A stretch of DNA of 41,922 nt from assembly GCA_013297675.1 (NCBI GenBank), contig JAAFHZ010000027.1, forward strand, positions 1 through 41,922, in the 5' to 3' direction. The notes beneath the pieces are model-generated. The model was not told the origin of the DNA, made no database searches, and saw nothing but the letters and a program-made list of their open reading frames with translations. The stretch is from Synechococcales cyanobacterium bin59.metabat.ball.084. GTDB taxonomy: Bacteria > Cyanobacteriota > Cyanobacteriia > Cyanobacteriales > Chamaesiphonaceae. The position numbers were made by a program, and so were the translations under genes. Below, piece by piece: positions 1 to 41,922 of this stretch. Within the stretch, counting starts at the first letter, position 1; each line of letters starts with the position of its first letter.

Positions 1-171
1 GAAGAGCATCACCCGGCTTTGTTAACCGAGTGGGGCAAGGTGACGGTAACTTGGTGGACTCATGCCATCAATGGTCTGCATCGCAATGACCTGATTATGG
101 CGGCAAAGACTGATGAAATAGCCGATCGATCTGGTGCCAAAACAATTCCAGCAGGTCTGGCTCATCCCTAG
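1..171 (+). CDS. Pterin-4a-carbinolamine dehydratase, C-terminal part (5' end outside window)
   Basis: The window opens inside a reading frame whose last 56 residues are visible, ending with TAG at 169-171. The visible part holds the pair HH (residues 3-4), the strand VTVTWWTH and the segment [15 protein letters not shown], which match the C-terminal half of the pterin-4a-carbinolamine dehydratase (PCD/DCoH) family. Such enzymes dehydrate 4a-hydroxytetrahydrobiopterin during pterin recycling. In bacteria without a known pterin-dependent hydroxylase the role is less certain and may relate to molybdopterin or folate-type pterins. The N-terminal part, including the usual first catalytic histidine, cannot be seen. 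A strong hairpin follows 60 bp downstream. Confidence 0.85.
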
Positions 172-230
172 AAGTTATCCATTTACAGAGTCCTACTAGC
201 TTTGCGCTGGGGACTTTGAGCTACATATAA

Positions 231-266
231 GAAAACCGACAAGAGCAATTGCTTTTGTCGGTTTTC
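231..266. terminator. Bidirectional hairpin terminator between pcd and tRNA-fMet
   Basis: A perfect 12-bp stem (231-242 with 255-266) encloses a loop that is itself self-complementary (agcaattgct), so the hairpin can extend further. The arm ends in TTTTC on both strands, so it could end the plus-strand pcd transcript and the minus-strand tRNA transcript. It lies exactly between these two convergent units. This is inferred from structure only. Confidence 0.75.
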
Positions 267-275
267 TACATTAAA

Positions 276-352
<77 letters not shown>

Positions 353-372
353 TTGTTTTTCAGCGCTTATCA

Positions 373-401
373 AGCATAGCGCGGTTGTCTCCAAATGGCA
401 A
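373..401 (-). promoter_or_regulatory. Promoter of the tRNA-fMet gene
   Basis: On the minus strand a TTGCCA -35 box (396-401) is followed by a 17-bp spacer and a TATGCT -10 box (373-378). Transcription would start about 14 nt before the mature tRNA 5' end at 352. The position also argues against translation of cbiB beginning as far upstream as 395. Confidence 0.65.
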
Positions 402-475
402 GCTTTTGCTCAAACAAAAGTCTTGATGGGTCGTTATTTGAGGCCAGACAATACCAAAACTGTGCCAGAATTGCC

Positions 476-1477
476 ATGCTGGTATTGGATAGTAAGATGT
501 TTTCGATCGATCGAGTTTTCTGGGATTCGCCAGCATTAATTCTCCTGGGATCACTGTTATTGGACTATCTCATTGGAGATCCCTGGGGTTGGCTGCATCC
601 AGTCCAAGTGATGGGTTGGTATATTACAGCTTGGAGTAAGTTTACTTGGAAATATCTTGCCCACCCCGTAGCCCGCAAAATTTCTGGTGTGGGGCTGTGT
701 GGAACGCTGATTTTGGGGTGTGGTCTTGGAAGCTGGGCTTTTTTTCATTACTGGCAAATGCGGCAGCCAGTGGTGGCCAAAATACTTGAAGTCATCTTGC
801 TAGCCAGTTGCTTAGCTGCTAAAAGCCTGCGCCAAGCTAGCGTAGATGTGTTGGGGGCGATTAGCGATTTACCAGCAGCCCGTCAGCGGCTGAGTAAGTA
901 TGTAGGAAGAGATACCGATAAACTTCATGTTGCTGAAATCTATCGAGCGATCTTAGAAACCGTGGCGGAAAACTCGGTAGATGGAGTGACGGCTCCTTGG
1001 TTTTATGCCCTACTGGGAGCCAGCATTCCCGGTGTGGGTGCAGTGCCTTTAGCTCTGGCCTACAAAGCCGCTAGCACCTTAGATTCAATGGTGGGCTACT
1101 TGCGAGAACCCTATCAAGATTTGGGCTGGGCAAGTGCCAAGTTTGAAGATCTGCTGACCTGGTTGCCCTGTCGGCTTACGGTTGTAACGCTGGCTGTATT
1201 TTCCGGGAGGCCGATTGCTATTTGGCAAGTCTGTCAGCGAGATGCTGTCCAAGATCCCAGCCCTAACTCGGGTTGGAGCGAATGTGTTTATGCGGCAATT
1301 TTGGGGGTGCAGCTTGGGGGTGATAACTATTATCAGGGTGAGCGGCGATCGAAGCCATTACTAGGAGATCCTGGCAAAGAAATTGACGTGGGAATGATTG
1401 ATCGAGCTTTAAATCTCACTCAGCAAGTAGTCTGGGTCTGGCTGTTCCCCATTTTAATTTGGATCATGCGTGGATGA
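476..1477 (+). CDS. cbiB: Adenosylcobinamide-phosphate synthase CbiB/CobD
   Basis: CbiB joins adenosylcobyric acid to an aminopropanol unit in the nucleotide-loop half of cobalamin synthesis; it is an integral membrane protein. The family signature appears near the N-terminus (LDYLIGDPWGWLHPVQVMG), followed by several hydrophobic segments and the conserved motifs AENSVDGVTAPWFYALLG, YKAASTLDSMVGY and GDNYY. The reading frame is open from 395, but that start lies in the tRNA promoter and would add an unrelated N-terminus, so ATG 476 or ATG 497 is preferred; neither has a strong ribosome binding site. From 476 the protein has 333 residues, normal for the family. No other cobalamin gene and no visible cobalamin riboswitch is nearby, so the gene is isolated from its pathway, a common arrangement in cyanobacteria. 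Confidence 0.93.
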   Translation: MLVLDSKMFSIDRVFWDSPALILLGSLLLDYLIGDPWGWLHPVQVMGWYITAWSKFTWKYLAHPVARKISGVGLCGTLILGCGLGSWAFFHYWQMRQPVVAKILEVILLASCLAAKSLRQASVDVLGAISDLPAARQRLSKYVGRDTDKLHVAEIYRAILETVAENSVDGVTAPWFYALLGASIPGVGAVPLALAYKAASTLDSMVGYLREPYQDLGWASAKFEDLLTWLPCRLTVVTLAVFSGRPIAIWQVCQRDAVQDPSPNSGWSECVYAAILGVQLGGDNYYQGERRSKPLLGDPGKEIDVGMIDRALNLTQQVVWVWLFPILIWIMRG

Positions 1478-1644
1478 TGGACTACGATTTCACTATCAGC
1501 CTAATTACAAGAACCACAGAATCATTCAAACCACAGTTTCAGACCGGTTAACAGCCAAGATCGGTGACTCCGTGACCCTCTACCGGTAAAATGCTCAAGG
1601 GAAGAACTTCCCGCTGTTACTATTTTTTATTTAGGAGAGCTACC

Positions 1645-2154
1645 GTGGATTTAGCGCGGATTCCTGCCCAACCCAAACCTGGGGTTATTAATGTTTTGAT
1701 CGAAATTCCTGCTGGCAGCAAGAATAAATACGAATTCGATAAAGACCTCAACGCCTTTGCCCTCGACCGAGTACTCTACTCCGCCGTCCATTACCCTTGT
1801 GACTACGGCTTTATTCCCAACACTCTCGGCGACGATGGCGACCCCTTAGATGCCATGGTCATGATGGATCAGCCGACTTTTCCGGGCTGTGTGATTGCCG
1901 CTCGCCCGATCGGCGTATTGGGTATGATCGATGGTGGCGACAGAGACGAAAAAATCCTTTGCGTGCCCGATAAAGATCCTCGCTATGCGCAGATTAAGTC
2001 GATCAAAGACATTGCCCCCCACTACCTAGACGAAATCAGCGAGTTCTTTAAAACCTACAAGAACCTCGAAAAGAAAGTCACCGAAATCTTAGACTGGGAA
2101 GACGCAGACAAAGTTGCCGCCCTAGTTGCTAAAGGTATTGCTGCCTACAAGTAG
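1645..2154 (+). CDS. ppa: Inorganic pyrophosphatase (family I), GTG start
   Basis: The product hydrolyses pyrophosphate to phosphate in the cytoplasm, pulling biosynthetic reactions forward. The family I signature is clear: [15 protein letters not shown] near the N-terminus, [12 protein letters not shown], the metal-binding stretch [10 protein letters not shown] and [19 protein letters not shown]. The start is set at the GTG at 1645: it is preceded by AGGAGAG (1633-1639) at ideal spacing, and the protein then begins (M)[12 protein letters not shown] like other cyanobacterial pyrophosphatases. The frame extends further upstream to an ATG at 1591, but those 18 residues are not family-like. The resulting 169 residues match the usual bacterial length. 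panD follows on the same strand after a 109-bp gap. Confidence 0.96.
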
Positions 2155-2263
2155 TCTACCAACAGCCAAAAGATCAGAGATAATTGAGCTGGCGCAAGTT
2201 TTTCTGTGCCAGCTTAAGAAAATGCTAGCTTAAGACCGTACCAGCTTCTGAGAGATTTTTATT

Positions 2264-2680
2264 ATGTTGCGTACCCTGTTATTTGGCAAAATCCATAGCT
2301 GTACTATTACGGCATCTAATTTGAATTATATGGGCAGTATCAGTATTGATACTCTGCTGCTGGAAGCCGCTAATATTTTGCCTTACGAACAAGTCCAAGT
2401 AGTCAATGTTAACAATGGTCAGCGCTTCATGACCTATGCCATTACAGCGCCCGCTGGCTCAGGAGCGATCGAACTCAATGGGGCTGCGGCCAGACTAGGC
2501 GAACTAGGCGATCGATTAATTATTATGACCTATGGTCAGCTCACTCTCTCCGAAATTAGCCACCACTGCCCGCAAGTGGCCATGGTCGATGCCAACAATC
2601 ATCTGCTAGAAGTGTTGCAGTACGATGCTTTGTTAGCAGAAAATATTACTCCTATTACTGTCAGCAGCCTACTTAAATAA
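2264..2680 (+). CDS. panD: Aspartate 1-decarboxylase PanD
   Basis: PanD converts L-aspartate to beta-alanine for pantothenate and coenzyme A. It is made as a proenzyme that cleaves itself between Gly and Ser to form a pyruvoyl cofactor; the cleavage motif is visible as NYMGSISID at about residues 21-29. Other family motifs are KIHSCTIT at the N-terminus, [14 protein letters not shown], and [24 protein letters not shown]. The length of 138 residues is slightly above the usual 120-130. Upstream is ppa on the same strand; the 3' gap contains a good -10 box for the next gene, so panD is probably last in its unit. Confidence 0.96.
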
Positions 2681-2723
2681 CTTTGGATACTGGCTCAGCA
2701 GATGTAAGCTATTTGAAGTCAGG

Positions 2724-2729
2724 TATAAT
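2724..2729 (+). promoter_or_regulatory. Candidate -10 box upstream of the DUF1400 hydrolase
   Basis: A perfect TATAAT lies 37 bp before the ATG at 2767. No convincing -35 box at 16-18 bp is visible, so this is a partial promoter call based on one element and its position. Confidence 0.4.
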
Positions 2730-2766
2730 ACAATACCAAAGACGTTAAAGCTGGGTCAGTAACAAT

Positions 2767-4410
2767 ATGAAACACCAACTAGCTCTGATTTTTTCATTAC
2801 TGACAATCGCCGCCTGCATATCTAACGCTAGTTCGGTGAAAGCTGCTGAAAACATTGTATTTAAGCTAGGCCCAATTAAAAAATCGATCGCAGTTAAATC
2901 GATCGCCGCATTTGCCACCAAAAATCAAGATCAAGATGACATTGCGTTTATTACTAAAAACCTACCATCCGAGCAAAGAGCTAGAGCCAGAGAACTCCTA
3001 GGTTTTCGCCTGAATAGCCAGCAGTGGAATGAGTTATTTCGCTCCCAATATTTGCCGCCAGCCAATACTAATCTTTATTTGACTAGGATGTTGGATTCTA
3101 ACTCAGGCAAAGAGTTGCTCTCCGATCTGGGTAAATTTGTGCGTTTACCAGATGGGAGAAATGGTCGAGAGGCCATCAGGACTGGGCTATTTACAGCATC
3201 TGCTAACTTGTTAGAATTCACGCCAATTAATGTTTTACGCAGTTTTCCTGGAGATATTTATATTGATGTAGAAGAAGTTTTTAAAGTACTCCATCAATCA
3301 GAAAAAATTACTAAGTCTGAGATAGCGCTCACTCAACATTTAGAAAATTCCAGGGTAGATCATCAATCAAATACTAGTTTAATGGTGCTTAATCAACTTG
3401 CTGAGATTAGCCAAAAAGTTGCAAAAACTGGCTCTTTTGCAGTATCTAATCAAATAATTAAACATTACGATACTAGTCGCCAGCGTCGCTTCACTACCAA
3501 ACTTTATTTGCCAGACTCCTCTTCGACTAAAATTCCTGTGATAATTGTGGCCAACGGGATGGGGTTAAATCAAGATTTCATGGATTTTTTAGCTAATCAT
3601 TTAGCTTCTCACGGATTTGCCGTAGGAGTTCCTGAGGCGATCGATAGCAATGATGTGAGGCAACTAGACTTTTTTCTTGGTCGAAAACCAGTTGCTGCCG
3701 GAAACTTCGATGCCAGTGAATATATTAACCGCCCCTTAGATATTACCTATGTACTGAATGAACTCGATCGATTAAATTCTACCAAGTTCCAAAATCGTCT
3801 AAATGTCCAACAAGTCGGTATAGCCAGCTATTCTTTCGGAGCAGTTTCAGCGCTCAGTTTAGCTGGTGCTAAGTTTGATTTTGCTCAACTGCAACAAGAT
3901 TGTGAGTCTCAGTCCAAGCTGCTGAACCTTTCCTTGTTCTATCAATGTCGCGCTCTAGAACTACCTGATTCTCAACGAAATTTGGACTTCCGCGATTCAC
4001 GCATCACATCATTATTTATGTTTGTACCCATGGGTCAGAGCCTGTTTGGCTCTAAAAATTTGCAGGCGATCAATGTCCCAACCTATTGGAACTCTACGGC
4101 TCGTGATCCTTTCACTCCCATGACTCAAGAACAGCTCCTGGGCTTTACTGCCATGCAAAATACCAACAAATATTTATCGATCGCTCTCAATGTAGGGCAT
4201 ACTCCCAAACCAGCAGAGATCCTAGAGCAAGCACAGGTATCTAATAGCATCAGCCAAAAATTTAAAACCTATTTAGAAATGAGCGCTACTGCTTTTTTCA
4301 AAGTACATTTAGCCGGAGATGAAAGCTATCGACCTTATCTCACTAGCTCTGATGAAAACAAGTTGAGCGTCCCTGTGAATGATCAATTGCTACGTAAAAC
4401 TAAAAATTAG
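2767..4410 (+). CDS. Exported DUF1400-type alpha/beta hydrolase
   Basis: A 547-residue exported protein. The N-terminus is a signal sequence (MKHQLALIFSLLTIAAC); IAAC at residues 14-17 fits a lipobox, so the protein may be a lipoprotein, though cleavage after SSVKA is also possible. Residues about 25-150 resemble the cyanobacterial DUF1400 domain (AENIVFKLGPIKKSIAVKSI). From about residue 220 an alpha/beta hydrolase fold follows, with the nucleophile elbow SYSFG (Ser356), a candidate acid in ARDPFTP and a candidate catalytic His in NVGHTPKP. This architecture is typical of predicted cyanobacterial dienelactone hydrolase/PAF-acetylhydrolase-like enzymes, so esterase or lipase activity is likely but the substrate is unknown. 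It has its own -10 box upstream and converges on rpe. Confidence 0.8.
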   Translation: MKHQLALIFSLLTIAACISNASSVKAAENIVFKLGPIKKSIAVKSIAAFATKNQDQDDIAFITKNLPSEQRARARELLGFRLNSQQWNELFRSQYLPPANTNLYLTRMLDSNSGKELLSDLGKFVRLPDGRNGREAIRTGLFTASANLLEFTPINVLRSFPGDIYIDVEEVFKVLHQSEKITKSEIALTQHLENSRVDHQSNTSLMVLNQLAEISQKVAKTGSFAVSNQIIKHYDTSRQRRFTTKLYLPDSSSTKIPVIIVANGMGLNQDFMDFLANHLASHGFAVGVPEAIDSNDVRQLDFFLGRKPVAAGNFDASEYINRPLDITYVLNELDRLNSTKFQNRLNVQQVGIASYSFGAVSALSLAGAKFDFAQLQQDCESQSKLLNLSLFYQCRALELPDSQRNLDFRDSRITSLFMFVPMGQSLFGSKNLQAINVPTYWNSTARDPFTPMTQEQLLGFTAMQNTNKYLSIALNVGHTPKPAEILEQAQVSNSISQKFKTYLEMSATAFFKVHLAGDESYRPYLTSSDENKLSVPVNDQLLRKTKN

Positions 4411-4440
4411 ATAGCAAATAAATTTACTATCTATTTTTTT
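4408..4440 (+). terminator. Hairpin terminator after the DUF1400 hydrolase
   Basis: A 7-bp stem (tagatag 4408-4414 with ctatcta 4427-4433) is followed by seven T residues. The stem is weak and AT-rich, but position and T-run fit intrinsic termination between the convergent hydrolase and rpe genes. Confidence 0.5.
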
Positions 4441-4460
4441 ATTAATAAACAATTAACAGC

Positions 4461-5150
4461 TTACGCAGTAACTAATTCGGGGCGGCGGCTATTGCGGATA
4501 CCATCGATCGCTGCTGCATAGTCAGGAGTATTGAAGACTGCCGAACCAGCCACGATTGCATTAGCGCCAGCTTCTAGCACCTGCCAAGTATTGTTGCCCT
4601 TCAGGCCACCGTCTACTTCAATCCAAGGATCTAAACCGCGCTCGTTGCAGATTTGACGGAGCTTAGCGATTTTGGGAACCACGCTAGGAATAAAGCTCTG
4701 ACCACCAAAACCAGGGTTTACGCTCATGATCAAAACGAGATCACAAAGGTCTAAAACATACTCGATCGTGTCCAAAGAAGTACCAGGATTCAAAACCACC
4801 CCAGCCATCTTGCCCAAATCTTTAATCATGCCCAAGGTGCGATGCAAGTGGGTAGTAGAGCTGGTTTCGGCATGTACCGAAATAATATCAGCGCCCGCTT
4901 TAGCAAAGTCAGCCACATAGCGCTCTGGCTCTACGATCATTAAATGCACATCCAAAGGCTTTTTGGTATGAGGACGCACTGCTTCCACAATTAATGGCCC
5001 GATCGTGATGTTTGGTACAAACCGGCCATCCATAACATCTACGTGAATCCAGTCCGCACCGGCTTTGTCTACTGCTTCGATTTCAGCACCCAGTTTGCCA
5101 AAGTCGGCAGACAAGATGGAGGGGGATATTACCGTTTTTTTTGCTGTCAT
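4461..5150 (-). CDS. rpe: Ribulose-phosphate 3-epimerase
   Basis: Rpe interconverts ribulose 5-phosphate and xylulose 5-phosphate in the Calvin cycle and the pentose phosphate pathway. The 229-residue protein shows the whole family pattern: [16 protein letters not shown] at the N-terminus, the metal-binding [45 protein letters not shown] near the phosphate site, and WIEVDGG followed by [12 protein letters not shown]. It is the first of a minus-strand run (rpe, sixA, DHH phosphoesterase), but the 109-bp gap to sixA suggests separate expression. Confidence 0.97.
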
Positions 5151-5259
5151 GGGAGGTATTTACAAGATTGGTGGTGTCTGCGCCACAGCGCTGTAGCGAT
5201 TTTATCAAAAATCTTCCCCAAAATTGTGATATTACGTAACTTTGCTCAAAAATGCTTAA

Positions 5260-5757
5260 TCAGATCCAACATTTGGGTGGAACTAGCCACAGTAATTTAC
5301 ATTTGCCAATCAGGTCTTCAGTATCTGGAGCTTGCAGCGCAATCACTCCGGCTTTTTTGAGATGGATTCGATCGAACACCTGACCAAACACCAAAATCTC
5401 TGCCCATTGACTCAAATTTGGCTCGTGTCCCACCAAAATCAGCCGCTCAGCAGTAGGATTAGTCAGTCGATAAGATGTAAACCACTCCAACCAGTTCTCT
5501 AACAATCCATTAGGTGCCAAGTTGGGATGAATTTCCAGCACTTCACTCAATCCCGATTCCAACAAAATCTGTGCTGTCTCACAGGCACGCACCAAAGGGC
5601 TAGAGAGCACCGTATCGAACTCCCAGCCCATTTCTTCCATCCGGCCAGCAACCCGCTCAGTTTTAGCAATGCCCTTAGTGGTTAGCTGTCGATTTTCTTC
5701 CGCTTCACCGGGCTGTAAATCTTCCGCGATGCCATGGCGCATCAAAAAAATTTCCAT
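5260..5757 (-). CDS. sixA: SixA-type phosphohistidine phosphatase
   Basis: A 165-residue member of the histidine phosphatase superfamily. The signature RHG lies at residues 7-9 (LMRHGIAED), with His8 as the expected phospho-acceptor; other family elements are the RQLTTKG segment, DTVLSSPLVRACETAQ and a second catalytic histidine in LVGHEPNLS. SixA removes phosphate from histidine phosphotransfer domains in E. coli, and a related role on phosphoproteins is plausible. No histidine kinase or phosphotransferase gene is adjacent, so the target is not suggested by context. Confidence 0.88.
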   Translation of the reverse strand: MEIFLMRHGIAEDLQPGEAEENRQLTTKGIAKTERVAGRMEEMGWEFDTVLSSPLVRACETAQILLESGLSEVLEIHPNLAPNGLLENWLEWFTSYRLTNPTAERLILVGHEPNLSQWAEILVFGQVFDRIHLKKAGVIALQAPDTEDLIGKCKLLWLVPPKCWI

Positions 5758-5780
5758 TTTCTAAAACCTTAGAGATCATC

Positions 5781-5829
5781 GCCGGTCACTTTAGTTCCGC
5801 TCAGTGACCGGCATCCAGTGACCGGCATC
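5781..5829. repeat. 14-bp tandem repeat forming one-to-two alternative hairpins
   Basis: The 14-mer cagtgaccggcatc occurs twice head to tail (5802-5815 and 5816-5829). A single inverted copy of its core, gccggtcact, lies at 5781-5790 and can pair with either direct copy (5803-5812 or 5817-5826). It sits in the 88-bp gap between the DHH gene and sixA, just past the DHH stop codon, and could act as an mRNA 3' structure. No T-run follows on either strand, so simple intrinsic termination is doubtful. Confidence 0.7.
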
Positions 5830-5845
5830 AATAAATTTTTAGACT

Positions 5846-7129
5846 TTACAAATTATCCGAAGGATTCACCAGTCTGAGCAGCTTTTGTTTAATTTGGTTA
5901 TCAAAGACTTCCCATTTCATCTTGGCAAAGTCAGAGTTCTCATTAGAACCACCTAAGAAACCAACCGGAATCTCGAAGCCGCCTGCGGTGAACCGACCAC
6001 CACCAAAGAAGCGACCTTCGATGTTTTTACCAAAAGCCTCTTTGATAAACTCATCAGGATCTAAAGTCAGCTTAGAAGTGCGCAGGGAGCCAATTACCAC
6101 CTCTACTTCTTCGTCCTCATCATGGACAATGCCGTAGACCACTGCTGTATGCACATTTTCTTCTGTCACCAAGAAATCGGCGGCTTGAGGAATCGCGTCT
6201 CGATCGTCGTAACGCAAATAGCCCACTCCAGCAATCAAAAAGTTATTTTGCACAACTCGGTTAGTCAAAGAACGCTGAATGACATCCATTACCCGCTTCG
6301 ATCGATAGACCTGAAGCACCGCATTGAGCAACTGAGCATCGTAGAAGCGACTGAGGTACCCAGCAGCAATGAAGTCTTCTTCTTGCGCCTGCATGAGGCG
6401 ATTAGTATCCGATCGCAGCCCGTGCATCAAAGCCGTAGCACACTTCACATGATCGCTGACATTGCTATCGAGCTTGAGTAGCCCACCCTGTAAATACTGG
6501 GTCAAAATTGTGGCGGTGGCTCTTGTGGAAGGCCGAATATCAATAAATTCTGCTGATAGCTCTTCTTGCTGACTGTGATGGTCGATAATCACAGTAATAG
6601 GAATGCCAGCTTCTATTACTTGTTCTAGAAGCTGGCATGTGGTGCCTTGGTTATCGATCAGGACACAGCCTTGATACAGCGACAAATCTTTATCTTTAAC
6701 GGTGTTGATTGGCCAGCGTTTGGCTGGAAGACCAGTCAGCTTCACCAAAGCAATATTTTCTTGGTGGCTCAGGGTGCCTGCATAGACCATTTCGCACTGA
6801 ATACCATATTGCTTGGCGATCAACTGATAAGCCCAAGCTCCTGACAGAGCATCAGGATCAGGAAAGTCTTGTAACAAGATCAACTGTCGATCGCCACGAT
6901 GGCGCTCTAGTGAGGCTCGCAGTTTACAAATCGTGTCATTGACATCTGCTTGAAAGGAATGCTCTTCTTCAGGACGAGTGATTGACACGCTGGGAGCATC
7001 TCCGATCACATCGAGAGAAAAGCCTTGGGTGGGCATATCAATTAGGCTACCTGAAGGCAGGCTACCCGCTGGAAGAAGATCTGCCACAGCAGAAGCACCG
7101 GTGGAGGAATTAGCTGATTTTACTGGCAT
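5846..7129 (-). CDS. DHH family phosphoesterase (NrnA/oligoribonuclease-like)
   Basis: A 427-residue cytoplasmic protein with the two-domain layout of DHH/DHHA1 phosphoesterases. After a Ser/Ala/Pro-rich N-terminal extension of about 60 residues, the metal-binding motifs appear as DPD (91-93), a VLIDNQ strand (157-161) and DHHSQ (183-187). The C-terminal DHHA1 domain ends with GGGRFTAGGFEIP, which matches the substrate-binding GGGH-type motif with Arg in place of the usual His. Related enzymes degrade nanoRNA or 3'-phosphoadenosine phosphate, or cleave cyclic dinucleotides. This one lacks the membrane and PAS parts of GdpP, so an NrnA-like role is the better guess. A repeat-rich spacer separates it from sixA. 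Confidence 0.85.
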   Translation of the reverse strand: MPVKSANSSTGASAVADLLPAGSLPSGSLIDMPTQGFSLDVIGDAPSVSITRPEEEHSFQADVNDTICKLRASLERHRGDRQLILLQDFPDPDALSGAWAYQLIAKQYGIQCEMVYAGTLSHQENIALVKLTGLPAKRWPINTVKDKDLSLYQGCVLIDNQGTTCQLLEQVIEAGIPITVIIDHHSQQEELSAEFIDIRPSTRATATILTQYLQGGLLKLDSNVSDHVKCATALMHGLRSDTNRLMQAQEEDFIAAGYLSRFYDAQLLNAVLQVYRSKRVMDVIQRSLTNRVVQNNFLIAGVGYLRYDDRDAIPQAADFLVTEENVHTAVVYGIVHDEDEEVEVVIGSLRTSKLTLDPDEFIKEAFGKNIEGRFFGGGRFTAGGFEIPVGFLGGSNENSDFAKMKWEVFDNQIKQKLLRLVNPSDNL

Positions 7130-7541
7130 TTTGTCAGAGGTATTTTTTTTACAGATCTAGAGCGGGTCAACACAAAAACTTAGAAAATATTGGCCAAAAA
7201 TATTATTCAGTACCAATCCTCACGGGAAACCATCTTAGCAATTTTCTTTACAGATTGCTATAAATCTTAAGCATCTGGGTAAAAGTGTCTCAAAGCCAGT
7301 CTGAGCAGTGATCAGGAGTAGCCAACAAGAGGTTGTTTTCTAGCTAATCTCTAAGTCTATGCTACCCAAAGAAATCAACATAGACAACCTCACCAAAATT
7401 TATCGGACACTTTTTGCAACTAAATGTGATTTAAGCACCCACTAAAATTTTGGCTACCATCTTGGGCATTCTGAGTGAAAGCCTGGTTGTTACTCCTGGC
7501 TCTGTCATTATTTACAAGTCATTTGAAGGTCTTGCGTATCC
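7130..7541. other. 412-bp divergent intergenic region
   Basis: This gap separates the divergent DHH and TPR genes and must hold both promoters, though no strong -35/-10 pair is obvious. It contains a 9-bp inverted repeat, aaaagtgtc (7281-7289) and gacactttt (7406-7414), enclosing 134 bp, and a 7-bp hairpin (7355-7361 with 7379-7385). The longest plausible reading frame (7359-7445) has only 28 codons and no recognised relative. Overall it looks non-coding. Confidence 0.5.
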
Positions 7542-8666
7542 ATGCTCGAACAAGTTGAAGCAGCCCTCCAACGCCGCGACTACCAAACTGCCAGTAACAT
7601 TCTGGCAAAAATGACCCAAAAACATCCCCACGACAGCCAAGTGAAGCTATACAGCGGTAAGCTGCAAGAAGCCACTGGTCAGTTAGAAGACGCTGAGCAA
7701 ACATATCGCCAGCTTATGCAGGGCGATTTGATAGAGCCTAAAATCTTACAAGCAGCACGTCAGGGCATGGAAAGAATCAAGGCTGCTCAAGCTGCCAAAA
7801 TCGAGGCTACCCGTAAGGCTGCTACTCAAAATTTCGTTGTGAACGAGCATCAGTTAGACAATCCATCTCCTGCCGTACTCATTTTGGAGCCAGTAGCAGC
7901 CTCAGAGAAGACGGCCATGGCGATCAAATTTGCCCAGATCATGAAGATCGAGCCTTACAATGCCAGACTGTTGTTACCCAGCCGCAGCAGCCGTCTATAT
8001 CGCGCTGGCAATATGGGTGAAATGAGCTGCTATGAGCACCAACTGCAAGCCGCTGGTATTCCGGCCTTTGCCCTGTCGATCGAGCAACTCAATCAGCCAG
8101 AAATTATTCAGGTTAAGAGCATCGAATCTTTCAGCCCCCAAGCCCAAATTACCGCTTTAAACGGCTACGGCACCGATTTTTCGCGGAGCTATCACTGGTC
8201 AGAAGTTCGATCGATTATCAGCGGCATTATTCCAATCTTTGAAGAAATCACTCAAACCAGTGTTTCTACCACCAAAACCAAAGTCCAGTATAAATCACAG
8301 ATTTTAGACTACGTACAGGTTTGGGATCTGCATCTGCCTCGCCCAAAAGTCATTTTGCGAATTTGCAGCCAAAACTATGTCTTTCCCCCAAGTGAAAAAA
8401 AGACGGGAATTGTTTCTAGTCGAGAAAAATGGCAAGAGTTAATCGACAAGATTCGCGAGTTTACTCCTGAAGCTCAACATTGGAAAGAGTTTACTCCTTT
8501 TGCCGAAACGGCCTTAGAGTATTCTGACCTGCTCGAAAAAATCCCGGCGCACCTGCAATTGGTCCGCCGACAACCTTGTTTGTGGGATCAGGCTTTTCAG
8601 CTTTACAGCGGGGCAATTTTTGCCCGAAACAAATTCACTTCTCTGCTGAAACCAGAGCTAAATTAA
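7542..8666 (+). CDS. TPR-containing protein of unknown function
   Basis: A 374-residue soluble protein. Residues 1-70 fit about two tetratricopeptide repeats (a pattern of A, L, Y and A at TPR spacing, e.g. YSGKLQEATGQLEDAEQTY), followed by an Ala/Lys-rich helix. The remainder, about residues 110-370, is a domain not recognised from memory; it includes LILEPVAASEK and ARLLLPSRSSRLYRAG and looks globular. No signal peptide or membrane segment is visible. The 3' end overlaps the convergent disordered-protein gene by 4 bp. TPRs usually mediate protein binding, but no partner is suggested beyond the neighbour. Confidence 0.75.
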   Translation: MLEQVEAALQRRDYQTASNILAKMTQKHPHDSQVKLYSGKLQEATGQLEDAEQTYRQLMQGDLIEPKILQAARQGMERIKAAQAAKIEATRKAATQNFVVNEHQLDNPSPAVLILEPVAASEKTAMAIKFAQIMKIEPYNARLLLPSRSSRLYRAGNMGEMSCYEHQLQAAGIPAFALSIEQLNQPEIIQVKSIESFSPQAQITALNGYGTDFSRSYHWSEVRSIISGIIPIFEEITQTSVSTTKTKVQYKSQILDYVQVWDLHLPRPKVILRICSQNYVFPPSEKKTGIVSSREKWQELIDKIREFTPEAQHWKEFTPFAETALEYSDLLEKIPAHLQLVRRQPCLWDQAFQLYSGAIFARNKFTSLLKPELN

Positions 8667-9244
8667 GCTTCTGTTTTGGTTTTCTCCGCAGCTTTTTGTT
8701 TGAGCTGGCTGCCCTGACTGCCTTTTTTCATTTCTTTCACATCTCTGGCCATAGTCATAAAGCCTTTCATGTTGGCTCCAGGACGGCGGCGGTTGCCAGC
8801 AACAGCAGCAGTTACCAAATAGTCGGTGGCAAAATTAGTAATTGCCGGAGTCGCTGGCTGTGGAATAGCAGTTGGTGTTTGGGTTACAGCGATTGGCTCT
8901 TCGGCTTTTTTCTCTTTCTTGCTCTTATCCTTTTTGTCTTTAATTGAAGTCTTAGCTGATTTAGCTTTTGACTCACTCTGTTCTTTAGCCGCTGGGTCGC
9001 TGGCAGCCGGTTCGGCCACAATCACCGCTGTCTGAGTAGCAGCAGAGCTGGTCGCCGGTGGTGCTGCGCTGGTGGCAGCAGCTTCTTGAGATTTATCTTT
9101 AGATTTGCCGAATGTAGGAAATTTTGCTTTAGCAGGCGCAGTTTTAGGGGCTTCAGTTTTAGGCGTTTCAGCTTGTGGTGGTGCAGATTCATCAATCTGC
9201 ATATAAAAGCCATCATTCTTTTTGCCGAAGAGTTTGTTAAACAT
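8663..9244 (-). CDS. Conserved low-complexity Ala/Lys-rich protein, function unknown
   Basis: A 193-residue protein that is mostly disordered: residues about 22-130 are built from Ala, Pro, Thr, Ser, Lys and Glu, including a strongly basic stretch (IKDKKDKSKKEKK). Two ends look constrained: an N-terminal MFNKLFGKKNDGFYMQIDE, and a C-terminal segment FATDYLVTAAVAGNRRRPG followed by MTMARDVKEMKKG. The C-terminal block resembles one seen at the ends of several cyanobacterial hypothetical proteins, which suggests a short binding motif. There is no signal peptide or membrane span. It shares its upstream gap with mnmG, where an HLR1-like sequence lies, and overlaps the TPR gene by 4 bp at the 3' end. 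Confidence 0.75.
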   Translation of the reverse strand: MFNKLFGKKNDGFYMQIDESAPPQAETPKTEAPKTAPAKAKFPTFGKSKDKSQEAAATSAAPPATSSAATQTAVIVAEPAASDPAAKEQSESKAKSAKTSIKDKKDKSKKEKKAEEPIAVTQTPTAIPQPATPAITNFATDYLVTAAVAGNRRRPGANMKGFMTMARDVKEMKKGSQGSQLKQKAAEKTKTEA

Positions 9245-9335
9245 AAAACTTAATATTTATACGTAGTGTGAAGCATTGTCTGAGACAGAATTATCTGCGG
9301 CGCGGGGAGTCGCTGGCAAGATGAGGTCACAAACT

Positions 9336-9353
9336 CTTACAAAAGTTTACATT
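9336..9353 (+). promoter_or_regulatory. HLR1-like (RpaB-type) direct repeat
   Basis: CTTACAAA-AG-TTTACATT fits the cyanobacterial HLR1 consensus (G/T)TTACA(T/A)(T/A)-N2-(G/T)TTACA(T/A)(T/A) with one mismatch, at the first base. It lies 92 bp upstream of the disordered-protein gene (minus strand) and 89 bp upstream of mnmG (plus strand). Binding by RpaB is inferred from the consensus only. Confidence 0.45.
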
Positions 9354-9441
9354 GATTCTGGAGAGGAAGCTGAGCAATCTTAGTCCAAGGCTCACTGGAG
9401 ACGTTAAATTAATAAAGACAGCAACTTTTCAGTCGTGAGTT

Positions 9442-11346
9442 ATGGCAATCGAATTTCAAGATGAATTTGAAGTAATAGTAGTGGGCGCTGGCCATGCAGG
9501 CTGTGAAGCAGCTTTAGCCAGTGCGCGTTTGGGCTGTAAAACTCTGCTGCTAACTTTGAATCTGGACAAAATTGCTTGGCAGCCCTGTAACCCCGCCGTG
9601 GGCGGTCCAGCCAAATCCCAACTTACCCACGAAATTGATGCCCTAGGCGGCGAAATGGGAAAAGTCACCGATCGCACCTACCTGCAAAAGCGAGTTCTCA
9701 ATGCCTCTAGAGGCCCGGCGGTCTGGGCACTACGCGCCCAAACTGATAAGCGCGAATATGCGGCGGTCATGAAATCGATCGTCGAAAATCAGCCCAACCT
9801 GACGATCCGCGAAAGCATGGTCACTGATCTAGTTCTGGGTAAGAATGGTGAAGTCATTGGCCTAGAGACTTACTTTGGCGTAGCTTTTGGCTGCCAAGCA
9901 GTCATTTTGACCACCGGCACATTTTTGGGTGGCACCATCTGGGTGGGCAACAAGTCGATGGCTGCTGGCCGGGCCGGAGAATTTGCGGCCACCGGCCTGA
10001 CCGCAACTTTGCAAAGATTGGGGTTTGAAACCGGCAGGCTAAAAACCGGCACCCCCGCACGGGTAGATAAAAGATCGATCGACTCCAGCAAAATGGAACC
10101 CCAACCGGGCGATGAAGAAGTGCGCTGGTTTAGCTTTGACCCGGCTTACTGGCAAGAGCGGGAGCAAATGCCTTGCTATCTCACCCGTACCACCCCCGCG
10201 ACCCATCAAATGATTCGGGATAACCTGCACCTTACCCCGGTCTATGGGGGCTGGGTAGATGCTAAAGGGCCGCGTTATTGTCCTAGCATCGAAGATAAAA
10301 TTGTACGCTTTGCCGACAAAGATAGCCATCAGATTTTTATCGAGCCTGAAGGCCGGGATATCCCAGAGCTATATATTCAAGGTTTTTCTACTGGTTTGCC
10401 AGAAAATCTCCAAGTTACTTTGCTACGCACCTTGCCCGGTCTAGAAAATTGTGTAATGCTGCGCCCAGCCTACGCGGTGGAATACGACTATCTGCCCGCG
10501 ACCCAGTGTTACCCAACCCTGATGACCAAAAATATTCCTGGGCTGTTTTGCGCTGGCCAAATTAACGGTACCACCGGCTACGAAGAAGCCGCTGGCCAAG
10601 GTTTAGTCGCTGGCATCAATGCAGCTCGTTTAGTTCAGCACAAGCCTCCAGTGATCTTTCCTCGGGAAGACAGTTATTTAGGCACCCTGATTGATGATCT
10701 TTGTACCAAAGATTTACGGGAGCCTTACCGAATGCTGACTAGCCGATCGGAGTACCGCTTAGTATTGCGCTCAGATAACGCCGATCAAAGATTAACCCCA
10801 GTAGGCCGGGAAATTGGTCTGATTGATGATCGTCGCTGGCAAATTTACACCAATAAGCAAGAGCAAATTATTGCTGAAAAAGAGCGACTGCATAGTACTC
10901 GTGTGCGCAGCCATGAGCCTGCCGGACAGGCCATTATCACCGAAGCCCAGCAGGTGATTCGGGGCGGGGCGGTCACTTTGGCGGAGCTGCTGCGCCGTCC
11001 TGGTTTTCACTATGCTGACTTAGCCAAATATGGCTTAGCCGCTGCTGAACTCAGTATGCCTGTCCGAGAAGCTGTAGAAATCGATCTGAAATATGCAGGC
11101 TATTTGCAACGTCAGCAAAACCAAATCGACCAGGTGAGCAAGCATACTAACCGTGCCCTGCATCCCGATATCGACTACAGCGCAATCGGCACCCTCTCAA
11201 AAGAAGCCCGCGAAAAACTCGATCGAGTGAAACCTTTAACTATTGGTCAAGCTAGTCGCCTGGGTGGAGTAAACCCGGCTGATATCAATGCTTTGTTGGT
11301 ATGGACAGAACTCCAGCAGCGTCTAGCTAACGCACCACGTACTTAA
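9442..11346 (+). CDS. mnmG: tRNA uridine-5-carboxymethylaminomethyl modification enzyme MnmG (GidA)
   Basis: MnmG, with MnmE and FAD, installs carboxymethylaminomethyl groups on U34 of certain tRNAs. The 634-residue product opens with the FAD-binding Rossmann motif [12 protein letters not shown], followed by the family blocks [35 protein letters not shown] and [10 protein letters not shown]. The later block [17 protein letters not shown] and the C-terminal MnmE-interacting region (LTSRSEYRL through the helix-rich end) are also intact. Length is normal. The 3' end overlaps the convergent PATAN response regulator gene by 20 bp, so neither gene has an intergenic terminator there. An HLR1-like site lies 89 bp upstream. 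Confidence 0.97.
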
Positions 11347-12496
11347 ATACCATGTCGTTGATCGCAGATTGAGTGAAGGGCTTGGTCATATAGTCGGTGG
11401 CTCCACTAAATTTAGCTCTGGCTCGATCGATCAAGCCAGAGTTGCTAGTAACCATAATAATTGGGGTGTTTTTAAAGGCATTATTGCGGCGCACCATTGC
11501 ACATAGCTTATAGCCATCAATGTTAGGCATATCGATATCCATTAAAATGGCATCGGGTTTAATAGTGATGATTTTCGTTAAAGCTGCCCCAGAGTCTAGC
11601 ACCGTAAAAATTTTGAAGTGAGCACCGTCTAAAAAATCGTTCATTCGCTGCAAAATAGTCGGGCTATCGTCTACACAGACAATTTTGTATTGAGTGGCGG
11701 TAATCATGTCAAAAGATAAATCTCGATCGACCTCCATATCAACAGATCTAGGCAGTTTTGCATACTGCGATTTAGGCGGACGTAGACCTACAACTCCAGC
11801 CTCAATCAGTGGATCTAAGCTCTGGGCAACCCGAATTGCCGGTCTATTAAGCTGGAGAGCTAAATTGTTAAAATCTACCCCCACTAAAAATTTCTGCAAA
11901 TAGTCATACTTGCCGTGATCTTCACTATTTTTTTGTACAAACGGTCGCTGGTAAGGACTATAAATTCTTGCCCCCAAAGCTTTCCAGTCACTAATTTCGT
12001 CTTGACATTCTTTGCTTAAAGATAAGAAGTTAGTAGACCATAAAATAGGGAATTGTCGATTATCCTCTATAAAGCTATAGGTAAACTCTGAGAGCATCAA
12101 CAGACTACGAATGGTTTCTTTGGTAATTTCACGAATGATGCTGGCAGCATCTGCCGCTGGTAATTGATTTTTCCGCACCAGCGAATATAAAGCTTGGTAG
12201 TCGTAGCTGGGATAAAAGTCATCTAGTTTGGCACCAGCAATACGCTGCCGCAACTTTTCAAACATCTGTCCTTCCGGATGTTGATTTCGTGTTTTTAGCA
12301 CCTGACGCATGTAGATTTCGATGCGGTCGATCGGCTCAACCGAAAAATTGGCATGAAAAATCTTGCCATCACTGAGGTAAATGAACCAAGTAACTCCATT
12401 GGCTGTCACCCTCAGGAAACCGTTAGCTTTGCGGTTAGCGGCATTTTCTAAGAGACTGAGTGCCGATATGGTATCTTTGCTTTGAGCTGAAATCAT
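11327..12496 (-). CDS. PATAN-receiver response regulator (PatA/PixG-like), copy 1
   Basis: A 389-residue regulator: an N-terminal PATAN domain with a DUF4388-like segment ([29 protein letters not shown]), a middle region with [14 protein letters not shown], and a C-terminal CheY-type receiver (about 266-389). Receiver residues are complete: acidic pair Asp276/Asp277, phospho-acceptor Asp320 (AILMDIDMP), Thr350 and Lys372. Such proteins control heterocyst pattern (PatA) or phototaxis (PixG/PilG) in cyanobacteria and lack a DNA-binding domain. The start is set at ATG 12496; the frame can be extended to a TTG at 12514, but the neighbour paralog begins MIISHQ, aligning with MISAQS here. No CheA, CheW or chemoreceptor gene is adjacent, so the partner kinase is elsewhere. 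Confidence 0.88.
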
Positions 12497-12665
12497 CACT
12501 AGGCTGGGTGTCAAAAACTTTTAGTAGTTCGCAAATCTTCGCAGATCAGAAAAATCAGTTATCCTGGGGCTTCGATCTGTATCTATCATTCCCCTTACAG
12601 GTATGAAAGTATCAAAGGGCAAAAGTATAAAATACTTCAACAAAAAACACTGCGCTAGTATTTTG

Positions 12666-13859
12666 TTAGCCAGCAATATTCACTTCATATCGTAAATGTT
12701 TAAAAACCATTTGGTTTAGAGCATTTTGGGTGAATGGCTTAGTCATATAATCTGTGGCTCCACAAAATTTGGCCTTCGCACGATCGACTAAGCTAAAACT
12801 GCAAGTCACCATAATAATCGGAGTGCTTTTGAAAGTTTGATTACAGCGCACCATTCTACATAAATTATGACTATCAATATTAGGCATATCCGCATCCATT
12901 AAAATTATATCTGGGTGAACGGCGATTATTTTACTTAAAGCTGCGCTGGGATCTTGCACAGGAAAAGTTTGAAAGTAATCTTTATCTAGAAAATCACTCA
13001 CGCATTGTAAAACAGATGGGCTATTATCAATGCAAACTACTTTGTAATGATCAGCAGATAAAATCATTTCTAAAGATTGATTTTGGCTATCTTTAAAAGA
13101 AAATAGCTGAGGCAACCTAGCATATTGAGACTTCGGGGGCAGCAGACCAATTACTCCAGATGCAATAAGGGGATCTAATCTTTGAGATATTCGGATAGCT
13201 GATTGGCCAAGAGATAAGCTAAGGTGATGAAAATCTACACCCACCAAGAATTTTTTCAGATAGTTGTATTTACTATGATTTTCGTTGTATTCAGAAACAA
13301 AAGGTCTTTGATAAAAGCTGTAAATATCTGATTTTAGCATTCTCCAATCATTTATCTCACAAACGCATTCTTTCATTAGGGCAATAAAATCGTTAGAAAA
13401 TATCAGTGGAAAATCCCGATTATCAAATATAAATTCATAGGTGAAGTCCGAAAGCAGCAAAAAATTGCAAATAGTTTCTTTGATTATTTCATATATGATC
13501 GTAGCAGCGTTGGCCAAAGATATTTGCTGCATACACACCAAAGAATACAAAGCTTGGTAGTCATAGCTAGGATAAAAGTCATTTAAACTAACCCCAACAG
13601 TTTGCTGTCGCAGCAACTGCAATAGCTCTTTCTCCATTTTTTGATCTTCAACCGCTAAAACCCGGCGAATATAAAACTCTAAGCGTTCAATTGGCTCGAT
13701 CGAAAAATTAGCATGAAAAATCTCTCCCTCATAAAAGTATATAAACCAAAAAACATCATTAGATAATACTTTTAAAAGTCCTGTGGCTCTCCGATTAGTA
13801 AAATCTTCTAATAAGTCAGATGGTGGCAGAATAGTATTTCTTTGATGAGATATGATCAT
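12666..13859 (-). CDS. PATAN-receiver response regulator, diverged copy 2
   Basis: A 397-residue paralog of the gene just downstream, colinear over its entire length with roughly half of residues identical by eye (shared blocks [23 protein letters not shown] or [27 protein letters not shown]). The receiver keeps phospho-acceptor Asp322 (ILMDADMP), the Thr and the Lys, but the acidic pair reads Asp278-Asn279 (VCIDNSPS) instead of Asp-Asp. Loss of one metal-binding acid can weaken phosphorylation or lock the state. The gene is more AT-rich and poorer in CGATCG than copy 1. The 169-bp gap between the copies suggests each can be expressed separately. The pair probably arose by tandem duplication. 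Confidence 0.87.
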   Translation of the reverse strand: MIISHQRNTILPPSDLLEDFTNRRATGLLKVLSNDVFWFIYFYEGEIFHANFSIEPIERLEFYIRRVLAVEDQKMEKELLQLLRQQTVGVSLNDFYPSYDYQALYSLVCMQQISLANAATIIYEIIKETICNFLLLSDFTYEFIFDNRDFPLIFSNDFIALMKECVCEINDWRMLKSDIYSFYQRPFVSEYNENHSKYNYLKKFLVGVDFHHLSLSLGQSAIRISQRLDPLIASGVIGLLPPKSQYARLPQLFSFKDSQNQSLEMILSADHYKVVCIDNSPSVLQCVSDFLDKDYFQTFPVQDPSAALSKIIAVHPDIILMDADMPNIDSHNLCRMVRCNQTFKSTPIIMVTCSFSLVDRAKAKFCGATDYMTKPFTQNALNQMVFKHLRYEVNIAG

Positions 13860-14199
13860 AATTAAGTGGTCTGCACGATTTTTCTGGTCTCGTAAACTTC
13901 AGTAGCTTTACGGATTAAACAAATACCAAGTAATCAAGATGAACATGAAAATTTGATCTATTAATATCATGCCCACTGCATCATTACATTATCTAAGTAA
14001 ATATACAGGATCTTGCTGGCTGCGCCTCTTGAATTGTATATCATACTAGTAAAATAATAAAGCTGCCCAAGATATCAAAAGTATTCATTTCAAACCATCG
14101 CTAATGGCAACAGCGCTCATCTACTAACAGGTTCAAAGCACGATCGAGGCAATCTGGTTAGAATGGGTGAGATCAAGTAGCAACCGCAACCGCCGACTC
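13860..14199. other. 340-bp divergent intergenic region
   Basis: This separates the second PATAN regulator (minus) from the tocopherol methyltransferase gene (plus). It is AT-rich with scattered TATA-like stretches but no convincing paired promoter boxes, no hairpin terminator and no reading frame worth calling. It must contain promoters for both flanking genes. Confidence 0.4.
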
Positions 14200-15054
14200 A
14201 TGAGTAACGACCTGTACCAACAAATTCAGCAATTCTATGATGCTTCGAGTGGCCTCTGGGAAAATATTTGGGGTGAGCACATGCACCACGGCTATTATGG
14301 TGTGGATGGTAAAAAGCAGTTAGATAGACGACAAGCCCAGATTGACCTGATCGAAGAGTTGCTGAATTGGTCAGCATACAATAGCCCAGAGCATCCCAAA
14401 ATGATTGATATTGGCTGTGGGATTGGAGGTAGTAGTTTATACCTAGCTGAAAAATTACACGGTGAAGTTGTCGGCATCACACTTTCTCCGGTACAGGCTA
14501 ACCGTGCCCAAGAGAGAGCAGCGGCAGCGGGTTTGAGTGACAAAGCAACTTTCCAAGTAGCTAACGCCCTCAATATCCCCTACCCAGATCACACTTTTGA
14601 TTTGGTCTGGACGTTGGAGAGCGGTGAACACATGCCCGATAAAGATCAGTTTCTGCAAGAGTGTTATCGAGTCCTAAAGCCCGGTGGTCGAATGATTTTA
14701 GCTACTTGGTGTCATCGTTCTACCGAAGGTCAAGCTGGAGCATTAACCTTGGCAGAAACCAAGCATCTGCAAAAAATTTATGATGTTTATTGCTTGCCAT
14801 ACGTGATTTCGCTGCCCGACTACGAAGAGATTGTGACCAAATGTGGTTTCCAGGAAATGCGATCGGCTGATTGGTCGGTGGCAGTTGCGCCTTTTTGGGA
14901 TGTGGTAATTGACTCTAGCATTACACCACAGGCTATCTTAGGACTCTTTAAAGCTGGTTGGAAAACCATTCAAGCGGCACTTTCACTCAAGTTAATGAGT
15001 CAGGGGTACGAGCGCGGCCTTATAAAATTTGGTTTAATCACTGCCACTAAGTAG
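14200..15054 (+). CDS. Gamma-tocopherol C-methyltransferase (VTE4 type)
   Basis: This SAM-dependent enzyme methylates gamma- or delta-tocopherol to alpha- or beta-tocopherol, the last step of vitamin E synthesis. The 284-residue protein has the VTE4-type N-terminus (FYDASSGLWENIWGEHMHHG), SAM motif I (MIDIGCGIGGSS, about 68-79), the acidic loop EVVGITLSPVQANRA, motif II FDLVWTLESGEHMPD and motif III LKPGGRMILATW. The start is placed at ATG 14200; the frame opens at a GTG at 14167, but those 11 extra residues are not family-like. No signal or transit segment is present. Next downstream by 34 bp is HPPD, then the cyclase and phytyltransferase, which makes the tocopherol assignment much stronger than a generic methyltransferase call. 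Confidence 0.9.
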   Translation: MSNDLYQQIQQFYDASSGLWENIWGEHMHHGYYGVDGKKQLDRRQAQIDLIEELLNWSAYNSPEHPKMIDIGCGIGGSSLYLAEKLHGEVVGITLSPVQANRAQERAAAAGLSDKATFQVANALNIPYPDHTFDLVWTLESGEHMPDKDQFLQECYRVLKPGGRMILATWCHRSTEGQAGALTLAETKHLQKIYDVYCLPYVISLPDYEEIVTKCGFQEMRSADWSVAVAPFWDVVIDSSITPQAILGLFKAGWKTIQAALSLKLMSQGYERGLIKFGLITATK

Positions 15055-15088
15055 AATCTTCCGAAAACAGTAGTTTTAGCCAGGTACC

Positions 15089-17192
<2,104 letters not shown>

Positions 17193-17196
17193 TTAC

Positions 17197-18114
17197 CTAA
17201 ATTGGCATAAAGCAGGCTAATGGAAATAGCAAATATTCCAGAAAAAACAGTTTCCAAATAAATTGATAGAAGCTAGCGATCGCCTGTTGATCTTCTAAAG
17301 CTACATCTTGGCTGCGCCACCAAAGTAAGCCCAGCAACACACCATGAAAACCTACCAGAAACGCTGTGTTAACGGCAGGTAGTAGCCAAATACCTGCTGC
17401 CATCATACTTAGATAGGCGATCGAAATTACCCAGCGAGTGATGTTTAAAATTGCTGGTTTGCCCCAGCTAATAGTAAAGGTTTGAATCTGGAATTTTTGG
17501 TCGCCCGCCATGTCTGGTACGTCTTTGAAAATGGCGATCGCAATAGTGAATACTAAAATAAACAGGGTGATGATCCAAATAATTGGCGGAAATGATAGTA
17601 CTGGAGTCAGGGACTGGTTAAAGTAGGTGAAGAGTCCTACATTAACTACCAGTCCGCGCACGGCCAAGATGCAGAAGGCAGCCAGGAGGGAGAAGCGCTT
17701 GAGTCTAATAGGTGGTGCAGAGTAAGCGGTGCCTAAGATAATGCTGATCAAAACAGTGGCCAGGAGCCAGGGGCTACAGATGACGGCGATTGCGATTGCT
17801 AAAATGCCGGTGATGCCGATGATCCATTTTCCTTGCTGCACTGAGAATGCACCGCTCGCTAGGGGTAGATGGGGTTTGTTGACTCGATCGATCTCAATAT
17901 CATAGAGCTGGTTGAGTCCGACAATGTAGATGTTGCCACAGATACAGGCTAGCCAAGCTGCAAGAATTAGCTGGAGGTGGCCTGGGGAAAGAATGGTGCT
18001 GGGGGGAAGGTGGTTGCTAGCAATTGCGATGAGGTATAGGGCGATGACGCTGAGGGTAGTGCCAATAATGGTGTGGGGGCGGGAAAATTGCCAAAGGCTA
18101 GATAGAAATAACAC
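17197..18114 (-). CDS. Homogentisate phytyltransferase (VTE2 type), GTG start
   Basis: This membrane prenyltransferase joins homogentisate and phytyl diphosphate, the committed step of tocopherol synthesis. The 305-residue protein has about eight hydrophobic segments and both prenyl-diphosphate/Mg motifs of the UbiA superfamily: NQLYDIEIDRVNKPHLPLAS and KDVPDMAGDQKFQIQT. The start is a GTG at 18112-18114 with a good AAAGGAGAA ribosome binding site 9 nt upstream. Chlorophyll and menaquinone prenyltransferases share the fold, but the motif wording and the directly following cyclase gene favour the tocopherol enzyme. A divergent alpha/beta hydrolase gene starts 187 bp upstream. Confidence 0.93.
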   Translation of the reverse strand: MLFLSSLWQFSRPHTIIGTTLSVIALYLIAIASNHLPPSTILSPGHLQLILAAWLACICGNIYIVGLNQLYDIEIDRVNKPHLPLASGAFSVQQGKWIIGITGILAIAIAVICSPWLLATVLISIILGTAYSAPPIRLKRFSLLAAFCILAVRGLVVNVGLFTYFNQSLTPVLSFPPIIWIITLFILVFTIAIAIFKDVPDMAGDQKFQIQTFTISWGKPAILNITRWVISIAYLSMMAAGIWLLPAVNTAFLVGFHGVLLGLLWWRSQDVALEDQQAIASFYQFIWKLFFLEYLLFPLACFMPI

Positions 18115-18300
18115 GCGAGAATTCTCCTTTGGCTGGTCAAACTACCTCTAGCTTAGATCAAAGTTGTCCTGCTCCCAAGATTACGCCAGAGTCCGCCGGT
18201 AGTTCTAGATGCAAATTTCTTGTCGCCGGGTTGATGCTGGGGGCTTGCCCAATAGAGTCGAGGGCTAATGTTACAATTCGGGCAGGAATTATAAAAAATA

Positions 18301-19287
18301 ATGGTTTTAGTCTTAGCTATCCTCGCTGTCACCAGCACATATCATGTGATTGCCAGTCACCAAGAAAATCAGCAATCACCTCCCGGCACTATTACTGCCG
18401 ATCAAGCCAAAATCCACTGGTATACTCAGGGCAGCGGCGCAGCCATCATCATCGATCACAGCCTGGGTGGCGTAGAAGGCTATCTGTTAATTGATCAATT
18501 AGCAAAACTAGGCAGAGTAATCATCTTCGATCGACCGGGCTACGGCTGGAGTAGCCCCAACTGGCACCCCCGCACCAGCCAACAAATTAACCTTGAACTC
18601 CAAAACCTTCTGCAAACTGCCCAAATTCAGCCCCCATACATTTTAGTGGGCGACTCTTTCGGTAGCTACAACATGCGTTTATTTGCCCACAGTTATCCAG
18701 AACAAGTCAGCGGCCTGATTATGACTGATGGCTTACATCCAGACCAAATGCTAGCATTGCCATTACACCTAAAAATTCTCAAAATATTTTTCACCATCTC
18801 CTTTGTATTTGTCAGTTGCGGAGCCGCACTTGGCATTGTCAGAATCCTCGGTCTATTGGGCATCTTTGAAATCATCAAACCAGAGCTAAGGCGCTGTGAA
18901 CCGATCAGACTTCAACAAGTCAAAAGATCCTTTTATCGCGCTAGTCATTGGCTCACCATGGCCAGAGAAATGAGCAGCCTAGATATTAGCGGTAGACAAC
19001 TGCGAGTTGCCAACGACCTGGGAGATCTACCCGTGATCAACATCAAAGCCGCCACATTTTTAGGAATTCCTCTGCCAGCCATATTTTGGAGCTGGTTAAT
19101 GAACTCAGCCGATCGAGCCAGAGATCAAATCCATTTAGCCCTTAACCAAGTTTCTGGCAATTCGCGGCAATTATTGGCACCCCAAAGCAGCCATTTTGTC
19201 TGGGTTGATCAACCCGAAGTGATGGTGGCTGCGGTAGAGGAGATAATCGATATAATTCACAGCAGCGATATACCCGAAAACTGCTGA
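18301..19287 (+). CDS. Membrane-anchored alpha/beta hydrolase next to tocopherol genes
   Basis: A 328-residue protein with an N-terminal hydrophobic anchor (MVLVLAILAVTSTYHVIAS) followed by an alpha/beta hydrolase domain: YTQGSGAAIIIDHSLGG in the oxyanion region, FDRPGYGWS, nucleophile elbow GDSFG (Ser119), a hydrophobic lid region (about 158-190) and a C-terminal SSHFVWVDQPE with the expected catalytic His. The substrate is unknown. It is divergent from the homogentisate phytyltransferase gene and might release phytol or act on a prenyl ester, but that is context only. Its 3' end overlaps dgt by 31 bp. Confidence 0.82.
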   Translation: MVLVLAILAVTSTYHVIASHQENQQSPPGTITADQAKIHWYTQGSGAAIIIDHSLGGVEGYLLIDQLAKLGRVIIFDRPGYGWSSPNWHPRTSQQINLELQNLLQTAQIQPPYILVGDSFGSYNMRLFAHSYPEQVSGLIMTDGLHPDQMLALPLHLKILKIFFTISFVFVSCGAALGIVRILGLLGIFEIIKPELRRCEPIRLQQVKRSFYRASHWLTMAREMSSLDISGRQLRVANDLGDLPVINIKAATFLGIPLPAIFWSWLMNSADRARDQIHLALNQVSGNSRQLLAPQSSHFVWVDQPEVMVAAVEEIIDIIHSSDIPENC

Positions 19288-20549
19288 AATAATCTGGTGG
19301 CATAGGAATCAGTCATGCCAGAAATAAAGTCTGTAACCCGCAATAATTGCTGATAACTATCTGCATCGATCTGAGGACGATAAGCGATCGGCAGCATCTG
19401 TAACACTAACTGACTTTTAGAATTGTTTGGCTGATGCAGCGCCGTGGCAAACTCCATCAACAGCTTACCCAAGACCTCATATCCGGCAATCTGTACCCCC
19501 ACCACATGAGGATGCTGAAAAATCGATCGACGAGCCTGCTCATTAATAGTTGCCAATGCCTGCCGGTAGCTACTGAGTGATAGCAAATCTCCTGCAAACT
19601 CACCGCGCAACATCGCCGCCTCATGAGTCAGAAAATTCTCTGCCGCTTCCTTCACTAATATATCGATCGACTTCGCCCGCAAATGCATCACCTGCTCTGC
19701 TTCTGCTCCTGGCTCCAGGGAAATATCTAGGCAGGCAATTTTGTTTAACAATTCCACTACTTCCCTAAAACTCAAATAGCCCATTTGATAGCCATCTTCA
19801 ATATCAATAATTAAATAACAAATATCATCCGCCGCCTCCACCAAAAAAGTCAACGGATGCCGACACCAAGCCGCATCGCCCATAGGTAATAAGCCCACCG
19901 TCTCCGCAACCGCTGCAAACAAATCTCGATCGGCCTGAAAAAAACCATATTTGGCCGTGGAACCGGGCTGAGATTGACGGGGATACTTGGCAAAAGCGGC
20001 AATGGTCGGACAAGTAAGCTGTAAACTCCCCGATCGATGGGGAATTTCTAACCGAGCCAAAATCCGAAACCCCTGGGCATTACCTTCAAAGTTTTCTAAA
20101 TCGGCCTGCTGAGTTGCCGATAAATCCAAATTAGGCTGTAATTTTTGCCAATTCTGGAAACCCGATCGAATGGCATTTTCGCCAGAATGACCAAAGGGCG
20201 GATTGCCAATATCGTGGGCAATGCAGGCAGCAGCCACAATATCACCAATATCTGCTGGGGTAATATGTTCTACTTGGGTCACAATTTTTTCACCGACTAA
20301 CCGCCCCAGCGATCGACCGACACTGGCCACTTCTAAACTATGGATCAGCCTGGTGCGTACATAATCATTTTGGCTCAGAGAAAAAACCTGGGTTTTGTCC
20401 TTGAGTCGCCGAAAAGCCGCTGAAAAAATTAATCGATCGAAGTCTCGCTGAAAAGGGGTACGCGCCACACTCAAATCTTCAGCTTGGGTGCGACCTAAGC
20501 GCTGAGGGTGCAGCAGCTTTGACCACTGCATCGATTTAGCTTTGCGCAT
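19257..20549 (-). CDS. dgt: dGTP triphosphohydrolase-like HD protein
   Basis: A 430-residue HD-domain protein of the dGTPase family, which removes triphosphate from deoxynucleotides and helps balance dNTP pools. Family markers are the start RTPFQRDFDRLIFSAAFRRL, DKTQVFSLSQNDYVRTRLIH with the first metal-binding His, and the HD motif AHDIGNPPFGHSGE. Further markers are VEAADDICYLIIDIEDGYQM and the C-terminal DFISGMTDSYATRLFQ. All metal-binding residues appear intact. The nucleotide preference of cyanobacterial members cannot be read from sequence. It starts just upstream of the psbT terminator, and its 3' end overlaps the hydrolase gene by 31 bp. Confidence 0.93.
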   Translation of the reverse strand: MRKAKSMQWSKLLHPQRLGRTQAEDLSVARTPFQRDFDRLIFSAAFRRLKDKTQVFSLSQNDYVRTRLIHSLEVASVGRSLGRLVGEKIVTQVEHITPADIGDIVAAACIAHDIGNPPFGHSGENAIRSGFQNWQKLQPNLDLSATQQADLENFEGNAQGFRILARLEIPHRSGSLQLTCPTIAAFAKYPRQSQPGSTAKYGFFQADRDLFAAVAETVGLLPMGDAAWCRHPLTFLVEAADDICYLIIDIEDGYQMGYLSFREVVELLNKIACLDISLEPGAEAEQVMHLRAKSIDILVKEAAENFLTHEAAMLRGEFAGDLLSLSSYRQALATINEQARRSIFQHPHVVGVQIAGYEVLGKLLMEFATALHQPNNSKSQLVLQMLPIAYRPQIDADSYQQLLRVTDFISGMTDSYATRLFQQFSGISLL

Positions 20550-20580
20550 GAGAAATCAATTTTGATAGTTCTAACCAATA

Positions 20581-20609
20581 ATAAGCCCCACCTTTAAGAT
20601 GGGGCTTAT
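20581..20609 (-). terminator. Terminator of the psbB-psbT unit
   Basis: A perfect 10-bp stem (ataagcccca 20581-20590 with tggggcttat 20600-20609) lies 11 bp past the psbT stop. On the minus strand the last arm runs into TTATTATT. Position and structure fit intrinsic termination before dgt. Confidence 0.7.
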
Positions 20610-20619
20610 GAACAGAAAA

Positions 20620-20730
20620 TTAATCCTTGTCACCGCTGCGGGGAATGCGCGGGGGTTCCCGAAAAGCAATAGCAAAGAAGATGACTCCGAGTGCCAATGC
20701 TGTTACCAAAATATAAATAGTAGCTTCCAT
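20620..20730 (-). CDS. psbT: Photosystem II protein PsbT
   Basis: A 36-residue, single-span thylakoid protein, MEATIYILVTALALGVIFFA followed by IAFREPPRIPRSGDKD. The FFAIAFREPPRI block is the PsbT signature. PsbT sits at the dimer interface of photosystem II close to the D1/CP47 side and helps repair of the reaction centre. It lies 63 bp downstream of psbB in the usual cyanobacterial order and ends before a strong terminator. The soluble tail is a few residues longer than in many cyanobacteria (31-35 residues). Confidence 0.97.
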   Translation of the reverse strand: MEATIYILVTALALGVIFFAIAFREPPRIPRSGDKD

Positions 20731-20757
20731 TTATTCCTCTACAAATTTAATAACAAC

Positions 20758-20786
20758 AGCAGGAGAGAGTTTTATTCTCTCCTGCT
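20758..20786 (-). promoter_or_regulatory. Perfect hairpin in the psbB-psbT spacer
   Basis: An 11-bp perfect stem, agcaggagaga (20758-20768) with tctctcctgct (20776-20786), with a 7-nt loop lies 8 bp past the psbB stop. It lacks a T-run, so it may stabilise the psbB 3' end or set partial read-through into psbT rather than terminate. Role inferred. Confidence 0.55.
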
Positions 20787-20793
20787 ATATCTA

Positions 20794-22326
20794 TTATGTC
20801 GCTTCTTTCTTGATGGTTGTAACGTCACCAAGCTTCGCGTACTTACCAAACTCGATTTGTTCTTCGATACCTTCTTCTACCCCAGCGAATACGTCGCGGT
20901 AGATAGTCCGGGCACCGTGCCACAAGTGGCCAAAGAAGAACAACAGTGCAAATACTGCGTGTCCGAAAGTAAACCAGCCGCGTGGGCTAGTGCGGAATAC
21001 ACCGTCAGAATTCAAAGTGGCGCGATCAAATTCAAAGATTTCGCCGCCTTGAGCTTTGCGGGCAAACGCCTTAACTTGAGCAGGCTCTTTGAAAGTTTGA
21101 CCATTCAAAGCACCGCCGTAGAATGTGGCTGTTACGCCAGCTTGCTCGAAGCTATACTTCGATTCAGCACGACGGAAAGGAATATCTGCTCTTACCACAC
21201 CCTCGGAGTCAGTCATAACAACTGGGAAGGTTTCAAAGAAGTTCGGCAGACGACGTACATTCAAAGTACGGCCTTCGGAATCTCTGAAGATGGGGTGGCC
21301 AGACCAAGATTGAGCGATACCATCGCCTTTATCCATAGCTCCAGTGCGGAACAGACCGCCTTTAGCAGGGCTATTACCAACGTAGTCATAGAAGGCTAGC
21401 TTATCAGGAATTGCCTGCCAAGCCTGCTCTTCAGTTTTACCTTCGTTAATACTGTTCTGAACCCGGCGAGAAATCTCTTGCGTGAAGTAGCCGCCATCCC
21501 ACTGGTAACGAGTTGGACCAAATAGCTCTATCGGAGTGGTAGCGTTGCCGTACCACATGGTTCCAGCCACGATGAACGCCGCAAAGAATACCGCAGCAAT
21601 ACTCGAAGACAATACAGTCTCGATATTCCCCATCCGTAGAGCTTTGTATAGACGCTCTGGCGGACGAACAGTCAAGTGGAATAAGCCAGCAATAATTCCG
21701 ACAGTACCAGCCGCGATGTGGTGAGCCACTACGCCGCCCGGATTGAAAGGGTTAAAGCCTGACGGTCCCCATTCGGGAGCCACTGGTTGCACATGACCGG
21801 TAATGCCGTAAGGGTCAGAAACCCACATCCCTGGCCCAAACAGACCGGTGAGGTGGAATGCTCCAAAGCCAAAGCAGAGCAGCCCCGACAAGAACAGGTG
21901 AATACCAAACATTTTGGGCAAATCTAGAGCAGGTTCGCCAGTACGGGGATCTTTGAAAAGATCTAAATCCCAATATACCCAGTGCCAAATAGCAGCTAAG
22001 AACAGCAGCCCAGAAAGAATAATGTGAGCAGCAGCAACGCCTTCAAACGACCAATAGCCAACATCGGCTGCGGATTCGCCCGGAATAACGCTCCAACCAC
22101 CCCAAGACTTGGTAACGCCCAAGCGCGCCATGAATGGCAGCACAAACATGCCTTGCCGCCACATCGGATTGAAAACTGGATCGCTAGGGTCAAAAGTAGA
22201 TAGCTCAAATAAAGCCATCGAACCAGACCAGCCTGCTACGAGAGCAGTGTGCATTAAGTGTACAGAAATCAACCGACCTGGGTCATTCAGGACGACTGTA
22301 TGTACTCGATACCAAGGTAGCCCCAT
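20794..22326 (-). CDS. psbB: Photosystem II CP47 chlorophyll-binding protein
   Basis: CP47 is the core antenna of photosystem II on the D2 side, binding chlorophyll a in six transmembrane helices. The 510-residue protein begins [20 protein letters not shown] and carries the conserved blocks [51 protein letters not shown] and [19 protein letters not shown]. The large lumenal loop is followed by the last helix, [19 protein letters not shown], with chlorophyll-ligand histidines in the helices. The length is standard. A GGAGGGG ribosome binding site sits about 7-9 nt upstream. psbT follows on the same strand, and an HLR1 match lies 214 bp upstream of the start. Confidence 0.99.
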
Positions 22327-22539
22327 TGACTACGCCCCTCCAAGTAATAAAGTGTCTATTTGATATTTTTAATATGGCAGGCAAGCTGCATTTCTTGGCT
22401 TATGTTAATCTTCTTCTGGCCTCAGAAGCAAGGTGAATCAGACATTTCAACCTATTGGGTGACAGATTAGGTGCAGTGCGATCGAGCAATGCCCTTCAGC
22501 TTACTGATTTCGGGGCGGTTAAGAAGATTTTCATGATTG

Positions 22540-22557
22540 TTTACATAAGTTTACATT
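22540..22557 (+). promoter_or_regulatory. HLR1 element (predicted RpaB site) upstream of psbB
   Basis: TTTACATA-AG-TTTACATT matches the HLR1 consensus (G/T)TTACA(T/A)(T/A)-N2-(G/T)TTACA(T/A)(T/A) at every position. HLR1 is the binding site of the response regulator RpaB, which controls light-responsive photosystem genes. It lies 214 bp before psbB (opposite strand) and 118 bp before the small gene at 22675. On the plus strand its second half overlaps a candidate -35 box. Confidence 0.65.
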
Positions 22558-22578
22558 AAGGATTTGAATTGTTAATAA
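22550..22578 (+). promoter_or_regulatory. Candidate plus-strand promoter overlapping HLR1
   Basis: TTTACA (22550-22555), a 17-bp spacer and TAATAA (22573-22578) would start transcription near 22585, about 90 bp ahead of the 44-codon gene. The boxes are moderate matches. Elsewhere in the 348-bp gap 22327-22674, apart from the psbB ribosome binding site, nothing further was recognised. Confidence 0.35.
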
Positions 22579-22674
22579 TTACACGAGTATTTCATGGTTT
22601 GAAGAAATGTATACCAGCGTTTTCCATAGTAGGTTAGTCGATTTACTGGATAATGTGACACAATACACCTGTAC

Positions 22675-22809
22675 ATGACTCAAAATCCAAACAACACCCA
22701 TAATGGTACAGACGTGTACGACTCTAACGGTATACATTTGGGTTCTGCTGCTCCAGGAACTGGAGTTCTTTACAAGGCAGCCGTGAATGGAAGAAAAATT
22801 ACAATTTAA
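22675..22809 (+). CDS. Small uncharacterised peptide gene (44 codons)
   Basis: The frame starts with ATG 22675 and ends at TAA 22807-22809; an in-frame TAA at 22651-22653 closes it upstream, so it is not the tail of a longer gene in this sequence. The peptide is hydrophilic, with an Asn/Thr-rich start (MTQNPNNTHNG), a Gly-rich middle (DSNGIHLGSAAPGTG) and a basic end (KAAVNGRKITI). No signal peptide or membrane span is seen and the family is not recognised. No clear ribosome binding site precedes it. The stop lies only 17 bp before the DUF6980 start, which suggests co-transcription. It could be a real small protein, a leader peptide or a degenerate remnant. Confidence 0.45.
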   Translation: MTQNPNNTHNGTDVYDSNGIHLGSAAPGTGVLYKAAVNGRKITI

Positions 22810-22826
22810 GTGAATGGATGATAATT

Positions 22827-23102
22827 ATGTCAGATTCAAATTGTTGCTCTGGAATGCAACAGAATCTCTTGTCTAAAGAAGTTCCTGTTGTTTACTCATC
22901 AAAGTTTCGTGAGTACGGTATTTCAGTTCTAGATGGTGGTTCCTCGTTCATTGAGATCAAGAGCTGTCCTTGGTGTGGTAGTACTTTACCAACTAGTCTA
23001 CGAACTCAATGGTTTGAGAAAATTGCTTCATTAGGTCTAGAACCCGATTCCCCAGAAATTCCTCTAGAGTATCTAGATGACAAGTGGTGGGTCAAAAACT
23101 AG
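22827..23102 (+). CDS. DUF6980-like small Cys-rich protein
   Basis: A protein of about 91 residues starting MSDSNCCSGMQQ. Key features are the early CC pair, the stretch YGISVLDGGSSFIEIKSCPW and the motif CPWCGSTLP, then SLRTQWFEKIASLGLEPDS and a final DDKWWVKN. The four cysteines (CC and CPWC) could bind zinc. This pattern matches the DUF6980 family as recalled; its biochemical role is not known. The frame also allows ATG 22818; ATG 22827 is preferred because the family starts shortly before the CC pair. It follows the 44-codon gene and ends before a strong terminator, so the two form an isolated small unit. Confidence 0.75.
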   Translation: MSDSNCCSGMQQNLLSKEVPVVYSSKFREYGISVLDGGSSFIEIKSCPWCGSTLPTSLRTQWFEKIASLGLEPDSPEIPLEYLDDKWWVKN

Positions 23103-23125
23103 ATCATTCTTAAGACTCCGATCTA

Positions 23126-23174
23126 AAAAATAAGTGTTGCCCCGACAAAACTTATCCCGACAGCACTTATTTTT
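23126..23174. terminator. Terminator after the DUF6980 gene
   Basis: An 11-bp stem, aaaaataagtg (23126-23136) with cacttattttt (23164-23174), encloses a 27-nt loop. The arms provide A and T runs for termination in both directions. It lies 23 bp past the DUF6980 stop. Confidence 0.6.
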
Positions 23175-23252
23175 ATACCCAAAAGCCACAGGCATGCTTA
23201 TATCTCATCAAGTATGATGGTAATTGTATATTTGAAGTTATGGTGCAGAAGC

Positions 23253-23462
23253 ATGGGTGAAGCAAAACGGCGTAAACAATCTGGTGATGCTTCAAGCAAC
23301 AGCGATCGGATTGTGCCTTGGCTGCCTCTAACCAAAAAGCAATCGGAGGCATTTGTGGTCTGGAGTACTCGCGGTGCTTGGTTTGGGATTGGTGGCTTGG
23401 CGCTGTTATGGCTGACCGTCAGATTAATCGGGCCAGCAGCAGGTTGGTGGACGACAGAGTGA
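23253..23462 (+). CDS. DUF2839 family small membrane protein
   Basis: A 69-residue protein that begins MGEAKRRKQSGDAS, the signature start of DUF2839, followed by DRIVPWLPLTKKQSEAFVVW and one transmembrane segment (about residues 44-62, GIGGLALLWLTVRLIGPAAG) with a WW end. The family is nearly restricted to cyanobacteria and has no assigned function. The frame extends upstream to 23214, but ATG 23253 gives the conserved N-terminus. It appears to be a single-gene unit between the DUF6980 terminator and the DUF1815 promoter. Confidence 0.88.
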   Translation: MGEAKRRKQSGDASSNSDRIVPWLPLTKKQSEAFVVWSTRGAWFGIGGLALLWLTVRLIGPAAGWWTTE

Positions 23463-23592
23463 ATAGAAACACGCAGCCACCTAAAAAAAATTGATCGGTT
23501 AAGATTCATGGTCACTTTGGCTTTCAACCCAGATTCCCCGATGGGGATCACAGCAGAACTTGTGAAAAAAGAACATTAAAAAATAATTAAGC

Positions 23593-23598
23593 TATAAT
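23593..23598 (+). promoter_or_regulatory. -10 box of the DUF1815 gene
   Basis: A perfect TATAAT lies 32 bp before the DUF1815 ATG (23631). No -35 box at standard spacing is seen. The call rests on the single element and its position. Confidence 0.45.
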
Positions 23599-23630
23599 GG
23601 CCTTTGGGTATCACCAGAGGAAAGTACCAA

Positions 23631-23951
23631 ATGTTTGGAAGACTTGCTGAACAGCATCGCGCCTTAGTAAAAGACCTAATCATAGACTTACAGGCTTTAT
23701 CGATCGCCCTAGAAAATAAGGGCTACATGACTTCTTGGTACACCTGCGGGGATGTCCTCGAAAGTGCTTCATTTATGGTCAGCCTTGCGGATGGTCATAA
23801 AATCAGATTTTTTGTTTCGGATAGCAGCATCAATTGGACTGAACGCCGCAATGGCCGTGAGTTAATGAAACTCGAAGGAGCCGAAGCCATCAACCAACTG
23901 CAAGATCTGGAAAATCTATTGAAGTTTCCGGCTCCAGTTTTGGTAGCCTAA
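23631..23951 (+). CDS. DUF1815 family protein
   Basis: A 106-residue soluble protein of the cyanobacteria-specific DUF1815 family, recognised from MFGRLAEQHRALVKDLIIDL, SWYTCGD, SASFMVSLADGHKIRFFVSD, WTERRNGRELMKLEGAEAI and the QLQDLENLLK helix. The start is ATG 23631, preceded by GAGGAAAG at good spacing; the frame is open nine codons further up but lacks a ribosome binding site there. No function is known for the family. Confidence 0.9.
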   Translation: MFGRLAEQHRALVKDLIIDLQALSIALENKGYMTSWYTCGDVLESASFMVSLADGHKIRFFVSDSSINWTERRNGRELMKLEGAEAINQLQDLENLLKFPAPVLVA

Positions 23952-24027
23952 TTAGAGTATTCTCTGATGCCATTTGGTGATCAAAGATGCTAATGTCGAG
24001 ATATTAAATACTTACCTCAGCCCCTTC

Positions 24028-24936
24028 ATGCAACCTTACACAGCATCGCTCCAAGCGGGATGGCAGCATCAGTTTGTAGAGACTAATAACATTCGTCTGC
24101 ATTGTGTTACTCAAGGAGAAGGGGAGTTAGTAATCTTACTCCATGGTTTTCCGGAGTTCTGGTATTCTTGGCGACACCAGATTCCGGTATTGGCACGCCA
24201 CTTTAAGGTAGTAGTCCCAGATCTACGGGGCTACAATTATTCTGATAAGCCCACCAGCGGCTACGACTTAGATACGCTCAGCAGCGATGTAATGGGTTTA
24301 ATTAAGTCCTTGGGTTACACCAAAGCGCACATAGTAGGCCATGACTGGGGTGGAGCGATCGCCTGGCACATTGCCCAGAAGTTTCCTCAGGTGTTGGATA
24401 AGCTGGCAATTTTGAATGCTCCCCACCCCCAACAGTTTTTACAAGAAATTGGTACCAACCTTGATCAGTTTCGCCGAAGCTGGTATTTATTCGCGTTCCA
24501 GATGCCTGGAATCCCCGAGTGGCTGATTCAACAAAATATCAAAGAGTTTGTCCTCAATGTCTTTAGGGGTCAGGCGATCCGCAAAGGAGCTTTCAGCGCC
24601 GAAGACAACCAGATCTACCAAGAAGCCTTGGCGAAGCCCGGTGTCTTGGAAGCGGCCTTAAACTACTATCGAAACTTTTTGGCTCCCCAAAACTGGCTGA
24701 ATAATTTAGGTACTACCCAAAGATTGATTACTTCACCAACTTTGGTACTGTGGGGCGAAGAAGACAGTATGCTTAGCCAAAAGTTGACTAACGGTATGGC
24801 CAAGTTAGTTAGCGCACCTTTTCAGTTAAAGCTGATCCCCCAGTGTGGCCATTGGATTCAGCAAGAAGTACCCCAAACGGTAAACCGGGAATTAATTAGT
24901 TTCTTTAGAGACAAAATCAGCTTGGAATCAGTGTAG
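24028..24936 (+). CDS. Alpha/beta hydrolase, epoxide hydrolase/dehalogenase-like
   Basis: A 302-residue soluble enzyme. The oxyanion motif HGFPEFWYSWRHQ, the PDLRGYNYSDKP loop, the nucleophile elbow GHDWGG with Asp106, a C-terminal acid in LWGEEDSM and the catalytic His in QCGHWIQQE together fit the Asp-nucleophile branch of alpha/beta hydrolases (epoxide hydrolases, haloalkane and haloacetate dehalogenases). The HGFPEFW wording leans to epoxide hydrolase. The start is taken as ATG 24028; the frame can be opened at TTG 23974 or GTG 23977, which would add residues not expected for the family. The neighbours do not suggest a substrate. Confidence 0.85.
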   Translation: MQPYTASLQAGWQHQFVETNNIRLHCVTQGEGELVILLHGFPEFWYSWRHQIPVLARHFKVVVPDLRGYNYSDKPTSGYDLDTLSSDVMGLIKSLGYTKAHIVGHDWGGAIAWHIAQKFPQVLDKLAILNAPHPQQFLQEIGTNLDQFRRSWYLFAFQMPGIPEWLIQQNIKEFVLNVFRGQAIRKGAFSAEDNQIYQEALAKPGVLEAALNYYRNFLAPQNWLNNLGTTQRLITSPTLVLWGEEDSMLSQKLTNGMAKLVSAPFQLKLIPQCGHWIQQEVPQTVNRELISFFRDKISLESV

Positions 24937-24943
24937 TTATTAT

Positions 24944-24965
24944 ATTACATCGAGAACGATGTAAT
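24944..24965. terminator. Hairpin between convergent hydrolase and folP
   Basis: A 9-bp stem (attacatcg 24944-24952 with cgatgtaat 24957-24965) with an AGAA loop follows the hydrolase stop by 7 bp. No long T-run follows, so termination may be partial. Confidence 0.45.
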
Positions 24966-25019
24966 CTGTTGAAGGCGTTTGTGCTTGTCCGACAACGATT
25001 ACATCTTTATTTAGTGAAA

Positions 25020-25904
25020 TCAACGCATCAGGGCATCAGCGACTTTAATCACATCTTGCATTTCAGCCACATCGTGAACGCGCAGGATATCGGCACCCCG
25101 ATCGACTGCCATGCAACAAGCCGCTGCCGTCCCCCAAATGCGATCGAGCGGATTGGGCCGATCTAAAATATGCCCAATAAAACTCTTGCGAGATACCCCC
25201 ACTAACAAAGGATACGGCAGCCTAGCTTGCAATTGATCGAGTTTTTTCAATAATTCAATGCTCTGATTGGCAGTCTTGGCAAAGCCAATGCCGGGATCAA
25301 TAATAATGTGGTGCTGCGGAATGCCACAGGCGATCGCCGCCCCAATCTGTGTTTCCAAAAAATCACCAACCTCCCCAACTAGATCCTGATACTCAGTAAG
25401 TCCCCGCATAGTCTTAGGATTGCCGCGCATGTGCATTAAACAAATGGGCACTCCCAACTTTGCTACCACCTCTAACATGCTTGGATCTTGGACTCCGCCA
25501 GAAATATCATTCACCCAAGTAGCCCCGGCCTCCACCGCAGCTTGAGCCACGGCAGCTTTCGTGGTGTCGATCGATATCGGAATTTCTCCCAACTGCTCCC
25601 GAATGCCAATGATTACCGGCATCACCCGATCGAGTTCTTCTTGCAAACTCACCGGAGTTGCCCCTGGTCGGGCAGATTCGCCACCAATATCTAAAATATC
25701 TGCGCCAGCTTTCACCAGCCGCAAAGCTTGGGCACAAGCCCGCGCAGCGGTGGCATATCTGCCGCCATCACTAAAACTGTCAGGAGTGACATTCAACACT
25801 CCCATTAGGTAAGTGCGGCTGCCCCAAATAAAATGCGGAATTTGAGGCTGTGACTGAGATAATGGCTGGGGGGCGATCGCCCCACTGACTTCTGTAGGAA
25901 ACAC
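25020..25904 (-). CDS. folP: Dihydropteroate synthase, GTG start
   Basis: FolP condenses 6-hydroxymethyl-dihydropterin diphosphate with p-aminobenzoate in folate synthesis. The 294-residue protein has the signature LMGVLNVTPDSFSDGG, the pterin-site block DILDIGGESARPGA, SIDTTKAAVAQAAV, VNDISGG, LMHMRGNPKTM, DPGIGFAKT and VGVSRKSFIG. The start is a GTG at 25902-25904, three bases after the yajQ stop codon, so the two genes are translationally close. The operon order is MAPEG, yajQ, folP. Confidence 0.96.
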   Translation of the reverse strand: MFPTEVSGAIAPQPLSQSQPQIPHFIWGSRTYLMGVLNVTPDSFSDGGRYATAARACAQALRLVKAGADILDIGGESARPGATPVSLQEELDRVMPVIIGIREQLGEIPISIDTTKAAVAQAAVEAGATWVNDISGGVQDPSMLEVVAKLGVPICLMHMRGNPKTMRGLTEYQDLVGEVGDFLETQIGAAIACGIPQHHIIIDPGIGFAKTANQSIELLKKLDQLQARLPYPLLVGVSRKSFIGHILDRPNPLDRIWGTAAACCMAVDRGADILRVHDVAEMQDVIKVADALMR

Positions 25905-25907
25905 GGT

Positions 25908-26399
25908 TTAACGATAATTGGTAAATTGTAAAGCTACAGGTAAGTCCTCTTGTTTCAGGCGCTGAATTACGGTTTGTAGTTCATCTTTATCTTTCGCTGT
26001 AACCCGCACTACGTCGCCTTGAATAGAGGCTTGAATTTTTTTGAATTCGTCCCGAATCAGCTTGCTAATTTGCTTGCCGATTTCTTGGGAAATACCTTTG
26101 CGCAGAGTAATCTCTTGACGGATGCGGTTGCCACTGGCCGATTCGATATTGCCATAATCAAAAATCTTTAGTGCTAGGCCGCGCTTAACTGCTTTGGACT
26201 GAATGATGTCATGGACAGCAGTGAGGGTCATTTCACTGGCAGTTTCGACCTTGATGCTAGTTTCACCCAACTCCAAAGTGGTTTTGGTGTCTTTGAGATC
26301 GTAGCGGCTGCTGATGTCGCGGGTAGCCTGATCGATCGCGTTGACTAGCTCTTGCCGATCGAAGTCGCTGACCACATCAAATGAATAACTAGAAGCCAT
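25908..26399 (-). CDS. YajQ family nucleotide-binding protein
   Basis: A 163-residue protein with the complete YajQ pattern: [20 protein letters not shown] at the N-terminus, [51 protein letters not shown] and the C-terminal [19 protein letters not shown]. YajQ proteins bind nucleotides or RNA, and some bind cyclic di-GMP and act with transcription regulators; which applies here cannot be seen. It is the middle gene of a tight unit (21 bp after the MAPEG gene, 3 bp before folP). Confidence 0.93.
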
Positions 26400-26420
26400 A
26401 ATGTATATCCTCCAAATACT

Positions 26421-26840
26421 CTATCCTAGGGCACTTGTGATGCTGATGATCATCAGGGTAGCGGTGGCAAATGAGCCAATGCCAAACATCAAAGACCGCC
26501 CGATTGGGAAGTTGATGATGTAAAAAACTGAGAATAGCAATCTAGCGACCACAAAAGCAATGGCTAAGTTAGCAGCATAAGCTGAATCTTGCTTGGTGAG
26601 ATAGGCCATCAGAGCCGCAGCAGCAAAGGTGCTAAAGGTTTCAAAGGAGTTTTGGTGTGCCCAGGTAGCTCGTTTGGCGTAGTCTGGCAATTTATCGAAA
26701 GTGGAACGGGGAGCGCCCATGTCGTAGCCCGCCTGAAAGCGACCAACAACCACCAATAGGTATGGGAAGTAAATGAGAGCGGCGGCAAAGCCGATCGAAC
26801 CTAATAAAACAGCGGGAGTGGGCAGGTTAAGAAAATTCAC
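26421..26840 (-). CDS. MAPEG family membrane protein
   Basis: A 139-residue protein with four hydrophobic helices. MAPEG markers are VVVGRFQAGYDMGAPRS after helix 1, and RATWAHQNSFETFSTFAAAA before helix 2, where the A-x-x-N-x-x-E pattern of glutathione-binding members is present. The last part has FSVFYIINFPIGRSLMFGIG. Some family members are glutathione transferases or peroxidases; others are uncharacterised. First gene of the unit with yajQ and folP. Confidence 0.87.
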   Translation of the reverse strand: MNFLNLPTPAVLLGSIGFAAALIYFPYLLVVVGRFQAGYDMGAPRSTFDKLPDYAKRATWAHQNSFETFSTFAAAALMAYLTKQDSAYAANLAIAFVVARLLFSVFYIINFPIGRSLMFGIGSFATATLMIISITSALG

Positions 26841-26972
26841 GATATTGTTAGAGTGGAAGCTAGATTCTATTGGCTAATAGTCCAGCGTTGCTCCAGAGAG
26901 TGCTGCTGAAACTAAATGAGCAGCTCTATTCTACCGAATTTTCGTGGCTCTGCCCGGAGGGGATGCTGGTAA

Positions 26973-28079
26973 ATGACTCAAAATTCTCTCGCAGACAGAA
27001 AAAAAAGATATTTTCAGCTCAGTTCGCAAATTGCCCAATTGAATAATGCTCAACTGCTTGCTCTATTTAATGACCACGAGCCAAGGATGGGCTGGGGGAT
27101 GAATCACACTATTCAAGTAGGTGAAGCTGCGGTGTTTGTTAAGCGAGTACCAATCACTGATCTGGAATACCACAATCTGTTTTCTACCAAAAACCTGTAT
27201 GATTTACCGACTTACTACAATTATGGCATAGGCTCAGCGGGCTTTAATGTATTTCGAGAATTGATGGCTCATCTGAAAACTACTCATTGGGTGTTGGATG
27301 GCGCGATCGATACTTTTCCGTTGATGTATCATTACCGGATCATGCCCTTCTCGGGCTGGCGAGTAGATGTGGATATGGCGCAGCATCAAAAATATGTGGA
27401 ATATTGGGGAAACAATGCCAATATTGGAAATTATGTGCTGGGCAGAACCAAGGCTAACTATGAATTAGTGCTGTTCTTAGAATATGTGCCTTATGTGTTG
27501 GCTACTTGGCTACCAGAGCATTCTGGGCAATGTGAACAACCTTTGACAGATTTATTTAAAACCATTGATTTTTTAAGGAAGCAGGGAGTAGTTCACTTTG
27601 ATGCCCATTTTAACAATGTGCTCACCGATGGTGATCGAGCTTATTTGACTGATTTTGGCTTAGTGCTCGATCGAAGTTTTTTGTTAACTAAAAAAGAAGA
27701 GGATTTCTTTACTGAGCATCTTTTTTATGACTATGGCGTAATTATATTTAGTCTGGGTGCGGTGGTCAGCTCATTGTATGGTTTATGTCCAGAACCCGAT
27801 CGGCTAAAAATCAAACAAAAATACAGCATAGCTGAAGACTTCAAACCTCACGAAATAAGATCTGTATTGCTGAATAACATTGAGCAAATAAGTATGGATG
27901 GGATGATAAAACTAGATAGTACTTACGTTTCAGCAATGGTCAAATATTGCAACATGATTGCTGTGCTGCAAGATTTTTTCATTCACATGGGGGAAAATCA
28001 ACAGAAAAATACCGGATTTCCTGGTGCCAAATTACAAAAGCTGCTGCAAGCAACGGGTGTTATTGAAGCTGCGAATTGA
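26973..28079 (+). CDS. Atypical protein-kinase-like protein
   Basis: A 368-residue soluble protein with a kinase-like core. A glycine-containing loop and a candidate ATP Lys57 (AAVFVKRVP) are followed by a long insert with unusual Trp/Tyr content (about 95-160). The hinge region LVLFLEYVPYVL comes next, then a catalytic loop VVHFDAHFNNVL (Asp210, Asn215) and DFG at 227-229 (AYLTDFGLVLD). The loop has DAH in place of the eukaryotic-type DLK, more like aminoglycoside-kinase or lipopolysaccharide-kinase families. The C-terminal 100 residues are helical and not recognised. The substrate could be protein, small molecule or lipid. It is divergent from the MAPEG operon and 35 bp ahead of fghA on the same strand. 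Confidence 0.7.
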   Translation: MTQNSLADRKKRYFQLSSQIAQLNNAQLLALFNDHEPRMGWGMNHTIQVGEAAVFVKRVPITDLEYHNLFSTKNLYDLPTYYNYGIGSAGFNVFRELMAHLKTTHWVLDGAIDTFPLMYHYRIMPFSGWRVDVDMAQHQKYVEYWGNNANIGNYVLGRTKANYELVLFLEYVPYVLATWLPEHSGQCEQPLTDLFKTIDFLRKQGVVHFDAHFNNVLTDGDRAYLTDFGLVLDRSFLLTKKEEDFFTEHLFYDYGVIIFSLGAVVSSLYGLCPEPDRLKIKQKYSIAEDFKPHEIRSVLLNNIEQISMDGMIKLDSTYVSAMVKYCNMIAVLQDFFIHMGENQQKNTGFPGAKLQKLLQATGVIEAAN

Positions 28080-28114
28080 TCTATTATTGGTAGCTGGTTG
28101 ATTATGGGTGATTT

Positions 28115-28951
28115 ATGACGATCGAAACAATCTCTCTGTCTCGCTGTTTTGGCGGTAACGTGGGCTTTTATCAGCATCAGTCAAAGGTCTGTAATGGGTT
28201 GATGAAGTTTGCGGTCTATCAACCGCCCAGTCCAGCAGAGGATCTGCCGGTGCTATATTTCTTGTCAGGGCTGACTTGCACCCCCGAAAATTTTATTACC
28301 AAGGCTGGAGCGCAGCAGTTGGCAGCTCAGCATGGATTGTTGTTGGTAATGCCCGATACTAGTCCTCGCAATACTGGTATTGTAAATGAAGATTTGGATG
28401 ACGATTTGGGCAGCGGAGCGGGGTTTTATGTGGATGCGCTGCAAGAACCCTGGCGACAGCACTACAATATGTATAGCTATATTACTCAAGAATTACCAGC
28501 AATAATCAGAGCTAATTTTCCGGTGAGCGATCGACAGGGGATTTTTGGCCACTCTATGGGTGGGCATGGGGCTTTGGTCTGTGGGTTAAAGAATCCGGGA
28601 ATGTATCGATCGATCTCGGCTTTTGCGCCGATCGTTAATCCGGTCATGAGTCCTTGGGGGCAAAAGGCTTTTAAGAATTATTTAGGGGACGATGAAGCTC
28701 TCTGGCTGGGCTATGATGCGACAGAATTAGTCAAGCAGCAGCAGGTGCCTTTTTCAATCTTGATCGATCAAGGCTCGGCAGATCAGTTTTTGGTAGAGCA
28801 GTTGATGCCCGATCAGTTTACTCAAGCTTGTGCGAATGCCAATCAACTTCTGAATCTACGAATGCAAGAAGGCTATGATCATAGCTACTATTTTATTTCC
28901 ACCTTCATTGCTGATCATCTGCAGTACCATGCTGAACTACTGAGCAGATAA
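28115..28951 (+). CDS. fghA: S-formylglutathione hydrolase
   Basis: FghA hydrolyses S-formylglutathione to formate and glutathione, the second step of formaldehyde detoxification. The 278-residue protein has the esterase-D family blocks CFGGNVGFYQHQS, PVLYFLSGLTCTPENFITKA, PDTSPRNTGI, GSGAGFYVDA and the nucleophile motif GHSMGGHGAL (Ser147). Asp and His candidates lie in DQGSADQFL and EGYDHSYYFISTFI. The class III alcohol dehydrogenase usually paired with it is not in the window. It may share a transcript with the kinase-like gene 35 bp upstream. Confidence 0.95.
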   Translation: MTIETISLSRCFGGNVGFYQHQSKVCNGLMKFAVYQPPSPAEDLPVLYFLSGLTCTPENFITKAGAQQLAAQHGLLLVMPDTSPRNTGIVNEDLDDDLGSGAGFYVDALQEPWRQHYNMYSYITQELPAIIRANFPVSDRQGIFGHSMGGHGALVCGLKNPGMYRSISAFAPIVNPVMSPWGQKAFKNYLGDDEALWLGYDATELVKQQQVPFSILIDQGSADQFLVEQLMPDQFTQACANANQLLNLRMQEGYDHSYYFISTFIADHLQYHAELLSR

Positions 28952-29055
28952 TTATCTAGTTGATGTTTTGTCAGAGTAATTGACGATGATTTTTGGTTGA
29001 AAGCTAAATTTATCAGAAATCCCTTTAAAATTAGAAGCGTATAGCAGGAGGATTT

Positions 29056-29199
29056 ATGGATCGATCGAAAATAATTGCTGTGACCACCGGCGCAATCTCA
29101 CTGGCCTTAGCCATCGCCTACTTGATAGTCGTTCAAATTCTAGATATGCGGGGAGAAATGATACCCGCGCCTCTGATTGAGGCATTATTAAAATTCTAA
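29056..29199 (+). CDS. 47-residue single-span membrane peptide
   Basis: An ATG at 29056 is preceded by a strong AGGAGGA ribosome binding site at about 6 nt. The 47 residues start MDRSKIIAVTTGAISLALAI, continue through one transmembrane segment (about 6-27, ending AYLIVVQIL) and end DMRGEMIPAPLIEALLKF. Short proteins of this pattern (MDRSK, one span, RGEM-PAP) recur in cyanobacteria, without assigned function. It lies between fghA and the convergent psbK. Confidence 0.8.
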   Translation: MDRSKIIAVTTGAISLALAIAYLIVVQILDMRGEMIPAPLIEALLKF

Positions 29200-29233
29200 A
29201 GGCGATCGGGGGACAAGCCCCCAACCATCAAAC

Positions 29234-29371
29234 TTAGCGGAAGCCCACAGCAGCTTGCCAAACAAACGCCAAAGCCAAGAAAAATAAAGGAATAATCGGC
29301 AATACGTCCACCAAGGGATCAAAGAAAGCATAGGCTTCGGGGAGCTTAGCCAAAATAATTTGAGCAGCCAT
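29234..29371 (-). CDS. psbK: Photosystem II protein PsbK
   Basis: A 45-residue thylakoid protein. After a short leader (MAAQIILA) the mature part reads [20 protein letters not shown] and then [16 protein letters not shown], nearly identical to the PsbK family; the leader before KLPEAY is normally removed. PsbK is a single-span subunit near CP43. The frame is open upstream to 29497, but ATG 29371 gives the family start. No other photosystem gene adjoins it. Confidence 0.97.
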
Positions 29372-29558
29372 ATTTATAACCTTGTCTGTATAAAAGTTGT
29401 CAAAGATCTTATCACAACCACCGCCAGCATTGAAACCAGCAAACAACCGCATCTCTTGCCAACTTTGTTGGAAAATTTGGGCTGGCTCATGGTACAATCC
29501 GGAATCCGCCTTAGCTAGATCCGCAGCATCAACAGTCTACTTTCGCCTCTTGGCGTGA

Positions 29559-29626
29559 GTCTGGCAAATGACCTTGCGGTTTGCGTACCTCAACCGCCAA
29601 CGGTACAGCAGCGTCCTTTGCCAGAC
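29559..29626 (+). promoter_or_regulatory. Potential structured leader upstream of der
   Basis: A perfect 10-bp closing stem, gtctggcaaa (29559-29568) with tttgccagac (29617-29626), encloses 48 nt that can form either gcggtt/aaccgc (29576-29581 with 29592-29597) or gtacc/ggtac (29585-29589 with 29602-29606). It ends 37 nt before the der start codon. No known riboswitch class is recognised. The whole 29372-29663 gap also holds the psbK promoter region. Confidence 0.5.
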
Positions 29627-29663
29627 CATCGACCCAAATCTTTCCTTTCCTACTACTTACAAT

Positions 29664-31043
29664 ATGTCTTTACCAATCGTTGCTATCATCGGTCGCCCCA
29701 ACGTGGGCAAATCTGCCTTGGTCAACCGGCTAGCAGGTGCCTTAGACGCGATCGTTCACGACGAAGCAGGTGTAACCCGCGATCGAACTTATCGGCGGGC
29801 TTTCTGGGGCGATCGAGAATATACCGTGGTGGATACCGGCGGTTTGGTGTTTGATGACGAAACTGAGTTTTTGCCTCTAATTCGGGAACAGGCTTTTGCG
29901 GCACTGAGCGAAGCCAGCGTTGCCATTATGGTAGTCGATGGCCAAATGGGCTGTACTGCTGGAGATGAAGAAATTGCTACCTGGCTGCGCCACCAAAAGT
30001 TACCAGTCTTACTGGCCGTCAACAAGTGCGAATCGGAAACCACTGGCTTATTACAATCGGCAGATTTTTGGGGCTTAGGCTTGGGTGAACCCTTTGCAAT
30101 TTCTAGCATTCACGGTAACGGCACTGGTGAATTGTTAGATGCCATGATTGAAAAGTTGCCAGATACGGTGGATGACGAAGAAGATCCAGAAATTCGGATT
30201 GCGATTATTGGGCGGCCAAATGTGGGCAAGTCTAGTTTGCTGAATGCCTTTTTGGGTGAAAATCGATCGATTGTCAGTCCAATTTCGGGGACTACGCGGG
30301 ATGCGATCGATACTGTCTTAGAAGTAGATGGTAAAAAATATCGTCTGATTGATACTGCGGGTATTCGCAAGAAAAAGAATGTGGACTATGGGCCAGAGTT
30401 CTTTGGTATTAACCGGGCATTTAAAGCGATTCGCCGCGCTGATGTGGTGTTGATGGTGCTAGATGCTCTGGACGGGGTGACGGAGCAGGATCAAAAATTG
30501 GCTGGCCGGATTATTGAAGAGGGTCGGGCTTGTGTGGTGGTGATGAATAAGTGGGATGCGGTAGAGAAGGATTCTTATACTATTTACGATTACCAAAAAG
30601 AAATCGAAACTCGATTGAACTTCACCGACTGGGCGGAGAATATTTTTGTCAGTGCCTTGAATGGTCAGCGGGTAAAGGAGATTTTACCAGTGGTCGATCG
30701 GGCGGTGGAGCAACATCGGCGACGGGTGAGTACTGCGGTAATTAACGAGGTACTAGAAGAAGCCGCGAATTGGCATAATCCGCTAGTGATGGCTGGTGGT
30801 AAGCAGGGCAAAATTTATTATGGGACTCAGGTAAGTTCTCAGCCGCCGACAATCGCGCTGTTTGTGAATGATCCAGCGCGGTTTAATGATAATTATCGTC
30901 GTTATTTGGAGAATCAGTTGCGTCAGCAGTTGGGCTTTAAGGGTACGCCGCTGCGGATTCTGTGGCGCGGTAAGAAGCAGCGGGAGGGTGAGAAGTTGGT
31001 TAATCGGGCTACTCGGGTGAAGAGTCCGGTGGGTTCTAAATAG
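29664..31043 (+). CDS. der: Ribosome-associated GTPase Der (EngA)
   Basis: Der is a double-GTPase needed for 50S ribosome assembly. The 459-residue product has two tandem G domains: the first with [14 protein letters not shown], the DEAGVTRDR switch, DTGG and NKCE; the second with [35 protein letters not shown] and NKWD. A C-terminal KH-like domain ([13 protein letters not shown] tail) follows. The start is ATG 29664, giving [17 protein letters not shown]; the frame is open 32 codons further up, through the structured leader, but that part is not family-like. Confidence 0.97.
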
Positions 31044-31145
31044 TCAGAATAGGGTTTCTAGTAAAGAAAAAGAACCGGAATGGCACCAGGTTTGGCCAAT
31101 CATTGCATTCACCCATAATTATTCATTTATTATCCTCATAGAAGA

Positions 31146-32834
31146 ATGATGAAAGTAACATTGACTTGGATTAACATCTCCCTATTCTCTTGTTTAATGC
31201 TCCCGGTTCAGACAAGCGCACAATCTCAAAACATTTTGCCTCAAAGCTTTATTGGTTGGTGCCAACAAAAAACCTCATTGCCTACTGTTAACCAGCAATC
31301 GATCGATGAACTTTTACGTATAGTTGAAACTACCGACTGTCAAGTAGCTAATACCAAGCTTAATAACTTAACCGAGATTTCTCTTTCTACACCAACAGAT
31401 TTACGAATTTTGCCTGAATTTAAGAATTTAAAAAATCTGAGTGTATCTGTTTCTGGCGGCGACTTGCAGGCACTAGCTAGATTAAACAACTTAGTAGAGC
31501 TAGCTATTAATGACACTGACATTTCTGACTTAGCCCCATTACAAAATTTAGCTAACTTAACTACCCTTGCTTTTCACAATACTAAATTGAGCAGCATTCA
31601 GCCGCTAGCCGCCTTGCCGAAATTGAGTGAGCTTAATCTTTCAAATGTCCAAAATGATCAAAATTTTGATTTCAAATCCTTAGCCCAACTAGAAAAACTA
31701 AGGCTGCTGAAGGTTTCAACTGAAAATAGTAATGTGCCAGCCCTAATAGCAGATTTACAACAAATAAACAGTCTTGAACTAGAGTTCTATAGTAGCGACA
31801 AAGAAATTAATTTTCAACCTTTATCTAAGCTCAAGAAACTTATTAGCCTTAGAGCCAAAGGAATTAACAACAAAAGCCTAAAATCTATTGCTCAGTTGAA
31901 AGGCTTAGAGTATCTTGACCTTTCTAATAACAATATCAATGATCTCAATTCATTGCAAGACTTAGTGAACTTGACTAGTCTTGCTCTGGACAGCAGTATG
32001 GTTACTAATCTTCAGCCACTAAGAAACCTGCTCAACCTCACTAACTTATCCTTGAATTGGAATGATATTAGTGATATTACCCCATTAGAAAAACTGGTTA
32101 ACTTAACTGAGCTTCATCTGATTAGTCACAATGTTGAGAATCTATCGACATTAGCGAAAATGACCAAGCTAAAAAAACTTGAAATTCAATCTAGTCGTGC
32201 TGGTCGTATTAACCTCAAACCTTTATCAAAACTTACCAGCCTCACTGAATTACATCTAGATCATAGTGAAGTTAAGAATATCCAGCCCCTGGCTAAGCTA
32301 AAGAATTTAACTTTTTTGCAATTATCTTGCAACAAAATTAGTGATATCAGTGCTTTGCAGAATTTGAGTAATCTAAAAAAACTGTACCTAGGTAGCTATG
32401 GAAATATATATACTCCAAACGGCAACAAAATTAGTAATGTTCAGCCTTTGTCAAAGCTCTATAACTTGGAAGAACTAGAGCTAGATGCCAATACAATTTC
32501 AAATATCAAACCTCTAAATCAGTTGCAGAAGTTAACTAAACTCAATTTGCGGGGGAATGGGGTGAGGAATATTACCCCGCTTGCTCAGATGCGTTCGCTG
32601 ACAGAACTTGACTTGGGTAGCAACCAAATCCAGAATATTACACCCCTACTACAACTAAACAATTTGCAGTGGTTGAACATTGCAAATAATAGAGTTTCTG
32701 AGATCCAACAGCTCGGCAATTTGAGCAATTTAGAATATTTGGCTGCTTACGGCAACCCAAACACTAATACAACTTGCCCCATGAAGAAAGGTAGATGTCT
32801 TTTCATTAGACCTAGAGGTGGTGCTAGGGGATGA
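31146..32834 (+). CDS. Secreted leucine-rich-repeat protein
   Basis: A 562-residue exported protein. A signal peptide (MMKVTLTWINISLFSCLMLP, cut probably after VQTSA) is followed by a Cys-containing N-cap, about 18-20 leucine-rich repeats of roughly 22 residues (e.g. LTNLSLNWNDISDITPLEKL, SDISALQNLSNLKKLYL), and a C-terminal pair of cysteines (CPMKKGRC). The repeat phrasing resembles SDS22/internalin-type LRRs, which bind proteins. The gene is more AT-rich and nearly free of CGATCG sites compared with its neighbours, so recent gain or fast evolution is possible. It ends one base before the convergent msrB stop. Confidence 0.88.
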   Translation: MMKVTLTWINISLFSCLMLPVQTSAQSQNILPQSFIGWCQQKTSLPTVNQQSIDELLRIVETTDCQVANTKLNNLTEISLSTPTDLRILPEFKNLKNLSVSVSGGDLQALARLNNLVELAINDTDISDLAPLQNLANLTTLAFHNTKLSSIQPLAALPKLSELNLSNVQNDQNFDFKSLAQLEKLRLLKVSTENSNVPALIADLQQINSLELEFYSSDKEINFQPLSKLKKLISLRAKGINNKSLKSIAQLKGLEYLDLSNNNINDLNSLQDLVNLTSLALDSSMVTNLQPLRNLLNLTNLSLNWNDISDITPLEKLVNLTELHLISHNVENLSTLAKMTKLKKLEIQSSRAGRINLKPLSKLTSLTELHLDHSEVKNIQPLAKLKNLTFLQLSCNKISDISALQNLSNLKKLYLGSYGNIYTPNGNKISNVQPLSKLYNLEELELDANTISNIKPLNQLQKLTKLNLRGNGVRNITPLAQMRSLTELDLGSNQIQNITPLLQLNNLQWLNIANNRVSEIQQLGNLSNLEYLAAYGNPNTNTTCPMKKGRCLFIRPRGGARG

Positions 32835-32835
32835 T

Positions 32836-33330
32836 CTAAGCAGGAATAAACTTCATAGAAATGCCATTCATACAGTAGCGCAAGCCAGTAGGCTTAGGGC
32901 CGTCTTCAAACACATGTCCCAAATGTCCACCGCAGCGGCGACAATGTACCTCTGTGCGCTTCATCATCAGCTTGCCATCTACCGAAGTGCCGATCGAGTT
33001 AGGAATTGGGTCATAAAAACTTGGCCAGCCGGTACCGCTATTAAACTTAGTATCTGAAACAAATAAAGGTAAATCACAACCAGCACAGACAAAAGTACCT
33101 TTGCCATATTCTTTATCTAAAATGCTGGTGCCCGGTCTTTCGGTGCCATGTTTGCGCAGCACATTAAACTGCTCTGGAGTCAGGATCTTGCGCCATTCTT
33201 CTTCGGTTTTATTGATTTCAAACGATTCGGGTGTAGTTGTCATGGTTGAGGGTTTCCGTAATAAAAAATATGCTCCGCCAGCGGCACCAGCGAAGACTAC
33301 CGCAGCCGATAGTAAGGTTCGTCTTTCCAT
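32836..33330 (-). CDS. msrB: Membrane-anchored or exported methionine-R-sulfoxide reductase B
   Basis: MsrB repairs the R-epimer of methionine sulfoxide in proteins. The 164-residue protein begins MERRTLLSAAVVFAGAAGGA, a hydrophobic segment with a twin-Arg start that could be a Tat-type signal or membrane anchor. The catalytic domain follows: zinc ligands Cys82/Cys85 (VCAGCDLPLF) and Cys130/Cys133 (CRRCGGHLGH), the block FNSGTGWPSFYDP and catalytic Cys153 (RYCMNGISMKF). The usual wording is RYCIN, so the Met is mildly unusual. The start ATG 33330 is preferred over a TTG at 33345. It faces the secreted LRR gene tail to tail. Confidence 0.93.
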   Translation of the reverse strand: MERRTLLSAAVVFAGAAGGAYFLLRKPSTMTTTPESFEINKTEEEWRKILTPEQFNVLRKHGTERPGTSILDKEYGKGTFVCAGCDLPLFVSDTKFNSGTGWPSFYDPIPNSIGTSVDGKLMMKRTEVHCRRCGGHLGHVFEDGPKPTGLRYCMNGISMKFIPA

Positions 33331-33485
33331 CCAGATTATATCCAAAATATTTCTAGCACAGATTTGATCAAGAAAGGCCGTGCTCCTACATAGTCTAGCA
33401 ATTATTCACGCCAGGAACCTGAGAACTGACGGAGAGACATTCGTCAAACCTTGATCGATCGAGGCCATCACGTTAGACTGAAATA

Positions 33486-34250
33486 ATGAGCGTCTTTGAA
33501 ATTTGCCAGAACACCCACCTAGAGAGAGTTAGCGATGGTATGGTCGCGCCGATTCTCAGTAACATCACATCATCCAATCGGCTACTAGTGCTAGCTTGGC
33601 CGCAGTTGGGCGACTTCGATAGCTTGGAATATGCTTGGTGGTTGCAACAGGAGCCAGATCTATTAAAGGATGTCACGGTAGTAGCGGTGGGCATTGGCGA
33701 TCGAGCGTCAGGCGAAAAATTCTGTGGTTTTACCGGGTTTGCTGCCGATCGACTGTATATGACCGCAGAACCCAAGCTGCATCAGCAACTAGGACTCTAT
33801 TCTGGCTTGACTTGGAAGCTGCCGGGACTTTCGGCGGCGCAGAATGCTTGGCTAAATTTAATGGTAATGTGCGCGGGCATTGGTAGCCCAGGGACTTTAA
33901 AGGAAGTTTTTAGAGGATACCAAGGCGATCGACAGGCTCCCCAGCTCATTAAACCCCAAGAAACGGTCAAAGCTGCGCCTTTACCCCCCATCCAAGGATC
34001 ATTCTTTGATGTAGCAGGCGGTAGCGGCTTTCAGCGCCCTTTTGAGTTAGCGACTTTGAGACTGCGAAATATGAGTGAGGTGCTGAGTCATTGGCAAACC
34101 TACGTTCCTGACGGTGCTTATTTAACTCAGCGCGGCGGGACTTTTTTGTTTGATGCTCAGGGTGAGTTACTTTACGAGCATCGCGATCGAGGCATTCTAG
34201 GCTTTGCGGCAAATATGAGCAGGCCGCTATCTTTCTTATTATCGAAATAA
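33486..34250 (+). CDS. Peroxiredoxin-like (AhpC/TSA_2, PRXL2-type) protein
   Basis: A 254-residue soluble protein with a thioredoxin-like fold as judged by LLVLAWPQLGDFDSLEYAWW, VTVVAVGIGDRASGEKFCGF (one Cys at the position of the redox site) and the C-terminal RGGTFLFDAQGELLYEHRDR. These blocks match the AhpC/TSA_2 (PRXL2/FAM213) branch seen in many cyanobacteria. A single visible Cys in the active loop suggests 1-Cys chemistry or a non-peroxidase role. It is 3 bp ahead of a glycosyltransferase gene, so the two are surely co-transcribed. Confidence 0.8.
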   Translation: MSVFEICQNTHLERVSDGMVAPILSNITSSNRLLVLAWPQLGDFDSLEYAWWLQQEPDLLKDVTVVAVGIGDRASGEKFCGFTGFAADRLYMTAEPKLHQQLGLYSGLTWKLPGLSAAQNAWLNLMVMCAGIGSPGTLKEVFRGYQGDRQAPQLIKPQETVKAAPLPPIQGSFFDVAGGSGFQRPFELATLRLRNMSEVLSHWQTYVPDGAYLTQRGGTFLFDAQGELLYEHRDRGILGFAANMSRPLSFLLSK

Positions 34251-34253
34251 ACT

Positions 34254-35507
34254 ATGAGCCGAATTGTTGTTACTACCATTGGTTCCTTGGGCGATCTGCA
34301 TCCTTTCATCGCCTTGGCGCTGGAGTTGCGCGATCGAGGGCATCAGGTTGTATTTGCCACCGTCATAAACTACCAAGCAAAAATCGAGGCTTTAGGGCTA
34401 GAATTTCATAGTATTCGTCCCGATACTATGAACCCCGAAGATCCAGAGATGATGGCACTCATGATGGACTTAAAAAACGGTACAGAGCGGGTGTTACGGG
34501 ACTATTTACTGGGAAACCTGCGGGATACCTATGCAGATCTGCTAGAGATCGTCAAAACAGCCGATTTTTTGGTGGCTCATGAAGTTATCTACGCCGCACC
34601 CCTGTTAGCCGAAGTGCTCAAGTTGCCCTGGGCAAATGCTTTGCTATCTCCGGGTTCCTTTTTTTCAGCCTACGATCCGATGGTTACTCCCATGTATCCA
34701 GCTTTAGCTAAGTTGCGAGTATTAGGGCCGGGGGTAAATCGGTGGGTGATAAAACTCGCCAAATTGGTGACTAATTCTTGGGGTGCGCCAGTGCATCAAA
34801 TGCGCCGGGAATTGGGCTTGAGATCGATCGATAATCCTATTGTAGGTGATAAGTATTCACCGTATTTAGTATTAGCCCTGTTCTCGTCGGTATTAGGGCA
34901 ACCACAGCCCGACTGGCCTGCAAATGCTTTGATTACTGGTTTTACCCTGTATGACGGCAAAAGAGAACAAGTCATGGCTCCGGCACTTCAAGCATTTTTA
35001 GCTGCCGGAGCACCGCCGATCGTCTTTACGCTGGGTTCTGCTGCTGTACTGACTCCAGGGGATTTTTATCATGAAAGTATCCAAGCCGCAAAAATGCTCG
35101 ATCGCCGTGCCGTATTACTCATCGGCAAAAATTCCCCTCCCGCAAATTTACCACCCAGCATCATGGCCTTAGACTATGCCCCTTATTCGGAAATCTTTCT
35201 CCGCGCTTGTGCGATTGTGCATCAAGGCGGTGTGGGTACAATTTCCCAAGGCTTGCGCTCGGGTCGGCCAACTATCGTAATGCCCTATAGTCACGATCAG
35301 CCAGACAACGCCGATCGGTTACAGCGCATGGGAGTTTCGCAGACTATTCCCCGCCAAAAATACACGGCAACTCTGGTAGCCAAAGAATTACGAGAACTGT
35401 TAGATAATCCTAGCTATGCCACCAAAGCTGCTGAGATTGGCCGCATTGTGCAGCCAGAAAATGGCGTAAAAGTAGCCTGTGATGCGATCGAAAAATTGTT
35501 AAATTGA
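34254..35507 (+). CDS. GT1-type glycosyltransferase (sterol/lipid glucosyltransferase-like)
   Basis: A 417-residue GT-B fold enzyme. The N-terminal acceptor domain starts with TTIGSLGDLHPFIALALELR, which resembles UDP-glucose:sterol glucosyltransferases and MGT-type enzymes. The C-terminal donor domain has FTLGSAAV and the nucleotide-sugar block HQGGVGTISQGLRSGRPTIV followed by PYSHDQPDNADRL. The acceptor is unknown; sterols, hopanoids, carotenoids or other lipids are possible. It starts 3 bp after the peroxiredoxin-like gene and overlaps the convergent response regulator by 9 bp. Confidence 0.85.
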   Translation: MSRIVVTTIGSLGDLHPFIALALELRDRGHQVVFATVINYQAKIEALGLEFHSIRPDTMNPEDPEMMALMMDLKNGTERVLRDYLLGNLRDTYADLLEIVKTADFLVAHEVIYAAPLLAEVLKLPWANALLSPGSFFSAYDPMVTPMYPALAKLRVLGPGVNRWVIKLAKLVTNSWGAPVHQMRRELGLRSIDNPIVGDKYSPYLVLALFSSVLGQPQPDWPANALITGFTLYDGKREQVMAPALQAFLAAGAPPIVFTLGSAAVLTPGDFYHESIQAAKMLDRRAVLLIGKNSPPANLPPSIMALDYAPYSEIFLRACAIVHQGGVGTISQGLRSGRPTIVMPYSHDQPDNADRLQRMGVSQTIPRQKYTATLVAKELRELLDNPSYATKAAEIGRIVQPENGVKVACDAIEKLLN

Positions 35508-36146
35508 TAGATAGGTTTTAGCCAAAATTGCCGCCTGGGTGCGATCGCGTAAATTTAACCGACTCAGCAAATTAGTTACGTGATTTTTGACGGTACCTTC
35601 CGAAATATATAGCTGCTGCGCAATCTCTTTATTATTGGCACCTGCCGCAATCAGTTTTAACACCTCTAACTCACGAGGGGTGAGTTCCTGTAGCTCCACC
35701 GGTAAAACCACTTCAGCCTCAGTAGCTCTCCCGGCCATCACCTTGGCCATCATCCCCGGAGCCAAATGGGTATAACCTCGATCGACTGCCCGAATTGCCG
35801 CTGCAATTTCTTCGGAAGGCGTGTCTTTTAACAAATAACCCTTCGCTCCATGGCCGATCGCCGTCGAAACATAGGCATCATCATCAAAAGTAGTTAAAAT
35901 CAAAATATTTACCTGGGGGAACCGCTGACAAATTTCCTTGGTGGCCATCACCCCATCCATTACCGGCATCCGAATATCCATCAACACCACATTGGGTTGC
36001 AGTGCTGGCACCAAATCGATCGCTACTTGGCCATTTTCGGCTTCCCCTACAATCTGTAAATCGGCTTCTAGCTCCAGCAATGCCTTCAAGCCCTGACGAA
36101 TCAAATTTTGGTCGTCTACCAATAAAATATTAATCATGTTGGTCAT
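35499..36146 (-). CDS. NarL/LuxR-family response regulator
   Basis: A 215-residue two-domain regulator. The receiver has acidic pair Asp11/Asp12 (LLVDDQ), phospho-acceptor Asp57 (VVLMDIRMP), Thr in ILTTFDDD and Lys in YLLKD. The C-terminal LuxR-type HTH reads LTPRELEVLKLIAAGANNKE followed by GTVKNHVTNLLSRLNL. The start is the ATG at 36146, overlapping the stop of the kinase gene as ATGA, a sign of translational coupling; the frame open further upstream lies inside the kinase gene. With the kinase it forms a complete two-component system. Confidence 0.93.
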   Translation of the reverse strand: MTNMINILLVDDQNLIRQGLKALLELEADLQIVGEAENGQVAIDLVPALQPNVVLMDIRMPVMDGVMATKEICQRFPQVNILILTTFDDDAYVSTAIGHGAKGYLLKDTPSEEIAAAIRAVDRGYTHLAPGMMAKVMAGRATEAEVVLPVELQELTPRELEVLKLIAAGANNKEIAQQLYISEGTVKNHVTNLLSRLNLRDRTQAAILAKTYLSI

Positions 36147-37393
36147 TGCTGTTCCCCTCTCTCTAAAATTTGATCGCCAACAGGAATAATCGCCACAATT
36201 TGGCAACCCTGTTGAGGCTCACTGATAACTGCAAATCTGCCCTGTAGAGATAGTACTCGTTCTCGCATCCCTTGCAAGCCAAAGCCGGTCATATTGTTGG
36301 TGGGAATAAAGCCTTGGCCGTTATCAATGATCCGCAGCTCTAGCTCTGGGAGTCGATAATAGACTTCGATCCTTACCTCACTGGCTTGGGCATATTTACT
36401 AATATTAGTTAGCGCCTCTTGGACAATTCTATAAATCGTGGTGGCGATCGGCGGGGAAATCTGGGGCAGGGCATCCAAATGACAGAATGGTTTGAGGTTG
36501 TTAGAAAACTCAAACTCAGCGGCTAATTTTTGGATGGCCGTAGGCAAGTCTTGGTTTTGCAAAGGGTCAGAGCGCATTGCCGACACCGACTGTCGCACAT
36601 CATTGAGGGCGATCGAACCGAGTCTTTTAGCTTCGGCCAATACTTCCCGCGATTTTTCGGGTTTTACCTGGGAGAGTTTCAGCGCCATTTCTAAATGCAG
36701 GTTCAGAGCTGTTAAAGAATGCCCAAGGGAATCATGGATTTCGCGGGCGATGCGGTTGCGCTCTTGTAAACTACCCATTTCTTGAGCTTTAATGGCGTAG
36801 CTACGAATTCGCTGGTTGGCTAATGCTAGTTCTTCTTTGGCTTGTTTCTCGGCCACTATCCGATCAACTAGTAACTGCAAACTGAGCAAAATCCCCCCAA
36901 ACATCACCACAAATCCCCACCTAAAATCGTCCCTTCTTCCGCCAGGGGGAAATGGCCGAGTTGCAAACTGAGAATGGGTATAAGGAATTGCTCTGCTTCG
37001 ATGGAGTCCACGACGTGGTGGTGAAGATGAATTCACCATAATGATTGATAAGGCAAAGATACCAGCTAAAATCCATAATCGATACTGTCTTCCCAAAATC
37101 AGATAACTGCGAAACATCACCACGATAGATAACAATCCAAAAAATGGATTCTTGCCGATTAAAATTACCACCGAAATCAGCATTACTTGGGTGATAATAT
37201 AGGCAAGCTTAAATAGCAGCTTGCTAGTGGTTGGCAGGCGCAATCCCATGACCGCTAGCAATACCAAAATTCCAATATTGAGCCAAACTGGTTGAGCTGA
37301 TGCCTCTAATCGATGAGGTGCTACTTCCCAAACCATTACCCCGGCGAAAAAAATCCACTCAATATATAGTAATAGCCGCAGGGGATGACGCAT
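36143..37393 (-). CDS. NarX/DesK-type membrane sensor histidine kinase
   Basis: A 416-residue sensor. About six hydrophobic segments occupy residues 5-180; between the fifth and sixth is a loop of about 40 residues (123-160) unusually rich in Pro, Arg and Ser (SSPPRRGLHRSR, FATRPFPPGGRRDD). A HisKA_3 dimerisation domain follows with His220 in AREIHDSLGHSLTALNLHLE, then an ATPase domain with N-box EALTNISKYAQ, G1 DNGQGF and G2 GFGLQGMRER. It resembles sensors of membrane state, but the stimulus is unknown. The regulator overlaps its 3' end, and a Spy/CpxP-like gene is divergent from its 5' end. Confidence 0.92.
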   Translation of the reverse strand: MRHPLRLLLYIEWIFFAGVMVWEVAPHRLEASAQPVWLNIGILVLLAVMGLRLPTTSKLLFKLAYIITQVMLISVVILIGKNPFFGLLSIVVMFRSYLILGRQYRLWILAGIFALSIIMVNSSSPPRRGLHRSRAIPYTHSQFATRPFPPGGRRDDFRWGFVVMFGGILLSLQLLVDRIVAEKQAKEELALANQRIRSYAIKAQEMGSLQERNRIAREIHDSLGHSLTALNLHLEMALKLSQVKPEKSREVLAEAKRLGSIALNDVRQSVSAMRSDPLQNQDLPTAIQKLAAEFEFSNNLKPFCHLDALPQISPPIATTIYRIVQEALTNISKYAQASEVRIEVYYRLPELELRIIDNGQGFIPTNNMTGFGLQGMRERVLSLQGRFAVISEPQQGCQIVAIIPVGDQILERGEQQ

Positions 37394-37619
37394 AACCGAC
37401 CTGATTGATTATCGATGGACTTTGCTTCGGATTCGAGGCAAGATAACTCTTTTACCATAGCTTTATTTGGCTGGGATAGAGCATTACTTTCGTCATACTT
37501 TACGAAACAATTGGAGGAGTTCGATCGTGACTTTTGCGCGATGTGGAGCTAGGGGCAAAATTTATATGATGGCAACATCCCAATCAAACACACCCCAATT
37601 TAAATCACCGAGTTTTACT

Positions 37620-38411
37620 ATGATGATGATCAACAAATTAGCTAAGTTATTACCTCTTTTGGCAATTGTGGTTGCTGTCCCCACCTTTGCTGCCAACAAT
37701 TACCATCAGGCTCAGCGCCAACATGTCGGCTATACGCCTGGTTCCATCGGTTTTGGCCAGCATATGGGGCGGCATTTGGCAGGTCTGAATCTCACTGCTG
37801 AACAGCAGGCTAAGGTACAGCAGCTACACAACGCTACTAAGGCCAAGATGGATGCAGTATTTACCCCAGAACAACGTCAGAAACTGGCCGAAATCAAAGC
37901 ACAGCGCCAAGCTAATCAGCCAGCCGCCTGGAACTTAACCGCAGATCAAAAATCTAAGCTCAAGGCGATTCGTCAGGCTAATATGGAGCAAGTACAGGCA
38001 ATTTTAACTCCAGAACAGCAGGCTCAACTGCGCCAAGGTGGCAAGCCTGATGGTCAGCATTTTGGTAGACCCGGTGGTCACATGGCTCGCCTCAACCAAC
38101 TCAATTTGACTGCTGATCAAAAGTCTAAACTAGATCAGCTTCGATCGACTACTCAGACTCAACTGGATGCGGTATTGACACCAGCACAACGTCAGCAAGC
38201 TAAATTCCGTCAAGAACAATGGCGGGAAATGGGCGATAAGTGGCAGAGCTTGAATTTGACTGCCGACCAGCAGGCTAAGCTGAAAGAAATTCGTCGATCG
38301 AGCAAAGCACAATTTGAGGCGATTCTGACTCCTGAGCAACAGCAGCAAGCCAAGCAAAAGCACCATGGCCATGGCGGTCATTGGGTTCATAGCGAACAGC
38401 AACAGATGTAA
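37620..38411 (+). CDS. Spy/CpxP-like periplasmic protein with four LTxxQ repeats
   Basis: A 263-residue exported protein. The signal peptide is MMMINKLAKLLPLLAIVVAV, cut after PTFA. Four repeats of about 37 residues follow at 56, 104, 161 and 211, each starting LNLTADQ or similar and containing AxLTPEQ (the Spy/CpxP LTxxQ motif appears twice per repeat). The C-terminus is His-rich (HHGHGGHWVH), possibly metal-binding. No cysteine is present. Spy and CpxP are helical periplasmic chaperones or stress sensors. The start is ATG 37620, which gives the signal peptide; the frame is open to 37467 but the extra part hides the signal. It is divergent from a two-component system and ends before a strong terminator. 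Confidence 0.85.
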   Translation: MMMINKLAKLLPLLAIVVAVPTFAANNYHQAQRQHVGYTPGSIGFGQHMGRHLAGLNLTAEQQAKVQQLHNATKAKMDAVFTPEQRQKLAEIKAQRQANQPAAWNLTADQKSKLKAIRQANMEQVQAILTPEQQAQLRQGGKPDGQHFGRPGGHMARLNQLNLTADQKSKLDQLRSTTQTQLDAVLTPAQRQQAKFRQEQWREMGDKWQSLNLTADQQAKLKEIRRSSKAQFEAILTPEQQQQAKQKHHGHGGHWVHSEQQQM

Positions 38412-38444
38412 TTTAATTTTCTTGGGTAAGCCAATTCGCTAAAT

Positions 38445-38480
38445 AAACCAGCAGACTACAACTCAGTAGTCTGCTGGTTT
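38445..38480 (+). terminator. Terminator of the Spy-like gene
   Basis: A perfect 15-bp stem (38445-38459 with 38466-38480) with loop AACTCA lies 33 bp past the stop; its right arm ends in TTT. A strong intrinsic terminator, although the T-run is short. Confidence 0.75.
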
Positions 38481-38530
38481 GTGGAGTCTCACTCATCCCT
38501 GATAGCTTCAGTTGTAATGCTCCAAAAGTC

Positions 38531-38556
38531 AAAAACCCTGTGGCTACAGGGTTTTT
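38531..38556 (-). terminator. Terminator of the secreted hypothetical gene
   Basis: A perfect 11-bp stem, aaaaaccctgt (38531-38541) with acagggttttt (38546-38556), with a GGCT loop. The A/T arms give a T-run on either strand, and it lies 18 bp past the minus-strand gene's stop. Confidence 0.8.
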
Positions 38557-38574
38557 GAAAATTTATAAATTCAG

Positions 38575-39114
38575 TTAGCCGCCTATGGCCTTTTTGCTAA
38601 AGCGATCTTGGTAGAACTTCCGGCAGGTCTGAAGCAGGCTCACTTCTTTTGGCCCAATTTGTTGCACCGATCGGTATTCCAAACCAGTAGTGGTTTCACC
38701 AGATATTGATTCTAGGCTAATAGCGTAAGGACGAACAACGTTGTCGTAGGTGTCTTCTACCATCATATCTAGCTGGTATGGCTTCACTTGTCCAGAAAAG
38801 CAGCTATATTCTGAGTTAGCCAAGAATACTGCTCCTACTGCCACACCACCACGATTCTCAAAAACCACATATTCTCGCCCAGTTTCACCGGGCTGGCTAG
38901 ATTCACCATACATATAAGTCCCATTAGCTAGGGAACGGCTGTTAGTAGCCACAGCTTCGCTAGGTAATGCAGATTGCAAACCCGAACGATTAGCCAAGGG
39001 CTGAGCCTGGGCACTGAGAGTAAAACCGCTGGTCAAAACAGCACTAATTAAGAGGCCAGTTAAGCAGACCTTAGTAGCTGAAAAACAGAACCGAACGACC
39101 TGATGGAGCAACAT
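38575..39114 (-). CDS. Secreted conserved cyanobacterial hypothetical protein
   Basis: A 179-residue protein with an N-terminal signal segment (VCLTGLLISAVLTSGFTLSA, cut near AQAQP). The mature part has LANGTYMYGESSQPGETGRE, YVVFENRGGVAVGAVFLANS, a YSCFSG Cys, DMMVEDTYDN and a C-terminal LLQTCRKFYQDRF with a second Cys, so one disulfide is possible. This resembles a family common in cyanobacteria whose function is unknown to me. It is flanked by its own terminator and by 209 bp to the sigma factor gene, so it is probably monocistronic. Confidence 0.8.
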   Translation of the reverse strand: MLLHQVVRFCFSATKVCLTGLLISAVLTSGFTLSAQAQPLANRSGLQSALPSEAVATNSRSLANGTYMYGESSQPGETGREYVVFENRGGVAVGAVFLANSEYSCFSGQVKPYQLDMMVEDTYDNVVRPYAISLESISGETTTGLEYRSVQQIGPKEVSLLQTCRKFYQDRFSKKAIGG

Positions 39115-39249
39115 AGCTTTACGCCTGAGACGAATTATTTAAATAAAGTGGGTGAACTTGGAACCGATAATCTTCGGTATCTATGAGTATACCTGAATCT
39201 TGGTACCACAGTTATAACTTATTTTTCCGCAAAAACAAGAGCATTTCAG

Positions 39250-39305
39250 TATAAAAAATAAAGAATCTGGAGTAGTGGGGACATTACCACTTGACTCCAG
39301 ATTCT
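39250..39305 (-). terminator. Strong terminator of the sigma factor gene
   Basis: A 12-bp perfect stem (39262-39273 with 39294-39305) is extended by an inner 5-bp stem (agtgg/ccact) after a 2-nt bulge. On the minus strand it runs into TTTATTTTTTAT. It lies 18 bp past the sigma gene stop. Confidence 0.85.
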
Positions 39306-39323
39306 GGTGAATTGCGCTATGGA

Positions 39324-40304
39324 TTAGCTAGCCACATAGTCCTGAAAATCGCGGTGACGACGACGGAGCTGAGATAGAGCCTGGTGCTCTAGCTGGCGCA
39401 CCCGTTCGCGACTGAGATTGAGGATTTGGCCAACTTTAGCCAACGACATTTCCGAATCTCCATCCAAGCCAAAGCGCAGGCTGAGGACTTGGCGCTGTTG
39501 CGGCGACAGTTCATTCAAAATACCAGTCAGGTCACGGCGCAAGCTGTCTTGGACTGTATAGCTTTCGGGGGATGGGCTACCATCTTCTAGCAACTCTGAA
39601 AGCTCAGTATCTTGGTTATCGCCCACCTTGATATCTAACGATACCGGCTGTCGCGAAATGCTCAAGTATTCCCGAATTTGGGCAGGCTCCAGCTCCAGCA
39701 CAGCCGCAATTTCTTGCGTGGTAGGGCTACGACCCAAAGACTGGGAGAGTTCGCGCTGGGTTTTCTTGATTTTGTTTAGCTTCTCGGTGATGTGAATGGG
39801 CAACCTGATCGATCGCGCCTGTTGAGCGATCGCCCGAGTAATAGCCTGCCGAATCCACCAGTAGGCATAGGTAGAAAATTTATAGCCCCGCGTGGGGTCA
39901 AACTTCTCTACACCACGCTCTAAGCCGAGAGAGCCTTCTTGGATAAGATCTAAAAATTCCAAATTACGCTTTTGGTATTTCTTGGCGATCGCTACCACCA
40001 GACGCAAATTGGCTTCAATCATGCGCTTCTTAGCGCGTTGACCCAGCAGAAACACCCGTTTTAGAGCCTGCTCATCGATCTGAGCAGCTAACGCCAACTC
40101 ACTATCTGGCACGGGCTGGCCAGAGTCTTCTTGTAGTTTAATCTGGAGTTCCTGCAGCACCACCATTTGCTGCACCTGTTTGCCCAGAGTAATTTCTTCC
40201 TCGTGGCTCAGCAGGGGAACGCGCCCGATTTCGTGAAGATAGCTGCGGATGCTATCGCCGGTGTACTTAGGCTGTTTGTCAGTCATGGTTTTAGGGTTAG
40301 GCAT
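39324..40304 (-). CDS. Group 2 sigma-70 factor
   Basis: A 326-residue sigma factor with region 1.2 (IRSYLHEIGRVPLLSHEEEI), region 2 (NLRLVVAIAKKYQKRNLEFL through RGYKFSTYAYWWIRQAITRA), region 3 (RLPIHITEKLNKIKKTQREL) and region 4 (LSLRFGL and LSRERVRQLEHQAL). The long acidic region 1.1 of the principal sigma is missing, marking it as group 2, used by cyanobacteria for stress, nitrogen or dark responses; which SigB-E type it is cannot be told here. The start is ATG 40304; the frame reaches a TTG at 40328. A 581-bp non-coding region lies upstream. Confidence 0.93.
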   Translation of the reverse strand: MPNPKTMTDKQPKYTGDSIRSYLHEIGRVPLLSHEEEITLGKQVQQMVVLQELQIKLQEDSGQPVPDSELALAAQIDEQALKRVFLLGQRAKKRMIEANLRLVVAIAKKYQKRNLEFLDLIQEGSLGLERGVEKFDPTRGYKFSTYAYWWIRQAITRAIAQQARSIRLPIHITEKLNKIKKTQRELSQSLGRSPTTQEIAAVLELEPAQIREYLSISRQPVSLDIKVGDNQDTELSELLEDGSPSPESYTVQDSLRRDLTGILNELSPQQRQVLSLRFGLDGDSEMSLAKVGQILNLSRERVRQLEHQALSQLRRRHRDFQDYVAS

Positions 40305-40885
40305 AGTTCCAGTACGCTCCTGATCCAACGAGTTTGTCTGATTTCCTGGAGGTAATTCCAGAAGTTAATCTGTACAGTCAAAGAAGTTAACCAAATAAGT
40401 CTTAACTAAATTAAGTCTTAACGAAATTAAGTCGATGGGCATATAAGATAACTGGGTGAGGAGCGGTCAAAAGTTGCAAAAGGTCAACAAAGATTAAGAC
40501 TTATTAACCAAGTCAATAACTTATTTCCAGTCAATTCACAGACCAAAAGCCCAGAACTGACCTGCAACCTAATGCGGATTCCAACAACTGTTCAGCTATT
40601 GGTTGCTTATGACATTAACAGAATTTTTTTGTTCCAAAACTTAATTAATTATTAAGCATGGAAAATTCAGTTTACGAGAAACAAACCTTTGGCCGTCAGG
40701 CGTTGCAGTTTTTGTAACAGATTGGAGTAAAGGGTGCCCTACCAAAATAAACTTGGCAATAAGCACCACTTAGTCCCATTACAGAAAGCTTGAATACTTG
40801 TTTTCTACAGGCAGATTACACCCAATTCCAGAATCCCATAGACCTTGGTTTTTAGTGGGTGGGGTAGAAGTGGGGTTAGCCGAAC
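40305..40885. other. 581-bp intergenic region upstream of the sigma gene
   Basis: No gene is recognised. It separates the sigma factor gene from the 3' end of menD, both on the minus strand. It holds the 16-bp repeats at 40396-40433 and an isolated TTAAGACTTATTAA sequence near 40493. The longest plus-strand candidate (40658-40717) has only 19 codons. It probably carries a long regulated promoter region. Confidence 0.5.
40396..40433. repeat. 16-bp direct repeats with a palindromic core
   Basis: taagtcttaactaaat (40396-40411) and taagtcttaacgaaat (40412-40427) differ by one base and are followed by a partial third copy (taagtc). Each core is close to the palindrome TTAAG-N-CTTAA. They lie 92-129 bp upstream of the sigma gene start, a good place for a regulator binding array. 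Confidence 0.65.
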
Positions 40886-41922
40886 TTAAATATTAGTAAC
40901 AAATCTTGCCAAATTTTCTTTGCGCCACTGGTTATCTAGTGCAGAATTAGTGCTGATTTCCCAACAAGTGATCCCCGGCACTCCAAGCTGCGTAATTTTG
41001 GTTTGGAGCATTGACCAACTCTCAATTTTTTGGTGGGGAATTTGATAAGCACCGCAGAGAGTGGCAAAATCCACATTTTGGGGAGTGGTAAAAAATTCGG
41101 TAAAAGGCGGGTCGAACTGCTGGATTGGTAACATACCAAAAATACCGCCACCATTGTTATTAATCAGCAAAACAGTCAGACTTCCCTGAAATTGCTGGCG
41201 GATTAGCAGGCCATTTGTATCATGGAGCAAAGAAAGATCTCCCGTAATTAAGATCCCCGGCTGGTGATGCTGATGTAAAGCCCCCAAAGCCGTAGAAAGC
41301 GTGCCATCAATGCCATTGGCACCTCGATTGCCCAAAATGCGGTAGCGCTGCTGGTTGGGTCGCCAAAAGAATTCCATGTCGCGAATCGGCATACTGTTAG
41401 CTACCAATATCACTGTCTCTGGGGGTAAAACTTGAGACAGGAGCCAGGGAATTTTGCACTCACAGAGAGTTTCTAGTTTCAGCATGGTGCGATCGATCGC
41501 CGCCCGTACCTGTCGATCAAGCTTCAGCCACCGCTCAGTGTAACTATTTGTAGTGGTTAAATTTACCGGCAAGACAGTTTGTAGTCTTTCCGCCAAATCT
41601 ACCACGGTCGATCGCAGATAGGCAGCATCTAAATGTAGAGCATTAACATTTTGGACAGAGGCTTCCAGAATCCAGGTCTGGGGGCGTACTGTAGCTAACC
41701 ATTGGCGCAGTTCCTTACTGGTAGGCAGATCCCCCAGTTGCAGCATCACCGTTGGCTGTAACTCGGCTGCTAATGCTGGCTGTCGCAAGATCAGATCATA
41801 AGTGGTGACTAATTGATCACTAAAATATTGCCGCAAAGGCGATAACCCCTCCGCCAAAATCGGCCAGCCTAAAGCCAGCGCAATGTCGTTGACGGCTTGA
41901 GCATAGGCCAGCGGGTCAGCAG
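40886..41922 (-). CDS. menD: MenD, C-terminal part (5' end outside window)
   Basis: MenD (2-succinyl-5-enolpyruvyl-6-hydroxy-3-cyclohexene-1-carboxylate synthase) is a thiamine-diphosphate enzyme; in cyanobacteria its pathway makes phylloquinone for photosystem I. About 345 C-terminal residues are visible and the frame is open to the window edge (the last visible residues read ADPLAYAQAVNDIALALGWP). Key blocks are LAEGLSPLRQYF, NSMPIRDMEFFW, LGNRGANGIDGTLSTALGAL, and the cofactor-binding ITGDLSLLHDTNGLL with LLINNNGGGIFGMLP. The N-terminal pyrophosphate-orienting domain with its catalytic Glu is beyond the edge. Confidence 0.95.
   Translation of the reverse strand, partial: ADPLAYAQAVNDIALALGWPILAEGLSPLRQYFSDQLVTTYDLILRQPALAAELQPTVMLQLGDLPTSKELRQWLATVRPQTWILEASVQNVNALHLDAAYLRSTVVDLAERLQTVLPVNLTTTNSYTERWLKLDRQVRAAIDRTMLKLETLCECKIPWLLSQVLPPETVILVANSMPIRDMEFFWRPNQQRYRILGNRGANGIDGTLSTALGALHQHHQPGILITGDLSLLHDTNGLLIRQQFQGSLTVLLINNNGGGIFGMLPIQQFDPPFTEFFTTPQNVDFATLCGAYQIPHQKIESWSMLQTKITQLGVPGITCWEISTNSALDNQWRKENLARFVTNI

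Follow-up and report, generated by a model that had tools for sequence, protein, structure and literature searches.

The question raised by this locus is whether a 44-codon frame and the DUF6980-like gene directly behind it form a functional pair, and if so, of what kind. The window, by which we mean the whole stretch of 41,922 nucleotides analyzed, belongs to a 4.64 Mb assembly, which psbB and other genes suggest to be that of a cyanobacterium, and the unit lies in it between a minus-strand gene upstream, which we take from its translation to be psbB, and a plus-strand DUF2839 gene. The 44-codon frame (22675-22809, plus strand) runs from an ATG at 22675 to a TAA at 22807-22809, and is closed upstream by an in-frame TAA at 22651-22653, seven codons before its start, in agreement with the preliminary description of this DNA. 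The DUF6980 frame on the same strand has its first ATG at 22818 (94 codons); alignment with relatives favors the ATG at 22827, from which the gene (22827-23102) encodes 91 amino acids. Depending on which of these is the start, 8 or 17 bp separate the two frames, and the 17 bp originally reported hold for the favored one.

The first answer comes from the peptide itself. At E values up to 1 its sole Pfam match is the Cytotoxic family PF09000 (E 0.0028), aligned at profile positions 46-79 of 80 with a score of 18.4 bits, which is below the curated cut-off of 22 bits. A tblastn search with the peptide against 72,556 plasmid records found a single record at E up to 1, whose "SAR2788 family putative toxin" is matched (51% over 39 aa, E 3e-4) up to its C-terminus; this toxin itself matches PF09000 at 7.6e-14. 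When nine whole genomes were searched with a profile of three toxins that did not contain the window, the single match at E up to 0.1 was the window peptide (5.2e-12), from codon 6 to the last codon, and codons 1-5 have no counterpart in the toxins. A profile of five toxin ends, which includes the window peptide and a stub from Terrisporobacter described below, matches colicin E3 in the PDB (1e44 at 7.2e-9, 1jch at 2.7e-8). These alignments show homology between the peptide and the end of the colicin E3 RNase domain: codons 6-44 (22690-22806) are the C-terminal stub of such an RNase. The preliminary description had left the purpose of the peptide unknown; a reading as a free peptide or small precursor was rejected on the toxin homology. 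A short "unknown peptide" can thus be a fossil toxin end, recognized by homology and confirmed by its partner.

The domain is far from complete. Where the toxins carry the motif WDxTHNDIEVY the window reads NPNNTHNGTDVY, with Asn at the Asp position and Asp at the Glu position, and both the next His and the histidine of HLG are retained. The conserved set of Tox-ColE3 is given, in the part of the source used here, as R, Dxx[HK], E and H (PMC3482391); the peptide keeps the H positions of this set and departs from it at D and E, and we take the conserved Arg to fall within the missing half of the domain, its position being an assumption. Since the first half of the domain is absent and two catalytic positions are altered, we regard the peptide as a stub. 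Inspection by eye of the three plus-strand frames of 22330-22830 revealed no lost toxin start, and neither the PF09000 search nor the three-toxin profile found an intact E3-type toxin in this genome.

One could still suppose that the 44 residues are translated into a functional product, either a small toxin or the toxin of a type II toxin-antitoxin pair with DUF6980. The frame does offer an ATG, 44 open codons, both histidine positions of the fold and a partner 8-17 bp away, yet profile positions 1-45, over half of the domain, are missing, the two catalytic residues are replaced as described, inspection by eye shows no evident ribosome-binding site ahead of the ATG, and a run of 39 codons without a stop is not unusual in random sequence. 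Nor do the 59 other relatives hold a convincing copy: in 60 genomes, the window's own and its relatives, nothing besides the window scored under E 0.041, and nine weak matches were found up to E 1. A type II system pairs a small intact intracellular toxin with its antitoxin, and here the toxin frame is a truncated domain. We consider a functional peptide highly improbable.

Signals around the unit were examined as well. A promoter-like site, TTTACA-18-AATAAT, at 22550-22579 on the plus strand, found by consensus scan only (10 of 12 positions), lies at the edge of the module. Both strands of 22300-23300 contain 6 such sites, none better than 10/12, against 2.8 +/- 1.9 in shuffled sequence; these sites are weak evidence for the candidate promoter of the preliminary description. 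Behind the DUF6980 gene, a terminator-like hairpin at 23128-23172 (plus strand) has a predicted stability of -11.3 kcal/mol (z -5.2) that none of 200 shuffles equaled. It is absent from the list of the consensus terminator scan, which omitted it because its loop exceeds what the scan allows and listed one other site, within the DUF6980 gene.

The window partner is a member of DUF6980, as had been proposed, matching PF22400 at E 8.7e-24 with 84.1 bits (curated cut-off 27 bits) and containing both CC and CPWCG. The family is widespread: a scan of genome contigs gave 407 DUF6980 relatives, of which 80 were kept. Together with 14 loci from other searches these made 94, and a second set of 24, less four repeats, brought the total to about 114 distinct DUF6980-derived loci, a few of which (e.g. 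L020) are based on a short DUF6980-like stretch. A toxin-end model from six seeds, the window included, was applied to the loci in six frames. The Cytotoxic model matched two of the 94 loci, and in the second set it matched one new locus and one of the former again (L109). The peptide alone also matches two members of the locus set, L067 (1e-7) and L109 (1.1e-4), and of 500 shuffles of the peptide run against the same set, none came as low as E 1.1e-4, the best giving 0.0082.

In all three matched loci the toxin end lies directly upstream of the DUF6980 gene on the same strand. The first, L067 in an Alkalibaculum MAG, encodes RHS repeats, PT-HINT and the Cytotoxic domain (PF09000, 30.6 bits), 25 bp before DUF6980. 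The second, L152 on a viral contig that ends upstream, has a toxin end scoring 25.2 bits, above the cut-off, 4 bp before a DUF6980 gene whose product scores 43.2 bits. In both, a toxin with its catalytic part precedes DUF6980, where the window has only a stub. The third, L109 in Terrisporobacter, has a 28-codon stub between stops (20.5 bits, below the cut-off of 22), 20 bp before an intact DUF6980 gene; further upstream are a gene for HEAT repeats and one whose match to Imm32 is very weak (E 0.068).

Both families are rare in the samples searched. PF09000 was found in 3 of 398 genomes of a sample of the Terrisporobacter phylum and DUF6980 in 1 of 338 genomes of a like sample around Terrisporobacter, both counts including the Terrisporobacter genome that had been chosen as a DUF6980 carrier. 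A further DUF6980 search of 299 genomes, those listed being the same genomes, returned only the sample's own center genome. Among 43 DUF6980-carrying genomes outside the Streptomyces-like group, PF09000 passes in two: in the L067 genome the match is the adjacent one, and in the L109 genome it belongs to another locus with another partner. The argument that adjacency is not due to chance is one of simple counts and involves no formal model. It suggests that the toxin-linked DUF6980 copies are probable immunity proteins, the window copy among them, and we confine this claim to those copies because DUF6980 has no constant neighbor and the reverse control, described next, was negative. For part of DUF6980, the repeated position right after E3-type RNase toxins provides a first testable role.

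For the remainder of the family the picture is different. Within the stretches examined, a Cytotoxic match was found at 2 of the 80 genome loci and at none of the other 78, so immunity cannot be assumed for most members. In the reverse control, DUF6980 occurred at one of 15 toxin-derived E3-type loci, and that one (L118) is the L067 place; the others gave 0/14. The preliminary description had counted the lack of a consistent partner against its reading, and the 80 loci kept have none: among 455 frames within 400 bp of them, the largest group of similar frames covers 6 loci. Neighbors chosen by a simple longest-frame rule at 43 loci, with 37 Streptomyces-like actinomycete loci excluded, numbered 121; 83 had matches, to 66 families with at most three members each among the 25 listed. 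Similarly, 41 of 64 short frames at 12 Bacillota loci matched 44 families, and DUF3885 (twice), SMI1_KNR4 (once) and HEAT_2 (once), among the 25 listed, are too few for these 12 loci to be read as immunity loci.

E3-type toxins, for their part, are followed by various proteins. Two toxins share the subtype of the window stub: the plasmid toxin of L021 precedes a 197-aa protein without Pfam match, and that of L120 is followed by a different Cys-rich protein of 117 residues (L120:1617-1967), for which no Pfam family scores above its cut-off. Two cyanobacterial E3-type toxins are followed by DUF7683. Eight plasmid records contain a relative of the L067 toxin end; the Klebsiella region and three more were examined, and in one of them the next gene is annotated as a colicin E3-like immunity gene. 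No relative came up when viral sequences were scanned with the toxin end.

These results can also be read to mean that DUF6980 is a general metal-binding housekeeping protein, that its link with toxins is coincidental or a rare co-option, and that the window copy does the ordinary job. The 407 relatives in genome contigs, the variable neighbors of the 80 loci kept (6/80 in the largest group) and the 0/14 result at other E3-type toxin loci all fit this view. So does the parallel of Tdi5b, whose homologues lie mostly outside toxin loci and one of which neutralizes a toxin, according to the part of the source consulted (PMC13392607). We nevertheless regard it as unlikely: two rare families lie side by side in three independent cases besides the window, always on one strand and 4-25 bp apart; the window copy is without canonical residues, which makes a canonical job unlikely for it; and co-option for immunity would be compatible with the explanation we prefer. 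The opposite extreme, that the whole DUF6980 family confers immunity against ribosome-cutting E3-type toxins, we find distinctly improbable. If it were true, the several hundred copies that have no toxin beside them, spread over Actinomycetota, Proteobacteria, Bacillota, Verrucomicrobia, Planctomycetes and phages, would act as orphan immunity genes, directed against toxins that others deliver.

The state of the window copy deserves separate consideration. Canonical DUF6980, as represented by 49 relatives, contains HCC, CxxH, CPD, HDGG and CPWCG. In an alignment of 50 rows (the window and these relatives), with columns counted as conserved at 90% or more, the window protein retains 26 of 31 conserved columns and agrees with the consensus at 11 of the 55 variable ones; its conserved residues have been selectively retained. 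The five altered columns are C, H, C and D in or beside an in-frame deletion, across which the frame stays open, and the H of HDGG. Through deletion and substitution the protein is without four Cys/His residues that at least 48 of the 49 relatives have conserved. These losses are concentrated, one Cys/His set being gone and CC and CPWCG kept, and the lost set and CC/CPWCG may correspond to two metal sites. The window protein is an outlier, since each of the other 49 rows retains at least 29 of its conserved columns, and as such it may no longer be functional. The toxin-linked copies of L067 and L109 are canonical, so that the Cys/His losses are not a sign of toxin linkage.

Structure prediction was less confident for the window protein than for a canonical one (84 vs 93); the model of the L067 protein has a pLDDT of 92.7, and its comparison with the PDB gave no useful match (best E 1.6; 0 of 401 chains with Z >=2). 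PADLOC contained no match for the window or L067 and one chance-level match for L109, and in PHROGs the window proteins matched nothing, while L067 had weak matches to unknown families.

Such losses raise the possibility that the unit is decaying debris, a toxin stub together with a DUF6980 gene that is itself being lost, with neither functional today. The toxin half is plainly a stub, the window DUF6980 is the least conserved of the 50 rows with four Cys/His residues gone, and DUF6980-like copies with an in-frame stop occur in a same-genus genome and in a further cyanobacterial genome (G026). An open frame over 91 codons and the ratio of 26/31 conserved to 11/55 variable columns are, however, unlike neutral decay. 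We judge this account unlikely on the whole, though it deserves to be weighed seriously.

How the module came to lie at this site is suggested by comparison with one same-genus genome. Its DNA is 93% identical to the window up to 22555 and alignable again (82%) from 23253; between the points at which blastn homology ends and returns, the window has 697 bp (22556-23252) and the other genome 211 bp without alignable similarity. There psbB and DUF2839 are adjacent and the module is absent. A diverged DUF6980 copy is found elsewhere in that genome, at a contig end. Searched at the protein level, 60 genomes (the window's own and relatives) contained DUF6980 in three cases, the own one included, and in 386 cyanobacterial genomes PF22400 was over its cut-off in one, the window's, and at E up to 0.001 in four. 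The GC content of the module is 0.37-0.40, compared with 0.43-0.52 in the other 500-base windows of 21500-24499. Lateral acquisition would be the best explanation for a module that the one same-genus genome compared does not have at this site. The drop in GC and the empty site are better signs of foreign origin than the absence of HIP1 sites. The preliminary description had correctly reported that 22500-23270 has no such site, but this carries no meaning and tells nothing about mobility, because the 41.9 kb contain 8 sites in all and the whole of 17541-24355 is free of them. At the downstream edge, the DUF2839 gene probably starts at the ATG at 23253 and not at the ATG at 23214, since same-genus conservation begins at the former.

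Taken together, the explanation that we hold to be probably correct is that of a laterally acquired toxin/immunity module which has lost its toxin and retained its DUF6980 immunity gene. The unit would be the remnant of a polymorphic-toxin cassette, made up of the 3' end of an E3-type ribosomal-RNase gene and the immunity gene behind it. In intact relatives, a long carrier (in the Alkalibaculum MAG, one with RHS and PT-HINT) would bring the C-terminal RNase domain into a rival cell. There the domain would cleave 16S rRNA, which colicin E3 cuts near the decoding site, and the adjoining DUF6980 protein would bind the domain and block it. In the window, neither the carrier nor the first half of the RNase domain is left, and the 44-codon frame should therefore be catalytically dead. 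DUF6980 may remain in place as an orphan immunity gene, one that could guard against an incoming toxin of this type, and the last toxin codons may persist because the start region of the immunity gene adjoins them. The analysis shows the homology to the toxin and its truncation, the recurring gene order, the empty site in the same-genus genome and the selective retention of conserved DUF6980 residues. We infer binding, neutralization, the rRNA target and a present-day function, with gene order as the basis for binding and protection.

The earlier suggestion of a toxin-immunity-like unit is accordingly right about origin, given the E3-type toxin end and the pairing with DUF6980 in three loci, and wrong if an intact two-gene system was meant: in a polymorphic pair the immunity gene directly follows an intact toxin, and in the window it follows a stub. 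As to the points that the same description had named as telling against it, the peptide frame was not found in the other relatives searched, and the 80 genome loci of DUF6980 share no recurring partner, yet the toxin family that adjoins DUF6980 in three loci is that of the peptide.

The kind of system proposed is known; DUF6980 as an immunity family is the new part. The name DUF6980 occurs in no paper of the literature searched, which largely omits subscription journals. Like Tox-ColE3/PF09000, as characterized in the portion of the source used (PMC3482391), the peptide reaches the last residue of the domain with residues 6-44 and keeps two His positions; unlike a working member, it has no first half, Asn for Asp, Asp for Glu and a score below the cut-off, and is best called a remnant. 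The RHS/PT-HINT toxin of L067 shares with the window the same toxin end with a DUF6980 gene directly behind it, but its toxin is long and has the catalytic motif, and its DUF6980 is canonical, whereas the window has the end only and a non-canonical DUF6980. DUF6980 is a candidate addition to the immunity types named for the E3-type toxin. Pfam includes models of both Imm-Cloacin and Imm45, and neither matched the DUF6980 proteins of the window and L152 (E up to 1) or of L067 and L109 (E up to 0.5). These two are the immunity families named for Tox-ColE3 in the part of the source available, their genes lying, as those of DUF6980 do here, beside the same kind of toxin (PMC3482391). Imm45 is described there with a C-terminal W, which DUF6980 has too, and the CC...CPWCG pattern sets DUF6980 apart from both families as far as those descriptions go (PMC3482391).

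Orphan immunity genes of Vibrio T6SS arrays offer a parallel in that the immunity gene stays when the toxin gene is lost or displaced, going by the excerpt of the source used (PMC5361080). The window differs in that its unit stands alone, with psbB and DUF2839 on either side and in a cyanobacterium, as judged from the neighboring genes, which were those examined. Tdi5b is another parallel, with mixed neighbors and rare members acting as immunity proteins, and differs in that its toxin is a DNase, on the partial text used (PMC13392607).

Several related loci were seen alongside. The DUF7683 family (PF24731) was found directly after E3-type toxins at L035:1817-2077, L030:1202-1453 (minus strand) and L124:1632-1850, two of these in one cyanobacterial genome and one on a Vibrio plasmid, and because it directly follows such toxins it looks like another unnamed E3-toxin immunity family. 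A phage-deposited scaffold from human faeces (L125:2366-2942) has a stand-alone E3-type domain of 89 residues between stops, preceded by a helix-turn-helix-like frame and overlapped at its end by a frame of 105 residues. The genes around the SAR2788-family toxin on the Klebsiella plasmid (L021) have Bacillus-like names (S8 peptidase, DUF4030, sigma factor), and this record may be chimeric.

Among DUF6980 relatives, the cyanobacterial genome G026 has two DUF6980-like copies (L004:1419-1728 and L005:1403-1687), 84% identical over 311 bp, with a TAG at the same codon and each less than 2 kb from a frame that resembles a DNA methyltransferase by eye. They may represent a dead copy that was duplicated, or a small mobile piece. 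Two diverged DUF6980-like genes occur in Shewanella phage vB_SspM_M16-3 (L022:2980-3285 and L161:2480-2785); one is near the repressor and Cox genes, the other lies between genes for baseplate and tail. In Microcystis phage MaAM05 (L023:2779-3288) the DUF6980 domain has an N-terminal extension that contains further Cys/His residues. In three genomes from a single cyanobacterial genus (L017, L018, L019), weak DUF6980 matches (22-23 bits, below the cut-off) fall inside open frames some 1,140 residues long. Four loci that are alphaproteobacterial by title (L043, L069, L090, L117) share a similar frame of about 570 residues downstream of DUF6980.
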